Virus record (IMG/VR): IMGVR_UViG_3300034104_005687
Span: 62,001 to 126,000 of that record
DNA length: 64,000 nt
From: a virus
Strand: one strand, 5' to 3'
This document shows positions 1 to 64,000 of this stretch, piece after piece. Every line of letters begins with the position of its first letter. The stretch's first letter is position 1. The notes under the pieces are model-generated. The model did not search any database, had not been told where the DNA came from, and was given only the letters and a program-made list of their open reading frames with translations. The position numbers and the translations under genes were made by a program.

Positions 1-1502
1 TTGGGCACTGGAAAATACTGACTTTGAAAATCTTGCGGCGTGAAAGGTATAATGGTGTATCTGACTCGATATGCAAAATCATTGCGTTTGGGATCGTAGT
101 CCAGCTGCTGCACACTCATGGCAATGTGATACCAGGAAAAAGATGTAGTGGTGGCTGTGCTACCAGCTTCTGATCTATCGTCATCGCCTTCGGCAATCAC
201 TGTGGTGGCCTGGTTGGTGATGTAGTCGGAATTTCTTATGGCTATGTCAATGGCCTGCAACATCTGCATGCCAGCGGTGATGCCTTGATTTCTGCTGTTG
301 GGATTGACTGCTCCTTTGTCTGGGCTTAGACCGCTGGGATCCTGCTGTGGCGCAGGACCCATGTCAGTGGCTCCTTTGTTGACAGTAGATCCAGGTTTGA
401 ACAGCGTAGCGTCTCTGATTTTTTCAGCACCGTTGGCAAACACAATTTCATATTCGTCAGCAACATCGGCTCTGCCATCTTTGACCAGTTGTTGTTGATA
501 GGCATTCATGACACCAACCAGACCAGTTCTCAATGCAGATTTTTGTTGTGCCGCTGATGCATTGGGTGGAGGTGTACCTGCCTGTGCCAATCTAGTGGTC
601 TCAGCGTTAGACTGGTTTGGATCAGACCTTGCACCAGCAGGAGCACTACCACTGACATTGTTGTCTGCTACGCTGCCTACCAGCAATTCGCCCACAGTCT
701 GCCCATTGAGTTCATAATCAGCAGTGATGGTGCCGCGTCGTGTGCTGCCGGCCACAATCTGTCCAATAGGCTGACAATCAAACTCATAGCTGACCAGTCT
801 GGAACTTACTTCCCATTTGATGTCTTTGATTCGGAAAGGAATATATTTTTCAACTATAGCCCTAGAGTCTGACTGTTTGGAGGCCTGGTCAGTAGAAGCC
901 ACTGCTTGCAGTTTGCCAGTTTTATCATACCCATAAAAACGAATCACCATGAGATAGCACACTGCTGCGTAGTTTATGGCTCCGTTGCGGGTTTTGGGCT
1001 GTAGATCTTGTACAGCTTTGTATATGCAGTCTATCAGGGTAATGTTGGACGGTTCAACCACAGTGAACTTCAACTGGGTTGAACCGTGCGCGGCCATGGT
1101 ACCTTTTCCCAAAGGAATGTTTTCCAGGGTAATGGTATCTATATAAAAGTCATTGGGAAAAAATGGATTGCGTCCTGCATCTGGTGCACCAGCGCCTGCT
1201 GCAGACCCTTGGGGTCCTCCTATGTTGTTGGGTGCACCTCCGCTTTGAAACATCAAATTGTAGCCCGTAATTGATTTTTTTCCTGTGCGTTGAAATGCAG
1301 TAAGCTGAGCCGGAGTCAACATGTAGACCGAAGCCTGATAGCTAGTAGTTTCAAAGCCGTCCAGTATGTTGGGCTGTGGTACAATGGGTTTGTCCGCCGC
1401 AGTCTTTGCTGGGCGCGAGGTAGTAATTACTATTTCGCCAAGGTTGGCTACGTCTGACGTTTGCGGGTTGTCGTCATTGGCTTGATTGTCTGCTACTGAC
1501 AT
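1..1502 (-). CDS. Baseplate/tail structural protein, C-terminus cut by window edge
   Basis: An open frame runs leftward from an ATG at 1502 to the window edge (about 500 codons) without a stop. The N-terminal 20-40 residues are polar and acidic; a Gly/Ala/Pro-rich linker follows near residue 90-110. A conserved-looking core starts around FFPNDFYIDTI and includes FYGYD and KYIPFRIKDIKW. This pattern is familiar from unnamed structural proteins of marine myoviruses, but I cannot tie it to one T4 gene. It is the third gene of a leftward unit after a gp53-like and a gp48/54-like gene, so a baseplate or tail-hub role is inferred from context. The frame contains no obvious signal peptide or membrane segment. 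Confidence 0.7.
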   Translation of the reverse strand, partial: MSVADNQANDDNPQTSDVANLGEIVITTSRPAKTAADKPIVPQPNILDGFETTSYQASVYMLTPAQLTAFQRTGKKSITGYNLMFQSGGAPNNIGGPQGSAAGAGAPDAGRNPFFPNDFYIDTITLENIPLGKGTMAAHGSTQLKFTVVEPSNITLIDCIYKAVQDLQPKTRNGAINYAAVCYLMVIRFYGYDKTGKLQAVASTDQASKQSDSRAIVEKYIPFRIKDIKWEVSSRLVSYEFDCQPIGQIVAGSTRRGTITADYELNGQTVGELLVGSVADNNVSGSAPAGARSDPNQSNAETTRLAQAGTPPPNASAAQQKSALRTGLVGVMNAYQQQLVKDGRADVADEYEIVFANGAEKIRDATLFKPGSTVNKGATDMGPAPQQDPSGLSPDKGAVNPNSRNQGITAGMQMLQAIDIAIRNSDYITNQATTVIAEGDDDRSEAGSTATTTSFSWYHIAMSVQQLDYDPKRNDFAYRVRYTIIPFTPQDFQSQYFPVP

Positions 1503-1505
1503 TGT

Positions 1506-1805
1506 TTAGTACCCCAAGACCGATTTCAGTGTGCTTTCTTTGGGCAAGTAAATTTCTTTGCCCACAGTAAAATCCAAAGGAGGCTTGGTCAGCGTATTGG
1601 GATTTCGTTGATAAAACACCCACCACAGTGTGGGTGTGCCATACAGGTCATAGGCCAACAAGTCGGGTCTGTACTGATATGTCAAGTTTATGACAGTTTT
1701 TAAGTCATCACTTTCTTTGGGTATGGGACGATCCACCATGACGTCAAGAAAAAACTGACTGTATGGAGTTGTGTAATAGGGACTGGTTGAGTCGTAGTTG
1801 GCCAT
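1506..1805 (-). CDS. 53: Baseplate wedge protein, gp53-like
   Basis: This 99-residue protein carries the signature region of T4 gp53: YRPDLLAYDLYGTPTLWW, matching the YRLRTYYIKG...LANAIYGNPQLYWVLL stretch of T4 gp53 in spacing and aromatic positions. It then has a LysM-like tail (FTVGKEIYLP). T4 gp53 (196 residues) joins the baseplate wedges to the hub; this version is about half that length and keeps mainly the LysM-like part. Its ATG overlaps the stop of the upstream gene by one base and its stop lies just before the next ATG, so the three leftward genes are one transcription unit. The family match is by eye. Confidence 0.6.
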   Translation of the reverse strand: MANYDSTSPYYTTPYSQFFLDVMVDRPIPKESDDLKTVINLTYQYRPDLLAYDLYGTPTLWWVFYQRNPNTLTKPPLDFTVGKEIYLPKESTLKSVLGY

Positions 1806-2896
1806 TACCAGAATCCTTTCTTCAATAAGTTGCCATTGCTGAATTCTTTGACGCTGAACTGTTTGCTGACTTGTGACCTGGTCTGTATGGGCAGTAAGGT
1901 AATGTTCATGTCAATTTTGGTTGGTACATATGTGGCTTGATTCAAGCCGTAGACTGTTGCACGAGTCTGTCCCAGATCTCCTCGAGTGCCTGGCACAGCA
2001 CCTTTGGGCACACCGGGCTGTCCAGTTACTGCATTGAACAAGTTGCTGAGTCGTCCTATGGCTGAACTAATGGTGCTGACTGGCGATGATCCAACTTGTT
2101 GCTGTCTGTTACTCAGGTTCAGCCCTATGTTGTTGGGAGTGACTGCAATGTAGTCAACGTCGTTGGGCAAGTTGTACTGAAAATTGGTGATCACACAGGC
2201 ATGGTCGTTGAACTGATATTCTCCATAGCCGCGCAAGTATACTAGGGGCGGTGGAGATCCACGCTGTTGATCTTTGCCGTAGAACATTTTGGTAGCTGAT
2301 CTAAAAAACTGTATCACTGCCAGCACATACTCTGCTTCGCGGGTGTCCTGTGCTGTGAATGTGGCTTGAATTTGCACATCGCTGACCTGACTACCTTTGT
2401 AGAAGTATCCACGATAGTTGGAGTGTGTTAGATCATATGGATCGTATTTGGCAGCATAGCTGGTGTTGATTATAGGGGTATAGGGAAATACCACACCGTC
2501 GCTGACCCTGAGTGGTGCCAACAGCGCATTGCTTTTGTCTTGATACAGGTACTCAGCATCTGGTGCAATACGCAGTCGTACACGCCAGTCGCCCTTGGTG
2601 GTTTGGTTGAAGTACTGCTGAATGCTGGCCTGTTCCTGAGTTTCTTTGAGCAAGGCCTTGGTTCTTGCATTGGCGTCGCTGTCAGGGTCGTCATCTTCAT
2701 TGGCCTGGGTCTCAAGCTCTTGGCGTCGCTGTTCAAAGAACTCTTTAACAACAGGATCGTTGTCGGGATCAACAGGCTTAGGCGCAGAATTTTCTGCGGC
2801 GCCAGTTTCGCCGGTCGCGCCAAAATCCGCAGGATTGGCCTGCGGCAGTTCAGGGTCTGTGTTGGGGTTTACCTGTTGTGGAAATTCTGTGGACAT
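1805..2896 (-). CDS. Tail-tube/baseplate junction protein, possibly gp48/gp54-like
   Basis: 363 residues. The first ~100 residues are acidic and low in complexity (many D, E, N, P and Q). A folded region begins at WRVRLRIAPDAEYLY. The layout of the C-terminal half resembles T4 tail-tube cap gp48: a TREAEYVLAVIQFFRSATKM helix matching the STEDLMAIINIYQYFNYFSYG segment, a later block on local coordinates (FQYNLPNDVDYIAV), and an ending with a beta strand and aromatic residue (NITLLPIQT...KKGFW). The likeness is structural-looking rather than strong identity. It is first in a leftward baseplate unit behind a late promoter at 2915-2922. An alternative is a generic LysM-associated baseplate protein. 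Confidence 0.5.
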   Translation of the reverse strand: MSTEFPQQVNPNTDPELPQANPADFGATGETGAAENSAPKPVDPDNDPVVKEFFEQRRQELETQANEDDDPDSDANARTKALLKETQEQASIQQYFNQTTKGDWRVRLRIAPDAEYLYQDKSNALLAPLRVSDGVVFPYTPIINTSYAAKYDPYDLTHSNYRGYFYKGSQVSDVQIQATFTAQDTREAEYVLAVIQFFRSATKMFYGKDQQRGSPPPLVYLRGYGEYQFNDHACVITNFQYNLPNDVDYIAVTPNNIGLNLSNRQQQVGSSPVSTISSAIGRLSNLFNAVTGQPGVPKGAVPGTRGDLGQTRATVYGLNQATYVPTKIDMNITLLPIQTRSQVSKQFSVKEFSNGNLLKKGFW

Positions 2897-2914
2897 TGTT
2901 GTGTTCCTATACAG

Positions 2915-2922
2915 TATTTACC
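2915..2922 (-). promoter_or_regulatory. T4-type late promoter (GGTAAATA)
   Basis: Read on the minus strand the box is GGTAAATA. With T4 geometry (box at -13 to -6) transcription would start near 2909, giving a leader of about 13 nt that contains an AGGAA ribosome site before the ATG at 2896. Confidence 0.65.
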
Positions 2923-2952
2923 CAAAAAATTATCAGCGTAGTTTAAGAAAGG

Positions 2953-2980
2953 TTGACAAGTCATACTTTTGTGTTAAAAT
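2953..2980 (+). promoter_or_regulatory. Sigma-70-type promoter for gp55
   Basis: TTGACA at 2953-2958 is followed after 16 nt by TAAAAT at 2975-2980. A late sigma gene needs transcription before late promoters can fire, so a host-type promoter here makes biological sense. A possible late box lies immediately downstream. Confidence 0.6.
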
Positions 2981-2981
2981 A

Positions 2982-2989
2982 AGTAAATA
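2982..2989 (+). promoter_or_regulatory. Possible late promoter box (AGTAAATA) upstream of gp55
   Basis: The box has the TAAATA core seen at other late genes. Predicted start is near 2995, inside the AGGAG ribosome site (2992-2996), so a transcript from here would have a damaged Shine-Dalgarno. It may be a chance match or a self-limiting late start. Confidence 0.35.
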
Positions 2990-3006
2990 TTAGGAGAACC
3001 TCCCCC

Positions 3007-3927
3007 ATGTCAGAACCCTTGGTCAAAACACCAGCCAAAGTCAACTATCTCAACAACAGAGATATCCTCAAAGAAATTCATCTCAGCAAAAAAACCTATT
3101 GCAGCTACAGAGATCCTGTGACTGATCATCAGTACGATATCATACTGCCCAGTGTTGACAAGATCAATCAGCGCACAGTGGCCGAGGCCCGCAGAAATCG
3201 TGCCGACCGTATCAAACGCGAAACAGGGGAAATTGTAGACCCTACCAAAATTCCCAACACAGACATAGTGTTTAGAATTACCTGCTGGGAACACATTCCG
3301 CTGGCACCCAAGAAAGTGCCCAAAAATGCTACCAAGCGCAAGAAGCTAGAAGACATCCTGGACCTGGATGAAGTAGCAGTGGATCCTCTGGAGGATCTTG
3401 TGGAAGAGCCTGTGCTGGATCCCACACATGTGCGACTGAACTTTCCGCCGTTTTATCACTATCGCATCGACGAAAACAAGGTACCGTTTGTGGTGGGCAA
3501 GAGTCACTGGAAGGGCGATTTGGAAACGGGCGAGTATTGTCGCGATCACGGCAATATGACACGCAAGCTGGCCACCATGTTTATGAAACTGTGCGAGCGT
3601 TATGCCACAAGGAGCAACTGGCGTGGCTACACATACAATGAAGAAATGCGTGGACAAGCTCTACTACAGCTTAGTCAGATTGGTCTACAGTTCGACGAGA
3701 GCAAGAGCCAGAACCCGTTTGCGTATTACACTGCTGCGATCACTAACAGTTTTACGCGGATTCTCAACATAGAGAAAAAGAACCAAAACATTCGTGACGA
3801 TATCCTGGAAATCAATGGGTTGAACCCAAGCTGGACTCGTCAAAACTCAGGTGCCAAAAGCATGGCTGCCATGTCCGGACCGGTTGTGAGCAGCCTGGAT
3901 GATGTAGTACAATCAGTAGATGAGTAA
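3007..3927 (+). CDS. 55: Late-transcription sigma factor gp55
   Basis: The N-terminal YLNNRDILKEI matches T4 gp55 YVNNKELLQAI, and the C-terminal half (about residues 185-290) carries the sigma region-2-like core: SNWRGYTYNEEMRGQALLQL, FDESKSQNPFAYYTAAITNS, then IEKKNQNIRDDILE. In T4, gp55 binds host RNA polymerase and recognises TATAAATA; matching boxes are abundant in this window. The protein is 306 residues against 185 in T4, because about 120-150 residues (roughly 30-180) are inserted between the two conserved parts. The insert includes an acidic stretch and a PFYHYRID segment. The ATG at 3007 follows an AGGAG site. The end overlaps the gp47 start by 8 bases. Confidence 0.88.
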   Translation: MSEPLVKTPAKVNYLNNRDILKEIHLSKKTYCSYRDPVTDHQYDIILPSVDKINQRTVAEARRNRADRIKRETGEIVDPTKIPNTDIVFRITCWEHIPLAPKKVPKNATKRKKLEDILDLDEVAVDPLEDLVEEPVLDPTHVRLNFPPFYHYRIDENKVPFVVGKSHWKGDLETGEYCRDHGNMTRKLATMFMKLCERYATRSNWRGYTYNEEMRGQALLQLSQIGLQFDESKSQNPFAYYTAAITNSFTRILNIEKKNQNIRDDILEINGLNPSWTRQNSGAKSMAAMSGPVVSSLDDVVQSVDE

Positions 3928-4936
3928 TTTATTTAAAAAAGCCGCAATCTTTACCGACATCCATTTTGGGCTCAAGTCCAACAGTGTTCTACACAACGAA
4001 GACTGTTTGGCTTTTGTGAAGTGGGCCACGGCCAAGGCCCAAGAAGAAGGTTGCGAAACCTGCATGTTTCTGGGCGATTGGCACAACAATCGATCAAGCC
4101 TGAACATAGTCACCCTGAACTACAGTTTGCAGGCCTTGGAGCACATGAACAACAACTTTGAACGTGTGTATTTTATTCCAGGTAATCACGATTTGTACTA
4201 TCGGGATAAACGTGACATTCAAAGTGTAGAATGGGCCAAACACCTACCGCGTGTGGAAATCTGCAATGATTGGTTCAGCAGTGGCGGCGTCACTATTGCT
4301 CCTTGGCTATGCGGTGATGATCACAAACGACTGGCAAAAATGAGCGGTGAATATTTGTTTGGTCACTTTGAACTGCCAGGATACCTGATGAATGCAATGG
4401 TAGAGATGCCAGATCATGGTGAAATACGTCGAGAAGATCTTGGAGGGTTCGGACATGTTTTTACAGGACACTTTCACAAGCGGCAGACCAAAAAGAATAT
4501 TACCTACATCGGCAATGCGTTCCCTCACAATTATGCAGATGCTGGTGATGACGAACGAGGTCTCACTGTGTTGGAGTGGGGATCAGCGCCTGAATTTCAT
4601 GCTTGGCCTGCTCAACCAACGTACCGTGTGTACGGGCTGGCCAACCTTATTGACAACGCTGCGTCGCTGCTTCGACCCAAGATGCATGTCAGAGTTAACC
4701 TAGATATCGAGATCTCATACGAAGAAGCCAACTTTATCAAAGAAACTTTTGTGCGAGACTACAACCTGCGTGAGATGGCGTTGATTCCCAACAAGACTGC
4801 CGGTGTAGACGAAGATATGGCGCCCGGAGAAGTCAAGTTTGAATCAGTGGATCAGATTGTTACAGATCAACTTACCAACATTGAAAGTGAGTTTTACGAT
4901 AACAAGCTCTTGCTGAAGATTTATCAAACACTATGA
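3920..4936 (+). CDS. 47: Recombination nuclease subunit gp47 (Mre11-like)
   Basis: A calcineurin-type metallophosphoesterase of 338 residues, essentially T4 gp47 length (339). Metal-binding motifs appear in order: DIHFG at residues 13-17, GDWHNN near 51, GNHD at about 88-91 and GHFH near 182. With gp46 it forms the Mre11/Rad50-type complex that resects DNA ends for recombination-dependent replication. The gene overlaps gp55 by 8 bases and its stop overlaps the next ATG (ATGA at 4933), so expression is probably coupled. In T4, genes 47 and 46 are also close neighbours; here an SGNH-like gene sits between them. Confidence 0.92.
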   Translation: MSNLFKKAAIFTDIHFGLKSNSVLHNEDCLAFVKWATAKAQEEGCETCMFLGDWHNNRSSLNIVTLNYSLQALEHMNNNFERVYFIPGNHDLYYRDKRDIQSVEWAKHLPRVEICNDWFSSGGVTIAPWLCGDDHKRLAKMSGEYLFGHFELPGYLMNAMVEMPDHGEIRREDLGGFGHVFTGHFHKRQTKKNITYIGNAFPHNYADAGDDERGLTVLEWGSAPEFHAWPAQPTYRVYGLANLIDNAASLLRPKMHVRVNLDIEISYEEANFIKETFVRDYNLREMALIPNKTAGVDEDMAPGEVKFESVDQIVTDQLTNIESEFYDNKLLLKIYQTL

Positions 4937-5649
4937 AATTGTATTTCAACGGATGCAGTCATACCTACGGTGATGATCTTGAAGATCCCAAAAGTAGTGC
5001 ATGGCCATCTGTTGTGTCTTCTGCACTAGGCGCAGATTTTTTGAATGACAGTGTCAGTGGTGGCACCAACGATCGCATAATGTATCGGACCATAAAGCAC
5101 CTAGATCAGTTTGATAAATTCTATATTGCTTGGACTTACACCACTCGATTTACCAGGTATAGAGCAGACAACAACCATGATGTCAACTTCAATCCTCAAT
5201 TGATACACAGGCTTTACAGCAAAGATCCTAACTTTGCAGAATATGGAAAAATACATTATCGGGTCTGGCACAACGAATTGTATGCTGCGAAGTTATGGTT
5301 GCAAAACATTGTGTTGTTGCAACGATTGTTTGAATCAGTCAACAAACCATATGTCATGATCAATACTGCGTCAAATCATCTAGATCGGTGGTTAAGCAGT
5401 TGGCAAGACTTTAATTCTAGTGTACAATCATTGTTGTGTTTTGATCTCATGAATGATCAGCAACTTGAACAAGAACATCTAGAACTACAAAAATTAGCAT
5501 CAATGATTGACACTTCCTGTTTTGTTGGATGGAATCAATGGTGTTTGGCCGACGAGTTAAAAAAATACCCGGTTGGACCAACTGGCCACTTACTGGAACA
5601 AGGACACAAGGCCACAGCCTTGCATATTTTAAAGCATGATTCACATTAA
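4933..5649 (+). CDS. SGNH/GDSL-like hydrolase fold protein
   Basis: 238 residues starting with a short strand and the nucleophile-type motif GCSHTYGDD (residues 7-15), followed by a GGTNDR block near residue 45 and a C-terminal GHLLEQGHKA that could supply the His of an (N/D)xxH motif. These features suit the SGNH esterase/acyltransferase fold; similar proteins occur in marine T4-like phages without a tested function. Starts in an ATGA overlap with gp47 and runs 14 bases into gp46, so it was inserted into the 47-46 pair without breaking coupling. Codons look more A/T-rich than those of its neighbours. Substrate unknown; two further SGNH-like genes lie at 59152 and 60603. Confidence 0.6.
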   Translation: MKLYFNGCSHTYGDDLEDPKSSAWPSVVSSALGADFLNDSVSGGTNDRIMYRTIKHLDQFDKFYIAWTYTTRFTRYRADNNHDVNFNPQLIHRLYSKDPNFAEYGKIHYRVWHNELYAAKLWLQNIVLLQRLFESVNKPYVMINTASNHLDRWLSSWQDFNSSVQSLLCFDLMNDQQLEQEHLELQKLASMIDTSCFVGWNQWCLADELKKYPVGPTGHLLEQGHKATALHILKHDSH

Positions 5650-7717
5650 AAAACTCACTGTCAAAAACTTCATGAGTGTGGGCAATGCCACACAAGGCAT
5701 TGACTTTGATCGCAGGGACTTGACGCTGGTACTAGGCGAGAACCTGGACCTAGGTGGCGACGGCAGTCGCAACGGCACAGGAAAGACCACAATCATCAAT
5801 GCGTTGAGTTACGCCTTGTATGGCAATGCACTGTCAAATATTCGCAAGGACAACCTTGTGAACAAGACCAACGGCAAGAACATGCTGGTAAGTCTGGACT
5901 TCAGTGTGGGCAGTCAGGACTACAGAATTGAACGTGGTCGCAAGCCCAATGTGCTGAAGTTCTATGTGAACCACGAAGCACAAGCTGCCACAGACGAAGC
6001 ACAAGGCGAAAACAAAGAAACGCAGGAAGTGATCGAACGCATCATGAGCATGAGTCACGACATGTTCAAACATGTGTTGGCGTTGAATACCTATACTGAA
6101 CCATTCCTGAGTTTGAAGGCCAATGAGCAACGTGCCATCATTGAGCAGTTGTTGGGCATTACCCTGTTGAGTGAACGAGCCGATCGTGTCAAAGAGTTAA
6201 ATCGACAAACCAAAGATGCGATCTCGCAAGAAGAATTTCGTATACGTGCCGAGCAAGAAGCCAACAAACGCATAGAAGAACAGATCGAAAGCCTGCGTCG
6301 CAGACAAGTGCTATGGCAGAAAAAATACGACAGCGATCTACAGATTCTAGTTGGTCAGTATGACGAACTTTCCAAGATCAACATTGAAGCAGAATTACAA
6401 GCACACCAAGACCTAACTGTATGGAGTGATCGTCGTCGACAACAAGAAGCTCGCAACAGCCTGTCAGCTCGCAGCACAGCCTGGCAACAAAAACACAACA
6501 CCGAAGTCGAAGCCGCAGGTCGTGCATATTCGGACAAGAATCGTATCAGCATTGATATTGAACTAGCAGCATGGGCACAGTTAGCTGCTCACAATCAAAA
6601 ATCTCGAGACATTGCCGAACTTGAAAAACTGATCGCCCGTTGTGTTCAGGACGAGAAGAAAGAAGTCAAGCTGGTAGAAAAACTACGAGCCGAGATTGAA
6701 GAACTCCGAAATCACAAGTGCTATGCATGTGGACAAGACTTTCATGATGTCAGTCACGAGTCAGTGTTGGCTACAAAAGAAAAAACACTACAAGAAGCTG
6801 CCTTACAGGTCTTGGCCACCAACAGTCAATGGATAGAGCACACTAATGCGTTGTTGAAGCTGGGCGAGCTGGGTGTTCCGCCCACAACACATTACACCAC
6901 AGAAGCCGAAGCAATACGTCACTCCACTGAGTTAGATGCGCTTCGTCAAACACTGGAAAATAAAACTACCGAAGTCAACCCTTATGCTGATCAACTGGCA
7001 GAAATGCCCGAAGTGGATCCTGGTCAGCAACCAGTTACCCACTACGACACCGAAGCAAAAGCTATCAAACACAGCAGCCAAGTTGCTAGTTTGCTGACAC
7101 AGATCACAAACAAGCATGCCGAAACTGATCCCTATGGTGAACAGATTGCTGATATGCAGACCAAGGCTCTGCAAACTGTGAGCTACGATCACCTCAACGA
7201 GCTGACCCGAGTACAGGATCATCAAGACTTCTTGCTGAAACTGTTGACTTCCAAAGACAGCTTTGTTCGCAAAAAAATCATTGATCAAAATCTCAGTTAT
7301 CTCAACAGCAGACTTACCCACTATCTGGATCGTATGGGCTTGCCGCACACTGTGAAATTCATGAATGATTTGTCGGTAAATATCGAAGAACTAGGTCGTG
7401 AACTGGACTTTGACAATCTGTCAAGAGGCGAGCGTACCCGATTAATTCTCAGCATGAGCTGGGCATTCCGTGATGTATGGGAAAGCCTTTATCACCCCAT
7501 CAACTTGCTGTTCATTGACGAACTGATCGACAATGGTTTAGACACATCTGGCGTAGAAAACGCCTTGGGTCTACTGAAACGCATGAGCCGCGAACGCAAC
7601 AAGAGTGTTTGGCTTGTGAGTCACAGAGACGAGTTGGCCGGACGAGTTGAGAACATACTCAGAGTGGTCAAAGAAAATGGCTTTACCAGCTATAATACAG
7701 ACATAGAGCATGCATAA
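5636..7717 (+). CDS. 46: Recombination nuclease subunit gp46 (Rad50-like ATPase)
   Basis: An SMC/Rad50-type ATPase: Walker A GSRNGTGKT (residues 43-51), two long coiled-coil arms, a zinc hook CYAC at 362-365 between them, an ABC signature SRGERTRL near 595, and Walker B LLFIDEL near 625. At 693 residues it is longer than T4 gp46 (560), the extra length being in the arms; the second arm contains two similar segments (THYTTEAEAIRHS and THYDTEAKAIKHS), suggesting an internal duplication. It partners gp47 in DNA-end processing. The ATG at 5636 lies inside the end of the SGNH gene. Confidence 0.93.
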   Translation: MIHIKKLTVKNFMSVGNATQGIDFDRRDLTLVLGENLDLGGDGSRNGTGKTTIINALSYALYGNALSNIRKDNLVNKTNGKNMLVSLDFSVGSQDYRIERGRKPNVLKFYVNHEAQAATDEAQGENKETQEVIERIMSMSHDMFKHVLALNTYTEPFLSLKANEQRAIIEQLLGITLLSERADRVKELNRQTKDAISQEEFRIRAEQEANKRIEEQIESLRRRQVLWQKKYDSDLQILVGQYDELSKINIEAELQAHQDLTVWSDRRRQQEARNSLSARSTAWQQKHNTEVEAAGRAYSDKNRISIDIELAAWAQLAAHNQKSRDIAELEKLIARCVQDEKKEVKLVEKLRAEIEELRNHKCYACGQDFHDVSHESVLATKEKTLQEAALQVLATNSQWIEHTNALLKLGELGVPPTTHYTTEAEAIRHSTELDALRQTLENKTTEVNPYADQLAEMPEVDPGQQPVTHYDTEAKAIKHSSQVASLLTQITNKHAETDPYGEQIADMQTKALQTVSYDHLNELTRVQDHQDFLLKLLTSKDSFVRKKIIDQNLSYLNSRLTHYLDRMGLPHTVKFMNDLSVNIEELGRELDFDNLSRGERTRLILSMSWAFRDVWESLYHPINLLFIDELIDNGLDTSGVENALGLLKRMSRERNKSVWLVSHRDELAGRVENILRVVKENGFTSYNTDIEHA

Positions 7718-7727
7718 GGAATAATCA

Positions 7728-8117
7728 GTGCTGTTGACCGTTGAGCATTCTAATTTGACTATGATACGTTTTGAAATCAATGGATCAGTGGTTGAGCACT
7801 ATCAACAACAACAAGAATATTGTGTTGATATAAACTGCAACGGCAATGTAGAAATATTCTTTGAACCATGGAAAATCAAACCATTGGTCAGAGTTGACAA
7901 TCATCTGTTGGATTACTGGTGCGCTGATATGCAATTGTACGATCACATGGTTAGACTTAAATGGGATTCAGGGTTCTATCATCGGTACCAAGAAAAAATT
8001 GTGCAGGGAAAAATAGATTACTTGAATCTAACAACACAAGAAGATATTGATTATTATTTGGGCATAAAAAATTCAAATCTAGATTTAGTTAGCCAACTCA
8101 AACAGTATTTAAAATGA
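7728..8117 (+). CDS. Small protein of unknown function, first gene of accessory operon
   Basis: 129 residues if read from a GTG at 7728, which has an AAGGA ribosome site 7 bases upstream that overlaps the gp46 stop; the first ATG (7761) has no such site, so GTG is preferred. The sequence is rich in aromatic residues and beta-like, with KPLVRVDNHLLDYWCADMQL and a C-terminal helix. I do not recognise the family. Its stop overlaps the start of the B12-type radical SAM gene (ATGA at 8114), which implies a shared role with the four enzymes downstream, perhaps as a binding or carrier subunit; that is inference only. Confidence 0.65.
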   Translation: MLLTVEHSNLTMIRFEINGSVVEHYQQQQEYCVDINCNGNVEIFFEPWKIKPLVRVDNHLLDYWCADMQLYDHMVRLKWDSGFYHRYQEKIVQGKIDYLNLTTQEDIDYYLGIKNSNLDLVSQLKQYLK

Positions 8118-9619
8118 GCCGAGTATTATTAGTTAACCTCCCCATGTACGACACATTGGCACCTCCCGGAGCATTGGCAGTTTTGGCAGCAATCTGCGAA
8201 CAAAATCAAAAGGCTTACGAGTTTTTAGACTTTAATATTTTTTTGCACCGCACACTCAACGAAAAAGAACTTGCTGAACTCAGTGATTGGTTGGTAGGTA
8301 TCACCATTGACTACCATGGTATCTCTGAAGAACTCAGACAAAAGGTGTTTGATCTATGGTGCGAGCAAATCAACAAAATAGATCCTGACAGTTTTGAATT
8401 CATTGGTATCAGTATTTTTAGTATGTGGAGTCTCAGGATGGCACAATTAATTTTGCCATGGCTGAGAAAAAGAACTTTATCCAAAATTGTATTGGGCGGC
8501 AACGGATGCAACAGTAAATTTTTTGATACAAAAATTGGCTTTTCTAGCTGGGTTGTTGAAAACCAATTGGCTGATTTTGTAGTGATCGGCGACGGTGAGC
8601 CCACGTTTGATGCCATACTCAAAGGCGAAACTTGTGTGCCCGGAGTTAATCAAGTACCTCAGAAAAACGACTGGGACATTGATCAATTCCCGATCCCCAA
8701 CTACAAAAACTTTGATCTGTCTTTGTATAGTGCAAAAAAAGTGTATGTTACCGGAAGTCGTGGATGTGTAAGAAACTGTACGTTTTGCGACATTGGTGCG
8801 ACTTGGCCTAAATTTCGATTCAGAAAAGCTGATAAGTTGGTAGAAGAAATCAAACAACATTACTATGATCTTGGGGTCACAGAATTTGATTTTACAGACA
8901 GTTTGATCAATGGTAGCATCAGTAACTTCTATCAATTCAACTGTTTGCTAGCTGAGGAAAAAGTCAAAAATCCTGATCTCAAAAATGTCAGCTACATTGG
9001 ACAATTTATTTGCAGACCCCAGTCTCAAATGTCTGCCTCACACTACGAAGCCATGTACTATGCAGGATGCAAGCAGGTTACCATTGGTATTGAAAGCTTT
9101 AGTGAAAATGTTCGATACCACATGCGTAAAAAATTTACCAATCTTGATATTGATTATCACATCGACCAATGCAGTAGATGGAATATCAAAAATGTTTGGT
9201 TGATGATTTGCGGGTACCCTACTGAGACATTGCAAGATCATGTTGAAAACTTAAACAGTTTAGAAAAATACTCCCTGTATGCCAAACAAGGAATAATCGA
9301 ACTAATTCGATGGGGAACTACCATGCACCTTATCGACGACACACCAATAACCAGTGCTGAGATGCTCAAGGATTTGGATATTGTATTGGATGCTCAAGGC
9401 AGCCTGGGATTTACCAGCACTTACAATTGGGTAAGTTCCAAGAATCCGTCTCTAGACCTTGCAGAGCGCATACGTCGGCGAGTTGAAATTCACGAACATT
9501 GTGTCAAGAATGGGTATCCTCAGCCAAGGGTCCGCCAAGAACTCAGCAGTTTGCTGACGCTGGCAAAGCAACACCTTGTGGGCCCAAGAAAAAAAATATT
9601 CGAGATTGGCCAGCTATGA
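8114..9619 (+). CDS. B12-binding-type radical SAM protein
   Basis: 501 residues. The N-terminal ~170 residues have the Rossmann-like layout of cobalamin-binding radical SAM enzymes (VLLVNLPMYDT, APPGALAVLAAICE, GGNGCNSKF, VIGDGEPTFDAIL), but the cobalamin-ligating DxHxxG motif is not visible. The radical SAM core begins at GSRGCVRNCTFCDIG, with the iron-sulfur cysteines at 218, 222 and 225 (CxxxCxxC), then conserved FTDSLING and TIGIESFSE segments. Enzymes of this class methylate or rearrange unactivated carbons in lipids, peptides or sugars. It is linked by ATGA overlaps to the genes on both sides. Substrate unknown. Confidence 0.85.
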   Translation: MSRVLLVNLPMYDTLAPPGALAVLAAICEQNQKAYEFLDFNIFLHRTLNEKELAELSDWLVGITIDYHGISEELRQKVFDLWCEQINKIDPDSFEFIGISIFSMWSLRMAQLILPWLRKRTLSKIVLGGNGCNSKFFDTKIGFSSWVVENQLADFVVIGDGEPTFDAILKGETCVPGVNQVPQKNDWDIDQFPIPNYKNFDLSLYSAKKVYVTGSRGCVRNCTFCDIGATWPKFRFRKADKLVEEIKQHYYDLGVTEFDFTDSLINGSISNFYQFNCLLAEEKVKNPDLKNVSYIGQFICRPQSQMSASHYEAMYYAGCKQVTIGIESFSENVRYHMRKKFTNLDIDYHIDQCSRWNIKNVWLMICGYPTETLQDHVENLNSLEKYSLYAKQGIIELIRWGTTMHLIDDTPITSAEMLKDLDIVLDAQGSLGFTSTYNWVSSKNPSLDLAERIRRRVEIHEHCVKNGYPQPRVRQELSSLLTLAKQHLVGPRKKIFEIGQL

Positions 9620-10218
9620 AAATATTCTTAACCGGTGCATCAAGCGGCATTGGTGCTGCTTTGTTTGAAACTTTGTCAGTGGACCATCAAGTAATTGCAC
9701 CCAACCGTAACACATTTGATCTAACCAATACAAAACATATCGATGACTTAGATGTCGACTTTGACATGTTGATAAATTGTGCTGGTACCGGACTAGGCGG
9801 AAAACAACAGTTTGCAAATCATTGCAGCAACGATGTTGTTGAAATTTTCAATACCAATTTGCTTGCGCCAATTTTACTAACCAAAAACGTATTAAAAATC
9901 AATCCAGCATGTAAAATAGTCAACATTACCAGTACCAACAACAATCGGTATTGGCCAGGAGATTTAGTATACAGCCTGACCAAATCTTCATTGTCTATAT
10001 TTGGAGACATGCTTCGTGTCGAGTATCCTGATTGTTGTTTGCTAGAGATTAGATTGGGATTAACTAAAACCAATTTCAACAAAGCAAGATACAAGAACAC
10101 ACCTGATCGATATCAGGACATTTACAACAATCCGCATTTGCTTCCAGAAAATGTAGCAAACAAAATTGTCAGTGTGTTGTTTGACAATACAGTAAAATAC
10201 ATAGAAATTTCTCCTTGA
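9616..10218 (+). CDS. Short-chain dehydrogenase/reductase
   Basis: 200 residues from the ATG at 9616, which forms an ATGA overlap with the radical SAM stop; a longer reading from 9499 would run antisense to sense through that gene and is not needed. The Rossmann motif TGASSGIG is at residues 6-13, NCAG (NAG-type) near 53-56, the catalytic Ser in ITST, and the Tyr/Lys pair YSLTK at 119-123. It should oxidise or reduce a hydroxyl/carbonyl with NAD(P). At 200 residues it is short for the family (usually about 250), lacking much of the C-terminal substrate cap. The SDR probably acts on the product of the adjacent radical SAM enzymes. Confidence 0.87.
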   Translation: MKIFLTGASSGIGAALFETLSVDHQVIAPNRNTFDLTNTKHIDDLDVDFDMLINCAGTGLGGKQQFANHCSNDVVEIFNTNLLAPILLTKNVLKINPACKIVNITSTNNNRYWPGDLVYSLTKSSLSIFGDMLRVEYPDCCLLEIRLGLTKTNFNKARYKNTPDRYQDIYNNPHLLPENVANKIVSVLFDNTVKYIEISP

Positions 10219-11312
10219 TGTATCCTTGGCAACTTTATCATTGGCATTTTGAAGTCAGTGGCAAATGCACACTGAAGTGTCCTCGGTGTCCTCGAAATGA
10301 TGCCAGCCCTGTACCGTGGTTAAACAAAGAACTGGATTTGAATTTTTTCAAAAAAATTCTAACTCCTGATCTACTTAAAAACACAGTCCAACGTATCACA
10401 ATGTGTGGTGACATTGGAGATCCAATCTATGCCAGTGAATACATCGAGATCGTAGACTACATCAAATCACATAATCCCAAAATACATGTGTATACCATCA
10501 CCAATGGCAGCTATAGAAAAGCTGATTGGTGGCAAGATTTTGCCAAAGTCAGTAACGAGTATGACACTATTAATTTTAGTATCGACGGGTACGATAATGA
10601 GTCAAACAATCTATACAGAGTTGGCAGCAACTGGGACAGTATCATGCAAGGCATGGATATCATGTGCCAACATAGTTCTGCATTTGTGTACTGGGCCACT
10701 ATTTTGTTTAAGTTCAATCAGGCCCACATTGATAGCATACGAGCCCAAGCACAAAACGCCGGGTGCGATGGATTACAACTTACGTACAGTACAAAATTTG
10801 GCAGCAAGTACGGAGAAGCATACGGTGGAGTCCATGACCCGCTTGAACCTGATCTAGAGTTTATAAGCAAAACTCATCGATATGAAAGATACTTTGAACA
10901 GCTCTCTGACAGACAACAGCTGAACCAATCTTATCTAGCTCATAATCAGCAACGTTTTATAGAAATCAAACAGCAGCATCAACAAATGATAACTCCCATG
11001 TGCAGCATTGGAAATCGAGGAATATACGTCAGTGCCGACGGAATACTGCATCCATGTAGTTGGGTCAGCTATCCATACCACAGTATCAGCACAGATCGAA
11101 AAACTATACATTTTAAAGATAGTTTTCATCAGATACATAGAAGCAAGTTGGATTTGAAATCTAGGTCACTGGATCAGGTCCTGAATGACCCAGTTTGGTC
11201 CAAACTGTTTGATACATTCGACAATCAAGGCAAAGCCTGGGTTGAATGTGAACAAAAATGCCATTGTAATTTAGTTGATCAGAACTATGCTGTAGGTTAT
11301 CTTACCAATTGA
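10218..11312 (+). CDS. Radical SAM protein with SPASM-like C-terminus
   Basis: 364 residues from the ATG at 10218, which shares its A with the SDR stop (TGATG). The iron-sulfur motif CTLKCPRC gives cysteines at 17, 21 and 24. GDIGDP and FSIDGYDNES are standard core strand motifs. The C-terminal part holds further cysteines (MCSIGNRG, ILHPCSW, CEQKCHC) in the manner of SPASM/twitch domains that bind auxiliary iron-sulfur clusters, often in peptide-modifying or sugar-modifying enzymes. It overlaps or abuts its neighbours and so belongs to the same operon as the B12-type radical SAM gene. Substrate not evident. Confidence 0.85.
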   Translation: MYPWQLYHWHFEVSGKCTLKCPRCPRNDASPVPWLNKELDLNFFKKILTPDLLKNTVQRITMCGDIGDPIYASEYIEIVDYIKSHNPKIHVYTITNGSYRKADWWQDFAKVSNEYDTINFSIDGYDNESNNLYRVGSNWDSIMQGMDIMCQHSSAFVYWATILFKFNQAHIDSIRAQAQNAGCDGLQLTYSTKFGSKYGEAYGGVHDPLEPDLEFISKTHRYERYFEQLSDRQQLNQSYLAHNQQRFIEIKQQHQQMITPMCSIGNRGIYVSADGILHPCSWVSYPYHSISTDRKTIHFKDSFHQIHRSKLDLKSRSLDQVLNDPVWSKLFDTFDNQGKAWVECEQKCHCNLVDQNYAVGYLTN

Positions 11313-11314
11313 CT

Positions 11315-11953
11315 ATGAATACCTTGAAAGAAATAATTGAGATTGAAAATTTTTTAACTGCTATTGAGCTTGAACAAGTAAACGCAGCAGTTGAAAAATG
11401 GCAAATGGTTCCTTATTATTCCAACGGTGGAAGATTTACCAAAGGTAGTTTAATTGCCAATCAGGCCATACAGCCATGGGATCAATCTGATCAAGCTGTC
11501 AGCATCATAAAACCAAAATTAGACAATCTGCTCGGCGAATATCGTGTGTCTGAACTGGTGCTTCAAGAATTATCTTTGCCCTGGGATGTTCACACTGATT
11601 ATGTTAGATCCAGCAATGTTGGGCGCCCTTATTATTCGGTCATTATTGCATTGAGCAATTGCGACAGTCGTACGATACTGTTTGATCAAACTGCCGAACA
11701 CAACGATTTTTATAAGTTCAAACAGACCAATAAAAAAACAACAAATCCAGTGGATCAAAACTTTTGGCAAAACAACCTAAGCCATTGTTGGGATGAAGAC
11801 CGAGAGTATTTGAGTCTTCGATATGTAAGTCGTCCCTGGAAACCTGGTAACTTGTTTTCATTCCAACGAAATGTATTACACTCCAGTGACAATTTTCATA
11901 CCAGAACTTCGTACCCCAAAAGATTTATACAAATATTAACAGACAAAATTTAA
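11315..11953 (+). CDS. 2OG-Fe(II) oxygenase-like protein
   Basis: 212 residues from the ATG at 11315 (a TTG two codons earlier overlaps the previous stop and could also serve). A jelly-roll dioxygenase arrangement is visible: HTD (His93, Asp95) after the strand LPWDV, a distal His189 in NVLHSSDN, and Arg in RTSYPKRF about 10-15 residues later, the usual order HxD...H...R. Such enzymes hydroxylate or desaturate amino-acid, sugar or lipid substrates. It closes the overlapping five-gene accessory operon. The fold call is from motifs only; overall similarity to characterised members is low. Confidence 0.65.
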   Translation: MNTLKEIIEIENFLTAIELEQVNAAVEKWQMVPYYSNGGRFTKGSLIANQAIQPWDQSDQAVSIIKPKLDNLLGEYRVSELVLQELSLPWDVHTDYVRSSNVGRPYYSVIIALSNCDSRTILFDQTAEHNDFYKFKQTNKKTTNPVDQNFWQNNLSHCWDEDREYLSLRYVSRPWKPGNLFSFQRNVLHSSDNFHTRTSYPKRFIQILTDKI

Positions 11954-11986
11954 AAGCAACCTGGCAGCAATCATAAATTATATGCA

Positions 11987-12421
11987 ATGACATGGCTATA
12001 CAACAATCAACCGGTGGAAACTCTCCCAGAAGATTGTGTGGGCTTTGTGTACCTAATCACCAACATCAGAACCGATCGCAAATACATAGGCAAAAAACTA
12101 GCCAAGTTCTCAAAAACAACTCAACGAACAGTCAAACTCAAAAACGGCACCAAGAAGAAAAAAAAGATTCGCACCAAGGTGGACAGCGACTGGCAGGACT
12201 ATTACGGTAGCAGCCCAGAGCTCTCCCGGGATGTTGAATCTCAAGGCAAAGACAACTTCAAACGAGAAATACTTTATTACTGTAAATCTAAATCAGAATG
12301 CAGCTATATCGAAGCAAGAGAACAATTTTCACGACGAGTGCTAGAATCCCAAGACTGGTACAACGGACACATTCAGGTTCGTGTGCACGGCAGTCACATA
12401 ATCAACAAACTACACAGTTAA
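11987..12421 (+). CDS. GIY-YIG-type endonuclease
   Basis: 144 residues. The N-terminal domain has the GIY-YIG signature as VYLIT (residues 21-25) and KYIGKK (32-37), followed by a very basic patch (KNGTKKKKKIRTK) and a YYGSSPELSRDVE segment typical of Seg-like phage nucleases. A Glu in YIEAREQF may be the metal ligand. In T4 such genes (segA-E) are free-standing mobile nucleases, which fits its position between an accessory operon and a non-coding region. There is no clear sign that it interrupts another gene. Confidence 0.72.
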   Translation: MTWLYNNQPVETLPEDCVGFVYLITNIRTDRKYIGKKLAKFSKTTQRTVKLKNGTKKKKKIRTKVDSDWQDYYGSSPELSRDVESQGKDNFKREILYYCKSKSECSYIEAREQFSRRVLESQDWYNGHIQVRVHGSHIINKLHS

Positions 12422-12865
12422 GCAGTCAAGACTTGCACAGGTCAACCTCGTGTGCCGAACAGTAGAAACCTGGGCCCAGTGTCGCAGGGATCCGAAGCCT
12501 CGCCGCTGCCGCGAGCACTCAATCAGTATCCTTGACAGGACCACGATCGCTCAACACCTGCGATTTGATTGTTTGAACAGAATTTTAAAAGGGAAAAAGA
12601 CGTACTAGTGATAGTACACGTTTGTATGCATGTTAGCGTGTGTGATACAAATCGCCGTTGTGATAAAGACGCAGCTCGAGGTACCGGACAACCGCCTCTG
12701 CAATGCTGTAACGCTAAGTGACTTGCCCGACTCGGATGAAGTTTCTTTGCCCTGTGCGGGCAAAGTGTGACCATAAGATCTGGATGAAGCATTTAATCGC
12801 TTCGCTCTTTGATTCAACAACTGGTGTGAGCGACAGCGATACACCAAGAACTGCGTAGCAGTTCT
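12422..12865 (+). ncRNA. Candidate large structured RNA
   Basis: This is the only gene-free stretch over 300 bases. Short open frames here show no protein character. Instead the plus strand is packed with hairpins: GTCAAG 12425-12430 can close with CTTGAC 12531-12536 around a multi-branch region holding GCAC/GTGC and CTCG/CGAG stems; GTACTA/TAGTAC 12602-12617 with a GTGA loop; TTTGTAT/ATACAAA 12621-12651; CTTTGCCC/GGGCAAAG 12745-12765; GAAGC/GCTTC 12786-12803; TGGTGT/ACACCA 12822-12846; and AGAACTGC/GCAGTTCT 12847-12865. It looks richer in G+C than its surroundings. No tRNA, tmRNA or RNase P landmarks were found. Strand is inferred from loop sequences and gene direction. Confidence 0.5.
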
Positions 12866-13899
12866 CAATAGTTGGCCACTGGATGTGTGTTGGGTTCTAG
12901 CAATTTGTGCAAGTCTTGTGTGTTGTTTGGAAACTTTGACAATTTCCAAGTTTTGAGATTTAGATTGTGTTGATATATCAAACAGTGCTGTATCACTACT
13001 TCTTGATCAAATGTTAGATCAATCTCGTAATACCAGTTGTTGACAATGCTGTCAACTATGTGCTGATAATTGTAACAGAAACTCAGCAAATTCAATTGTT
13101 TGGTTTGCCACTTTGCGTATATGGGTCTCCATGCTGCTAATCTTTCTGATACCATCTCTAAACTCAAATAGTTCAACATCTTTTGAACCGCTTGCTCGCC
13201 GCGGTACCACAACTCCTGGCAGTTGATCCACAAGTGAGGATATGTCATATTTTTTAAATATAACTCTTGATAGTAAAAAGGTCTTGAATCTAGTGCCTGT
13301 TGTTCTCGTTGGTCCCATATATCTGTTAGTCCTAAGTCTGTCCACGAGTCGATGCTGTCTTTAAAAAATAATTCTTGACGGTGCTGTTTTAATTCTCTGA
13401 CACTGTTGTATGGTTGATGATCAATTGTTTCTCCTTCTAATGCTCGCGGTTCTAAATGGTACAGTTGAATATTTGGATGATTTCCAATGTATATTAACTT
13501 TGCATTGCGAAGATTGCAAAATTCAAACACTTGATCAAAGTCTTGACTTATGTATTGAAAAATTTGTGATCTAACAGAAGGTATACCAATATCAGATATT
13601 GGTATATTTTTTTCATCTACTGCAACAACAAGTTTCAATGGGTATGGGTATGCGGAATACAGTTGGTGTTGCGGCATGGACAACAAGGACTCTATAAATT
13701 TTTGTGTGTTAACAAAGCCCATGGGATGATTTTTTTTATACCCATGGGCATTGAGTTCTTGCACAGGATCATTGGGCAATTCCAACCACTGTTGTTGATG
13801 TATATTGTAGTGATGTGTCTGCCCGGACAAGAAATGAATAGACCAATCAAAAAAAGTGCACCCTACTGGGTATGCACTAGTAATGCAATACACACTCAT
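12865..13899 (-). CDS. Unknown protein, weakly sulfotransferase-like
   Basis: 344 residues, starting in an ATGA overlap with the gene upstream (13896-13899). The N-terminus CITSAYPVGCTFFDWSIHFL places a Gly-rich turn after a strand, and the C-terminal third has NYLSLEMVSERLAAWRPIYA, an arrangement reminiscent of phage sulfotransferase-like proteins, but no standard P-loop (GxxGxGKS/T-like) is present and I would not assign function. Rich in Gln, Tyr, His and Trp. It is the last gene of the leftward gp26 unit. Its coding sequence contains a perfect 12-bp inverted repeat at 13582-13606. Confidence 0.6.
   Translation of the reverse strand: MSVYCITSAYPVGCTFFDWSIHFLSGQTHHYNIHQQQWLELPNDPVQELNAHGYKKNHPMGFVNTQKFIESLLSMPQHQLYSAYPYPLKLVVAVDEKNIPISDIGIPSVRSQIFQYISQDFDQVFEFCNLRNAKLIYIGNHPNIQLYHLEPRALEGETIDHQPYNSVRELKQHRQELFFKDSIDSWTDLGLTDIWDQREQQALDSRPFYYQELYLKNMTYPHLWINCQELWYRGEQAVQKMLNYLSLEMVSERLAAWRPIYAKWQTKQLNLLSFCYNYQHIVDSIVNNWYYEIDLTFDQEVVIQHCLIYQHNLNLKTWKLSKFPNNTQDLHKLLEPNTHPVANY
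13582..13613 (+). terminator. Intrinsic-terminator-like palindrome inside an antisense gene
   Basis: TATACCAATATC (13582-13593) and GATATTGGTATA (13595-13606) are perfect complements around one base, followed on the plus strand by a run of seven T. Read rightward it has terminator form, and could stop transcripts coming from the GIY-YIG gene and the structured-RNA region. It lies within the minus-strand gene at 12865-13899, where it encodes IPISDIGIP. Confidence 0.45.
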
Positions 13900-14231
13900 A
13901 AATTTTGATCAGGCCAGTCCCTAAACAAAGCATGCTGGATGTCACCTGCTACAAACTGATTGAAGCTACGGTGTTTGGTTTCCAGTTCGCCTTCCAATGG
14001 TGCTACCCTCTTGAAAGCACTGTCCATTTGAGCCATGTCTGTAAACTCCATAAGTATCATCCATTCAGGCATGTCTGCTATGCTACGAAAACCCATCTTG
14101 CAGCGTGTGATACGATAGTTTTCCAGTTTGCCCTCAGACTTCAGATGATCAAAAAAGCTCTTCATTCCGTTGACCCATTCAAGGTCTGAAATGTCTCCGG
14201 CCTTGTTGGCCCATATTGTGTAGATGTCCAT
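13896..14231 (-). CDS. Small dimeric alpha/beta-barrel-like protein (DUF6614-like)
   Basis: 111 residues: DIYTIWANKAGDISDLEWVN, then HLKSEGKLENYRITRCKMGF, PEWMILMEFTDMAQMDSAF and a final ALFRDWPD. This is the pattern of a bacterial family of ferredoxin-like barrel proteins of unknown role (my recollection is DUF6614). Such a gene is unusual in a phage and may be of host origin. It overlaps the downstream gene by four bases and lies three bases after the upstream gene, inside the leftward gp26 unit. Confidence 0.6.
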   Translation of the reverse strand: MDIYTIWANKAGDISDLEWVNGMKSFFDHLKSEGKLENYRITRCKMGFRSIADMPEWMILMEFTDMAQMDSAFKRVAPLEGELETKHRSFNQFVAGDIQHALFRDWPDQNL

Positions 14232-14233
14232 AG

Positions 14234-14668
14234 TTACTCCAGTGGTCCTAATAATTCAAAGCCGTCTATGCTTTGTTTGTACAGGTGTGCTTGTTCAAGA
14301 TACAGATACTCAAATCCCTGTGCTTTGTAGATGGCACACTCTGTTTTTAGTGTTTCTATCCCTAACCGTAGTCGGGGATTGTTGTAGTTCCATGCAAATT
14401 GATCGCACAGGGCGTTTTTTTCGTCGTAGCGTTTGATCAAGCTGAATGCTGCCAGCTTGTCTCCGTCATAGTATCCAATCACATCAGTCATTGGATCAGT
14501 GTAACGGCTATCAAATATGGGCATTACACTGGCAAAATGTTTGTATTTGCAGTAATCTCTGTAGATGCTGTTCAGCTGAGTAATATCAGGTTCGCGCAGG
14601 TACTGCCATTTCACAGTAGGCTCATAGTTGGTTTTCGACAAATCAATACGTGCAAACTGATAGGTCAT
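14234..14668 (-). CDS. Putative GNAT-like acyltransferase
   Basis: 144 residues. The middle has VIGYYDGDKLAAFSLIKRYD followed by CDQFAWNYNNPRLRLGIETL and a helix-strand ending EYLYLEQAHLYK, which suits the central beta-hairpin and acyl-CoA-binding region of GNAT folds, although the R/QxxGxG/A motif is not clear. Its ATG overlaps the stop of the upstream gene (14665-14668). Substrate unknown; could equally be a GNAT-fold protein without catalysis. Confidence 0.55.
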   Translation of the reverse strand: MTYQFARIDLSKTNYEPTVKWQYLREPDITQLNSIYRDYCKYKHFASVMPIFDSRYTDPMTDVIGYYDGDKLAAFSLIKRYDEKNALCDQFAWNYNNPRLRLGIETLKTECAIYKAQGFEYLYLEQAHLYKQSIDGFELLGPLE

Positions 14669-15168
14669 GTGCGCGGATCCTGACGATGCTGAAACAGGGA
14701 CTGCAAGTAATCTTCAGGCCATGTGTCATAGAATCCTTTGCGTGCCATAAGCTGAGCCTTGGTGTTTAGGTCGCTGACACTTTGTACCAAGGCCAGTGCA
14801 TAGGTTCCTTGATTCATGCAAACTCCGTTGACTATTTCAACATCTTTGGGATGATCTTCTAAGGCCAATAAATCAGCAGCCAACAAAAAATCTTTGTTGG
14901 CATGATCAAGGCTGCTGGCAAACAGGTCATGAGACCATTGATCAGGATCGTATGCATATATTATGACTTCGCTGAGGCCTATACCATGCCGTGCACGATG
15001 TTTGAGATCATAGTATGGGTCAGTGCCCAAGAATACCTGATAGCTATTTTTGAGTCTTGCACTGCGAGCATACGGACACGGAGAAAACCCTCCCAGGGCG
15101 GGATGCGGAACTTCCACAAAGTTCACAATCCAGCGTTCTATGTCTTGTTTTACAGTTTCTAAGTTCAT
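14665..15168 (-). CDS. Conserved-looking hypothetical protein with PCPYA motif
   Basis: 167 residues. A clear motif is ALGGFSPCPYARSARL near residue 25, similar to NxCPFA-type motifs in bacterial proteins of unknown function. YDPDQWSHDLF and ALEDHPKDVEIVNG follow. No membrane segments or signal peptide. Its ATG (15166-15168) shares one base with the stop of the 58-residue gene, and its end overlaps the GNAT-like gene by four bases, so it is translated within the gp26 unit. Function not recognised. Confidence 0.6.
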   Translation of the reverse strand: MNLETVKQDIERWIVNFVEVPHPALGGFSPCPYARSARLKNSYQVFLGTDPYYDLKHRARHGIGLSEVIIYAYDPDQWSHDLFASSLDHANKDFLLAADLLALEDHPKDVEIVNGVCMNQGTYALALVQSVSDLNTKAQLMARKGFYDTWPEDYLQSLFQHRQDPRT

Positions 15169-15344
15169 TAAAAATAAGGCAGCCCAGATTTTTTGGTTGT
15201 TTCCAAATTGCTTTTGATCAATTCGGCAATGCTTTCTCGATCACGATAACTCAACTGCATGGCTTGATCCAAAGTGATACCACCACGCATGCTCCAGCAA
15301 ATCCTGAACATTTCGTCCTTGATCTGCTTGGCCTCCTTTTCCAT
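15168..15344 (-). CDS. Small baseplate-assembly partner of the gp26-like gene
   Basis: 58 residues from the ATG at 15344, too short for routine ORF calling. The sequence has FRICWSMRGGITLDQAMQLS and ends with SGLPYF. Small proteins with a CWxMRGG motif following a gp26-like gene are familiar in T4-like and related phages, possibly an assembly chaperone. The stop shares a base with the next ATG. No good ribosome site precedes 15344; a CTG at 15386-15384, overlapping the gp26 stop, would extend it by 14 residues, so the start is uncertain. Confidence 0.6.
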   Translation of the reverse strand: MEKEAKQIKDEMFRICWSMRGGITLDQAMQLSYRDRESIAELIKSNLETTKKSGLPYF

Positions 15345-15382
15345 TTTATCAACAGTGTTGACAACCTGTTCGTTGTCTTGGA

Positions 15383-16219
15383 TCAGGAGGCGCCCGCGAA
15401 AAAATCAGTCATGTTCAGGGTAAATGGTTGATCGTATTGATGATTACAGTTGCTGCACTGAATGTGCATGGGTTGCAATTCACTTTTTTGCTTGTTGGCA
15501 ATGATAAAATCTCTGATCTGGCCAAACATGTTGCGATCGCAGTTGCCCAGCCATTCTGCAATGTGTTCTTCGTTGGAAACTTGTGCAGTGGGTGTCTTGA
15601 CCAGGGCAATACTTTGAGCCAGTGCTCGGGTAGTGATATTGTTGATTTTTTTCAGCACGTCGGACAACTGTTTCACACGATCTTTGTTTTCTGGATCCAT
15701 CTCAGTCAAGGACTGCAGGGCACGTTGTTCTTCAAACTGAGTCAGTGAATTTTCATTCATTTGTTTGTAGCTCATGGGTTGAAAATAAATTTCCAAATCT
15801 CCAATTTTCAAACTTTGTGAGTAATCCATGCCCTGGATATTGCTGAGAACCTGTGTGAGATTCATGGTATATTCTGTTTCTGTTTCGCATCCAGGGCAGG
15901 TAGAATTGATGTCAAGATCGTTGCCATAGGTAGCAATGCGTATGGCCACCAGCATGGTATCTAGATCAACGTTGGGCACAGCCCAGGCATCTTTGATGTT
16001 GGGAATACAGCTCTCAATCACACTGCACACTGATTGCCCATTGAACAAGGCATCGGGTGTACGATATGTGATTTCGTCCATGGTGGTCATGGGTAACACA
16101 GGATATTCGCCGTTGACTGTGTGCTCAATGGCGTTGGCAGGGTAAAATTTGCCCTGACTGGGCAACCGAATAAAGATAGCGGGTTGCCTAAAGTATTGAC
16201 TCAAGGGATTGGAATTCAT
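15383..16219 (-). CDS. 26: Baseplate hub assembly protein, gp26-like
   Basis: 278 residues. The start has FIRLPSQGKFYP, typical of T4 gp26-family baseplate proteins, followed by EITYRTPDALFNGQSV and VAIRIATYGNDLDINSTCPG. Two zinc-knuckle-like pairs are visible: CPGC near residue 110 and CSNC near 255. T4 gp26 is 208 residues and acts in central hub assembly. A late promoter (16250-16257, minus) lies 31 bases upstream. It heads a six-gene leftward unit that passes from this structural gene into accessory genes. Confidence 0.72.
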   Translation of the reverse strand: MNSNPLSQYFRQPAIFIRLPSQGKFYPANAIEHTVNGEYPVLPMTTMDEITYRTPDALFNGQSVCSVIESCIPNIKDAWAVPNVDLDTMLVAIRIATYGNDLDINSTCPGCETETEYTMNLTQVLSNIQGMDYSQSLKIGDLEIYFQPMSYKQMNENSLTQFEEQRALQSLTEMDPENKDRVKQLSDVLKKINNITTRALAQSIALVKTPTAQVSNEEHIAEWLGNCDRNMFGQIRDFIIANKQKSELQPMHIQCSNCNHQYDQPFTLNMTDFFAGAS

Positions 16220-16231
16220 GGATTTTCTCGC

Positions 16232-16239
16232 GGTAAATA
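16232..16239 (+). promoter_or_regulatory. Late promoter (GGTAAATA) for tape-measure gene
   Basis: Predicted start near 16245, leader about 25 nt to the ATG at 16270. It is paired with an oppositely oriented box at 16250-16257. Confidence 0.65.
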
Positions 16240-16249
16240 TGACTATAAC

Positions 16250-16257
16250 TATTTATA
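16250..16257 (-). promoter_or_regulatory. Late promoter (TATAAATA) for gp26-like unit
   Basis: A perfect T4 late box on the minus strand. Predicted start near 16244, leader about 25 nt to the ATG at 16219, so the two divergent units begin within about one base of each other. Confidence 0.75.
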
Positions 16258-16269
16258 GGCCGCAAAAAC

Positions 16270-19200
16270 ATGGATCAAGAATTAAGAGACCTAGTTGAAC
16301 AGATGCGTCAACTGATTCCGGTGCTGCAAGGAATGAGCAAACCTCCTGGCGCAACTGTGGACAGCCCTGCTGACAAAATGACTCGAGGTGTAGATCGAAT
16401 GGTTGTGGCCCTGGGTCAACTAGCAGTCAAATTGGATACTACCAAAAAGACACGTCGTGACGAAGAAGAAGCTGTCAAAAAGTTTGCCAAAGCAGTGGAA
16501 AAAACTGCAGATAACATAGAAGAAGAAAACAAAGAACGCCAAAAAGTCACTGATGCTTTGGAAAAAGAAAGCAAGGCTCGAGAAGAAGCAATTAAGGAAG
16601 CAACTCGTAGAAACAATCTGTCGCAGCAAGGACGTGAGCAAGAAGACAAAGAAAGAGCCAAGTACGAAGCAGAACAACGCAATCGTAATACCAAACTAAG
16701 CATAGAACAAAACCGTAGGTCCTCTAGCAGCAGCAAAGATTTGTTTGATTCATTGAGCAGCACAGGGGGCAGTGCTGAGATATTGAAAAACAAGTTCTTG
16801 AATCTTGGAGGAGACAGTTTAACAGCACAGTCAGGTCTACAATTGTTCAGTGCTGGTCTCAGCGGCACCACAAAATCTTTGACCACATTTGCATCAGGCT
16901 TGATCAATGGTGAACGTGGTGCGCAACTGTCTGCCAAAGCACTCAACGATTTTGCCACACCAATATTGAACGTAGCAAGTAGTATAGGTACTTTGCTGAC
17001 GGTGTTGTCTTTTATTCCTGGTCCTGTTGGAATATTGACTCGTGGTGCCAGAATGGCAGGTGCAGCAGTGTTTGGGCTAGGATCAGCTGCTGGCAAAGCT
17101 GCACTTAAATTCAACGAGATAGGAGCCAAGCAGCTTGACACCCTGGTAAAAAGTTTCAACGACGCCAGCGGCGCAGGTGTTAGTTTAACTGGTGGACTAG
17201 AAGGCACTCTGGACCTAATGCACACGCTGAACATGACCACAGCGGATGCAGCGCAGTTTCAAGAAATGTTGAGTAAAAACAACAAGCAACTGGCCTTGTT
17301 GGGCGGAACAGCAGGTGTTGGAGCCAAGAGATTTGCTGAAGTTTCGGGTGCATTGGTCAAAAGCGATATTGGCCAAACGTTTGAAATCATGGGTATCACT
17401 CAACAAGAACAGCGAGAAGCTGCTTTGTTGTACATGAGCATTCAGGCCAGAACTGGCCAGCTGCAGTTAAAGAACACTGAAAAACTCATTGAAGAATCTG
17501 CTAGATTTGTACACGAATTAGATCAAGCAGCACAACTCACTGGCGCTACCCGACGTGAACAACAAGAAGCACGCGAAGCTGCAATGGCCGAAGTTAGATT
17601 CCGTGCAGCCTTGATAGATGCGCAGCAACGTGGCGATACCGCAGACATGGCTCAATTGAAAGTTGCTGAACGAGCAGCAGCTATTGCCAAAAGCCTAGGC
17701 GACGAAAAAGGCTTTCTTGGTATTTTGCAACAGGCAGCAGGCCAAGGAGCACTGACCACCCCAGAAGCAATAGCAGCAGAGCAAACCTACAGAATATCAG
17801 AAATACTGGCTCAGCCCAACATCACTGATCAGCAGATCCTGGAACACCTGGCCAAAAATGCTGATCTTAATTTGCAGTCATTGGCAGGTACCAACCGATT
17901 GATCGGCGGCATTGACGCATTGCAAACAGGTATTGTTGGCATGGACAATTCTGTCAAGCGTCAAAACGCACTAGCACAAGAAGCCGCCAAGGCAGGGTTC
18001 ACAGGTCCAGAAGCAATTACTAACTACCTTAAACAGGAAGAAAAGAAACGCAAACAGCCCGGCGGCGATCTTACTCTAATGGTCAGCGCAGGTCGTGCAC
18101 AGCAAGCTGCTGCACAAATCATGGAACAAGGTATTGCGACCTTTAATTCTGCAGCAGATATCAACAAAGCAGCATCCGAGGCTTTTGCAAACGCAGTTGC
18201 TATCTTTGGCTCAGCAGTGGGTGCAAACCCTGTGCCTGGCGGAACACCCACGTTTGGTGGCGTACCAGTGGAATCAGGTGTGCGTCTTCCGCCTACGCCG
18301 GAGGCTGCACAAGCCAAGGTGGATCAGGCCGATGCAAAAATTAAAGAGGTCGGGGACAAGATAAAAGAACAAGAGAAAAAGCTAGCAGAGGCCAAGACAA
18401 ATGTTGAAAAAGATAAAGCTGAAGCTGAAATTAAAAGATTGAAAAAAGAGAAGGATGATGCAGACAAGGCAAAAAATGCTGCTGATCTAGGAAAAAAAGC
18501 TGAAGAAAATAGACGTCGTCTTGAAGATGCACATAAACGTTCAAAATCAGGTGCTGCTCCAGGTAGTGCACCAGCAACCACCACACCGCCTGCTGCTCCA
18601 GGTAGTGCACCAGCAACCACCACACCGCCTGCTGCTCCGGGTAGTGCACCAGCCGCAAAGTCTGCTCCGGGTAGTGCACCAGCCGCAAAGCCTGCTGCTC
18701 CGGGTAGTGCACCAGCTGCAAAGCCTGCTGCTCCGTCTAGTGCACCAGCTGCAAAGCCTGCTGCTCCGTCTAGTGCACCAGCTGCAAAGCCTGCTGCTCC
18801 GGGTTCTACCCCAAATAATCCTGCACCTTTGCCACCAATGCCACCTGGTGCAAACCCAGCAACAGCCGAAAAGCCTACTGCATCTATTATTAAAATATTG
18901 GACCTAATAGGTCGTGCAGAAAGTCGCGGCAACTACAACGTATTGGTTGGGGGAGAAATAAACCCCGACTTAACCAATATGACTATTGCAGAAGTTCAGG
19001 ATTTTCAAGGTAAAATGGTTCGTGCAGGACATGAGAGCACAGCAGTTGGAAAGTATCAAATAATACAAGAAACACTCCGTACCTTGTTAACTCGAGGTGT
19101 AGTAAACCCAAACGAAACATTTTCTCCAAGCACACAAGACAAACTGGCCATTGCATTGCTTAATGAAAAAGGTTGGCCAAAATTTCAAAGTGGCAAGATG

Positions 19201-19680
19201 TCTGCAGACCAAATGGCCGATGCTATTGCACAAGTATGGGCAGGATTCCCGCTAGCCGACGGAATGAGTTATTATCGAGGGGTTGGAACTAACAAAGCAA
19301 CTATTAGTCGTCAGGAAGTGTTGACTGCACTAACAGACGTTCCCAAAGCCAAAGATGGTGGCATGTTCCAAGGCCCGATGTCTGGATATCCTGCTGTGTT
19401 GCATGGCAAAGAAGCAGTGATACCGCTGAAAAATGGTGCTGTGCCTGTGATGATGCCTGCCCTGGACGAACTAGTATTATCCAACAAAAACATGGAACAG
19501 CAAATGAGTGATATGCGAAAAGAAATGGCACAGGTGATGCGAGAGTTGGTCGATTCTATCCAAATAATGAAAGAAAGTGGATCTCAGCAACGCATGATTC
19601 AGTTGTTGGAAAGCATGTCTCGTAGTCAACAGACCACAGCCGTAGCCAGTCAAAGAATGGCACAGCTGGCATCAAACTAA
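16270..19680 (+). CDS. Tape-measure-like tail protein with lysozyme-like domain
   Basis: 1136 residues. Residues ~50-160 and ~680-760 are charged coiled coils (for example EEAVKKFAKAVEKTADNIEE); residues ~210-300 are hydrophobic and Gly/Ala-rich, as in tape measures. A Pro/Ala/Ser repeat linker spans ~760-850. Residues ~870-1020 look like a peptidoglycan-hydrolase fold: LDLIGRAESRGNYNVLVGG with a likely catalytic Glu, then TAVGKYQI. Near residue 1040 VLHGKEAVIPL is a motif common at tape-measure C-termini, followed by a coiled-coil end. T4 uses separate gp29 and gp5 for ruler and lysozyme; here both may be in one chain. Located between gp26-like and gp20. Confidence 0.65.
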   Translation: MDQELRDLVEQMRQLIPVLQGMSKPPGATVDSPADKMTRGVDRMVVALGQLAVKLDTTKKTRRDEEEAVKKFAKAVEKTADNIEEENKERQKVTDALEKESKAREEAIKEATRRNNLSQQGREQEDKERAKYEAEQRNRNTKLSIEQNRRSSSSSKDLFDSLSSTGGSAEILKNKFLNLGGDSLTAQSGLQLFSAGLSGTTKSLTTFASGLINGERGAQLSAKALNDFATPILNVASSIGTLLTVLSFIPGPVGILTRGARMAGAAVFGLGSAAGKAALKFNEIGAKQLDTLVKSFNDASGAGVSLTGGLEGTLDLMHTLNMTTADAAQFQEMLSKNNKQLALLGGTAGVGAKRFAEVSGALVKSDIGQTFEIMGITQQEQREAALLYMSIQARTGQLQLKNTEKLIEESARFVHELDQAAQLTGATRREQQEAREAAMAEVRFRAALIDAQQRGDTADMAQLKVAERAAAIAKSLGDEKGFLGILQQAAGQGALTTPEAIAAEQTYRISEILAQPNITDQQILEHLAKNADLNLQSLAGTNRLIGGIDALQTGIVGMDNSVKRQNALAQEAAKAGFTGPEAITNYLKQEEKKRKQPGGDLTLMVSAGRAQQAAAQIMEQGIATFNSAADINKAASEAFANAVAIFGSAVGANPVPGGTPTFGGVPVESGVRLPPTPEAAQAKVDQADAKIKEVGDKIKEQEKKLAEAKTNVEKDKAEAEIKRLKKEKDDADKAKNAADLGKKAEENRRRLEDAHKRSKSGAAPGSAPATTTPPAAPGSAPATTTPPAAPGSAPAAKSAPGSAPAAKPAAPGSAPAAKPAAPSSAPAAKPAAPSSAPAAKPAAPGSTPNNPAPLPPMPPGANPATAEKPTASIIKILDLIGRAESRGNYNVLVGGEINPDLTNMTIAEVQDFQGKMVRAGHESTAVGKYQIIQETLRTLLTRGVVNPNETFSPSTQDKLAIALLNEKGWPKFQSGKMSADQMADAIAQVWAGFPLADGMSYYRGVGTNKATISRQEVLTALTDVPKAKDGGMFQGPMSGYPAVLHGKEAVIPLKNGAVPVMMPALDELVLSNKNMEQQMSDMRKEMAQVMRELVDSIQIMKESGSQQRMIQLLESMSRSQQTTAVASQRMAQLASN
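18553..18806 (+). repeat. In-frame GC-rich repeats encoding Ala-Pro-Gly-Ser-Ala linker
   Basis: Two 39-bp units beginning GCTGCTCCA (18553 and 18592) are followed by several 30-33-bp units with the core GGTAGTGCACCAGC, encoding APGSAPA-type repeats. They separate the coiled-coil part of the tail protein from its lysozyme-like domain and probably form a flexible linker whose copy number can vary. Confidence 0.85.
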
Positions 19681-19681
19681 C

Positions 19682-19689
19682 GGTAAATA
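19682..19689 (+). promoter_or_regulatory. Late promoter (GGTAAATA) for gp20
   Basis: The box starts two bases after the tape-measure stop. T4 geometry puts the start near 19695, only two bases before the gp20 ATG at 19697. Confidence 0.6.
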
Positions 19690-19696
19690 AGTCACC

Positions 19697-21493
19697 ATGG
19701 CAGAACCTAGATCAAGCGGCGGCTGGCGCAAATACTTCAAAGTAGCAGACACATCAGGCGTGATGAGCCCCATCAGCGGCACCAATCAATACGGCCTGCC
19801 CGGCTACGGAAAAAACGACGGCTCAGGCGGTATGCCTGCAGACTTTGTGTTTCGTAACTATGCCAGCAGATTGCCCGAAGTTTATTCAGGCCATCCCAAC
19901 CGTGTGGAACGATACAATCAGTACGAAAACATGGACATGGATTCAGAAATCAATGCATGCCTGGATATCATTGCTGAATTTTCCACACAGATCAACGATG
20001 ACAATGGCACACCATTTGCAGTAGATTACAAAGACAAGCCCACAGACAACGAAGTCAGCATCATTCGCAAACAGTTGCAGCAGTGGGTAAAAATCAATCA
20101 ACTAGACAACAGAATTTTCAAACTGTTCCGCAACACCATCAAGTACGGTGATCAAGTTTTTGTGCGTGACCCAGAAACATTTGAAATGATGTGGGTGGAC
20201 ATGAGCAAGGTTGCACGTATCATTGTGAACGAAAGCGAAGGCAAGCGTCCCGAGCAGTATGTGATTCGTGACATCAACCCCAATTTCCAAAACATGACTG
20301 TGGCAGCAAAAACCACCACAGACTACATGACCAACCCTGTGACCGGCAGCATCAGCGGCAGTGCAAACTACACCATGCCCAACGGTGGCACAGGTGGCGG
20401 CGTGGGCAACAGCCGTTTCATGACAGCCATGAACGAAACTTGCTTGGATGCCAAGCACGTGGTGCACATGAGCCTAAACGAAGGACTGGACGTATTTTGG
20501 CCTTTTGGACGCAGTGTGCTGGAACAGATCTACAAGGTATTCAAGCAAAAAGAACTGCTGGAAGACAGTATTCTTATCTATCGTGTGAGCCGTGCTCCTG
20601 AACGACGAATCTTCAAGATTGACGTGGGCAGCATGCCCAGCCACTTGGCCATGCAGTTTGTGGAACGTGTAAAAAACGAAATGCATCAGCGACGAATCCC
20701 CACTGTCACAGGCGGCGGACAAAACATGATGGATGCCAGCTACAACCCGCTCAGCATCAACGAAGATTACTTTTTCCCCCAGACTCAAGACGGTCGCGGC
20801 AGCAGTGTAGAAACCTTGCCAGGCGGACAAAATCTGGGCGAAATCGACGACTTGAAGTATTTCAACAACAAAATGGCTCGTGGTCTGCGTGTGCCATCTA
20901 GCTATTTGCCCACAGGTCCTGATGATTCAGACCGCAGCATGGCCGACGGCAAAGTGGGCACTGCACTGATTCAAGAGTATCGTTTCAACCAGTACTGTGA
21001 GCGCCTGCAAGGACACATAGCACAAAAGCTAGACGATGAATTCAAGATGTTCATGAAATGGCGTGGTTTCAACATTGATTCCAGTTTGTTCACGCTAAAA
21101 TTCAATCCGCCACAGAACTTTGCTAGCTATCGTCAAGCCGAACTGGATACCACACGTATTGGAGCATTTACAAGCCTGGAACAACTGCCCTACATGAGCA
21201 AACGATTCTTGCTCAAACGCTATCTTGGCCTCACAGAAGACGAAATCAAAGAAAACGAAGAAATGTGGCAAGAAGAACGCGATCAACCAGAGATGCAGAC
21301 CAACTCTGGACAGGATCTTCGCAGTGTGGGTATCACACCTGGCGGGCTCGAAAGTGACATTGAAACAGGTGCTGACATGGCCGGCATGGAACCGGGCACA
21401 CCGGGCACACCCGGAGTTGATGCGGCCGCTGCGCCAGGAGGCCCCGGCGGCGTAGTCCCAGCCAGTGCCACAGGTGCTACACCAACAGCATAA
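19697..21493 (+). CDS. 20: Portal vertex protein gp20
   Basis: 598 residues (T4 gp20: 524). Recognisable portal blocks include LPEVYSGHPNRVERYNQYE, MDSEINACLDIIAEF, KLFRNTIKYGDQVFVRD, RAPERRIFKIDVGSMP and YNPLSINEDYFFPQT, then GLRVPSSYLPTG. The portal forms the dodecameric DNA channel at one capsid vertex and nucleates prohead assembly. A Gly/Asn/Ser-rich insertion lies near residues 210-235, and the C-terminus is a long Gly/Ala/Pro-rich tail. It opens a head module in T4 order (20, core genes, 21, 22, 23). Confidence 0.95.
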   Translation: MAEPRSSGGWRKYFKVADTSGVMSPISGTNQYGLPGYGKNDGSGGMPADFVFRNYASRLPEVYSGHPNRVERYNQYENMDMDSEINACLDIIAEFSTQINDDNGTPFAVDYKDKPTDNEVSIIRKQLQQWVKINQLDNRIFKLFRNTIKYGDQVFVRDPETFEMMWVDMSKVARIIVNESEGKRPEQYVIRDINPNFQNMTVAAKTTTDYMTNPVTGSISGSANYTMPNGGTGGGVGNSRFMTAMNETCLDAKHVVHMSLNEGLDVFWPFGRSVLEQIYKVFKQKELLEDSILIYRVSRAPERRIFKIDVGSMPSHLAMQFVERVKNEMHQRRIPTVTGGGQNMMDASYNPLSINEDYFFPQTQDGRGSSVETLPGGQNLGEIDDLKYFNNKMARGLRVPSSYLPTGPDDSDRSMADGKVGTALIQEYRFNQYCERLQGHIAQKLDDEFKMFMKWRGFNIDSSLFTLKFNPPQNFASYRQAELDTTRIGAFTSLEQLPYMSKRFLLKRYLGLTEDEIKENEEMWQEERDQPEMQTNSGQDLRSVGITPGGLESDIETGADMAGMEPGTPGTPGVDAAAAPGGPGGVVPASATGATPTA

Positions 21494-21496
21494 ATA
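21489..21496 (+). promoter_or_regulatory. Late promoter (CATAAATA) overlapping gp20 stop
   Basis: The gp20 stop codon TAA (21491-21493) lies inside the box. Predicted start is 21502, exactly the A of the next ATG, implying a leaderless mRNA. Confidence 0.6.
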
Positions 21497-21501
21497 ACGT
21501 C

Positions 21502-21720
21502 ATGCTGCTACAAGAATTCTGGAAAAAAGCACCCGAAGCTTATCAAGACGTAAGTCAAGACAATGCACAAGTTACCAAAAACGACTTGCGCAAAACTCGC
21601 TTGACTTTGCGACAGCTCAACAAGCTACGAAAGATGAATGATGTGCGATCTTTTGAATACAAAGAGAAGCTCAAGAAAATTCGTCAACAGTACGCACCAC
21701 CACCACAACCTATTGCGTAA
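21502..21720 (+). CDS. Small basic head-module protein
   Basis: 72 residues, strongly basic and helical: VSQDNAQVTKNDLRKTRLTL followed by RQLNKLRKMNDVRSFEYKEK and a Pro-rich end. Proteins of this type lie beside portal genes in several aquatic phages; the position matches T4 gene 67/68 but the composition (basic, not acidic) does not match gp67. No ribosome site precedes the ATG; a late promoter is placed so that transcription would begin at the ATG. Confidence 0.65.
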   Translation: MLLQEFWKKAPEAYQDVSQDNAQVTKNDLRKTRLTLRQLNKLRKMNDVRSFEYKEKLKKIRQQYAPPPQPIA

Positions 21721-21785
21721 TTTTGATCATAATTGGCAATTTATGGCCTTTTTAGCCGATTAAACCGCGTATTTTTCTCTCGCAT

Positions 21786-21793
21786 TGTAAATA
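21786..21793 (+). promoter_or_regulatory. Late promoter (TGTAAATA) for core protein
   Basis: Predicted start near 21799 gives a leader of about 26 nt that includes a CAGGAG ribosome site before the ATG at 21825. Confidence 0.6.
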
Positions 21794-21824
21794 ACAATAC
21801 ACTTTACTTACAGGAGTTTTCTCT

Positions 21825-22685
21825 ATGAACAGATTTGAACAGTTGATCGAATACGTGATCAATGATGAAGAACAAAAAGCTCGCGAGCTTTTCCACGACA
21901 TCGTGGTTGAAAAAAGCCGCCAGATTTATGAAAATATCATGGCCGAAGAAGAGATTGATGAAGCTGCCGCCGAAGACCTCGACGAAGCAGCTGAAGACGA
22001 ACTCGAAGAAGGCGCCATGGGCGGCGATGCTGCTGACAGCCTGATCGACGATGTCGAAATGGAAGAAGAAAGCGACATGAACATGGAAGCCGAAGGCGAC
22101 GATGAAATGGGCGACGATGATGGCATGGGCGACGACATGGGCGACGGCGACGCAGCCGACATGGGAGACGACATGGGCGGCAGCGACGAAGCAGCTACCA
22201 AAGACGACATCATGAATTTAGAAGACAAATTGGACCAGTTGATGGCCGAATTTGAAGAATTAATGTCTGGCGATGCAGGCGGCAACGACATGGGCGACGG
22301 CGACGATTTTGTCCCAGACGCAGGTGGTGACGCAATTGCTGTGGATGACACAGAAGAAATGATTCCAATGGCAGAAGCTGTTAGTCTCAAAGCTGCACCA
22401 AAACCAGTCACAGCTGAAGAAGGCGGTGTAAACAAGAAGTCTACAGTTGCTGCCAATAGTGGCGCTGCTGGTATGGCTGCCAAGCCAGTGCACACTGGAA
22501 CAGCAATGGGCGGCAAGCATGATGCTGCTGGCGCTTACAGCAATCAGACCAAAGACCTTATCGGTGACTTCCAGAACAAAGCTGGCGCTGGTATGAAAGA
22601 TCTCAAGCCTGCTACCAAGCCACATTTAGCTCAAGCTACTGGTGTTAACGCCAAGAGCCCGCTACCAGGCGGCCGTAAAGGTTAA
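21825..22685 (+). CDS. Acidic prohead core protein
   Basis: 286 residues. The N-terminus FEQLIEYVINDEEQKARELF is a short helical region seen in prohead core proteins of T4-like phages. Residues ~40-190 are extremely acidic and Met/Gly-rich (repeats of MGDDMGDGD type), and the last ~90 residues are Ala/Gly/Lys-rich. It sits where T4 has genes 67 and 68 (internal core proteins cleaved by gp21) and probably forms part of the scaffold. A long 196-residue minus-strand frame opposite is a by-product of the biased codons. Confidence 0.75.
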   Translation: MNRFEQLIEYVINDEEQKARELFHDIVVEKSRQIYENIMAEEEIDEAAAEDLDEAAEDELEEGAMGGDAADSLIDDVEMEEESDMNMEAEGDDEMGDDDGMGDDMGDGDAADMGDDMGGSDEAATKDDIMNLEDKLDQLMAEFEELMSGDAGGNDMGDGDDFVPDAGGDAIAVDDTEEMIPMAEAVSLKAAPKPVTAEEGGVNKKSTVAANSGAAGMAAKPVHTGTAMGGKHDAAGAYSNQTKDLIGDFQNKAGAGMKDLKPATKPHLAQATGVNAKSPLPGGRKG

Positions 22686-22689
22686 TTAA

Positions 22690-23328
22690 ATGTCATCTAG
22701 ATACCTAAGAGAAGATCTTACATTCAGCCAGGCCAATATACAGGTCCTGGAAGAAGCCGACATTAACGGCAGTAAGAATCTCTATCTCAAAGGCATTTGC
22801 ATTGAAGGCGACAAGCGCAACGCAAATGAACGTATCTATCCACGCCACGAAATCATCAAAGCAGTAGAAACCATCAATGAACAAATTCGTGGTGGTAACT
22901 CTGTGCTAGGTGAAGTGGACCATCCCGATGATCTCAAGATCAATCTTGATCGAGTGTGTCACTCAGTTGAAGGAATGTGGATGGACGGTCATGCAGGCTG
23001 CGGCAAGCTAAAAATTCTCCCAACCCCAATGGGCAACTTGATCAAAACTTTGTTGCAAAGTGGTGTCAAGCTGGGAGTTAGCAGTCGTGGTTCCGGCAAT
23101 GTAGACGACAGAACAGGACATGTTAGTGACTTTGAAATAGTCACTATTGATGTAGTTGCTCAACCCAGCGCACCAAATGCTTATCCCACAGCAGTGTACG
23201 AAGGTCTCATGAACATGAGACATGGTCACCGCGTGATGGAAATGGCTCGCGAAGCTGGTCAAGGCGACAAAGTGCAGAAGTACTTGGCCGAGGAAGTAAA
23301 GCGCCTTATCCGAGAACTTAAAATCTAA
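22690..23328 (+). CDS. 21: Prohead core scaffold and maturation protease gp21
   Basis: 212 residues, the same length as T4 gp21. It has RNANERIYPRHEIIKAVE, GEVDHPDDLKINLDRV with the likely catalytic His78, and VKLGVSSRGSG with the likely nucleophile Ser131 or 132, followed by DFEIVTIDVVAQPSAPNAYP. This serine protease matures the capsid by cutting core proteins and gp23 at (L/I)xE sites. Lies five bases after the core-protein stop and just upstream of gp22. Confidence 0.94.
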   Translation: MSSRYLREDLTFSQANIQVLEEADINGSKNLYLKGICIEGDKRNANERIYPRHEIIKAVETINEQIRGGNSVLGEVDHPDDLKINLDRVCHSVEGMWMDGHAGCGKLKILPTPMGNLIKTLLQSGVKLGVSSRGSGNVDDRTGHVSDFEIVTIDVVAQPSAPNAYPTAVYEGLMNMRHGHRVMEMAREAGQGDKVQKYLAEEVKRLIRELKI

Positions 23329-23340
23329 GGAGAATCAGGA

Positions 23341-24432
23341 ATGTTTGATGCAATCAAACCTTTGCTCGACAGCGGCCTGATCAACGAAGACGTAAGCCGA
23401 GAATTAAACGAGGCTTGGGAATCTAAGTTGAATGAAGCCCGCGAGCAAGTACGTGCAGAACTCCGCGAGGAATTTGCGCAACGCTACGAACATGACAAAA
23501 CAGTCATGGTCGAAGCCTTAGATAAGATGGTAACTGATGGTCTTGCCAATGAGATTCAACAAGTTGCAGCTGAGAAGCGTGCAATTGCTGAAGATCGTGT
23601 TAAGTTCCAAGGCAAAATGAAAGAATCAGCACAGAAGTTCAATGGCTTCATGGTTCAGAAATTGGCTGAAGAAATTAGCGAACTGCGCAAAGATCGTAAA
23701 ATGCATACTGAAGGACTCAACAAGCTTGAGAACTTTGTGGTGCATGCTCTGGCTCGAGAAATTCAAGAGTTTGCTGCTGACAAGCGCGACATGGTGGAAA
23801 CCAAGGTTCGTTTGGTTCGTGAAGCACGCACACAATTGGAAGGTCTCAAAGCACGTTTTGTAAAAGAAAGTGCTCAAAAGATGAGCCGAGCCGTTAGCCA
23901 CCACCTTAAGGCAGAACTAACACAATTGCAAGAAGACATCAAGGCTGCTCGAGAGAACAGTTTTGGTCGTCGTATCTTTGAAGCATATGCAGCTGAATTT
24001 GGAGCTACTCATCTCAATGAGAAAGCCGAAGTCAAGAAGTTGTACAATATGCTGACCGACAAAGATCGCAAGTTGGCGGAAGCCATTCAACTCACCCAAA
24101 AGGCGAAAGTCTTGGTTGAGTCCAAAGAACGCGAAATGCGTATTCTTCGTGACAGCAATGAGCGTAAAGAACTCATGGCCGAATTGCTGAATCCCTTAAA
24201 CCGGGAAAAAGCCGATGTAATGCGTAATTTGCTCGAAAGCGTACAAACAGCTCGTCTGAAAAACGCATTCGAAAAATATCTCCCTGCAGTGATGGAAGAC
24301 CGTTCCGCAAGAACCCAAAAGGTAATTGTTGAATCTGTTTCGTCAGTGACTGGAGATAAAACTGTTCCAACACAGCAAGATCCGGATGACCGCAGAAATG
24401 TGATCGACCTCAAGCGTTTGGCAGGTTTATAA
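23341..24432 (+). CDS. 22: Major prohead scaffolding core protein gp22
   Basis: 363 residues, almost entirely charged alpha-helix/coiled coil (for example REQVRAELREEFAQRYEHDK), as expected of T4 gp22 (269 residues), which forms the removable capsid core. Position between gp21 and gp23 is the T4 order. The start at 23341 has a strong AAGGAG ribosome site. The last residues (DPDDRRNVIDLKRLAGL) resemble the conserved C-terminus of this family, thought to contact the shell or portal. Confidence 0.9.
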   Translation: MFDAIKPLLDSGLINEDVSRELNEAWESKLNEAREQVRAELREEFAQRYEHDKTVMVEALDKMVTDGLANEIQQVAAEKRAIAEDRVKFQGKMKESAQKFNGFMVQKLAEEISELRKDRKMHTEGLNKLENFVVHALAREIQEFAADKRDMVETKVRLVREARTQLEGLKARFVKESAQKMSRAVSHHLKAELTQLQEDIKAARENSFGRRIFEAYAAEFGATHLNEKAEVKKLYNMLTDKDRKLAEAIQLTQKAKVLVESKEREMRILRDSNERKELMAELLNPLNREKADVMRNLLESVQTARLKNAFEKYLPAVMEDRSARTQKVIVESVSSVTGDKTVPTQQDPDDRRNVIDLKRLAGL

Positions 24433-24454
24433 TCTTTTTATATAGGAGACTTAA

Positions 24455-25651
24455 ATGTCGCAAGAACTACTTGAAAGCCGCTGGGGCGAGACCAAAGAAG
24501 CTCTGCTTGAAGGTCTGAACGGCACCAAGCGCAACAGCATGGGTGTTATTTTAGAAAATACCCGTAAGTACTTGAAGGAAAACGCTTCCGCAGGTTCTAC
24601 ATCTGCTGGCAACATTGCCACACTTAACCGTGTGATTCTGCCAGTGATCCGTCGTGTTATGCCAACCGTTATTGCTAACGAGTTGGTTGGCGTTCAGCCC
24701 ATGACTGGCCCAGTTGGTCAAATCCACACTCTGCGTGTGCGTTATGCCCAAAGCTTGACTGATAACTCATTGGCAGCAACCAGCGTAACAGCTGGCCAAG
24801 AAGCCTTGAGCCCATTCACAATTGCTACTGCTTACTCTACTGTGCCTAAAGACACAACTACAGCAACTAGCTACACTGGCGGTTCTACTGCTAGTATGGA
24901 AGGTAACGGCGGTAAGCAAATTTCCGTCCAGATCCTGAAGCAAGCTGTTGAAGCCAAGACACGTAAGTTGCAAGCACGTTGGACATTTGAAAGTGCCCAA
25001 GATGCTCAAGCAATGCACGGTATTGACGTTGAAGCCGAAATCATGGCTGCTCTGGCACAAGAAATTACAGCTGAAATTGACCAGGAGATTCTCCTGTCCC
25101 TACGCAGCTTGGCTTCTACTGAGTTCACATACAACCAGGCTACTGTTTCTGGTACTGCTACATTCGTTGGTGACGAGCACGCTGCTTTGGCTGTTCTGAT
25201 CAACCGTGTTGCTAACTTGATCGCTCAGCGTACACGTCGTGGCGCTGGTAACTACGCTGTTGTTAGCTCTGCCGCTTTGACAGTGTTGCAATCTGCAACT
25301 ACTAGTGCTTTTGCTCGTACCACAGAAGGTACTTTCGAAGCTCCTACAAACACCAAGTTTGCTGGTACCCTCAACGGTTCTATGCGTGTGTTTGTTGACT
25401 CTTATGCTAGCGACACAACTCCTGTGTTGGTTGGTTATAAGGGTTCTTCAGAAGCTGACGCTCCTGCATTCTACTGCCCATACATCCCATTGATGAGCAG
25501 CGGTGTTGTTCTGGATCCGTCAACATTTGAACCAGTTGTGAGCTTCATGACTCGCTATGGTTACATCGAATTGACCAACACTGCTAGCAGCTTCGGCAAC
25601 GCTGGCGACTACGTTGGTGAGATCGCTGTACAGAACTTGTCTTTCAGCTAA
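24455..25651 (+). CDS. 23: Major capsid protein gp23
   Basis: 398 residues, shorter than T4 gp23 (521). Conserved segments: NIATLNRVILPVIRRVMPTV, IANELVGVQPMTGPVGQI, TFESAQDAQAMHGIDVEAEI and a C-terminal FMTRYGYIELTN. The early region has LKE at 40-42, matching the LxE cleavage rule of gp21, so the mature protein may start near residue 43. The A/T-light, favoured-codon DNA (GCT, GTT, CGT) suggests high expression. A ribosome site (TAGGAG) precedes it and an intrinsic terminator follows. Confidence 0.96.
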   Translation: MSQELLESRWGETKEALLEGLNGTKRNSMGVILENTRKYLKENASAGSTSAGNIATLNRVILPVIRRVMPTVIANELVGVQPMTGPVGQIHTLRVRYAQSLTDNSLAATSVTAGQEALSPFTIATAYSTVPKDTTTATSYTGGSTASMEGNGGKQISVQILKQAVEAKTRKLQARWTFESAQDAQAMHGIDVEAEIMAALAQEITAEIDQEILLSLRSLASTEFTYNQATVSGTATFVGDEHAALAVLINRVANLIAQRTRRGAGNYAVVSSAALTVLQSATTSAFARTTEGTFEAPTNTKFAGTLNGSMRVFVDSYASDTTPVLVGYKGSSEADAPAFYCPYIPLMSSGVVLDPSTFEPVVSFMTRYGYIELTNTASSFGNAGDYVGEIAVQNLSFS

Positions 25652-25678
25652 TCACTGCAAGGCTTTTCACAAGCAACC

Positions 25679-25704
25679 AAAAAAGCACTTTCGGGTGCTT
25701 TTTT
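25679..25704. terminator. Bidirectional intrinsic terminator after gp23
   Basis: AAAAAAGCAC, loop TTTCGG, GTGCTTTTTT: a perfect stem with A and T tracts on the two sides, so it can end both rightward capsid transcripts and leftward transcripts from the glycosyltransferase gene. Confidence 0.9.
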
Positions 25705-25828
25705 GTTGGCCGTAAAAAATCCGCACATTCTGACAAGTCAATTCAGGAGTGGCGCGGATTAAGTAATATAGTTTAACGACTTTGCTTTTTATAGTATCTT
25801 GTATTGGATACAGGTGTATTGTACTATA

Positions 25829-26977
25829 TTACACCTTGAACCACGATAGATATTGGCTAACTTTTTTAACAACGCTGGTCCAATCTCCGTAATCAGATTG
25901 TCTAAACAGTCGTGCTGTGGAGTACCAAGGGGAACTGTCGCGATCCAACAACCATCGCCAATCAGTACTGTAGCGTTGGATCATCAACCACAGCGGCCTG
26001 CCCAGTGCACCAGACAAGTGAGCCACAGCAGTGTCCACACTGACCACAACGTCCATGTGCATGATCAGTGCAGCAGTTTCTGCAAAGCTTGACACACAAC
26101 CAGGAAACATTTTGACACCCAACTGTTGAAGTTCAGCAGTTTCTTCTTCAGTGGCATCACACTGTAGATTGATCCATTCGTATTGCGGGTTGTCTTTCAA
26201 CATGCGAACAACATCATCAAACTGCATGGCTTTGTGTTGATTGAGCCATGAGTCTCGACGTCCGCTCCAGCACAGACCTACTCTCATGCGTGTTTTTGGA
26301 CCCAGACGTTCTTGCCACTGTTGAACCAGTGCAGGATCAGCATTGAGATAACTCACAGGTTTTGCCAGTATATCTAGTGTGATGCCCAACACACCGGGTA
26401 TGCTCATGATAGGAACCCAATAATCAAACTCGCCCATGTCGTCGGTATATCTACCTACTTGGTGTATGATATTGCTGCGACTCAGCAGCGGAATCAAACC
26501 GTCAGTGACTTGTAGTTTGACTTTTGCACCCATTTGATGCAAGTTCCACAAAAATCTCACAAACTGAATGTTGTCCCCGTGTCCTTGTTCGCCTACCACA
26601 AGAATGGTTTTGTCTCGTAGATCTTGACCGCGCCAACGTGGCTGCTGATACTTGGGTTCTGTGCCAGCAAGATGCTCGTAGTTCCATCTAGCTTCGTATG
26701 CTGGCCAACCGCGACTGTAGTCGCCTTGCAGCAGATAGGCCACTGCCAAATTGAATTGTGCAGTGACATTGTTGGGTTCCAACACCAATGCATGTTGCAA
26801 AAACGGTACAGATCTAGCAGGATAACCCATTTCTCTGGTTACATTGCCGTAGTTGTTCCAGGCCGCTGCCGATTCTGGATCTTGCACAAACGCCAATGCA
26901 TAGCATTTGAGTGCTTCGTGATATTGGCGATCGGTGCGATGTTGATTGCCTTGTTCAATTAAAAATTCTGTTTCCAT
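25829..26977 (-). CDS. TPR-containing glycosyltransferase
   Basis: 382 residues from the ATG at 26977; the frame is open to 27040, but the shorter start gives METEFLIEQGNQHR, the usual beginning of a TPR. Residues ~5-110 contain TPR units (YHEALKCYALAFVQDPESAA, LQHALVLEPNNVTAQFNLAV). The C-terminal ~270 residues look like a GT-B glycosyltransferase of the heptosyltransferase/OGT type: TILVVGEQGHGDNIQF and VVSVDTAVAHLSGALGRPLW. It probably transfers sugar to a virion protein or host surface molecule. Orientation is opposite to the flanking structural genes. No late box or clear ribosome site was found upstream. Confidence 0.78.
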   Translation of the reverse strand: METEFLIEQGNQHRTDRQYHEALKCYALAFVQDPESAAAWNNYGNVTREMGYPARSVPFLQHALVLEPNNVTAQFNLAVAYLLQGDYSRGWPAYEARWNYEHLAGTEPKYQQPRWRGQDLRDKTILVVGEQGHGDNIQFVRFLWNLHQMGAKVKLQVTDGLIPLLSRSNIIHQVGRYTDDMGEFDYWVPIMSIPGVLGITLDILAKPVSYLNADPALVQQWQERLGPKTRMRVGLCWSGRRDSWLNQHKAMQFDDVVRMLKDNPQYEWINLQCDATEEETAELQQLGVKMFPGCVSSFAETAALIMHMDVVVSVDTAVAHLSGALGRPLWLMIQRYSTDWRWLLDRDSSPWYSTARLFRQSDYGDWTSVVKKVSQYLSWFKV

Positions 26978-27018
26978 ACTGATATTTAATGCGTGCTGCC
27001 TGAGCTTTTGACATTTTC

Positions 27019-27026
27019 CATAAATA
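27019..27026 (+). promoter_or_regulatory. Late promoter (CATAAATA) with long leader
   Basis: Predicted start near 27032, about 87 nt before the ATG at 27119. The leader begins with a hairpin AACGCA/TGCGTT (27034-27049) and ends with an AAGGAG ribosome site. Confidence 0.5.
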
Positions 27027-27118
27027 TATCTGCAACGCAATCGTGCGTTTTATGCTGTTGTTAACACCCTCAGCGTAGCGGCTAGAACCCGCATCGGACT
27101 TCTTTAAGGAGAAAACAA

Positions 27119-27823
27119 ATGGGTCGTCCTCTAAAAATTAAAAAATCTACTACCAGTGACATCGGTTTCAATCCGTTTAGCGCACTGACCAATCCAATTT
27201 ATCCCAGCGATCCTACCACATTTGATGGTACAGAGTATCTGGGTGTTGTGGGTGGTGCCAATGCTAGCGTAGCTACTGCTGCGTTTCCTGTGGTCAAATG
27301 CCGTGCATTTATTGTAGGCACAGCATCTGAAGCTGATGCATACATCATCACACAAAAAGGCACTACCAAGTATCAAGTGGCCACTGTCACAGCGGTCAAC
27401 GACGAAGACATGGTTGTAGGTCAAGCATATCGTATTTTGAGTGTGGGTACCACTGACTGGGCAGCATGCGGAGCCAGCGATTCAAATGCAGCAGTTGGTG
27501 ATGTATTCACTGCAACTGCAGCGGGTGCAGGCACAGGTACTGTGCAAAACGTAGGTACATGTGTGTTGGCCAACGAAGCTGACACAGCACTCACTGTAGG
27601 CAACATGAACATCACATTCAGCACAGGCGACAGTACTGCACAGTTGATCAGCAAGCTGACCAACAAGTTTGCTCTGGACTACAGCACACCCCCGGTTCGT
27701 TATTTGACCAACTTCTTCAGCGACGAAGGCTATGAAGTCAAGTCAGGTACTACAGGTGCTGCCAACGTAAGTGGACAACAAAACCGCGTGAGTTTGGCAA
27801 TTGTAGAGAACTTTACTTCGTAA
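27119..27823 (+). CDS. Virion structural protein, possible decoration protein
   Basis: 234 residues, Gly/Ala/Thr/Val-rich and probably all beta. A module VVGQAYRILSVGTTDWAACG...VGDVFTATAAGAGTGTV (residues ~101-142) is of a kind that recurs in marine phage structural proteins. Strong ribosome site, late promoter upstream and a terminator downstream mark it as a separately transcribed, probably abundant, late protein. In T4 the vertex protein gp24 follows gp23; this protein does not resemble gp24. Capsid decoration or tail role is inferred. Confidence 0.6.
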   Translation: MGRPLKIKKSTTSDIGFNPFSALTNPIYPSDPTTFDGTEYLGVVGGANASVATAAFPVVKCRAFIVGTASEADAYIITQKGTTKYQVATVTAVNDEDMVVGQAYRILSVGTTDWAACGASDSNAAVGDVFTATAAGAGTGTVQNVGTCVLANEADTALTVGNMNITFSTGDSTAQLISKLTNKFALDYSTPPVRYLTNFFSDEGYEVKSGTTGAANVSGQQNRVSLAIVENFTS

Positions 27824-27838
27824 TATCTACTAATCCTG

Positions 27839-27872
27839 AATCCTCTCAGATACATACTGGGAGGATTTTTTA
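27839..27872 (+). terminator. Intrinsic terminator whose stem contains the next gene's ribosome site
   Basis: AATCCTCTCAG (27839-27849) pairs with CTGGGAGGATT (27857-27867), with a 7-base loop and a T run. The 3' arm holds GGGAGGA, the Shine-Dalgarno of the gene starting at 27872. Confidence 0.8.
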
Positions 27873-28459
27873 TGAGCAGAGCATTTGTATTGGGCAATGG
27901 CGTAAGCCGACAGCAGGTAGATCTAAACACTCTACGACATCTGGGACAAATCTACGGGTGCAATGCCTTGTACAGAGATTTTGTGCCTGATGTATTGGTC
28001 AGCACAGACACTCCTATCAGCACAGCAATACAACAATCAGGATATTCTGCTCAACACAGAATGTACACTCGCAAGCCTATTCCTGGCCTGGGTGCACAAC
28101 AAGTTCCACAACGTTACTACGGCTACAGTTCTGGACCTATCGCAGTGGGTATAGCAGCCCGAGACCAAAATGTTGCTGTGTACCTAGTGGGGTTTGACAT
28201 GGGTCCCAAAGATCATAATCAATTCAACAATGTGTATGCTGACACAGAATTCTACAAAAAAAGCTCAGCACGCCCGACCTACGCAGGCAACTGGGCTCGA
28301 CAGTTGGCACAAATAATGCAAGATTTCCCCAAAACAAACTTTTTTAGAGTGCAAGGAGAAACCACCGCAGACATACTGGAACTCAATGGTGTGCCCAACC
28401 TTGCGACCATGCCAATGGCAGACTTTCTAAACCGCATAAATAACACAAAGGATCTGTAA
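27872..28459 (+). CDS. Rossmann-like protein, possible sialyltransferase/DUF115-type
   Basis: 195 residues: FVLGNGVSRQQVDLNTLRHL at the start, then YGCNALYRDFVPDVLVSTDT and VAVYLVGFDMG. The GNG/S turn with a later naming-type strand resembles DUF115/glycosyltransferase-29-like proteins, found near fibre genes of marine phages. No catalytic residues can be assigned. Its ribosome site is in the terminator stem upstream, and the late promoter for the fibre gene lies inside its last codons (28435-28442), so it is transcribed or translated at low level. Confidence 0.55.
   Translation: MSRAFVLGNGVSRQQVDLNTLRHLGQIYGCNALYRDFVPDVLVSTDTPISTAIQQSGYSAQHRMYTRKPIPGLGAQQVPQRYYGYSSGPIAVGIAARDQNVAVYLVGFDMGPKDHNQFNNVYADTEFYKKSSARPTYAGNWARQLAQIMQDFPKTNFFRVQGETTADILELNGVPNLATMPMADFLNRINNTKDL
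28435..28442 (+). promoter_or_regulatory. Late promoter (CATAAATA) inside gene end
   Basis: Lies within the final codons of the 27872 gene. Predicted start near 28448 leaves a 12-nt leader with AAGGA before the ATG at 28460. Confidence 0.6.
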
Positions 28460-31400
28460 ATGTCTACCTACAAGCGTGCCACCGGTAATATTGTTTTTGA
28501 AACCCTGACTGCTAACTCTTCGGTTTCGTTCATTGGCCCCACAGCCAATGCAGTGTCAGTGGTTATCAACGGCGATCTGAGTGTGAGTGGCAATGCTAGC
28601 TTGACCGGTAACATTGCTGGTGACAAAATATTCAACGGCACAACATCCATTGAAATTCAACAGGCCAACGGCAATGCCAATATCAGTGTGGGTGGTGTCA
28701 GCAATGTGATGGTGATTGCTCCTGATGGTATAAGTGTGGCTGGAAATGCCAACGTAACAGGAAACGCAGTCATTGGCAATCTACAGGTCAACGGGGTTAT
28801 TGCGGGCAACGTTTCTTTTGGAAATTTAAATACCACAGGTAATGTTTCAATTACCAGAGACGCCAGCCTTGGCCAGCCCACGTTTAGATTCAACGATACA
28901 GATACCACAATCACCACAAACACGGTGTTAGGTGCTGTGGAATGGTTTACCAGCGATACTGCACCTGGAGCAAGAGTAACAACAGCAGTTAGATCCATTG
29001 CAACCAGTGCCACTGGAAATGCAAGATATGAAGTTTTGACGTCCACAGATGGTGCAGCAGCCACTGCAAAATTTGCAATTGACGATGTAGGCAATGTTGG
29101 TGTTGCCAACACAGCCCCATTGCATACATTTGCAGTTTCTGGCAACACATATGTCAGTGGTACTGCCACAGTTATTGGCAACGTCACTGGTGGTAATTTT
29201 ATTACTGCAGGGCTAGTAAGTGCCACTGGAAACATTACAAGTGCAGCAAATATTGCTGGTGGTAATTTGGCAATTACTGCCAACGTTGTGGCCAACAATC
29301 TTTCTGCAACCACAGGGATCAGTGCCGGTGCCGGCGGAGTAACTGCCACAGGAAACATCCGTGGTGGAAATTTGGTCAGCGACGGTGTTATTAGTGCTAC
29401 AGGTAACTTAACTACCACTGACATATTTGCTACTACAGTGAGTGCTTCTGGCAACATAACAGGAGCCAACCTCAATGTAGGAGGTGTGGCCAACACAAAT
29501 TCTGTAACTGCTGTGACCACAGTATCAGCAGGCGGAAACGTCACAGGTGGCAATATCAACACAGGTGGCCAAGTCAGTGCAATTGGTAACGTCATAGGTG
29601 CCAATGTTAATTCAACTGGATTAGTTGTTGCAGCAGGCAACGTTGTTGCAGGATCATTTTTTGTTGGCGATGGCGGATTTTTGTCAAACATCACTATTGC
29701 TGCCAATGTGGCAGTGACTCAGTTGGCCAACGGTACTTCAAACTGGACTATTCGTGGCTCAGGTGGCAACATCACTGGTGACGTAGCTGGAACTTCCAAC
29801 GTGGTAATTATTACCACTAACACAATGACTGTGACAGGATTAGTGTCAGTCACAGGCAATGTCACTGGTGGCAACATTACCACTGCAGGCTTGGTCAGCG
29901 CCACAGGCAACATCGACGGTGGTAACGTCAATGCTACCATTGGCAATTTCAACACTGTAATTGGTGTGGCCAACGCCAGCAATTTGACCACAGGCACAGT
30001 GCCCAGCGACCGACTAACTGGCATATATACCATCAACATTTCAGGATATTCTGCCACAGTCAGTGCCGCTGCCCAACCTAATATTACGTCTTTGGGCACG
30101 TTGAGTGCGTTGAGCGTAGCTGGCAATATCACCGGCGGCCTTGTGAGTGCATCTGGCAATATTACAGGTGGCAACTTGTTAACAGGTGGGTTGATTTCGG
30201 CAACTGGCAACATCACGGGTGGTAATTTGTTAGCTGCTGGATTGAGTTTGAGCGGTAATGTGTTGGGTAATTTATTGCCCAGTGCCAACGTCACTTATGA
30301 CTTGGGCAGTGCTACACAAGCCTGGCGAGATTTGTATCTATCAGGTAACAGTATTAAATTGGGCAGTGCAACATTAACTGCCTCAGGCACAGGTCTTAGC
30401 ATGGGCACTGGCAACGTCACCGGTGGCAACTTAACCACCACAGGTATTACATCAACTGCATCATTGACTGCGTCTACCACAATCAGTGCCACTGGCAACA
30501 TCACAGGTGGCAACATCAACACTGGTGGCCTGGTCAGTGCAACAGGCAACATCACTGGTGGTAACTTAATCACCGCAGGATTGATCACTGCCACAGGCAA
30601 CGTGACTGGGAATTACATTCTGGGCAATGGTGCGCTGCTGACTGGAGTTATCACATCTGTGGCCAACATCAACTTTGGCACCAGTAACGTAACTGTGCTC
30701 AGTTCAGGCGGCAATATATCTGTTGGAGTTGGCGGAACACCAAACGTTGTAGTATGGGCAACTACTGGACAGTACACCACAGGTTTGATCAGCGCCACTG
30801 GAAATATACAAACAAGTGGACAATTTATTGGATCTGGTGCAGGACTTACGTCAATACCAGGAGCCAACGTCACAGGTACCGTGCCCAACGCGGCCAACGC
30901 AACCAACGCAACCAACGCAACAAGTGCAACCACTGCAGGTACAGTGACTACCGCAGCGCAGCCCAATATCACAAGTGTGGGTACATTAACATCGTTGAGT
31001 TCAAGTGGCAATATCACTGGCGCAAACATCAACGGCAACGGCTCTGGACTCAGCAGTATTACAGGCGCTAATGTCACAGGTACCGTGGCCAATGCCACAT
31101 TTGCAGTCAGTGCTGGTAGTGCTACTTCAGCTACTACAGCAGGTACTGTGACCTCTGCTGCACAGCCCAATATCACATCAGTTGGCACGTTGAGCGCACT
31201 CAGCGTATCTGGCAACATCACTGGTGGTAATTTGATCACTGCAGGTTTAGTAAGTCTAAGCAGCATTACCAAAACTGGTACCAACGGAGTAGGCAACATT
31301 GGTGCAGCAGGTTCGGCATTTGACACTGTATTTGCTAGAGCAACATCAGCTCTGTATGCTGACTTGGCTGAAAAATTCCTAGCAGATCAACCTTATCAGC

Positions 31401-31729
31401 CTGGCACTGTGCTGATATTTGGCGGCAACAAAGAAGTGACTATTTCAACTACAGATGCAGATCATAGAGTTGCAGGGGTAGTTTCAACTGATCCTAGCTA
31501 CTTGATGAACTCAGGACTCACAGGCGATTATGCTGTGAAACTGGCATTGCAAGGACGAGTACCGTGCAAGGTGTTTGGTCCTGTGGAAAAAGGTGATCTG
31601 CTGGTGTCGGCCGCAGACGGGCATGCTCGAGCAGTCAAGAGTGCATCTGCTGGCACAATCATTGGCAAGAGCCTACAGAACTTCAGTGGCGCAACTGGCA
31701 CCATTGAAATAGTGGTTGGCAGAGACTGA
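28460..31729 (+). CDS. Tail fibre repeat protein 1
   Basis: 1089 residues, built from imperfect ~17-residue repeats of the type SATGNITGGNLITAGLV, predicted to form a long beta-helical or beta-prism shaft. Near residue 450 and 690 are WTIRGSGGNITGDVAG-type blocks and INFGTSNVTVLSSGG. The last ~125 residues are a distinct globular domain (YADLAEKFLADQPYQPGTVL ... GKSLQNFSGATGTIEIVVG), shared with the 44466 protein; it may be a trimerisation or processing domain. First of the large adhesion locus; has its own late promoter. Confidence 0.82.
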   Translation: MSTYKRATGNIVFETLTANSSVSFIGPTANAVSVVINGDLSVSGNASLTGNIAGDKIFNGTTSIEIQQANGNANISVGGVSNVMVIAPDGISVAGNANVTGNAVIGNLQVNGVIAGNVSFGNLNTTGNVSITRDASLGQPTFRFNDTDTTITTNTVLGAVEWFTSDTAPGARVTTAVRSIATSATGNARYEVLTSTDGAAATAKFAIDDVGNVGVANTAPLHTFAVSGNTYVSGTATVIGNVTGGNFITAGLVSATGNITSAANIAGGNLAITANVVANNLSATTGISAGAGGVTATGNIRGGNLVSDGVISATGNLTTTDIFATTVSASGNITGANLNVGGVANTNSVTAVTTVSAGGNVTGGNINTGGQVSAIGNVIGANVNSTGLVVAAGNVVAGSFFVGDGGFLSNITIAANVAVTQLANGTSNWTIRGSGGNITGDVAGTSNVVIITTNTMTVTGLVSVTGNVTGGNITTAGLVSATGNIDGGNVNATIGNFNTVIGVANASNLTTGTVPSDRLTGIYTINISGYSATVSAAAQPNITSLGTLSALSVAGNITGGLVSASGNITGGNLLTGGLISATGNITGGNLLAAGLSLSGNVLGNLLPSANVTYDLGSATQAWRDLYLSGNSIKLGSATLTASGTGLSMGTGNVTGGNLTTTGITSTASLTASTTISATGNITGGNINTGGLVSATGNITGGNLITAGLITATGNVTGNYILGNGALLTGVITSVANINFGTSNVTVLSSGGNISVGVGGTPNVVVWATTGQYTTGLISATGNIQTSGQFIGSGAGLTSIPGANVTGTVPNAANATNATNATSATTAGTVTTAAQPNITSVGTLTSLSSSGNITGANINGNGSGLSSITGANVTGTVANATFAVSAGSATSATTAGTVTSAAQPNITSVGTLSALSVSGNITGGNLITAGLVSLSSITKTGTNGVGNIGAAGSAFDTVFARATSALYADLAEKFLADQPYQPGTVLIFGGNKEVTISTTDADHRVAGVVSTDPSYLMNSGLTGDYAVKLALQGRVPCKVFGPVEKGDLLVSAADGHARAVKSASAGTIIGKSLQNFSGATGTIEIVVGRD

Positions 31730-31757
31730 TATCCAAGAAATTTAAAGCAAGTCTTCT

Positions 31758-31765
31758 GGTAAATA
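31758..31765 (+). promoter_or_regulatory. Late promoter (GGTAAATA)
   Basis: Predicted start near 31771, leader about 17 nt including AGAGGA before the ATG at 31788. Confidence 0.6.
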
Positions 31766-31787
31766 CAACTAGAGGACTTGTATACCT

Positions 31788-33320
31788 ATGGCACAACAAA
31801 TAATCGACACCGGCGCAGCAGCAAACGATGGAACTGGGGAGCCGTTGCGTCAGGCGTTTACGGATGTAAACAATAACTTTACACAAATTTGGACAGCAGG
31901 TCCTGTGGGCAGCAATGTTCGGATATCCAACAATGTTATTTCTACCACTGGACTGAATCAGAATCTGATCATAGAAGCCAATGGTATTGGCACAGTAAAC
32001 TTTGAAAGCACTGTGCTGCCAGGTATCAATTCAGTGTACGACCTTGGTAGTCCTTCTGCACAATTTGACACCATTTATGGGCAGTACTTTGTGGGCAATG
32101 GCGCATTGCTGACCGGCATTACTGCAGATTCAGGCAGCTTTATTGTCAACGGCACATCCAACGTGGCCATCCCGCAGTTGAATGGCAACGTGGTTATCAC
32201 TATTGGTGGCAACAGCAACACTGTGGTAATCGGCCAAACTGCTGCTACATTTGCTGGTAGTTTGTTGCCATCCGCAAATTCTCAATACAATTTGGGCAAT
32301 GTTGATCGTCAATGGAACAACTTGTTTGCTGGCACAATCAATGCCAGTGGCGAGATAAACGCCAATGGAGCAATTACCGGTAGTTCTACTCTGAGCGTGA
32401 CTGGGGCTATTACTTCAAGTGCCAACATATCAGGTACCAACTTTTTGGGCAATGGTAGATTCCTGACCGGCGTTTTGTCGACCAACGGTGGCAATTTGAC
32501 TTTTAGTGCAACACCTCCTACTGAAAACGTGTTGCAAGGTGATATTTGGATTGACAGTAATTCTGCAGTTCAATACATCTACTTCAATGATAACATAGGC
32601 AATGTTTGGGCTGAGATGGAAGCATACCAATCTTTCAGTGATGGAGGGTCTGGTGGTGCTACAGATTTGACAGCAGTTTCATCCAACATTGTTCCAGTCA
32701 ACAGCAATACTTACAGCATTGGTACTTCGAGTAGCCAGTGGAAAGATTTATATGTTGGCACCGGCAATGTTTATATTGGTAATCAACGGTTGTCAACCAG
32801 CGGAAGTGTACTGCAATTCAATGGTGCCAATGTTGCAGTACAAAATACCAACCCAACATTTGCAACATTGTCAGTCACAGGCAATGTACAGTCAGCCAAC
32901 GTCAACACAGGTCGAGTCAGCGCATCAGGCAACGTCACAGCAGTTGGCAATATTCAAGGCAATTATTTCATTGGAAATGGTAGTTTGTTGACAGGTATAG
33001 CCGGTGGCGGCGGAGCATATCCTTCAGATCCCACATTCAATACTGTGACAGCCAACATTGTGTCCACTGCTAACTTGATATTTACAGGCGCAGGACCTGT
33101 GGTAATTGCCAGCGGCAACGATATCAATTTAAACACTGTGGGACAAGTTACTTTTAGCAATGTGGTCTCACTGCCCAGCAAAACCCGAGCACAACTAAAT
33201 GCGTTGGGTGGAATTGCTGTGGGGTCAATTGCATTTTGCAGTGATGCGTCAGGAGGTGCTTGCCCTGTATGGTACAATGGTACAGCCTGGCTCAAAATAT
33301 CTGGCAACGGTGCAATCTGA
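31788..33320 (+). CDS. Short tail-fibre-type protein
   Basis: 510 residues. The N-terminus IDTGAAANDGTGEPLRQAFT followed by DVNNNFTQIW is a frequent opening of marine phage fibre proteins, probably the attachment end. The shaft has SVYDLGSPSAQFDTIYGQ and YNLGNVDRQWNNLFAG blocks (registration repeats) and GNGRFLTGV/GNGSLLTGI turns like the giant fibres. The C-terminus (FCSDASGGACPVWYNGTAWL) is a small tip domain with two Cys. Separate late promoter. Confidence 0.8.
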   Translation: MAQQIIDTGAAANDGTGEPLRQAFTDVNNNFTQIWTAGPVGSNVRISNNVISTTGLNQNLIIEANGIGTVNFESTVLPGINSVYDLGSPSAQFDTIYGQYFVGNGALLTGITADSGSFIVNGTSNVAIPQLNGNVVITIGGNSNTVVIGQTAATFAGSLLPSANSQYNLGNVDRQWNNLFAGTINASGEINANGAITGSSTLSVTGAITSSANISGTNFLGNGRFLTGVLSTNGGNLTFSATPPTENVLQGDIWIDSNSAVQYIYFNDNIGNVWAEMEAYQSFSDGGSGGATDLTAVSSNIVPVNSNTYSIGTSSSQWKDLYVGTGNVYIGNQRLSTSGSVLQFNGANVAVQNTNPTFATLSVTGNVQSANVNTGRVSASGNVTAVGNIQGNYFIGNGSLLTGIAGGGGAYPSDPTFNTVTANIVSTANLIFTGAGPVVIASGNDINLNTVGQVTFSNVVSLPSKTRAQLNALGGIAVGSIAFCSDASGGACPVWYNGTAWLKISGNGAI

Positions 33321-33322
33321 TC

Positions 33323-34840
33323 ATGAAAGAATATGTTGTAACTGTGCATGATCCCAATGTGTGGGATACAGGGCTCTGGCATGAACTCACAACCAATGGA
33401 CTGGGCGATAATTTTGTACCCACCAGAAATGTTGATGTGGTCAATGAACGCCCGTTCAACGAATACTGTGCTCATTTTTTGCTGTCAGATTCTGAAGCCA
33501 ATCAACTGCGCCAGGATCCTCGGATACTTGATGTTGAACTATCAGCTGAACAGAATCCCAATGTCAGCAAAGGATTTCATGCTCAGCGTCCTCCTCGTGA
33601 TTACAACAAAAGCAACACCACAACATCAGCAATGAAAAATTGGGGGCTGGTGCGGTGCAACACTCCTACCAACAATTTTGCCAACACATCAAACGTGTTG
33701 GAACCTTTCTATTACAATCTTGATGGCACAGGGGTTGATGTTGTAGTGGTTGATTCTGGAGTAGAAGCAGGCCATCCAGAATTTGCAGTCAACGACGACG
33801 GCACAGGTGGCACCAGAGTTGTAGATTTTGATTGGGCCAGTTTGGGAGTATCAGGCACACCAAGTTCAGCCAGCATTGGAGGATATCTAGGTGACAGCGA
33901 CGGTCACGGTACCAACTGTGCCAGTATTGCTGTGGGCAATACCTGTGGCTGGGCCAGTGGCGCAGCAATTTATTCTATTAGAATTTTTGCTGGCCCTAGC
34001 ATACAAACAGGTGCTTATCTTAACGCAATCAACAGTGATATTGCTTTTGATTTGGTTAGAGCGTTTCACTTGCAAAAAATAGCCAATGGCAATACTCGAC
34101 CCACAATCTGTACCAACAGTTGGGGCTGGAGAGGGCCTTACAGCTCAATGGTCTCTACCACTTGGCGTGGCACAAATTATTTTAGTTTTGCCCCAAACAG
34201 CACTTATGGTCAAGTCTTTCAAGTTTTTCCTGCTACCTATAGTTATATCACCGCCAGTGTACAGTCTTGTGCCGCTGCAGGTGTTATTTTAGTAGGTGCA
34301 GCTGGAAATTATCGACACAAAATTGATGTGCCTGGCGGCATTGACTACGATAATTTTTGGAGAGATAGTAGCGGAACCATCAACTACTACCATCGAGGTA
34401 GCAGTCCCACCAGTGCTCCGGCAATGATTTGTGTTGGCGCCATTGACAGCATATCAGAACAAAAAGTTTATTTTAGTGAAACAGGACCTAGAATTGATGT
34501 GTTTGCCCCGGGCAACCTAATCATGGGCGCATATGCCAACAGATCCTATGTTACCGCTGCAGTACGTGATCCTAGAAACTCCGCCTATTATTTGAACAAA
34601 GTGTCAGGTACCAGTCAGGCTTGCCCACAGGTAACTGGTGTGTTGGCCTGTGTATTGCAGGCACGGCCCAGAATGACGCCTGCAGAAGCCAAAAGTTTTA
34701 TTGCCAGCACCTCACAAAAAAACGCATTGGCCAATCCCACCACAGGCGGCTACAGCAACTTCAACAGTCTACAAGGTGCTGCCAATAGATATTTGTACAT
34801 GCCGTTCAACAGCGCAACACGGGGCAGTATGACCAGCTAA
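33323..34840 (+). CDS. Subtilisin-like serine protease
   Basis: 505 residues from the ATG at 33323, two bases after the previous stop; an earlier in-frame start (33260) would overlap the fibre gene. The S8 catalytic set is complete: Asp144 in VVVVDSGVE, His195 in DGHGTNCASIA, oxyanion Asn329 in GAAGNYR and Ser431 in SGTSQACPQVTGV. Residues 1-120 could be a propeptide. No signal peptide is seen, so it would act in the cytoplasm during assembly or as a virion component. Location between fibre genes suggests processing of fibres or digestion of host surface protein. There is no clear ribosome site, so it may depend on read-through from the upstream gene. Confidence 0.92.
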   Translation: MKEYVVTVHDPNVWDTGLWHELTTNGLGDNFVPTRNVDVVNERPFNEYCAHFLLSDSEANQLRQDPRILDVELSAEQNPNVSKGFHAQRPPRDYNKSNTTTSAMKNWGLVRCNTPTNNFANTSNVLEPFYYNLDGTGVDVVVVDSGVEAGHPEFAVNDDGTGGTRVVDFDWASLGVSGTPSSASIGGYLGDSDGHGTNCASIAVGNTCGWASGAAIYSIRIFAGPSIQTGAYLNAINSDIAFDLVRAFHLQKIANGNTRPTICTNSWGWRGPYSSMVSTTWRGTNYFSFAPNSTYGQVFQVFPATYSYITASVQSCAAAGVILVGAAGNYRHKIDVPGGIDYDNFWRDSSGTINYYHRGSSPTSAPAMICVGAIDSISEQKVYFSETGPRIDVFAPGNLIMGAYANRSYVTAAVRDPRNSAYYLNKVSGTSQACPQVTGVLACVLQARPRMTPAEAKSFIASTSQKNALANPTTGGYSNFNSLQGAANRYLYMPFNSATRGSMTS

Positions 34841-34868
34841 TGGAGTCAAAACCAAAGCTTTGAAAAAA

Positions 34869-34876
34869 AATAAATA
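34869..34876 (+). promoter_or_regulatory. Late promoter (AATAAATA) for giant fibre
   Basis: Predicted start near 34882, 15 nt before the ATG at 34897; ribosome site is weak. Confidence 0.55.
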
Positions 34877-34896
34877 TGTAAAACGGATTTAACCAT

Positions 34897-37800
34897 ATGC
34901 CATTGAACTTTCCACTTAACCCTGTACTGAACCAGTCCTACACATTTGCAGGCAAAACCTGGATATGGAATGGATCAGGTTGGGCACTAAAAACTCTTGG
35001 TGCTATCAACAACATACCAGTGGGCAATGTCACTCCCAGCACAGGTGGATTTACTGCATTAACAGCAACGTCTGTGTCAGCCACAGGCAACGTCACAGGT
35101 GGTAATGTAGTCACAGCTGGACAAGTCAGTGCAGGCGGAAATGTCACAGGTGGCAACGTAGTCACAGCTGGACAGGTCAGTGCAGGCGGAAATGTCACAG
35201 GTGGTAACGTAGTCACTGCTGGACGAGTCAGTGCCACCGGCAATGTGTCGGGTAATTTTATCTTGGGCAATGGTAGTTTGCTAACTGGCATAACAACCAC
35301 CTACGGCAATGCCAATGTGGCTGCATATTTGCCCACATATACAGGTAACTTAAATCCTGGCAATCTGGTAAGTTCAGGTGTGGTATCGGGTGCAAACTTG
35401 ATCACTACAGGACAAGTCAGTGCTGCTGGCAACGTCACTGGTCAATTCTTTATTGGTAATGGTAGTTTATTAACTGGAATTGCTACAAGTTATGGCAATG
35501 CCAATGTGGCTGCATATCTTCCTACATATACAGGCAACTTAAATCCAGGTAATTTAACCAGCAATGGTAATGTGTCAGGTGCAAACTTGATCACTGCAGG
35601 ACAAGTCAGTGCCACGGGCAATGTCACAGGTAATTTTATCTTGGGTAATGGTAGTTTGCTAACTGGCATAACAACCACCTACGGCAATGCCAACGTTGCT
35701 GCATACCTTCCTACATATACAGGCAACTTAAATCCTGGTAATTTAACCAGCAATGGCAATGTGTCAGGTGCAAACTTGATCACAGCAGGCCAGATTAGTG
35801 CTGCTGGCAACGTCACAGGCAACTACATTCTAGGCAATGGTGCCTTGTTAACCGGATTGCCTGCTACCTACGGCAATGCCAATGTGGCTGCATATTTGCC
35901 CACATATTCTGGCAATATTGGCGCAAACAACATAACCGCCACCGGATTGATCAGTACCACAGGCAATGTACAAGGCGCATTCATTCTTGGCGACGGCGGA
36001 TTTTTAACCAACGTCACAGTGAGCTCCAATGTTGCTGTAAGCCAAATCGCCAATGGTACCACAGTGTTGAGTGTAGCTGGGGCCAACGGTAATTTGGTCG
36101 CCACAGTAAATGGCGTCAGTAACGTGGCAGTGTTCACGCCCACAGGTGTTGAATTTGCCGGTAACTTGACGCCTGTAGCCAATGTCACTTACAACCTTGG
36201 TTCGCCAACTCGAGCATGGAACGACTTGTACCTAAGTGGTAACACCATTTATCTCAACGATTCCACTATCTCAGCCAACACAACAGCATTTACGCTGACC
36301 ACACCACTAGGCGGCACTGCTATTATTGAAGGTGGCGGCACTATTAAAGCGTACGGTAACTCCAACGTTGCTGAATATCTTCCAACTTACACTGGTAATC
36401 TAGCAAGTTTGCAAGGCAATGTTACGACCACGGCCAACATCAGTGGACAATATATTTTAGGCAATGGTGCATTTTTAACAGGCATTACAGCTGGAACCAG
36501 CTATGCCAATGCCAATGTTGCTGACTACTTGGCCAGTGGCACAGTAACATCAAATATCATTACATCTGGCAATATCTCAGGTGGCAACATAATTGGCAAC
36601 GGATCTGGATTAACATCAATAACTGGCGCCAATGTCACAGGTACAGTGGCCAACGCCACATTCGCTACATCAGCTGGATCAGCTACATCGGCTACCACTG
36701 CTGGAACAGTCACAACAAATGCACAACCCAACATAACATCAGTTGGTACATTGACTGCACTGAGTGTGGGCACTGGCAACATCACTGGTGGCAATTTGTT
36801 GTTGAGCGGTGCTATCATTGATTCAGCCCAGCTGGATCTACAAACTTCTGCTGCCAATGCCAACATTGTGTTGACACCCAATGGCACAGGCAATGTAAAT
36901 CTTGGTCGCATGAGTGCATCAGGCAACATTACTGCTTCAACATATTTTGGATCAGGTGCAGGCCTAACAAGTATTCCAGGTGCCAACATCACAGGTACAG
37001 TGGCCAACGCCACATTCGCTACATCAGCTGGATCAGCTACCACAGCAGGTACTGTGACCACAAATGCACAGCCCAATATCACAAGTGTTGGAACGTTGAC
37101 TGCACTCAGTGTCAGTGGCAACATTGTAAGTGGAGCTGGGGTAGGCGGAAATATCTCTGGTGCCAATGTTGTAACTGCCAACTTGTTTACTGGTACTTTG
37201 TCTACTGCGGCACAGCCCAACATAACATCTGTTGGTACTCTGACATCATTGAGCGTAACAGGTAATATCAATGGCGGCAATGTTAACTCAACATTCTTTG
37301 GCAACGGCGCTGGATTAACATCAATCACAGGTGCCAACGTCACAGGCACAGTGGCCAATGCCACATTTGCCACATCAGCTGGTACAGTAGCCGCAAATGC
37401 ACAGCCCAACATTACCAGTGTAGGCATACTGATCGACTTGAGTGCGTCGGGCAATGTCACTGCTGGTAACTTAACTGTTGGATCAGGCACTATAACCGGC
37501 GGCAATATCAATGGCGCAAATTTCAATGGTAATGTGGCATTTGGCGCTGGCACAATAGGAGGTTCTGGCAACATCAGCGGTGGTAACCTAAATGCCACAG
37601 GATTGATCAGTGCAACTGGCAACATCACCGGCAACAATATTTTTGGCAACATCCAGGGAACAACAGGAGATATACTCAATGTTACTAGTACAAACCTAAC
37701 AGTTACAAATATCTCTGCACCAAATCCTGGCAACGCTGTCAATATTGGTGCTGGCGGAAACAACAATCTCGTCGTAAGCAACGTGCTTGTACAGGTACAA

Positions 37801-40800
37801 AACGTTCCCTTGAGCGTGGCTGGCAACGTTACAGGTGGTAATGTATTAACTGGTGGATTGATCTCAGCCACAGGTAATATCACAGGCGGCAATCTAAGTG
37901 TCACAGGATTGATTGGTGCAACTGGCAATGTAGCTGGCGGTAATTTGATCACTGGTGGATTGATCACCGCAACAGGTGCTATTACTTCTACAGCAAACGT
38001 TGTTGCTAACAATGTCAACGTAACTCAGTCTGTGACTGGCACTGTGTTGTCAGCCACAGGCAACATCACTGGCGGCAATGTCAACACAGCTGGTTTGATA
38101 TCAGCCACTGGTGCAGTAAATTCAGGCAGCGTAAGCGCCACTGGCAACGTAGTTGGTGGGAACGTCAACACTGCTGGCTTGATATCTGCAGGTGGCAACG
38201 TCACAGGTGGCAACGTGTCTACAGGTGGATTGATTACTGCTACTGGCAACGTCACTGGTGGCAACGTCAACACTGCAGGGTTGGTATCAGCTACTGGCAA
38301 TGTTGCTGGTGGAAATATCACCACACAAGGTATTGTCAGTGCTTCTGGCAACATTGTGACTTCAGGATTCTTTGTAGGTAATTTTGCCGGCAATATCACA
38401 GCAAACATTGTGGTGCCCGGAGCCAACACACAGGTTTTGTTCAACACCAATGGCAACGCTGATGCAGTAGCTGGGTTGACTTACAACAAAGATTCAAATG
38501 TGCTGGCAGTGCTGGGTGTGCTGTCTGCACAAGGCAACGTTGTGGCCAACAATGCAGTGATCAGCGGCCTGACCACTGTTACTGGCAACGTCATAGGTGG
38601 CAACGTGGTCACTGCAGGACAAGTTAGTGCTACAGGCAACGTAACTGGCAATTACTTTATTGGTAATGGTAGTTTGCTAACAGGAATTGCTGGATCTTAT
38701 GGCAACACAGAAGTTGCTGCATACTTGCCAACTTATACTGGCAGCCTTCCTAACTTAACAGGAGTAGTGACCACTACTGCCAACGTCACTGGGGGCAACA
38801 TCATTGCCACAGTGGATGTGATTGCACAAACAGGCAGATTTGTTGGCAATGGTTCAGGATTGACCAATATTGTTGCTGCCAATGTCACAGGTACAGTGGC
38901 CAATGCTACTTCGGCTGTTACTGCTGGTACTGTGACCACAGCCGCACAACCCAATATCACAAGTGTTGGCACATTGACATCATTGAGTTCAAGTGGCAAC
39001 ATCACAGGTGCTAATATCAATGGCAATGGTTCTGGATTGACATCAATAACTGGGGCCAATGTCACAGGTACAGTGGCCAATGCTACTTTTGCTACTTCAG
39101 CTGGATCTGCTACTAGTGCAACCACAGCTGGTACAGTTACCACAGCCGCACAACCCAACATTACATCAGTTGGTACATTGACATCATTGAGTGCTACAGG
39201 CAACATCACTGGTGGTAACCTAAATGCCACAGGATTGAGTTTGAGCGGCAACGTTGTGAGTGCCATCAACACTGTTGCCAACATTACAACCACTGCCAAC
39301 ATTGCAGGTGGGTTCTTCATTGGTAATGGTAGTTTGTTAACTGGTCTAGCAGCAACATATGGCAACGCCAACGTTGTTGCTAATTTGGCTGCACTTGGTT
39401 CTAATCCAATATTGTCAACTGCCAACATCAGTGGCGCTAATATCAACGCCAGCGGAATTGTTAGTGCTACAGGCAACATCAACGGCGGAAACATCAATGT
39501 CACTGGTAATATTGTAGACACTGGTGCTCTAACAATTAGTACAGGTAGCGACGGCAATATTGCATTGGCACCAAACGGCACAGGTATAGTTACAGCTTCG
39601 GGTGCATTTAGTGCTGTTGGCAACATCACTGGTGGCAATTTGAATGCCACAGGATTGAGTTTGAGTGGCAACGTGATCAGTGCAATCAATACCACTGCCA
39701 ACATTACAACCACCGCCAACGTCACTGCTGGCAATATTTCAACCAGCGGATCACTGGGCAACATCACTGGTGCTAATGTTATTTCTTCAGTTACTTTAAG
39801 TGCCACTGGCAATGTGGTTGGTGGCAATGTCACTACAACTGGATTGATAACTGCTTCAGGTAATATTACATCAGCAGGCAATATCGCTGCCAACTTCTTT
39901 ATTGGTAATGGTAGTTTACTAACTGGTATATCAGCTGGCGGAACGCCAACTAGTATCGTCAACGGAACATCCAACGTTGCGGTTGCATTGAACGGCAACA
40001 CCACAATTGGTGTAGCAGGAACCACAGTTGGCACATTCCACTCAGGAGGCGCAATTGTTGTTGGCACTTTGGCAGCAGGAAATCTAACTGGTACATTAAC
40101 CACAGCCGCACAGCCCAATATCACAAGTGTTGGCACATTGACATCATTGAGCTCAAGTGGCAACATCACTGGTGCCAATATCAATGGCAATGGATCTGGA
40201 CTCAGCAGCATAACTGGCGCCAACGTCACAGGCACCGTGGCCAATGCCACTTCGGCTGTATCTGCAACTACAGCAGGTACTGTGACTACAGCGGCGCAGC
40301 CCAATATCACAAGTGTTGGCACATTGACAAGTTTGAGTTCAAGTGGCAACATCACTGGTGCAAACATCAATGGCAATGGTTCTGGATTAACATCAATCAC
40401 TGGCGCCAATGTCACAGGCACAGTGGCCGCAGCTACCACAGCAGGCACAGTGACCACAAATGCACAGCCCAACATTACATCAGTTGGCACATTGAGCATA
40501 CTCAATGTAACTGGCAACATTGTAAGTGGAGGTGGTACTGGTGGAAATATCTCTGGTGCCAACGTCATAACTGCCAACCTGTTTACTGGTACACTGACTA
40601 CTGCTGCACAGCCCAACATAACATCTGTTGGCACATTGAGCTCACTCAGTGTCAGTGGCAACGTAACAGGCGGCAATTTGAGTTTGAGTGGAAATGTGAT
40701 TGGACCTCTAAATTCAACAGCCAATGTCAACACCACTGGCAACATCACAGCAGCATATTATTTTGGTGATGGCAGTCAACTAACTGGTGTAACAGCATCT

Positions 40801-43800
40801 GGTGTAAATGCTGCTGCCTTAACTGGCAACACACTGAGTTCCAATGTGTTGTTCAGCAGTTTGACTAGCGTTGGTACTTTGACTGCACTCAGTGTCAGTG
40901 GCAACGTTGTTGGTGGCAACATCAACACTGCTGGACAAGTTACTGCAACTACATTAGAAACAACTGGCAACGCTGTGATCGGCGGAGACCTAGTGGTCAA
41001 CGGCAACACTATTTCAGTCAACATTGAAAGTCTCAATGTTCAGGATCCAATTATTGGGCTAGGAAGAGGTGCAAACAACGCTCCTCTCACAGTCAACGAC
41101 GGCAAAGATCGTGGCGAACAACTTTGGTACTACAGTACCGCAGAAAATTCTGCTTTTATTGGATATCAAAATGCTTCAGGTAATTTGATTGCAGCCAGCA
41201 ATGTCAGCATTGCCAACGAGATTGTAACAGTCAACAGCTACGGAACATTTGTGGTTGGTAATGTTGTTGCACAAACATTGAGCGCAAGTGGCAATATCAC
41301 TGGCGCCAACATCAATGGCAACGGATCTGGACTCAGCAGCATCACTGGAGCCAATGTCACGGGTACAGTGGGATCAGCAACAACAGCCACAACTGCTGGC
41401 ACAGTGACCACCGCAGCACAACCCAACATTACCTCAGTTGGCACATTAACATCATTGAGTGCGTCAGGCAACATTGATGGGGCTAATATCAACGGCAACG
41501 GATCTGGATTAACATCAATAACTGGCGCCAATGTCACAGGTACTGTGGCCAATGCTACTTTTGCTACTTCAGCTGGATCTGCTACTAGTGCAACCACAGC
41601 AGGTACTGTGACCACAAATGCACAGCCTAACATTACTAGTGTGGGCACATTGACATCATTGAGTTCAAGTGGAAATGTCACTGGCGGTAATATTATCACT
41701 GGCGGGGTAATCTCAGCAACTGGAAATATTACTGGTGCAAACATCAATGGCAACGGATCAGGTCTTAGCTCATTAACTGGTGCAAACGTCACAGGTACTG
41801 TGGCCAATGCTACTTTTGCTACTTCAGCTGGATCTGCTACTAGTGCAACCACAGCAGGTACTGTGACCACAGCAGCACAGCCCAATATCACAAGTGTTGG
41901 TACACTAACATCATTGAGTGCTTCAGGCAATATTGATGGTGCAAATATCAATGGCAATGGATCAGGCCTGACATCAATAACTGGTGCTAATGTCACAGGC
42001 ACTGTAGCCAACGCCACTTTTGCTACATCAGCAGGTAGTGCTACTAGTGCAACCACAGCTGGTACAGTTACCACAGCCGCACAACCCAACATTACATCAG
42101 TTGGTACATTGACATCATTGAGTGCGTCAGGCAACATCACTGGTGCAAACATCAACGGCAATGGATCAGGACTCAGCAGCATCACCGGTGCCAATGTCAC
42201 AGGTACTGTGGCCAATGCTACATTTGCTACTTCAGCAAACAATGCTACTACAGCAGGTACTATAACTGCTAACGCACAACCCAACATTACATCAGTTGGT
42301 ACGTTGATATCATTGAGCTCAAGTGGCAACATCACTGGTGCAAATATCACCACAGCTGGCATCATGACTGCAACTGGCAACATAGTGACCAACGACACAG
42401 TGATTACCAGCAACTTGCAATTGTCAGGATCTATAGTTGGCTCTTTAAACGTAACTGCCAACATTTCTGGTGCAAACGTCAACACCACCAACATAAGTTT
42501 GAGTGGCAACGTTATTACTCCGTTGAGAGTAAGTGGCAACATCACTGGCACCAACATTGAAAGTACCGCTGCAACCACAGTTGGCACTAACCTAACTGTC
42601 AGTGCTGGTAACATTGTGGTAAACACTGGTTTTGCCAGCGTAAATGGCAACGTCACTGGTGGCAACATCAACACTGCAGGACTAGTCAGTGCCACAGGCA
42701 ACATACGTGGTGGCAATATTGTGTCCGCAGGTTCTGTCAGCAGCGCAGGCACAGTTACTGCTGTTGGCAACGTTACTGGCGGAAACATTACTACTGCAGG
42801 CTTGGCCACTGTGACTGGCAATATACAAGGTGGCAATATTGTGTCCGCAGGTTCTGTCAGCAGCACAGGTGCTGTCACAGCTGGCGGCAACGTCACGGGC
42901 AGCAACATTACAACTGCTGGGCTAATCACTGCCACTGGCAACGTCACTGGCAGCAACATAAACACAGCAGGATTGATCAGTGCTGTAGGCAACGTAGTAG
43001 CAGGCAATTTTAGTACTGCAGGATTGATCACTGCGGCTGGTAATATCACAGGCGGCAATGTTATTGCTACCACATTCATTGGAAACTTACAGGGTAACAT
43101 TAGTCTGCCTGGCAGCAACACTCAAGTGTTGTTCAACAACAATGGCATTATAGGCAGTGACTCTGGTTTGGTATACGACAGTATAACCAATGCACTCAGC
43201 GTTGGCGGAACATTTGCCACCAACAATGGCGGCGACGTCAACGTATCAGGTCGTGTCAGCGTTGCAGGCAACATCATTACCAACACAGGCACAGTGAGTG
43301 GTGCTGCCGTTGAATCTGGCAGCACTGTGAGTGCAATTGGCAATGTGGTTGGTGGCAACATCAATACGGGTGGTAGAGTCAGTGCAACAGGCACAATAAC
43401 TGCTGTTGGCAACATCACAGGCGGCAACATTGCCACAGGTGGACTTGTAACTGCCACAGGCAATATCAACACTGGCGCAGGTATCAGTGCTGTTGGCAAC
43501 ATCACAGGCGGCAACGTCATTACCACAGGTGCTGTAATTGGACAACTTGATGTTGGCAATATTGCAGTCACAGGCAACATCAACGTACAAAGTGCTACTG
43601 CAAACACATTTGTCAGCGCAATTGGCAACGTCATAGGTGGCAATGTAAACTCTTTGGGCGTGCTCAGTGCAGTGGGCAACATCAATGGTGCCAATCTCAG
43701 CATAACAGGCCTTGGCAATATTGTGACACTGGAAATTGTGACACTGGCCAATGTCAAGAGTACTGAAATTTCAAACAGCACAACCAGCGGAGCATTCAAA

Positions 43801-44130
43801 GTAGCAGGCGGCGCAGGCATCGGCGGCAATGTGTATGCTGGTGCGTTCTACACCAGCGGAATTTTGAGTGCTGGAGGCAACGTCACTGGTGCCAACATAG
43901 CCACAGGTGGTGTAATCACTGCCACAGGCAACATCACAGGTGGCAACTTAAACGCCACAGGATTGAGTTTAAGCGGCAATGTTGTCAGCACACTCAATAC
44001 AACATCGGCAATCAACACAACTGGCAACATAACAGCAGGCAATGCGTCAGTTTCAGGAACCATAAATATTGCTGGACAGCAGGCGGCCACAGTAAGTGAC
44101 GCAGTAGCACTGGCAATTGCATTAGGATAA
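34897..44130 (+). CDS. Giant tail fibre repeat protein (3077 residues)
   Basis: One uninterrupted 9.2-kb frame. The N-terminus FPLNPVLNQSYTFAGKTWIW is a common phage fibre start. The body is made of ~17-residue VTGGNVVTAGQVSAGGN-type repeats, GNGSLLTGI turns, YGNANVAAYLPTYTGNL blocks (four near the start) and AQPNITSVGTLTSLSSSGNI blocks (many, especially 41.3-42.3 kb). A nonrepeat island at about residues 2025-2120 contains SLNVQDPIIGLGRGAN and GEQLWYYSTAENSAFIGYQ. Unlike the 28460 and 44466 proteins it lacks the C-terminal globular domain and ends SDAVALAIALG. If the shaft is a trimeric fibre it would be exceptionally long. Confidence 0.85.
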   Translation: MPLNFPLNPVLNQSYTFAGKTWIWNGSGWALKTLGAINNIPVGNVTPSTGGFTALTATSVSATGNVTGGNVVTAGQVSAGGNVTGGNVVTAGQVSAGGNVTGGNVVTAGRVSATGNVSGNFILGNGSLLTGITTTYGNANVAAYLPTYTGNLNPGNLVSSGVVSGANLITTGQVSAAGNVTGQFFIGNGSLLTGIATSYGNANVAAYLPTYTGNLNPGNLTSNGNVSGANLITAGQVSATGNVTGNFILGNGSLLTGITTTYGNANVAAYLPTYTGNLNPGNLTSNGNVSGANLITAGQISAAGNVTGNYILGNGALLTGLPATYGNANVAAYLPTYSGNIGANNITATGLISTTGNVQGAFILGDGGFLTNVTVSSNVAVSQIANGTTVLSVAGANGNLVATVNGVSNVAVFTPTGVEFAGNLTPVANVTYNLGSPTRAWNDLYLSGNTIYLNDSTISANTTAFTLTTPLGGTAIIEGGGTIKAYGNSNVAEYLPTYTGNLASLQGNVTTTANISGQYILGNGAFLTGITAGTSYANANVADYLASGTVTSNIITSGNISGGNIIGNGSGLTSITGANVTGTVANATFATSAGSATSATTAGTVTTNAQPNITSVGTLTALSVGTGNITGGNLLLSGAIIDSAQLDLQTSAANANIVLTPNGTGNVNLGRMSASGNITASTYFGSGAGLTSIPGANITGTVANATFATSAGSATTAGTVTTNAQPNITSVGTLTALSVSGNIVSGAGVGGNISGANVVTANLFTGTLSTAAQPNITSVGTLTSLSVTGNINGGNVNSTFFGNGAGLTSITGANVTGTVANATFATSAGTVAANAQPNITSVGILIDLSASGNVTAGNLTVGSGTITGGNINGANFNGNVAFGAGTIGGSGNISGGNLNATGLISATGNITGNNIFGNIQGTTGDILNVTSTNLTVTNISAPNPGNAVNIGAGGNNNLVVSNVLVQVQNVPLSVAGNVTGGNVLTGGLISATGNITGGNLSVTGLIGATGNVAGGNLITGGLITATGAITSTANVVANNVNVTQSVTGTVLSATGNITGGNVNTAGLISATGAVNSGSVSATGNVVGGNVNTAGLISAGGNVTGGNVSTGGLITATGNVTGGNVNTAGLVSATGNVAGGNITTQGIVSASGNIVTSGFFVGNFAGNITANIVVPGANTQVLFNTNGNADAVAGLTYNKDSNVLAVLGVLSAQGNVVANNAVISGLTTVTGNVIGGNVVTAGQVSATGNVTGNYFIGNGSLLTGIAGSYGNTEVAAYLPTYTGSLPNLTGVVTTTANVTGGNIIATVDVIAQTGRFVGNGSGLTNIVAANVTGTVANATSAVTAGTVTTAAQPNITSVGTLTSLSSSGNITGANINGNGSGLTSITGANVTGTVANATFATSAGSATSATTAGTVTTAAQPNITSVGTLTSLSATGNITGGNLNATGLSLSGNVVSAINTVANITTTANIAGGFFIGNGSLLTGLAATYGNANVVANLAALGSNPILSTANISGANINASGIVSATGNINGGNINVTGNIVDTGALTISTGSDGNIALAPNGTGIVTASGAFSAVGNITGGNLNATGLSLSGNVISAINTTANITTTANVTAGNISTSGSLGNITGANVISSVTLSATGNVVGGNVTTTGLITASGNITSAGNIAANFFIGNGSLLTGISAGGTPTSIVNGTSNVAVALNGNTTIGVAGTTVGTFHSGGAIVVGTLAAGNLTGTLTTAAQPNITSVGTLTSLSSSGNITGANINGNGSGLSSITGANVTGTVANATSAVSATTAGTVTTAAQPNITSVGTLTSLSSSGNITGANINGNGSGLTSITGANVTGTVAAATTAGTVTTNAQPNITSVGTLSILNVTGNIVSGGGTGGNISGANVITANLFTGTLTTAAQPNITSVGTLSSLSVSGNVTGGNLSLSGNVIGPLNSTANVNTTGNITAAYYFGDGSQLTGVTASGVNAAALTGNTLSSNVLFSSLTSVGTLTALSVSGNVVGGNINTAGQVTATTLETTGNAVIGGDLVVNGNTISVNIESLNVQDPIIGLGRGANNAPLTVNDGKDRGEQLWYYSTAENSAFIGYQNASGNLIAASNVSIANEIVTVNSYGTFVVGNVVAQTLSASGNITGANINGNGSGLSSITGANVTGTVGSATTATTAGTVTTAAQPNITSVGTLTSLSASGNIDGANINGNGSGLTSITGANVTGTVANATFATSAGSATSATTAGTVTTNAQPNITSVGTLTSLSSSGNVTGGNIITGGVISATGNITGANINGNGSGLSSLTGANVTGTVANATFATSAGSATSATTAGTVTTAAQPNITSVGTLTSLSASGNIDGANINGNGSGLTSITGANVTGTVANATFATSAGSATSATTAGTVTTAAQPNITSVGTLTSLSASGNITGANINGNGSGLSSITGANVTGTVANATFATSANNATTAGTITANAQPNITSVGTLISLSSSGNITGANITTAGIMTATGNIVTNDTVITSNLQLSGSIVGSLNVTANISGANVNTTNISLSGNVITPLRVSGNITGTNIESTAATTVGTNLTVSAGNIVVNTGFASVNGNVTGGNINTAGLVSATGNIRGGNIVSAGSVSSAGTVTAVGNVTGGNITTAGLATVTGNIQGGNIVSAGSVSSTGAVTAGGNVTGSNITTAGLITATGNVTGSNINTAGLISAVGNVVAGNFSTAGLITAAGNITGGNVIATTFIGNLQGNISLPGSNTQVLFNNNGIIGSDSGLVYDSITNALSVGGTFATNNGGDVNVSGRVSVAGNIITNTGTVSGAAVESGSTVSAIGNVVGGNINTGGRVSATGTITAVGNITGGNIATGGLVTATGNINTGAGISAVGNITGGNVITTGAVIGQLDVGNIAVTGNINVQSATANTFVSAIGNVIGGNVNSLGVLSAVGNINGANLSITGLGNIVTLEIVTLANVKSTEISNSTTSGAFKVAGGAGIGGNVYAGAFYTSGILSAGGNVTGANIATGGVITATGNITGGNLNATGLSLSGNVVSTLNTTSAINTTGNITAGNASVSGTINIAGQQAATVSDAVALAIALG
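35092..35244 (+). repeat. Three tandem 51-bp units in the giant fibre gene
   Basis: Units start at 35092, 35143 and 35194, each encoding VTGGNVVTAGQVSAGGN or a close variant (17 residues), and differ by only a few bases, which suggests recent duplication compared with the more diverged repeats elsewhere. Confidence 0.9.
41280..42330 (+). repeat. Long imperfect repeats of AQPNITSVGTL/GSGLTSITGANV blocks
   Basis: About five copies, each near 200 bp, of a block encoding SGNITGANINGNGSGL, TGANVTGTVANATFATSAGS and TTAGTVTTAAQPNITSVGTL. Very similar copies also occur at 36.6-37.4, 38.9-39.2, 40.1-40.5 kb and in the genes at 28460 and 44466, giving ample substrate for recombination. Confidence 0.85.
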
Positions 44131-44133
44131 AAC

Positions 44134-44466
44134 ATGGCAAACACATTCAAACGTAAACTAAGTAGAGGAATAGGTAATTCTGCTATTCAGGTAGGAACTT
44201 ACACAGTAGGCGCAAATGTTACCACAGTGGTAATTGGACTTACTGTGACCAACACTTCGGGCAGTGCAATTTCGGCCAATGTTTTTCTCTACAACGGTGC
44301 GGCCAACACAAGCATTGTTTCCACAGCGCCAATCAGTTCAGGTTCCAGTTTGGTTGTGGTTGGCGGCGATCAAAAGGTTGTGTTAGAAACAGGAGACAGC
44401 ATCTACGTTCAAAGCAGTGCAGCATCCAGTGTTGATGTTGTGATGAGCATTATGGAAATCACATAA
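44134..44466 (+). CDS. Small fibre-locus structural protein
   Basis: 110 residues starting ANTFKRKLSRGIGNSAIQVG, then beta-rich Val/Thr/Ser sequence (VVIGLTVTNTSGSAISANVF). Proteins with this opening are common next to fibre genes in marine phages and may be small decoration or connector proteins. It starts three bases after the giant fibre stop, and its stop region overlaps the start of the next gene (44466), so it is co-translated with both. Confidence 0.7.
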   Translation: MANTFKRKLSRGIGNSAIQVGTYTVGANVTTVVIGLTVTNTSGSAISANVFLYNGAANTSIVSTAPISSGSSLVVVGGDQKVVLETGDSIYVQSSAASSVDVVMSIMEIT

Positions 44467-47400
44467 TGAGCGGCTATCTTGGTCTTGATCCCAACACACA
44501 GTTACTGAATACCAGTACTCAGTTCTTCAGCGGAAACAGTGCGGCCACTCAGTTTACACTGTCTCGAGCAGTAGCATCAGCATCTGATCTGGATGTACTG
44601 ATAGGCAACGTCCCTCAAAGACCAACGGTTGATTTCTCTGCTCAAAACACCACACTGTTGTTTACTAGTGCTCCAGCAACTGGTACCAACAACATCACAG
44701 TTACGTTTAGAGCTGGTGCTCTTAACTCATTGACACTACAGGCCACTGCATTTCCATCAGGAACAGTTGGTGCACCTGGACTATATTCTGTAGCTGCAAA
44801 CAATACTGGTTTGTATTGGCCTACTGCCACTGACATGGCTGTTACTGTGGCTGGCACTGAGCGAGTTAACTTCAGCAGCAATTCTATATCTACTAGCAAT
44901 GTCACGGGTGCACTCACTGTATCCGGCGGTGTAGGCGTGACTGGCAACATCTATACCAGTGGTATTGTCAATGTCACAAACACTACACAAAGTACCAGTG
45001 TTGCTTCGGGAGCATTACAAGTTGCTGGCGGTGCAGGCATAGTTGGCAACGTTAACGTTGGCGGCGACATTACCTGTGTGGGCGATTTTACTGTAAACGG
45101 TGTATTCCGAACCACCGGAACTGACAGCCTGGAAGTCAACGATCCATTTATTTTCTTGGCCAACGCCAACCCTGGTGACAGCTTTGATTCGGGTATTATT
45201 ACTGAATACGACGATGGAGTCACACGATATGCTGGTATTTTTCGAGATATCACAGACGATCAATGGAAATTGTTTGGTAACTTAACAGTCAAGCCCGGCA
45301 CCACAGTGGACACAGGTGATGCCAGTTTCAACTACAACAGTTTGATTGTGGCTGGGCTATCGGCCACAGGCAACGTAACAGGTACATATCTTTTGGGCAA
45401 TGGTAGTTTGCTGACAGGTATATCTACCGACACCACCAACATCAGCAATGGCAACAGCGCAGTTGTTATACCATCCATAAACGGCAACATACTGTCCAAC
45501 GTCAACGGCATAACCATTGTCAATGTGTCATCAACTGGCGCCACAGTAACTGGTGCAGTAAATTCCACAACACTCAGTGCATCAGGCAACGTCACTGGTG
45601 GCAACTTGATCACTGGTGGTGCAGTAGTAGCAACCGGTGCAATATCTGGCTCTGTTGTTAGCACAACAGGCAACGTCACTGGTGGCAACATCAATACCAG
45701 CGGACTTGTAAGCGCAACTGGTGCTGTGAATTCTGGCAGTGTTACGGCCACAGGCAACGTAGTAGGTGGCAACATCAATACAGGTGGTTTAATCAGTGCT
45801 ACAGGTGCCATAACTGGTGCTGCTATCACTGGTACAAGTCTAAACTTGAGCACCGGCAACATCACAGCAGGCAACCTAAATGCCGCTGGTATTAGCCTAA
45901 CTGGCAACATTGTGTCTGCGGTCAACGCAACCAGCACTATTGTTGCTGGATCTACTATAAGTGCCGTGGGCAACATCACAGGTGGCAACATCAACACAGC
46001 AGGCTTGGTTTCGGCAACTGGTGCTGTAAATGCAGGCAGTGTTGCAGCAGGCACCACAATCAGTGCAGCAGGCAACATCACTGGCGGCAACTTAATTACA
46101 GGTGGGTTGATCACTGCTACAGGCAACTTGGTCACAGGAGCCAACGTAATTGCCACAGGATTTGGTACTTTTACTGGCAACATTACAGGTGGCAACTTGA
46201 TCACCGGCGGTCTGATCTCAGCAACGGGTGCTATTACAGGCGCTGATATCTCAGGCACAACTATCAGTGGTTCAGGCAACGTCACCGGAGGCAACGTCAA
46301 CACAGCTGGTATTGTCAGCGCCACAGGCAACATTGTGGGCGGCAACATCAGCACACCCGGCTTGATCACTGCCACAGGATCAATTCAAGCCACTGGTAAT
46401 ACCAACGGTGGCAACTTAAATGCGGTGAGTGCTGTAGCAGCAGGCACAACAGTAAGTGCAGGCGGCAATATCACAGGCGGTAACATATTAACCACTGGAT
46501 TGGTCAGTGCAGGTGGCACAGTGAGTGCAACTGGTACTATCACAGGTGGCAACATAGCCACTGCAGGCACAATAAGCAGCACAGGCAACATAGTCAGTGC
46601 AGGTAATGTGAGTGGTGGCAACGTGTTGGCCACACAAGCAGTGATTGGAGCCATAGTCAGCAGTACAGGCAATGTTACTGCCACAGGCAACGTCAGTGCA
46701 GGTAATGTGATTGCCACAGGTTTGAGCCTGATTGGCAACGTGCTGGGAGCATTGGCTACTACAGGCAACATCACCAGCGGCAATTTGATCACAACAGGGT
46801 TGATTACAGCAACTAGCAACATCACTGGTGGTAATATAAACACTGCTGGATCAATGTCAGCCACTGGCACGGTCAATGGTAATGTTTTAAGATCAACTAA
46901 CTCAGCAGGCGACGAAGGAGGAGAGATTCAACTAGCCCTTGCAGCCGCAAACACTACATTGAGTGGTGGTGTAAACATAGACGTTTATCAGAATAGAATA
47001 CGATTCTTTGAAACTGGTGGCACAGCACGCGGCGTGTTTATTGATTTGGCAACTGCTGCTGCAGGTGCGGCAACTCCGTTGAATCCAGCTACCCCAACAC
47101 AGATTGTCAATGGCTCTACTAATTTTAGTTCTATCCTAAATGCAAACCTTACAGCTACGGTAGCAGGAACTTCAAACGTAGTAGTAATTGCATCCACTGG
47201 ACAATTTGTTACAGGATTGATCAGTGCCACAGGCAACATCACTGGTGCCAATATCAACGGCAACGGATCAGGATTGAGTGCAATTACTGGGGCCAACGTC
47301 ACAGGTACTGTGGCCAACGCTACTTTTGCTACTTCTGCTGGATCGGCTACTACCGCAACAAGTGCAACCACAGCTGGTACTGTGACCACAGCAGCACAGC

Positions 47401-48836
47401 CCAACATTACTTCAGTTGGTACATTAACTGCACTAGCAGTGACCGGTAACACTACATCAAGCAACTTTGTTGGTACACTAAATGGATCAGGTGCCAACGT
47501 TACCAGCATCAGTGCTACCAACATTAGTTCTGGTACACTGGAACAAGCTAGATTGGCCAATGCCGCAGTAACACTGGGCGGTACAGCACTCACACTTGGT
47601 GCAACTGTGACCACTGTGGTTGGTTTGACTAGTGTGACATCAACTACATTTGTGGGTGCATTGACTGGAGCAGCTACATCAGCCACAACGGCAGGTACTG
47701 TGACAACAGCAGCACAACCCAACATAACATCTGTTGGTACATTGTCAGGGTTGACGGTAACTGCAACCATCACAGGTAATATAACAGGATCAGCTGGTAC
47801 TGCAACAAGTGCTACTACAGCTGGTACTGTGACAACAGCAGCACAACCCAACATTACTTCAGTTGGTACACTGTCAGGGTTGACTGTAACTGCAACTATT
47901 ACAGGTAATATATCAGGTTCAGCAGCTACTGCAACCAGTGCTACTTCAGCTACCACAGCAGGTACTGTGACCACAGCAGCACAACCCAACATAACCTCAG
48001 TTGGTACGTTGACTGCATTGGCAGTGACTGGTAATACTACATCAGGAAACTTTGTTGGCACATTGAATGGATCAGGAGCCAACGTTACCAGTATCAGTGC
48101 TACCAACATTTCTAGTGGCACACTGGCTCAGGCTAGATTGGCTAACGCTAGCATAACTGTTAATGGTACTGCAATTGCACTAGGTGCATCAGGCACAATC
48201 ACAGCCACTGCCACAGGTACACTCACAATTGGCACAGGCCTCGGCGGTACCAGTTACAATGGCAGCACGGGCGTTACTATTACCAACACAGGTGTAACTG
48301 CTTTAACAGGTGGCGGCGGCATCACCGTAAACGCAAGCACAGGTTCTATCACGTTGGGTTCTACTGCAACTAGCGCAAACACCGCAGGTGCAATTGTTGC
48401 ACGTGGGGCAAGTGGAGAATTTAGTGCTGGAGTAATTACAGCAACTGCAACTTCTGCACGTTATGCTGACTTGGCAGAAAATTATTCTGCTGATGCTGTG
48501 TACGAACCAGGCACTGTGTTGATATTTGGTGGCACAGCAGAAGTCACTGTTGCCAACGCAGCAGGTGACACAAGAATTGCAGGTGTAGTGTCTACGGATC
48601 CAGCGCACTTGATGAATTCTACCATTGACTGCGAACATCCAGTGGCAGTTGCGTTGACTGGTCGAGTTCCTACCCGAGTAACAGGCACAGTACGCAAAGG
48701 AGACATGATGGTAGCTGCTGGCAACGGCCAAGCACAAGCATGTGCAACACCTGCATTGGGGTCTGTGATTGGTAAAGCATTGGCAGACTTTGATGGAACC
48801 AGTGGTGTAATTGAAGTTGTAGTAGGAAGATTATAA
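44466..48836 (+). CDS. Tail fibre repeat protein 3
   Basis: 1456 residues. The N-terminal ~120 residues (DPNTQLLNTSTQFFSGNSAA, ASDLDVLIGNVPQ) look like an attachment domain. Residues ~205-290 hold a nonrepeat island (DSLEVNDPFIFLANANPGD, DDGVTRYAGIFRDITDDQWK) seen in other marine fibre proteins. The shaft has the same SATGNITGGN repeats as the neighbouring fibres, with AQPNITSVGTL blocks near the C-terminus. The last ~125 residues (YADLAENYSADAVYEPGTVL ... GTSGVIEVVVG) match the C-terminal domain of the 28460 protein. No promoter of its own is visible. Confidence 0.82.
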   Translation: MSGYLGLDPNTQLLNTSTQFFSGNSAATQFTLSRAVASASDLDVLIGNVPQRPTVDFSAQNTTLLFTSAPATGTNNITVTFRAGALNSLTLQATAFPSGTVGAPGLYSVAANNTGLYWPTATDMAVTVAGTERVNFSSNSISTSNVTGALTVSGGVGVTGNIYTSGIVNVTNTTQSTSVASGALQVAGGAGIVGNVNVGGDITCVGDFTVNGVFRTTGTDSLEVNDPFIFLANANPGDSFDSGIITEYDDGVTRYAGIFRDITDDQWKLFGNLTVKPGTTVDTGDASFNYNSLIVAGLSATGNVTGTYLLGNGSLLTGISTDTTNISNGNSAVVIPSINGNILSNVNGITIVNVSSTGATVTGAVNSTTLSASGNVTGGNLITGGAVVATGAISGSVVSTTGNVTGGNINTSGLVSATGAVNSGSVTATGNVVGGNINTGGLISATGAITGAAITGTSLNLSTGNITAGNLNAAGISLTGNIVSAVNATSTIVAGSTISAVGNITGGNINTAGLVSATGAVNAGSVAAGTTISAAGNITGGNLITGGLITATGNLVTGANVIATGFGTFTGNITGGNLITGGLISATGAITGADISGTTISGSGNVTGGNVNTAGIVSATGNIVGGNISTPGLITATGSIQATGNTNGGNLNAVSAVAAGTTVSAGGNITGGNILTTGLVSAGGTVSATGTITGGNIATAGTISSTGNIVSAGNVSGGNVLATQAVIGAIVSSTGNVTATGNVSAGNVIATGLSLIGNVLGALATTGNITSGNLITTGLITATSNITGGNINTAGSMSATGTVNGNVLRSTNSAGDEGGEIQLALAAANTTLSGGVNIDVYQNRIRFFETGGTARGVFIDLATAAAGAATPLNPATPTQIVNGSTNFSSILNANLTATVAGTSNVVVIASTGQFVTGLISATGNITGANINGNGSGLSAITGANVTGTVANATFATSAGSATTATSATTAGTVTTAAQPNITSVGTLTALAVTGNTTSSNFVGTLNGSGANVTSISATNISSGTLEQARLANAAVTLGGTALTLGATVTTVVGLTSVTSTTFVGALTGAATSATTAGTVTTAAQPNITSVGTLSGLTVTATITGNITGSAGTATSATTAGTVTTAAQPNITSVGTLSGLTVTATITGNISGSAATATSATSATTAGTVTTAAQPNITSVGTLTALAVTGNTTSGNFVGTLNGSGANVTSISATNISSGTLAQARLANASITVNGTAIALGASGTITATATGTLTIGTGLGGTSYNGSTGVTITNTGVTALTGGGGITVNASTGSITLGSTATSANTAGAIVARGASGEFSAGVITATATSARYADLAENYSADAVYEPGTVLIFGGTAEVTVANAAGDTRIAGVVSTDPAHLMNSTIDCEHPVAVALTGRVPTRVTGTVRKGDMMVAAGNGQAQACATPALGSVIGKALADFDGTSGVIEVVVGRL

Positions 48837-49226
48837 ATGTATATAGGTAACACACCGCAAATTGGTCAGTACAGAAAAATGGATGCGTTGAGCTTTGATG
48901 GCTCAACCACAAGTTTTCCTATCACTGTAGGAGGTACAGCATTTACACCTCCCACTGTGTTTGCAATGATGGTGGTGCTCAACGACATACCTTTGAATCC
49001 CGGAGTTGATTTTTCAATTGCTGGATCAACCATTAGCTTTTCTGCACCCCCAGCATCTCTAACACCGTTCTTTGGCATACTCATGGGCGATACCCTGTTC
49101 ACTGGTGTCCCCAGCGATGCCACGGTGACCAACAGCAAAATTGCAACTGGCGCAGTCAGTTACGATAAATTTAGTACAAGCACGCAGGCAAGACTTACTG
49201 CGAATCAAATCATATTTGGAGTTTAA
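48837..49226 (+). CDS. Small fibre-associated structural protein
   Basis: 129 residues beginning YIGNTPQIGQYRKMDALSFD, then a beta-rich segment (FPITVGGTAFTPPTVFAMMV) and a helical end (NSKIATGAVSYDKFSTSTQA). This opening is typical of the small neck or tip proteins adjoining fibre genes in aquatic phages. The ATG follows the previous stop directly and the next gene starts four bases after the stop. Confidence 0.7.
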   Translation: MYIGNTPQIGQYRKMDALSFDGSTTSFPITVGGTAFTPPTVFAMMVVLNDIPLNPGVDFSIAGSTISFSAPPASLTPFFGILMGDTLFTGVPSDATVTNSKIATGAVSYDKFSTSTQARLTANQIIFGV

Positions 49227-49229
49227 AAG

Positions 49230-52200
49230 ATGGCACGTCAACGAGTTAATCAATACGTTTTTACACCTGGTACCTCAGGTTTGGGTACTGTCAAGGTGCA
49301 GGGGCGTGTAAATCTAGAAGAATTTCTAGCCATCTACAACACCACAGACAACATCAATATCTACAATTTTGGTGACCCTGTGTTGGGCGGCACAGTGGCC
49401 TGGGCAGCAGGTACCACAGCACAGTTTCCCACAGCCTACGACGGTGTTACCACATTGACATTGAACGCTGACACCAGCCTGATGAATGCTGCAGACAAGC
49501 TGGCAATCTGGGTAGAAGCTCAAAGCATGACCACCAAGCCCTGGTCGTTTGAAATGGACGCTATTGGACGCAGCAGAGTTGCCAACCCACAGGCCTTGAT
49601 TGACGCTGACTTTGAATATGGTTTGCAAAACACCAAGTGGCAGAACTATTCGGTCAACAACAACATTCCTGGTTTTTATGAAAACACAGGATCTGACATT
49701 GTGTTTGGCACCAACGGCTATGTGTCATTGATTTCAGGTGATGATGTGATTACATCAGACGTTGATACATCTGTGAGATTGGCCAACCCTGGTTCAACAC
49801 AATGGGTAGCCAACGATTTTGCACTGTTGATCAGTCAAACACAGGGCAACATAGTTCCGTTGACCAGCACATTTACCACTGCTCGCGTGCCCAGTCCGCA
49901 GGAAAGAGCAATCACTGTCAGCAGTTCCACAGGATTTTCTGCAGGCGACAACGTGTTGATTATTCCGCGTCCAGCTTCAGGTGGAACCACTATTGCCACC
50001 ACAATCAGCAGCACAGCCACTACCACAGTAGTAGTCACCGACGCATCCACTGCAGGCATAGTAGACGGCAGTTATATCATTGCACTGACCAACACCGCCA
50101 ATGTATACGAAGTCATGGCAGTGACCAACGTCAGCACCAACACACTCACTGTGGTCCGACAGTCCAACAACACCAACGGTGCAGGAGCCAACATCAACTC
50201 AGGCAATGCAGTGTATGTGGTTCCAGCTATTGAAATAGCCAGAGTACTCAGAGTTGACAGCGGCACTTCTATAGACGTGGCCCGTGGCTGGTACAACATT
50301 CCCAGTGTGAATTCTGCAGAAATAGGTTCTATCATTCAACGATGCAGTGCCAACGTTGAATTGGTTCAACACACTGCCATAAGCTCTGCAGTCAACGGAC
50401 AGCAAACAATTTCTAGATCAGCATTTGGTTCAACCGCTCTGACCGCTGCTGGAGTTGGCAGTTTAATGGTACGCATGACCGGTGTATACAATGCCAGTAC
50501 CGATGCCAACGTTCCGTTGACCGCTGTCAATGCGCCCGACAATAGTTTTATCGCAGGACAAGGAGAGTACTGCACAGTACTGAGCTCAGAAAGCACTTCC
50601 ACTGACGGTACCAACATTTTGAGTGCTCTGGGATTCAACAGCAACAACTTCAGTTATTATCCGCACTTGGACCCTGCTGTTGCCTTGGGTTATCCGTTGA
50701 ACCGGTCAGACACTGTGATTCGAGCAGCATTTCCGTTTACAGGAGCTGATCTGGACATACTCAGCATTACCAGCAATGGAGCCAACCCCAGCACAATCAC
50801 TGTGACCACAACATATGCTCACGGACTGGTACCAGGAACTCCAATTTTGTGTAACCTAACTGCTGGCACAAACTATGTGTATGGCCTGGGCAGTTTCTTT
50901 ATCGTGAGTGTGCCCAGCAACAACACATTTACCTACACTGCCAAAACTGGTGCTGCGGTGTCTGGATCAATATTGGGCATAATCAACGTTCGCAGCAATG
51001 CCACATTCTTGCCAAGACCGTTTGACGGCGGTGTTGTGTTGGGACCCGGAACGCCAACTCGTGGCGCTGCTGCTGTACGACAGACTAAAAAATATTTCCG
51101 TTATCAATCAGGTAAAGGAATTTTGTTTACATCAGGTACCATGCTGAAACCAACATTTGATGTTATTGCAGTATCTGCCTCCAACACTGTGCCCAACAGC
51201 ACTATTACCATAGTTACCGATTTGCCTCATGGACTAAATCCTGGCGCAGAGATTGCGCTGTCGGGAGTTACAACTTCAGGATACAACTACCCAGGTTATG
51301 TGATTACTGACATTTTAAGTGATCTCAGCTTCACTGTTGATGCACAAGACACACTGGGTTCAACCACACCGGTACTGGGATCACAACCTCGTGTGAACGT
51401 GGAAGCCTGGCACGGAGCAAGCGTTCGAGCTGGTATCTTTGATGATCAAAACGGTTTGTATTGGGAATGTGATGGCCAAAGTATCAATGCAGTACAGCGC
51501 AGTTCCACATTCCAGGTAGCTGGCTTGGTATCAGTGGGTGTAGGCTCCAACTTGGTGGTAGGCAACGAAACTTGTCGTTTCCAAGAACAACTCAACAACG
51601 GAGACGTTGTGGTTATCCGTGGTATGACACACACTGTCACTAGTATTCCCAGCGAGCAACGCATGACTGTGGTACCAGTGTATCGCGGAGTATCAAATCA
51701 AAATCGTGTAAAAATGTGTTTACGACAAGAGATTCGTGTTCGTCAACCAGATTTCAACATTGATCCATTGGATGGCACAGGTCCCAGCGGATACACTCTT
51801 GACTCCACCAAAATGCAGATGTTGGGTGTAGAGTATTCATGGTACGGTGCAGGCTATGTGCAGTGGATGGCTCGAGGGCAAGATGGTGTTATGATTCCAG
51901 CACATCGTCGTCCCAACAACAACATCAACAACGAAGCATACATGCGTTCAGGCAATTTGCCTGCACGATATGAAGCCATCAACGAAACACCGGTAAACAG
52001 ATTGGCCAGTGCCATCGACAGCAGCCAGTCCACTATTACTTTGGTTGATGCCACCGACTATCCTGCAGCCAGTGTGACATATCCTGTGTACGTGATGATC
52101 GACAGCGAAATCGTCAAGTACTCGGGCAAGACTGGCAACAATTTGACTGGTTGCACACGAGCAGCAACATTTTCGCAATGGGTAGAAGGCGCTAACCGCA

Positions 52201-53198
52201 GTTTTACCAGCTCGGCAGCCGCCAGCCATGCTGCCAACACTGGTGTTATTTTGATCTCAAATACTTGTACGCCACTGGTAAATCACTGGGGTAGTTCAGT
52301 GATCATGGACGGCAACTTTGATGGTGACGAAGGCTATCAGTTCACATTCAACCGCGTGAACTACGGTTTGCCGGCAACTATTGGACAGAAGCAAGTGGCA
52401 TTTTGTATGCGACTAAGCCCCAGTGTCAGCAATGGCCTGATTGGAGAGCTAGGCGATCGTGACCTAATCAACCGTGCTCAAGTTACCATGAAAAACATGA
52501 TCATAAACATCACAGCCGGTCGTTATTTGGTAGAAGGTATCTTGAACCCCAGCAACATTGATGCTGCCAACACTGCCTGGGCTGGCATCAACAACCTGGG
52601 CGGTGGCTTTCAGCCCAGCCTGTGTGAATTTTCTACTGCTCCTACCTACACCGACGAAAGCACTGGTGGCCTTACAGGATCTCCATTTGGCACAGAAGGT
52701 GGCCTTATTGAATCAGGTACAAAACCAACGTTTTCTACCACTAGAACATTTGCAAACTTGACTCCAGGTGTGATATCCAGTTCAGGATCGGGTGCCAACA
52801 TCACTGTGCAGTTGACACGAACAGGCACAACTTACAACAACAACACTGTGCAAATCACTGTGCAGAATCCCGGCACAGGATATGCTGTTGCGGATACCTT
52901 GAGAATTTTAGGCAACGTCATTGGAGGATCAACACCTGCCAACGATCTAAACCTCACAGTTGCTGCTATTACCAGTGAATTGAACGGTGGCGAACGACTG
53001 TTTGCTATCCCAATCAGTACCACCAACTCGGGCACACTGGATCTGAGTTCAGTGAAACAGGTAGGGACCAGTGCTGTTCCAGGGCAAGGTGTTTACCCCA
53101 ACGGTCCTGAACTGCTGGCAATTCAGCTCACTGCATTGGTAACGGCTACCAATCCTGTGTCTGAAATTCAGTTGCAGTACTTTGAAAGCCAGGCCTAA
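49230..53198 (+). CDS. Large virion structural protein (baseplate/fibre connector type)
   Basis: 1322 residues, beta-rich. After ~270 residues it has Ig-like or beta modules (ERAITVSSSTGFSAGDNVLI; SNGANPSTITVTTTYAHGL). The centre has a block familiar from unnamed structural proteins of marine T4-like phages: RYQSGKGILFTSGTMLKPTF, GIFDDQNGLYWECDGQSINA and VYRGVSNQNRVKMC. Later parts include MLGVEYSWYGAGYVQWMARG and PAHRRPNNNIN. It may be baseplate wedge gp10-like or a fibre-binding platform; no T4 assignment is secure. The stop overlaps the converging Nudix stop by four bases. Confidence 0.65.
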   Translation: MARQRVNQYVFTPGTSGLGTVKVQGRVNLEEFLAIYNTTDNINIYNFGDPVLGGTVAWAAGTTAQFPTAYDGVTTLTLNADTSLMNAADKLAIWVEAQSMTTKPWSFEMDAIGRSRVANPQALIDADFEYGLQNTKWQNYSVNNNIPGFYENTGSDIVFGTNGYVSLISGDDVITSDVDTSVRLANPGSTQWVANDFALLISQTQGNIVPLTSTFTTARVPSPQERAITVSSSTGFSAGDNVLIIPRPASGGTTIATTISSTATTTVVVTDASTAGIVDGSYIIALTNTANVYEVMAVTNVSTNTLTVVRQSNNTNGAGANINSGNAVYVVPAIEIARVLRVDSGTSIDVARGWYNIPSVNSAEIGSIIQRCSANVELVQHTAISSAVNGQQTISRSAFGSTALTAAGVGSLMVRMTGVYNASTDANVPLTAVNAPDNSFIAGQGEYCTVLSSESTSTDGTNILSALGFNSNNFSYYPHLDPAVALGYPLNRSDTVIRAAFPFTGADLDILSITSNGANPSTITVTTTYAHGLVPGTPILCNLTAGTNYVYGLGSFFIVSVPSNNTFTYTAKTGAAVSGSILGIINVRSNATFLPRPFDGGVVLGPGTPTRGAAAVRQTKKYFRYQSGKGILFTSGTMLKPTFDVIAVSASNTVPNSTITIVTDLPHGLNPGAEIALSGVTTSGYNYPGYVITDILSDLSFTVDAQDTLGSTTPVLGSQPRVNVEAWHGASVRAGIFDDQNGLYWECDGQSINAVQRSSTFQVAGLVSVGVGSNLVVGNETCRFQEQLNNGDVVVIRGMTHTVTSIPSEQRMTVVPVYRGVSNQNRVKMCLRQEIRVRQPDFNIDPLDGTGPSGYTLDSTKMQMLGVEYSWYGAGYVQWMARGQDGVMIPAHRRPNNNINNEAYMRSGNLPARYEAINETPVNRLASAIDSSQSTITLVDATDYPAASVTYPVYVMIDSEIVKYSGKTGNNLTGCTRAATFSQWVEGANRSFTSSAAASHAANTGVILISNTCTPLVNHWGSSVIMDGNFDGDEGYQFTFNRVNYGLPATIGQKQVAFCMRLSPSVSNGLIGELGDRDLINRAQVTMKNMIINITAGRYLVEGILNPSNIDAANTAWAGINNLGGGFQPSLCEFSTAPTYTDESTGGLTGSPFGTEGGLIESGTKPTFSTTRTFANLTPGVISSSGSGANITVQLTRTGTTYNNNTVQITVQNPGTGYAVADTLRILGNVIGGSTPANDLNLTVAAITSELNGGERLFAIPISTTNSGTLDLSSVKQVGTSAVPGQGVYPNGPELLAIQLTALVTATNPVSEIQLQYFESQA

Positions 53199-53638
53199 AC
53201 GGCCAAAGAGGCAAGATAACGCTCCACAGTGTCTATCTTGCCTTGCACAGCTTCAACATTCACAGTGTTCCACAGCCCAGGATGCATGGGCCTTGGCCAG
53301 TGCCCGCGATCAATCCAGGCATAGCCAAGGTGTTCGTGATTCAATGTTGGAGTGAATTCTGTGGCCACACTGCACACCCAGGTATTGTATTCAAATTGAC
53401 TGTCGGCGCTGGTGAATTTTTCCAACGGCACAAGATGTTGATAGTCAGGAAAAAATCCCAGTTCTTCCACACATTCGCGTTCCATACCGCCCAACAACGT
53501 TTCGCTGGGCTCTACCTTGCCACCAGGCAAGCCCCAAGAGCCAGGGTGTTTGGCATCGTTGCGCAACAAATAGAGATAGCGTCCAGTGTCAGCACTGCGA
53601 AACCAAACGCCCACAGCTCTTACAGAACCAGTCTCCAT
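53195..53638 (-). CDS. Nudix hydrolase
   Basis: 147 residues from the ATG at 53638 (a longer frame to 53770 would run deep into gp15). The Nudix box is complete: G40 KVEPSE ... R54 E55 CV E58 E59 LG F, matching Gx5Ex7REUxEExGU with Cys at the U position. Preceded by WGLPGG, as usual. Such enzymes clear damaged nucleotides, NAD derivatives or mRNA caps; T4 has NudE, but this is not clearly the same protein. It overlaps the gp15 end by 19 bases. Confidence 0.85.
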   Translation of the reverse strand: METGSVRAVGVWFRSADTGRYLYLLRNDAKHPGSWGLPGGKVEPSETLLGGMERECVEELGFFPDYQHLVPLEKFTSADSQFEYNTWVCSVATEFTPTLNHEHLGYAWIDRGHWPRPMHPGLWNTVNVEAVQGKIDTVERYLASLAV

Positions 53639-55020
53639 TTTCCCCCGGGGTACACTCCTTGATAGCTTTTGATCCATTCTTGTCCAGTCCAGTAATATTG
53701 TGTACCTGTAGTTATGTTGGTCACATACTGGCTGGCAGATTGTGATGATGCATTGAACACCACACGCCAAAAACCAGATGCCATGTATTCAACTATGTCG
53801 TTGGCTTCGGCTATCAGTGGTCGCCCATTTTCGCCAACCCAGGCCGAAGCTGGCCCAATATTTTCACCGTTGCCAGTAGGTTCAGTCAACAAATACCTGA
53901 CACCAGCTATGGAAGAGTCTTCGGTTCTGGGCCCAGTGGCCTGCGGATTGATAATGGCATCAATGGGCGGCAATGTGTTTTGTGGCACAGTGTCAACGTC
54001 TATGTCTACCAGCAAGAATCTTTCATCGTTGGGATCTACCACAATAGTGCCCACAACTTCTGATTCATCAGGTTGTTCCAGTCTGATTTGACTGATGCCT
54101 GGACGTAGAGCACCGTACAAGCTGATCACAGCAGGCCACATCAAGTTGCTGTCGGGCACAATCACAGTTTCTTGCAAACTGTCGTTGTCAGGCTCTGCAG
54201 CCAGGTACTGTTGCTGCAAACACTGTAGTTTGTTGCCAATCAGCACAGTGGCATAGTTGTAGGGTGTGATTACCTGACGTGTGCCCAGCAACAAATCGTT
54301 GTTGGTAATGGCGTTGATCAAGTCGCCTTGTGCATCGTACATGCTGGCCACAATTCGTTCAACCACGCCCAGTTTCTTGACCCTGGCAGGTGGACTGATC
54401 CAAATTGGCAAATTGAATCTCAGTGTGGCAATGTCAATGGGATTTTCTGTGCCCACAGGGATAGTTCGACTGCTCCAGTTTACACTTTCTAGTTCAACCA
54501 CACTCAAACTGGTCCAGTCAAGAAAGTTGTCAGTGCTTTGTATTTCCAAACTGGGATTGAACAAGGTCAGTATTTGTTCCACCAACTGTAACTTTTGATT
54601 GGTGTTGCTGGTCCAAACATCCAGGTTCAAGGTCAGCGCATACGGCACAGGCATCAGACGTTCTATGGTAAACGCATTGCCTTGAGTGGTTTCATAAGTT
54701 TCAGTTTCGGTATCGTAGGTACGTTGGCGCACATTGACCTTGCTTACAAAGTAAGGTTCTTGCATTCTGGGACGATCATAGTTCAGTGCCGCAATGTAAA
54801 ATGTCATCAGTGGAGTAGATGGCAAACTGCTGGCTGAGTTTTCTTGCAGTATGGTCTGTGCCTGACGACTAGAATCTCCGTAGCGGATGGGCACACGCAA
54901 CAGTGCGGCAGCATTGGGATCAGCGTCGTCGCGTCCGTATTCAATTTGGAACCCTGAAAAGATTCGTGTAAACTGTAACAGGAATCGACGTATTTGTTCG
55001 TCATAAAAATAACTTTGAAT
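53620..55020 (-). CDS. 15: Tail sheath stabiliser gp15, probable AUU start
   Basis: The frame reads YFYDEQIRRFLLQFTRIFSG near its start and then ALLRVPIRYGDSSRQ, matching T4 gp15 YFYNSSFRRYATLMGDLFSN and FIRVPITYASKE. Starting at the first in-frame GTG (54900) would discard this conserved 40-residue N-terminus. The only sensible start is ATT at 55018-55020, seven bases after a full AAGGAG (55028-55033) that overlaps the gp14 stop; it gives xQSYFYDEQ against T4 MFGYFYNSS with no gap. Length 466 against 272 in T4, due to a C-terminal extension ending GKWRLVL. gp15 forms the terminal hexamer of the tail. Confidence 0.78.
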   Translation of the reverse strand: MQSYFYDEQIRRFLLQFTRIFSGFQIEYGRDDADPNAAALLRVPIRYGDSSRQAQTILQENSASSLPSTPLMTFYIAALNYDRPRMQEPYFVSKVNVRQRTYDTETETYETTQGNAFTIERLMPVPYALTLNLDVWTSNTNQKLQLVEQILTLFNPSLEIQSTDNFLDWTSLSVVELESVNWSSRTIPVGTENPIDIATLRFNLPIWISPPARVKKLGVVERIVASMYDAQGDLINAITNNDLLLGTRQVITPYNYATVLIGNKLQCLQQQYLAAEPDNDSLQETVIVPDSNLMWPAVISLYGALRPGISQIRLEQPDESEVVGTIVVDPNDERFLLVDIDVDTVPQNTLPPIDAIINPQATGPRTEDSSIAGVRYLLTEPTGNGENIGPASAWVGENGRPLIAEANDIVEYMASGFWRVVFNASSQSASQYVTNITTGTQYYWTGQEWIKSYQGVYPGGKWRLVL

Positions 55021-55031
55021 TTTGATTCTCC

Positions 55032-56342
55032 TTAACCGCCGTTGTCGGCGCGAGGTTTAAGAATTTCACTGAGACTCTGACGACTTGGAATAGCGCCTCG
55101 GTCTGTGGTGTTGACTGTGGTGTCGTTGTTGACAAAACTACTACGCAGTGTTTTGTTGTCTGGGCCGTTGTTGAGATCAGTGCGAACCTTGTCTTCAATC
55201 TTGATCCAACGTGCTCCGTCATAACGGAACAGTCTATTGGGCCTGTAATCCAGCCGTAAGCAGTAGTCGCCGGCCACAGGACTGAGTGGAAAACTCACAC
55301 CAGGAGTAACAGGCAATCCATTGGGTGCAATACCATCGCCGGTGAGATAACCCACAGTGTACCCGTCACTTTTGGGAGTAACGTTCATGCCGCCTTGTGT
55401 GCCGTCTACTGTGGTTGTATTATCTGCTGTGAGCCCTTCAGGATTAGCAGGCTGCAGCTCATTGGTAGGCAAAATATAAAACTTTGTGGGATCATAGCCT
55501 GACAACGGAACCTCAACGTCGGCCTGGACCAAGATAGCATCGTTGATTTCGTAGTCTTTCTGTCTGGTGCCTTGTATATCACTGATGGTGTCAGGAGTGT
55601 ACACAGTCCAAAAGTTGGTATTGGTTATGTTTGTGCCAGCAGGTACGTTCTGAGTGGCCTGATAATACACATCGCCATAGTTGACCACAGTGCCAGTGGG
55701 ATAAAAGTTTCCGTTGTCCCAGATGTTTTCTTGCACCATTGGCTTGTCTGTGATTGAATTGTATTCTTGTGCGTCTGTGAGCGGGGTGGCTTTGACACGC
55801 CACAAGTGAGGCAACCATGTTTGACTAAATCCCTCGCTGGCAAAAGCAGCGTCTTGTATCACATAATACTTGGGCAAAGCTCGCGGCAAGTTAGGATTCA
55901 GCGGATGAAAATCTCGCAGGTTGGGCAGTTCCAGCACATCGCCGGTCATGAGTTTTCGGCCAAACGTGTCTATCATGTCGTTGTAGTGAAACGTGATAAA
56001 CAGGGTATCATTGTTCAAAAACAAGCCAAACTGTGTTAGGTCAAAGTCCACATCTTGTTGATTGTATACTCCTCGCATGACATAGATGTCAGGAGCGTAC
56101 ACACGATCCCGGTTTTCCAGCAACAGCAAGTCCTGTATGTTCAGTGGATTCAGTTCGTCGTACACTGGCTGGGTGGCGTCTGCGTTGCCCGAAAATGCCG
56201 AATCCTCACCGCCAGTTTGTGGTCCTAGATATTTGTGAACATACATATCTGCCCCGCCAACAGTGTACATTTCGGAGATAGTGCGATCCAAAAACTGGTA
56301 ATCTCGGGTTCGATTGGGACGGTATAGGCTTAGGCGTGGCAT
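55032..56342 (-). CDS. 14: Neck protein gp14
   Basis: 436 residues from the ATG at 56342 (MPRLSLYRPNR); the frame extends to 56399 but a late promoter occupies that upstream stretch. Matching T4 gp14 features in order: ENRDRVYAPDIYVMRG, then FGLFLNNDTLFITFHYNDMI, GDVLELPNLRDFHPLN and a VIQDAAFASEG...LPHLWRVK strand. T4 gp14 has 256 residues; this one has a long C-terminal region with YDGARWIKIED resembling the end of gp15. With gp13 and gp15 it joins head to tail. Confidence 0.75.
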   Translation of the reverse strand: MPRLSLYRPNRTRDYQFLDRTISEMYTVGGADMYVHKYLGPQTGGEDSAFSGNADATQPVYDELNPLNIQDLLLLENRDRVYAPDIYVMRGVYNQQDVDFDLTQFGLFLNNDTLFITFHYNDMIDTFGRKLMTGDVLELPNLRDFHPLNPNLPRALPKYYVIQDAAFASEGFSQTWLPHLWRVKATPLTDAQEYNSITDKPMVQENIWDNGNFYPTGTVVNYGDVYYQATQNVPAGTNITNTNFWTVYTPDTISDIQGTRQKDYEINDAILVQADVEVPLSGYDPTKFYILPTNELQPANPEGLTADNTTTVDGTQGGMNVTPKSDGYTVGYLTGDGIAPNGLPVTPGVSFPLSPVAGDYCLRLDYRPNRLFRYDGARWIKIEDKVRTDLNNGPDNKTLRSSFVNNDTTVNTTDRGAIPSRQSLSEILKPRADNGG

Positions 56343-56347
56343 GTTGT

Positions 56348-56355
56348 TATTTATA
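56348..56355 (-). promoter_or_regulatory. Late promoter (TATAAATA) for gp14-gp15
   Basis: A perfect T4 late box. T4 geometry puts transcription start at 56342, exactly the A of the gp14 ATG; no ribosome site fits between. Confidence 0.7.
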
Positions 56356-56364
56356 GTATTTTGG

Positions 56365-56393
56365 TTGACTGGATATTCCCAAACTGCTATAAT
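56365..56393 (+). promoter_or_regulatory. Sigma-70 early promoter (TTGACT-N17-TATAAT)
   Basis: Near-consensus with an extended -10 (TGCTATAAT). Predicted start near 56400, leader about 21 nt with AAGGAG before the ATG at 56421. The late gp14 promoter lies immediately to the left in the opposite direction. Confidence 0.8.
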
Positions 56394-56420
56394 TAGCACT
56401 TAACTACACAAGGAGCCACA

Positions 56421-56666
56421 ATGCTAACAGATGTACAAAGCGCACAAATTAATAGTACTGAAGTATACACTTTAGATTATGAGGCAGAAGCTCTTCAAAG
56501 TTGCGAGGACTTAACAGACGAGCTAGAGGTACGTGCAACCAATGTTATTTTGGAGCAGACAAAGTGGGACGCTCGCGAGGATCTGGGCGGTATCACAGTT
56601 TACTTCCGAGATAGTACTTTAGTAGCATTCTACGATTACGAGCAGTTTCGCGGTACTGTGTTCTAA
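56421..56666 (+). CDS. Small acidic early protein, unknown
   Basis: 81 residues, rich in Glu, Asp and aromatic residues (VYTLDYEAEALQSCEDLTDE; GGITVYFRDSTLVAFYDYEQ). It has its own near-consensus early promoter and a good ribosome site. Small acidic phage early proteins often bind host proteins, but nothing in the sequence identifies a partner. I do not recognise the family. Followed by a perfect inverted repeat carrying the next promoter. Confidence 0.7.
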   Translation: MLTDVQSAQINSTEVYTLDYEAEALQSCEDLTDELEVRATNVILEQTKWDAREDLGGITVYFRDSTLVAFYDYEQFRGTVF

Positions 56667-56676
56667 AAACAACACC

Positions 56677-56713
56677 AGCAAAGATTGACATCAAAATCAA
56701 TCTTTGCTATAAT
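56677..56713 (+). promoter_or_regulatory. Consensus early promoter with 12-bp palindrome in the spacer
   Basis: TTGACA (56685-56690), 17-nt spacer, TATAAT (56708-56713), preceded by TGC. AGCAAAGATTGA (56677-56688) and TCAATCTTTGCT (56697-56708) are perfect inverted repeats around eight bases, spanning the -35 and abutting the -10. No T run follows, so an operator seems likelier than a terminator. Confidence 0.8.
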
Positions 56714-56741
56714 ACATGCTTAACCACTCTAGGAGTATGTT

Positions 56742-57029
56742 ATGAAAGCCGCTAACTTTGTTGCAAAATACACAGGTCCAAAAGGCAAGGGCTTTATACA
56801 GTCCTATGACAAAGTAAAAGCTACGGAAAAATGGGTGGAGTATGCATTGGACATTGTGGACATGAGCCGTATAATAATGTCTGCAGACTTTGACACTAAA
56901 TGGCGCCTGGCAGAGGCACTGGAAGTGGCAGAGCGCAAAAAAGCCTGGATGTACAAGCACAAGAATTTTGATGTTAAACGTGCCGCCAAACTTTTTGACG
57001 CTGTAAAACACTTGCCCAAGACTAAGTAA
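56742..57029 (+). CDS. Small basic early protein, unknown
   Basis: 95 residues, Lys/Ala-rich and helical (VAKYTGPKGKGFIQSYDKVK; AEALEVAERKKAWMYKHKNF). Driven by a consensus sigma-70 promoter with an operator-like palindrome; ribosome site TAGGAG precedes the ATG at 56742. Possibly a nucleic-acid-binding or host-takeover protein, but that is guesswork from its charge. The next gene begins ten bases after its stop and is probably co-transcribed. Confidence 0.7.
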   Translation: MKAANFVAKYTGPKGKGFIQSYDKVKATEKWVEYALDIVDMSRIIMSADFDTKWRLAEALEVAERKKAWMYKHKNFDVKRAAKLFDAVKHLPKTK

Positions 57030-57038
57030 GGAACAATT

Positions 57039-58175
57039 ATGATTGCAACCAAACCCGTCAAGCCATTGAACCCTCGTAGTGCTGATACCAATGCCATGGG
57101 CATGGAACCCACTTGGAAAACACAACCCACCGACAATCGCATCAGTGCCTTTAGTCATGCTTTCTCGTGGTACAACTATTTCTACGGCAAAAAAGATGCT
57201 CGCGAGATGATTGTAAACTATTTAGAATTGCATGGTCGCAAAGCAGACGTTCGTACACTCAAACGCATTCCAGACAGCTCTATCCGATTGACCACAGGCT
57301 GGCTGTGCCGCATGAGCATGGTGGGACTAGAACTCACGGATTCGGAGCAGATCAAATTGGATAACTTGCTAGCAGAGATATTGGAATCCAAACAAGATGA
57401 AGTCTTAGAGGAAGTGGTAGTTGAGGACACAGTACCAAAAATCACTATCCAGGACCGACTGCGTGAAAAAGTGTCTGAGTGTGCTGGCGAGTTAGATGGC
57501 TTGTTTGATGACTTTGTTGCGTCAGGTGCCAAACTCAGTGCTGATTACAAACCCGTGGCGCTGATGCGTTCAATGAACATTGCACCACAAATGGTAAACG
57601 ACATCCGTCAAATTTGGACCCGTAAACTCACAGAGTTTGATGAGGCAGTAACAGGCAAAGATGCAGACTTGGTTCAAGGCTATAACTACCTGAGCAAGGT
57701 GCAGTTACGGAACTGTGTAAAGTTCTGCGAGCTTGTGATTTCTGACTGCGGCGCCTATGTGCAGATCAAAAAGGTCGAGCGCAAGCCAAGAGCAGTCAAA
57801 GCAGTGAGTCCAGAAAAACGTGCCGCAAAGTTCAAACATATCACAGAGTTTGCAGAGCTCAAGCTCAAAGGATTGCCGGCTGCAAGTCTTGTGGACAAGT
57901 CTGAGGCCTGGTTGTACGATACCAAAAAACGCAAGCTGATCCATATTGTTGCTGACAGCCATGCGCAAGCATTTACTGTAAAGAGCAATGCTATTATTGG
58001 ATTTAGCACAGTAGAAAGTCAGCAAAAAACTCTGCGTAAGCCAGCAGACGTGCTCAAAGCCATGAATGCCGCAGGCAAACCAGCTGCCAGAAAGATCTAC
58101 AAGGACTTGACCACCACAGAAACACCGTTCAACGGCCGCGGTACAGAGAATTTGATCATTCTCAAAAGCTGGTAA
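57039..58175 (+). CDS. Unknown protein, early unit
   Basis: 378 residues. It looks mostly alpha-helical: an N-terminal FSHAFSWYNYFYGKKDAREM, an acidic Glu/Val stretch near residue 120-135 (EVLEEVVVEDTVPK), a central helical region (KVQLRNCVKFCELVISDCGA) and a basic C-terminal domain beginning RKPRAVKAVSPEKRAAKFKH and ending RGTENLIILKSW. I do not recognise a domain; large helical proteins of this type are found in T4-like phages of aquatic bacteria. AAGGA ribosome site before 57039. The stop codon TAA lies inside a late promoter for the next gene. Confidence 0.7.
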   Translation: MIATKPVKPLNPRSADTNAMGMEPTWKTQPTDNRISAFSHAFSWYNYFYGKKDAREMIVNYLELHGRKADVRTLKRIPDSSIRLTTGWLCRMSMVGLELTDSEQIKLDNLLAEILESKQDEVLEEVVVEDTVPKITIQDRLREKVSECAGELDGLFDDFVASGAKLSADYKPVALMRSMNIAPQMVNDIRQIWTRKLTEFDEAVTGKDADLVQGYNYLSKVQLRNCVKFCELVISDCGAYVQIKKVERKPRAVKAVSPEKRAAKFKHITEFAELKLKGLPAASLVDKSEAWLYDTKKRKLIHIVADSHAQAFTVKSNAIIGFSTVESQQKTLRKPADVLKAMNAAGKPAARKIYKDLTTTETPFNGRGTENLIILKSW

Positions 58176-58178
58176 ATA
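58171..58178 (+). promoter_or_regulatory. Late promoter (GGTAAATA), start falls on ATG
   Basis: Contains the stop codon of the preceding gene. Predicted transcription start is 58184, exactly the A of the next ATG. Confidence 0.55.
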
Positions 58179-58183
58179 CCTGC

Positions 58184-59152
58184 ATGACCATGCTGCTCAT
58201 TGACGAGAATCCAGACGATCCTCGTCGCCTTGTACACAATGTTGAATTTTACATCACAAATGTCTGTAACTTGAATTGTTTCAATTGCAATCGTTTCAAC
58301 AATCACGAGTTCAAAGGATACCAAAAGTGGAGCGACTATCAAAGTATCTACGAAAAATGGGCTCAGCACATAAAGCTACAACGAGTTACTATCCTTGGCG
58401 GCGAGCCTTTGTTGAATCCAACAATTCTAGATTGGATTGATGGTATCAATCGACTGTGGAATGTTTCAACACAGATTCTGACCAATGGCACCCGCTTAAA
58501 CAGCGTCAAAGGGTTGTACAATCGATTGGTCAACCCAGTCAACCCCAACAAGCTTGGGATCAAAAATTGGATAGGTGTAAGTTTGCACAATCGCAATGAC
58601 CTTGATCGTTGTTTTGATGAAGTAAAGAAATTTTTACACGGTGACGTTAGGTACTATCATCACAGTGACCCAGCCAATGTTAATAACGCAATGACCTTTG
58701 GTGCTACACATGCATTCGTTGACAGCAATGACGTGAGGATACCAATTTGGGAGTATGATAGTTTTTATCGTGCCTCGGTGTACTTGAACGCCAACGGAAA
58801 ATTTACACTGCACAACAGTGATCCTGAATTGGCGCACAAAGGCTGCGGTTTTGCCATGTTTAAATGTTATCATTTTATACATGGTGCATTGTATAAATGC
58901 GGGCCAGTGGCATTGTTTCCTGAGTTTGATGCCCAACACCAGCTTGACATATCCGACCAAGATCGACACTTGATCAACAGTTATAAGCCGTTGCAGGTTG
59001 ATGAGTATGTTGAACGTGGTGCCACGTTCCTTCACAAAATTGATCAAACAATTCCGCAGTGTAAATTTTGCCCTGAATTCATGCACGATGAAAAAAACAC
59101 TGCAATATTTGCCACACTAAAAAAAGCAGGTAGCACCAGTGGATTTGAATAA
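58184..59152 (+). CDS. Radical SAM protein
   Basis: 322 residues. The cluster motif CNLNCFNC gives cysteines at 28, 32 and 35; VTILGGEPLLNP is the GGEP SAM-binding strand and QILTNGTRL a core strand. C-terminal cysteines (CGFAMFKC, YKCGPVA, CKFCPEF) could bind a second cluster as in SPASM proteins. It overlaps the SGNH gene (stop/start at 59152) to form a two-gene unit, so the pair may act together on one substrate. No close similarity to the 10218 radical SAM protein beyond family motifs. Confidence 0.85.
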   Translation: MTMLLIDENPDDPRRLVHNVEFYITNVCNLNCFNCNRFNNHEFKGYQKWSDYQSIYEKWAQHIKLQRVTILGGEPLLNPTILDWIDGINRLWNVSTQILTNGTRLNSVKGLYNRLVNPVNPNKLGIKNWIGVSLHNRNDLDRCFDEVKKFLHGDVRYYHHSDPANVNNAMTFGATHAFVDSNDVRIPIWEYDSFYRASVYLNANGKFTLHNSDPELAHKGCGFAMFKCYHFIHGALYKCGPVALFPEFDAQHQLDISDQDRHLINSYKPLQVDEYVERGATFLHKIDQTIPQCKFCPEFMHDEKNTAIFATLKKAGSTSGFE

Positions 59153-59817
59153 TGACACAGGTATTGGTAACCTTTGGAGACAGTTGGCCTCAAGGAGTTG
59201 AATTAGAACCAAACGTTCCTCGTTATGGGGAAATACTGTGCCAGCAGTTGGGGTTTGACCAGTTTTATAACTACGGACAAGGCGGTACCAGCAACGAGCA
59301 CATGATTTTGCAGTTACAAAATTACTTGCAACAGCAATGGGACCCGGATCACCGTGTTGTTGCTGTGTTTTTTCTAACCAATCCCCACCGTACATTTTAT
59401 TTTCCAACAGACGCTGGATTCAACATTCACGGTCCCGAAAGGCAAAATTGGAACAAAGAAGCCAGGGAAGTTTTTGCAAAAAATTATTTACATTTTTATT
59501 CTGACGATGTTGCTGTCATGAGAAACAGTCTTGCAATAACAGCACTGCAACAGTGGTGTAAACTGCACAACATCAGCGATTACTATTTCTCAGGATGGGT
59601 AAAATATACTCACTGGCTGCCCATGGTTGATACTGATAAAATTTGGGCCGGCGGGCAGGAAACAGCCGGCGATTGGTTTGGTGCATCGGCGCACAACGGC
59701 GAGCACCTGATCAATATTGAAAACAACCCTTACATACGTCCTAATTTTGCACATCCTAATCAGTTGGGGCACGAATTAATTGCCAACAAGCTAGCACATT
59801 GGATACGCAATAAATAA
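59152..59817 (+). CDS. SGNH-like hydrolase
   Basis: 221 residues. Nucleophile motif FGDSWPQG (residues 8-15), a GQGGTSNEH block, an FLTNPHRTFYF strand near 80, and HPNQLGHE at the end giving the catalytic-type His. This is the clearest SGNH protein in the window. Overlaps the radical SAM gene by one base. Such enzymes deacylate or acylate sugars and lipids; a role in trimming or modifying glycans is plausible but not shown. It ends within a late promoter that serves gp13. Confidence 0.75.
   Translation: MTQVLVTFGDSWPQGVELEPNVPRYGEILCQQLGFDQFYNYGQGGTSNEHMILQLQNYLQQQWDPDHRVVAVFFLTNPHRTFYFPTDAGFNIHGPERQNWNKEAREVFAKNYLHFYSDDVAVMRNSLAITALQQWCKLHNISDYYFSGWVKYTHWLPMVDTDKIWAGGQETAGDWFGASAHNGEHLINIENNPYIRPNFAHPNQLGHELIANKLAHWIRNK
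59809..59816 (+). promoter_or_regulatory. Late promoter (AATAAATA) for gp13
   Basis: Overlaps the SGNH stop codon (59815-59817). Predicted start near 59822; leader about 14 nt with AAGG before the ATG at 59836. Confidence 0.6.
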
Positions 59818-59835
59818 CAGCACAAGGTAAATCCA

Positions 59836-60603
59836 ATGGAACAGCAACAAGATACCCTAACTACTCTAAAACAAAATCTTATTGATTATGTACAACTTCA
59901 GCTGGGCTCGCAAATTGTTGACATTGAGCTAGATCCCGAACACTACGAAGCCGCTTATCAAAAAACAATTGGCACATACCGTCAACGTGCACAAAATGCC
60001 TATGAAGAAAGCTATATCTTCATGCGATTGGTCAAGGATGAAAACATCTATCAGTTGCCGCAAGAAGTTATCAGTGTACGGCAAATTTTTCGAAGAACTT
60101 TTGGCGATGCCACTGGTCCTTATGCATCTAACTTTGACCCGTTTAGCCAGGCCAGTTTGAACGTTTATTTGATGAACTTCAACGTGGCAGGTGGACTTGC
60201 TACCTATGATTTCTACAGTCAGTATGTTGAACTTGCAGCACGTATGTTTGGCGGCTACATGAACTACACATACAATCCAGTGACCAAAAAACTACAGCTG
60301 ATCCGTGACCCCAAAGCCACTGGCGAAGCTGTGTTGATTTGGACCTACAACCTCAAGCCTGAAATTACCTTGCTCAGTGACTATCAGATCCAGCAATGGA
60401 TCAAGGACTACATGGTGGCCAACGCCAAATTGATCATTGGTGAAGCTCGTGAAAAGTTTGCCAGCATTGCTGGTCCACAAGGTGGAACCAGTCTCAATGG
60501 TGCAGCCATGAAATCAGAAGGCCAAGCGGCCATAGACAAACTGCTGGAAGATCTCAAAAACTATGTAGACGGGAGCCAGCCACTTACTTGGGTAATTGGC
60601 TGA
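59836..60603 (+). CDS. 13: Neck/head-completion protein gp13
   Basis: 255 residues (T4 gp13: 309). The N-terminal DYVQLQLGSQIVDIELDPEH followed by YEAAYQKTIGTYRQRAQNAY matches the pattern of gp13, in which a short helix, a beta element with DI(E/N)(L/V)D and a helix (ALxYY-like) precede the rest. ENIYQLPQEVISVRQIFRR follows, with an Asn-Tyr/Trp middle and KPEITLLSDYQIQQWIKDYM. gp13 with gp14 seals the portal after packaging. gp14 is 3.5 kb away on the other strand, unlike T4 where they adjoin. Confidence 0.75.
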   Translation: MEQQQDTLTTLKQNLIDYVQLQLGSQIVDIELDPEHYEAAYQKTIGTYRQRAQNAYEESYIFMRLVKDENIYQLPQEVISVRQIFRRTFGDATGPYASNFDPFSQASLNVYLMNFNVAGGLATYDFYSQYVELAARMFGGYMNYTYNPVTKKLQLIRDPKATGEAVLIWTYNLKPEITLLSDYQIQQWIKDYMVANAKLIIGEAREKFASIAGPQGGTSLNGAAMKSEGQAAIDKLLEDLKNYVDGSQPLTWVIG

Positions 60604-61331
60604 TGAGCAAAACACTGCTGGTAGGTTGCAGTTTTGTGGACAGATTGAATTATAGACTAAACAATGACGACTATCATGTTGACTCTAAAAAATATCAAGT
60701 GCTGTCGTCACCAGGGTCAGGTAACCAGGCTATAGCAGCTAGAACAATCTATCAACTCAGTCAAGACACCTACGATAAAGTAGTTGTGGTGTGGTCTGGC
60801 ATTAACCGCCTGGATTTCCCTATCAGCCAAGAACTACACAAAACTTATCCTCCCAATGGCAAAGATTCTTGGGCAGCAAGTTGCCCAGTGGGCAGCATGT
60901 CCTGGTATCATTCAGGCGGCATCTGTGGGTCAGGCACAAGCGAGTCAGGCACCCCAGAGTCCTTGAGACAATTTTTTCGTACCCAGTATCTAGGCGCAGA
61001 ATCAGGCAGCACTTACCTAACAGAAATGACACTGTTGAGCATAATTTCGTGCCAGGCTGTGTTGGAAAAATCAGGTGTACCTTATCAAATGGCATTTATA
61101 TACGATACTCAGCGCAGTATTCCTCAAGAAACTGAAGAACATTCGCATGGAATTATGGATACCGCATCACCGTTGTACTCCATGGTTGACTGGAAAAAAT
61201 TTACCAGATTTGACGCTCCTTATGAATGGGCCAAACAACACAACCGGTTGGAAACTGATGGTTATCATCCTACTCGAAATGCCATGATTGACTGGCTCAA
61301 GTTAGCCATGAACATTGACCTTCAGTCATAA
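60603..61331 (+). CDS. SGNH-like protein, third copy
   Basis: 242 residues from the ATG at 60603, sharing bases with the gp13 stop (TGATG). Contains GCSFVDRL (residues 8-15), GSGNQAIAARTIYQ and VVVWSGINRLDFP, then near the end DGYHPTRNAM, consistent with SGNH blocks I-III and V. About 20 residues longer than the 59152 protein; the two are clearly diverged. It may decorate or process a virion component, given its coupling to a neck gene. Confidence 0.68.
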   Translation: MSKTLLVGCSFVDRLNYRLNNDDYHVDSKKYQVLSSPGSGNQAIAARTIYQLSQDTYDKVVVVWSGINRLDFPISQELHKTYPPNGKDSWAASCPVGSMSWYHSGGICGSGTSESGTPESLRQFFRTQYLGAESGSTYLTEMTLLSIISCQAVLEKSGVPYQMAFIYDTQRSIPQETEEHSHGIMDTASPLYSMVDWKKFTRFDAPYEWAKQHNRLETDGYHPTRNAMIDWLKLAMNIDLQS

Positions 61332-61343
61332 ACATGCTATAAT
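61315..61343 (+). promoter_or_regulatory. Sigma-70 early promoter (TTGACC-N17-TATAAT), leaderless
   Basis: TTGACC 61315-61320, 17-nt spacer, TATAAT 61338-61343 with upstream TGC. Predicted start is 61350, the A of the next ATG. CATGC (61333-61337) and GCATG (61348-61352) form an inverted repeat around the -10. Confidence 0.72.
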
Positions 61344-61349
61344 CAGTGC

Positions 61350-61874
61350 ATGGCTGATTTAATGATTGATCTCGAAGGACTGGCAACTGGTCCCAACACC
61401 TGTATTCTAACCATTGCTGCCCAGAGCTTTGATCCCTTTGACACAGGGTATTATGAGCAATCTTACTATGCCCGAATCACACTGGAAAGTCAAGAAACAC
61501 GGGACATTGATCAAGGCACAATTGAGTGGTGGGCCACCCAGCCAGATCACGCACGTGAAGAAGCGTTTGGTGAACAGCACCGTGTGCCCTTGGATCAAGC
61601 ACTGGACGAGCTAGGCCGGTTGATTTGGCACTCCAACAGAATCTGGGCACAAGGTCCCACATACGACATGAATATCCTGGAACATGCCTACAAGAGCTAT
61701 CACAAGCCCTTGCCCTGGAAGTACTACATGGTCAGGGACAGTCGTACAGTGTTCAGCCTGTGGCCTGATCAACCCATGCCACCCACTAGCCATCATGCCC
61801 TAGAGGATTGCCGCAGACAGATTGGCATGCTGCAACGCACTCTACAACACCTCAACGTGACTTCACTCAAATGA
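61350..61874 (+). CDS. dexA: 3'-5' exonuclease, DexA-like
   Basis: 174 residues of DEDD type: MIDLEGLATGPNTCILTIAA holds the DxE of Exo I (Asp7, Glu9), GTIEWWATQPDHA parallels STIEWWKNQSPEA of T4 DexA, IWAQGPTYDMNIL is Exo II, and HHALEDCRRQI provides the final His and Asp. T4 DexA has 227 residues; this one lacks some central sequence. Probably degrades host DNA or acts on nucleic-acid ends. Expressed from an early promoter and overlaps the dNMP kinase start by four bases. Confidence 0.83.
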   Translation: MADLMIDLEGLATGPNTCILTIAAQSFDPFDTGYYEQSYYARITLESQETRDIDQGTIEWWATQPDHAREEAFGEQHRVPLDQALDELGRLIWHSNRIWAQGPTYDMNILEHAYKSYHKPLPWKYYMVRDSRTVFSLWPDQPMPPTSHHALEDCRRQIGMLQRTLQHLNVTSLK

Positions 61875-62440
61875 CCTTACCCAAACTTCTGATTATTGGC
61901 AACGCACGCCACGGCAAAGACACTGTGTGTGATATTCTACGTGAAGAATTTGGGTATAATTTTAGATCTAGTTCGGACTTTTGTGCTGAAAAGTTTATCT
62001 ATACCGAACTAGCACCCAAGTATGGGTATACCAGCTACGAGCAGTGCTTTGAAGATCGACACAATCATCGTGCTGAATGGTACAACATGATTCATGAATA
62101 CTGCCGAGACGATTATGCTAGACTGGGCAGAGAAATTTTTGCTGAAAACGAAATCTATTGCGGCCTACGCAACAAAGCAGAATTCCATGCCATGAAGAAT
62201 ACCAATGTGTTTGATTATGCTATTTGGGTAGATCGTAGTGATCACTTGCCTACAGAGGACAAATCCAGCATGAGCCTGGAAATTTGGATGGCTGATTATG
62301 TGATTGACAACAACGGTACACTATCGGATCTCAAGCGCAACACTCGTGAGCTGGTTAGCCGTCTGGTTGCAAATCACCAGGTCGCCATATCGAATCAGAT
62401 TTTGATAAATCGACTTCGCAGTTACGACACACCGTTTTGA
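61871..62440 (+). CDS. 1: Deoxynucleoside monophosphate kinase, gp1-like
   Basis: 189 residues from the ATG at 61871 (ATGA overlap with dexA); a longer frame from 61808 reads through the exonuclease end and is unlikely. The P-loop-like LLIIGNARHGKDTVCDIL starts at residue 7. SFEQCFEDR-like YEQCFEDRHNHRAEW and YDYAIWVDRSDHLP-type FDYAIWVDRSDHLP (residues ~118) match phage dNMP kinases. T4 gp1 (241 residues) phosphorylates dGMP, dTMP and hmdCMP. Early promoter with dexA fits a DNA-precursor role. Its last 86 bases overlap a converging gene. Confidence 0.75.
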   Translation: MTLPKLLIIGNARHGKDTVCDILREEFGYNFRSSSDFCAEKFIYTELAPKYGYTSYEQCFEDRHNHRAEWYNMIHEYCRDDYARLGREIFAENEIYCGLRNKAEFHAMKNTNVFDYAIWVDRSDHLPTEDKSSMSLEIWMADYVIDNNGTLSDLKRNTRELVSRLVANHQVAISNQILINRLRSYDTPF

Positions 62441-62702
62441 GATTTTTTATATCGCAGTTGGCGAGATTCCCGTCTACATGATACACTAGAGTTTGGGCCG
62501 AATATCGTGCCTTGAAACCACAACGATCACACTGCATTTTTTTCTTGTACCCAGCTGACTCCCAGCTGGGTTTTCTTTTGGGCAACTTTTTTCTTTTGCG
62601 AACACAGTTCTCGCAACGACTGCGATAGTGCACAACTTCGTCGCGTCGGTAGTTTATGGCACAAGCACGTTGATTGCACACAGGACAAGTGGGTCTTTTC
62701 AT
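62355..62702 (-). CDS. Cys-rich zinc-finger/HNH-like small protein
   Basis: 115 residues from the ATG at 62702 (MKRPTCPVC). It has four Cys pairs (CPVC, CENC, CDRC, CRNC), a basic middle (RKRKKLPKRK), the SGYKKK-type stretch and YHVDGNLANCDIKNLKTVC, which resembles an HNH core (H-DGN--N---NL-T-C--C). Similar zinc proteins are common in T4-like cyanophages. It overlaps the end of the dNMP kinase gene by 86 bases tail to tail. A TATAAATA box ends four bases before the ATG. Nuclease activity unproven. Confidence 0.7.
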   Translation of the reverse strand: MKRPTCPVCNQRACAINYRRDEVVHYRSRCENCVRKRKKLPKRKPSWESAGYKKKMQCDRCGFKARYSAQTLVYHVDGNLANCDIKNLKTVCRNCEVDLSKSDSIWRPGDLQPDG

Positions 62703-62706
62703 GAGG

Positions 62707-62714
62707 TATTTATA
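62707..62714 (-). promoter_or_regulatory. Late promoter (TATAAATA), near-leaderless
   Basis: The perfect box ends five bases before the ATG at 62702; predicted start near 62701-62702. Confidence 0.65.
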
Positions 62715-62763
62715 GGTGGACCTTTGCAAAGGGCAACATAGAGGGCGGTTTTTTCAATATACC

Positions 62764-62771
62764 TATAAATA
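62764..62771 (+). promoter_or_regulatory. Late promoter (TATAAATA) for tail sheath
   Basis: A perfect box. Predicted start near 62777; leader about 20 nt with AAGGA before the ATG at 62797. Divergent from the box at 62707-62714. Confidence 0.8.
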
Positions 62772-62796
62772 TCTGTAACTTAAAAAGGAACCCACT

Positions 62797-64000
62797 ATGG
62801 CTCTAGTATCACCCGGCGTAGAAGTAACAGTAATTGACGAAAGTCAATATATTCCAAGTGCTGTTAATTCAGTGCCTTACTTCTTGGTTGCAACTGCACA
62901 AGACAAAGTATCCGCTGACGGTATTACCGTTGCTGCCGGTACATTGGCTGCCAACGCAAACAAAACTTATCTAATTACCAGCCAACGCGATTTGGCTGCA
63001 ACTTTTGGTGTACCGTTCTTCTACAACACCACCAATGGTACCCCGATCAACGGGTATGAACTCAATGAATACGGCTTGTTGGCTGCTTATTCTTCACTGG
63101 GTGTCACTAACCGTGCTTATGTTCAGCGTGTTGACATTGACTTGACAGAACTAACTGCCAGTTTGAATCGTCCAGTGGGTGAGCCTGCCAACAATACTAC
63201 TTGGCTTGACATATCTGAATCTGTGTGGGGGATCCAAGAATGGAACCAAACTACTGGAACATTCACTGTCAAAACTCCTATTGTGATCACTGACCCTGCT
63301 GAAGTTGTCGATGCTGATGCAGAAGATTACACACCACTATCATCGGTGGGCAGCATTGGCGACTATGCAATGGTTGCTATCGGAGAAATTATATTTGGCT
63401 ATTACAAAAATTCCAGCAACTCCTGGGTGCAAATTGGTGATGACGGGTGGAAAGACTCGTGGCCTACATTGACAGGTACCGCTAGCCCGTCTAGTCTGGT
63501 TGTAGGTTACAATCTTTTTATCAATGGCACACTTGTAGCAGTACCAAGCACCAACACTGTGGCTGGTTTGGCAGCAGCCATTAACGCAGCCACAATCCAG
63601 GGTGTTAGTGCAGAAGCAGTCAGCGGCAAACTTACACTGTACGCAGATTCAACATCTACCAGCGATGGTTCCAGTCTCAACGGTGGCGTAGTTGCAATTG
63701 AACCAGGCGGCAACAACGGTGCAGCACTGCTGACCAGTTTGGGGATCACAGCAGGTGATTATCGTGCCCCTATATACCTTCCGTCTTACAGTTATCAAGT
63801 ACCACGCTGGAGAACAACCGATGCTACACCGCGCCCCACAGGATCTGTATGGAACAACATGAGTGCTGCCAACAGCGGTATAAATGTAGTGATCAAAAAA
63901 TACAGTACAGTGCTGGGAGATTGGGTTGCACAAACCAGCAATGCATACATTGGAGACTTTGCGGCATTGAGCGGTCTTGACCCCAGTGGAGGCGGAAAAA
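62797..64000 (+). CDS. 18: Tail sheath protein gp18 (N-terminal part)
   Basis: An open frame from the ATG at 62797 to the window edge (about 401 codons). The start ALVSPGVEVTVIDESQYIPS is the standard opening of T4-type sheath proteins, followed by VPYFLVATAQDK and TSQRDLAATFG. Region ~220-340 (GTLVAVPSTNTVAGLAAAIN, GVVAIEPGGNNGAALLTSLG) looks like a surface insertion domain. The sheath contracts to drive the tube through the host envelope. It has a perfect late box and strong ribosome site, as expected for an abundant protein. Confidence 0.9.
   Translation, partial: MALVSPGVEVTVIDESQYIPSAVNSVPYFLVATAQDKVSADGITVAAGTLAANANKTYLITSQRDLAATFGVPFFYNTTNGTPINGYELNEYGLLAAYSSLGVTNRAYVQRVDIDLTELTASLNRPVGEPANNTTWLDISESVWGIQEWNQTTGTFTVKTPIVITDPAEVVDADAEDYTPLSSVGSIGDYAMVAIGEIIFGYYKNSSNSWVQIGDDGWKDSWPTLTGTASPSSLVVGYNLFINGTLVAVPSTNTVAGLAAAINAATIQGVSAEAVSGKLTLYADSTSTSDGSSLNGGVVAIEPGGNNGAALLTSLGITAGDYRAPIYLPSYSYQVPRWRTTDATPRPTGSVWNNMSAANSGINVVIKKYSTVLGDWVAQTSNAYIGDFAALSGLDPSGGGK

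Follow-up and report, generated by a model that had tools for sequence, protein, structure and literature searches.

The stretch of DNA analysed here (the window, 64,000 nucleotides) corresponds to positions 62001-126000 of IMG/VR record IMGVR_UViG_3300034104_005687, which comprises 349,369 bases from an uncultured phage. On its plus strand, genes for gp47 (SbcD-like, 3920..4936) and gp46 (SbcC-like, 5636..7717), whose products are 48% and 43% identical to the SbcD-like and SbcC-like proteins of Pseudomonas phage Paride, enclose a gene for an SGNH-like protein (DUF6071, 4933..5649; PF19547, 8e-8). Downstream of gp46, on the same strand, lie five open reading frames: bsA1 (7728..8117, GTG start, 129 aa), the gene for radical SAM enzyme B (8114..9619, 501 aa; PF04055, 3.1e-14), that for short-chain dehydrogenase/reductase (SDR) C (9616..10218, 200 aa; PF00106, 1.4e-15), that for a second radical SAM enzyme, D (10218..11312, 364 aa; PF04055, 6.6e-10), and that for a probable 2OG-Fe(II) oxygenase, E (11315..11953, 212 aa). 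A SegE-like GIY-YIG endonuclease gene (11987..12421; PF19835, 9.2e-34) and a Polynucleobacter-1 RNA (RF01718, 12430..12574; 79 bits, gathering threshold 37), both on the plus strand, follow. As originally predicted, the five genes are coupled: bsA1 starts after a 10-nt gap from gp46, the next junctions are ATGA at 8114, ATGA at 9616 and TGATG at 10216, and 2 nt precede 11315.

The G+C content of the five genes is 34-41%, versus 46.5% for gp46 and 45.5% for gp47, and cargo G+C was below that of gp46 in 108 of 111 related loci (partly redundant), in agreement with the predicted A/T-richness relative to the adjacent genes. The genes are not a chance assembly, as they recur in the same position across 72 distinct loci. 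The dN/dS values of relatives (E left out) were 0.06-0.20, similar to that of gp46 (0.12); the module genes are therefore under purifying selection and probably functional. Searches for promoters and terminators in the surroundings of the module yielded results barely above shuffles. The T4-type late promoter TATAAATA occurs four times in the window (16250, 56348, 62707 and 62764; 1.0 expected, and 1 of 100 shuffles gets to four), with no copy near the module. A freshwater-2 RNA (RF02980, cis-regulatory, 70 bits) was located elsewhere in the phage genome, at window 27033-27121.

Membership of B and D in the radical SAM superfamily was supported by PF04055 scores of 53.9 and 39.9 bits (gathering threshold 29.5) and by the CX3CX2C motif, which is present in B and was found in 65/65 B relatives and 46/46 D relatives. 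The assignment of B to the B12-dependent type is unproven, because its match to the B12-binding domain (PF02310) had an E-value of 0.087 and 13.1 bits against a cut-off of 32.1, and DxHxxG, a motif that is not universal, was found in 0/65 relatives; the best NCBIfam models for B, TIGR04072 being the nearest, describe B12 radical SAM families, but B scored far under the cut-off of each. A clear B12-binding domain is present in a 665-aa radical SAM protein encoded at 316633-318630 of the record. Nor did the SPASM-like label proposed for D hold, since D scored 15.4 bits against PF13186 (cut-off 21.5) and contains four conserved auxiliary cysteines (C-x12-G-x4-C ... C-x3-C) rather than the seven-cysteine pattern. 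This is a twitch-type auxiliary Fe-S site, and the pattern CX9-15GX4C..CX3C was conserved in 45/46 relatives. C carries TGASSGIG and YSLTK, and among the long members of its 48 relatives TGxxxGxG (33/34) and YxxxK (34/34) mark it as a classical SDR. E carries HxD ... H, and HxD/E with a distal H was found in 13/13 relatives, with PhyH profile scores below cut-off (0.052 in the window E, 0.0038 in the relative in locus L097). S100 matches to E in the PDB search were regarded as chance. The catalytic motifs of B, C, D and E are intact and conserved among relatives, and the predicted tailoring-type make-up of the gene set is supported.

Exchangeable modules in a gp46/SegE hotspot

Judged by gp46, the nearest cultured phages are jumbo phages, among them Paride (Arenbergviridae). 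Paride has its virion genes and those for the late sigma factor, gp47, gp46 and the baseplate hub arranged in the same order, but has no counterpart of 4933-5649 (the SGNH-like gene) or 7728-12421 (the five genes and SegE). As the Paride site is empty, the window insert is cargo in a hotspot bordered by gp46 on the left and the SegE-like gene on the right. The SegE-like gene closes the hotspot in 60 of the 72 loci, and a PDDEXK endonuclease takes its place in six; the replacement is of the PDDEXK_15 type in L038, L046, L051, L053 and others. The seg genes of T4 drive exchange by gene conversion, and by analogy the SegE-like endonuclease is a plausible candidate driver of exchange at the hotspot. 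The gp47/gp46 slot in relatives is often occupied by N-twitch radical SAM proteins instead of the SGNH-like protein, and the hotspot slots of relatives also carry genes for AMP-binding, amidinotransferase-like and unassigned enzymes.

The Polynucleobacter-1 RNA at the right edge was also found in the corresponding place in L042, L089 and L116. This RNA was described in 2010 from Burkholderiales and fresh-water or estuary samples (PMC2864571); it may be a phage RNA and gives a hint at the host. Genes resembling those of ABC and tricarboxylate transporters were noted by eye near gp46 in L118, L111 and L033.

The adjoining DNA recombination genes would fit hypermodification of phage DNA, in which modified bases evade restriction and diversification would likewise be favoured; other phages act on thymine with radical SAM and PLP enzymes. 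We consider this very improbable, as the hotspot, which is vacant in Paride, accounts for the gp46 neighbourhood, and PF00303 (thymidylate synthase/dCMP hydroxymethylase) was not found in the 349-kb record, which may be incomplete. Base modification of the T4 type was set aside because PF00303 was not found.

Scans of IMG/VR with B or D as the query yielded over 130 loci on metagenomic contigs, partly redundant, of which 72 distinct ones include gp46. The presence of B or D in these loci is by construction, while bsA, C and E were not queried; 26 of the 72 contained both B and D, 19 B only and 26 D only. The order bsA1-B-C-D-E was found only in contigs of the window's own virus (L004, L016 and L088), and relatives hold parts of it in many combinations, which rules out a single conserved five-gene pathway as first envisaged. 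Instead, the insert combines several modules that are exchangeable.

Module 1 consists of bsA and B: of 73 distinct B genes, 65 have bsA directly upstream, with an overlap in 63 cases, and four of the eight remaining B genes have bsA2 (the second form of bsA, see below) or a bsA2-like gene downstream (in L144 and L146 this is a gene of 184 aa, recognized by eye). Module 2 consists of C and D, as all 46 long D genes are preceded either by an SDR gene (33) or by an ORF of 165-215 aa (13), the one tested being SDR-like. E, regarded as module 3, occurred in 14/45 loci with B and 0/27 without B (Fisher p 6e-4). Partial correlations of distances given gp46 were 0.53 for bsA1-B, 0.90 for bsA2-B and 0.76 for C-D, each reached in 0/1000 permutations, and B distances barely followed those of gp46 (0.07-0.30). 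Since the paired distances correlate beyond the gp46 backbone, the modules travel as units. The later acquisition suggested by the original prediction is accordingly supported by the low G+C content, the empty site in Paride and modules that track each other instead of the gp46 backbone.

The small partner protein bsA

Two sequence types of bsA were distinguished, bsA1 (the window form, 129 aa) and bsA2 (approximately 160-200 aa). Sequence searches with bsA and E in Pfam, PHROGs, NCBIfam and PDB gave nothing usable, and bsA1 belongs to no family in the first three; bsA2 matches in the PDB search were short matches to repeat proteins and were set aside. An alignment of 28 bsA1 members revealed invariant P52, R55 and Y87, and F45, P47, A66, H73 and G112 in at least 90%. 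AlphaFold2 predicted a beta-sandwich followed by C-terminal helices for both types (pLDDT 90.9 for bsA1, 88.0 for bsA2). In Foldseek comparison with the PDB, the only matches of the bsA2 model under 0.001 were 2xhh (E 4.7e-5) and vCBM60 2xfd (E 9.5e-5), both with probability 1.00 and both calcium-dependent carbohydrate-binding modules (CBM) of the 60/36 kind; the predicted structure of the sister form bsA2 thus has a CBM60-like fold. It differs from CBM60 and CBM36 in that no sequence family match is detectable for bsA, in its extra C-terminal helices and in being encoded beside a radical SAM enzyme. For the bsA1 model, 2xfd ranked first (E 0.13, probability 0.94) and 2xhh fourth (E 0.36), neither being significant. 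The B proteins that partner bsA1 make up a single clade of the B tree, nested within a grade of bsA2 partners (support 100/99), as would be expected if bsA1 were a diverged bsA2; no such relationship is seen with sequence profiles (17% probability, C-terminal part only). We infer that the window's bsA1 shares the CBM60-like fold and binds sugar.

Genes of the bsA2 type also precede a 345-365 aa family without a Pfam match (L102, L128 and L132), in which an SxSK-like motif, recognized by eye, suggests a PLP-dependent enzyme; several types of enzyme may have bsA as a general partner.

Precursor-maturase pairs classically have a small gene that overlaps a radical SAM gene and lies directly 5' of it, and this layout, with the co-divergence of bsA and B, would suit protein or peptide modification (RiPP-like or of a virion protein), where bsA would be a substrate or docking partner modified by B, D, C and E. 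This reading appears quite unlikely, given that bsA is a folded beta-sandwich of 129-200 aa, conserved throughout and under purifying selection, without a leader/core pattern, and that the fold of bsA2 matches CBM60 and not a winged-helix RRE. A role as RiPP precursor was set aside for bsA, a folded and conserved domain whose sister form has a CBM-like fold.

Proposed glycan tailoring and its alternatives

Fifteen radical SAM proteins are encoded in the 349-kb record. Four of their genes, at 22-31 kb, are near genes for a carbamoyltransferase and an NDP-sugar epimerase. A second bsA2-B pair of the record, containing a paralogue of the window's B, lies at 147976-150013, directly after a RecA-like gene, and is followed at its 3' side by genes for an N-twitch radical SAM protein (NF033640, 6e-72), a MannoseP-isomerase/cytidylyltransferase fusion and a GT8 protein. 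The site downstream of the RecA-like gene (G000:C1:146924-151983) is conserved in many relatives, with bsA2-B pairs, an 85-aa gene and the N-twitch radical SAM gene. Within the window, 58184-59817 and 60588-61331 contain another radical SAM gene with a GDSL/SGNH-like gene directly after it, and a further SGNH-like gene, noted by eye, among structural genes.

Because the sister form of bsA has a CBM60-like fold and sugar genes lie beside other radical SAM genes of the genome, glycans are favoured as the target, and we place at about an even chance the explanation that the insert consists of mobile modules tailoring glycans during infection, with bsA as a CBM-like specificity subunit. In this scheme, bsA would bind a glycan or sugar acceptor and present it to B, which would modify an unactivated sugar carbon by C-methylation or another radical reaction; E would then possibly hydroxylate or oxidise the product of B. 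D would oxidise, epimerise or dehydrate a sugar carbon, and C would reduce the ketone left by D, with net epimerisation or deoxygenation as the outcome. By swapping modules at the gp46/endonuclease slot, each phage would come to decorate glycans in its own way; those of the host surface are the most likely target (receptor masking, superinfection exclusion), with virion glycans as the alternative. These reaction types are modelled on aminoglycoside biosynthesis, in which radical SAM AprD4 with NADPH reductase AprD3, and the cobalamin radical SAM enzymes GenK and GenD1, act on aminoglycoside sugars (PMC5461906). The precedents share with the scheme proposed for the modules a radical SAM enzyme and an NADPH reductase acting on sugars, or sugar methylation by a cobalamin radical SAM enzyme, but they serve bacterial antibiotics, have no CBM partner and show only distant sequence similarity (the AprD4 model matched B at E 4e-4, far below cut-off).

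Of the targets named in the original prediction, glycans thus gain from the bsA2 fold and the sugar-gene neighbours, and nucleotides are weakened by the missing PF00303. The sugar-related neighbours of radical SAM genes in Campylobacter phage CP220 and the gene combinations of Bdellovibrionota loci, both described below, also speak for the glycan explanation. Counted against glycans are the insignificant bsA1 fold match, the 17% profile probability between bsA1 and bsA2, and the lack of bsA at bacterial homologues (see below); no glycosyltransferase was found in the window module. The AMP-binding and amidinotransferase-like genes in the slots of relatives would also fit a pathway that makes or modifies a soluble metabolite during infection, with bsA as a structural or scavenging subunit, and a glycine amidinotransferase occurs within the radical SAM cluster of Campylobacter phage CP220. 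For soluble metabolites, however, an enzyme would not be expected to have a CBM-like protein as its partner, and the enzyme sets are freely recombined instead of being kept as one route, so that we regard such a pathway as unlikely.

Homologues of B were detected in 9 of 241 bacterial genomes of the phylum of the L167 MAG (titled Bdellovibrionia). In some of these Bdellovibrionota loci, B stands together with D and with genes for N-twitch radical SAM, SDR and 2OG-like proteins, and one also has a carbamoyltransferase-like gene (both partly by eye); bsA was not found near the B homologues, whose neighbours were checked partly by eye. In the B tree, all phage B form one clade, separate from the Bdellovibrionota homologues. 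A D homologue (43%) in L178 lies on a phage-like contig binned as Pacearchaeota, probably by mis-binning.

Relation to known phage systems

The statement that no such phage system had been described was too strong. Campylobacter phages CP220 and CPt10 encode 11 and 12 radical SAM proteins and have an interchangeable five-gene cluster (Timms et al. 2010, PMC2853527), and pelagimyophages carry radical SAM cassettes in a host-recognition cluster (PMC7029224). As the CP220/CPt10 cluster has been described, this kind of system is already known. The points of likeness are a T4-like phage, radical SAM genes numbering about a dozen and, with sugar-transferase-like neighbours, a variable cluster of five of them that was read as an exchangeable module; in CP220, five radical SAM genes adjoin nucleotide-sugar transferases and a PAP2 phosphatase. 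In contrast to the window, the CP220/CPt10 cluster occupies another genome site, no relative of bsA, B or E was found there, the D match was 33% over 49% of its length, and strict bsA-B or SDR-D pairing is not known there. In the pelagimyophage Mosig EXVC030M, radical SAM genes likewise lie in a variable island together with genes for a carbamoyltransferase, a sugar aminotransferase and dioxygenases, but the island is near the tail fibres, D is 27% identical over half its length, and no bsA-B pair was found. B, bsA1, bsA2 and E had no match in cultured phages. The novel elements here are the hotspot, the families of the partner bsA and the modules of two strictly paired genes.

Phage modules rich in radical SAM genes have lacked a function since they became known in 2010, and a partner that is strictly linked to the enzyme and has a fold of the sugar-binding type offers a concrete, testable handle on the substrate of the module. 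We tentatively propose, as a possibility somewhat short of probable, a new architecture in which dedicated CBM60-like subunits, encoded by genes of their own, would direct radical SAM enzymes to polymeric glycans; disseminated as two-gene units among uncultured jumbo phages of aquatic habitats, these would diversify host or virion glycans. The hotspot provides dozens of natural combinations in which to look for new glycan-modifying radical enzymes.
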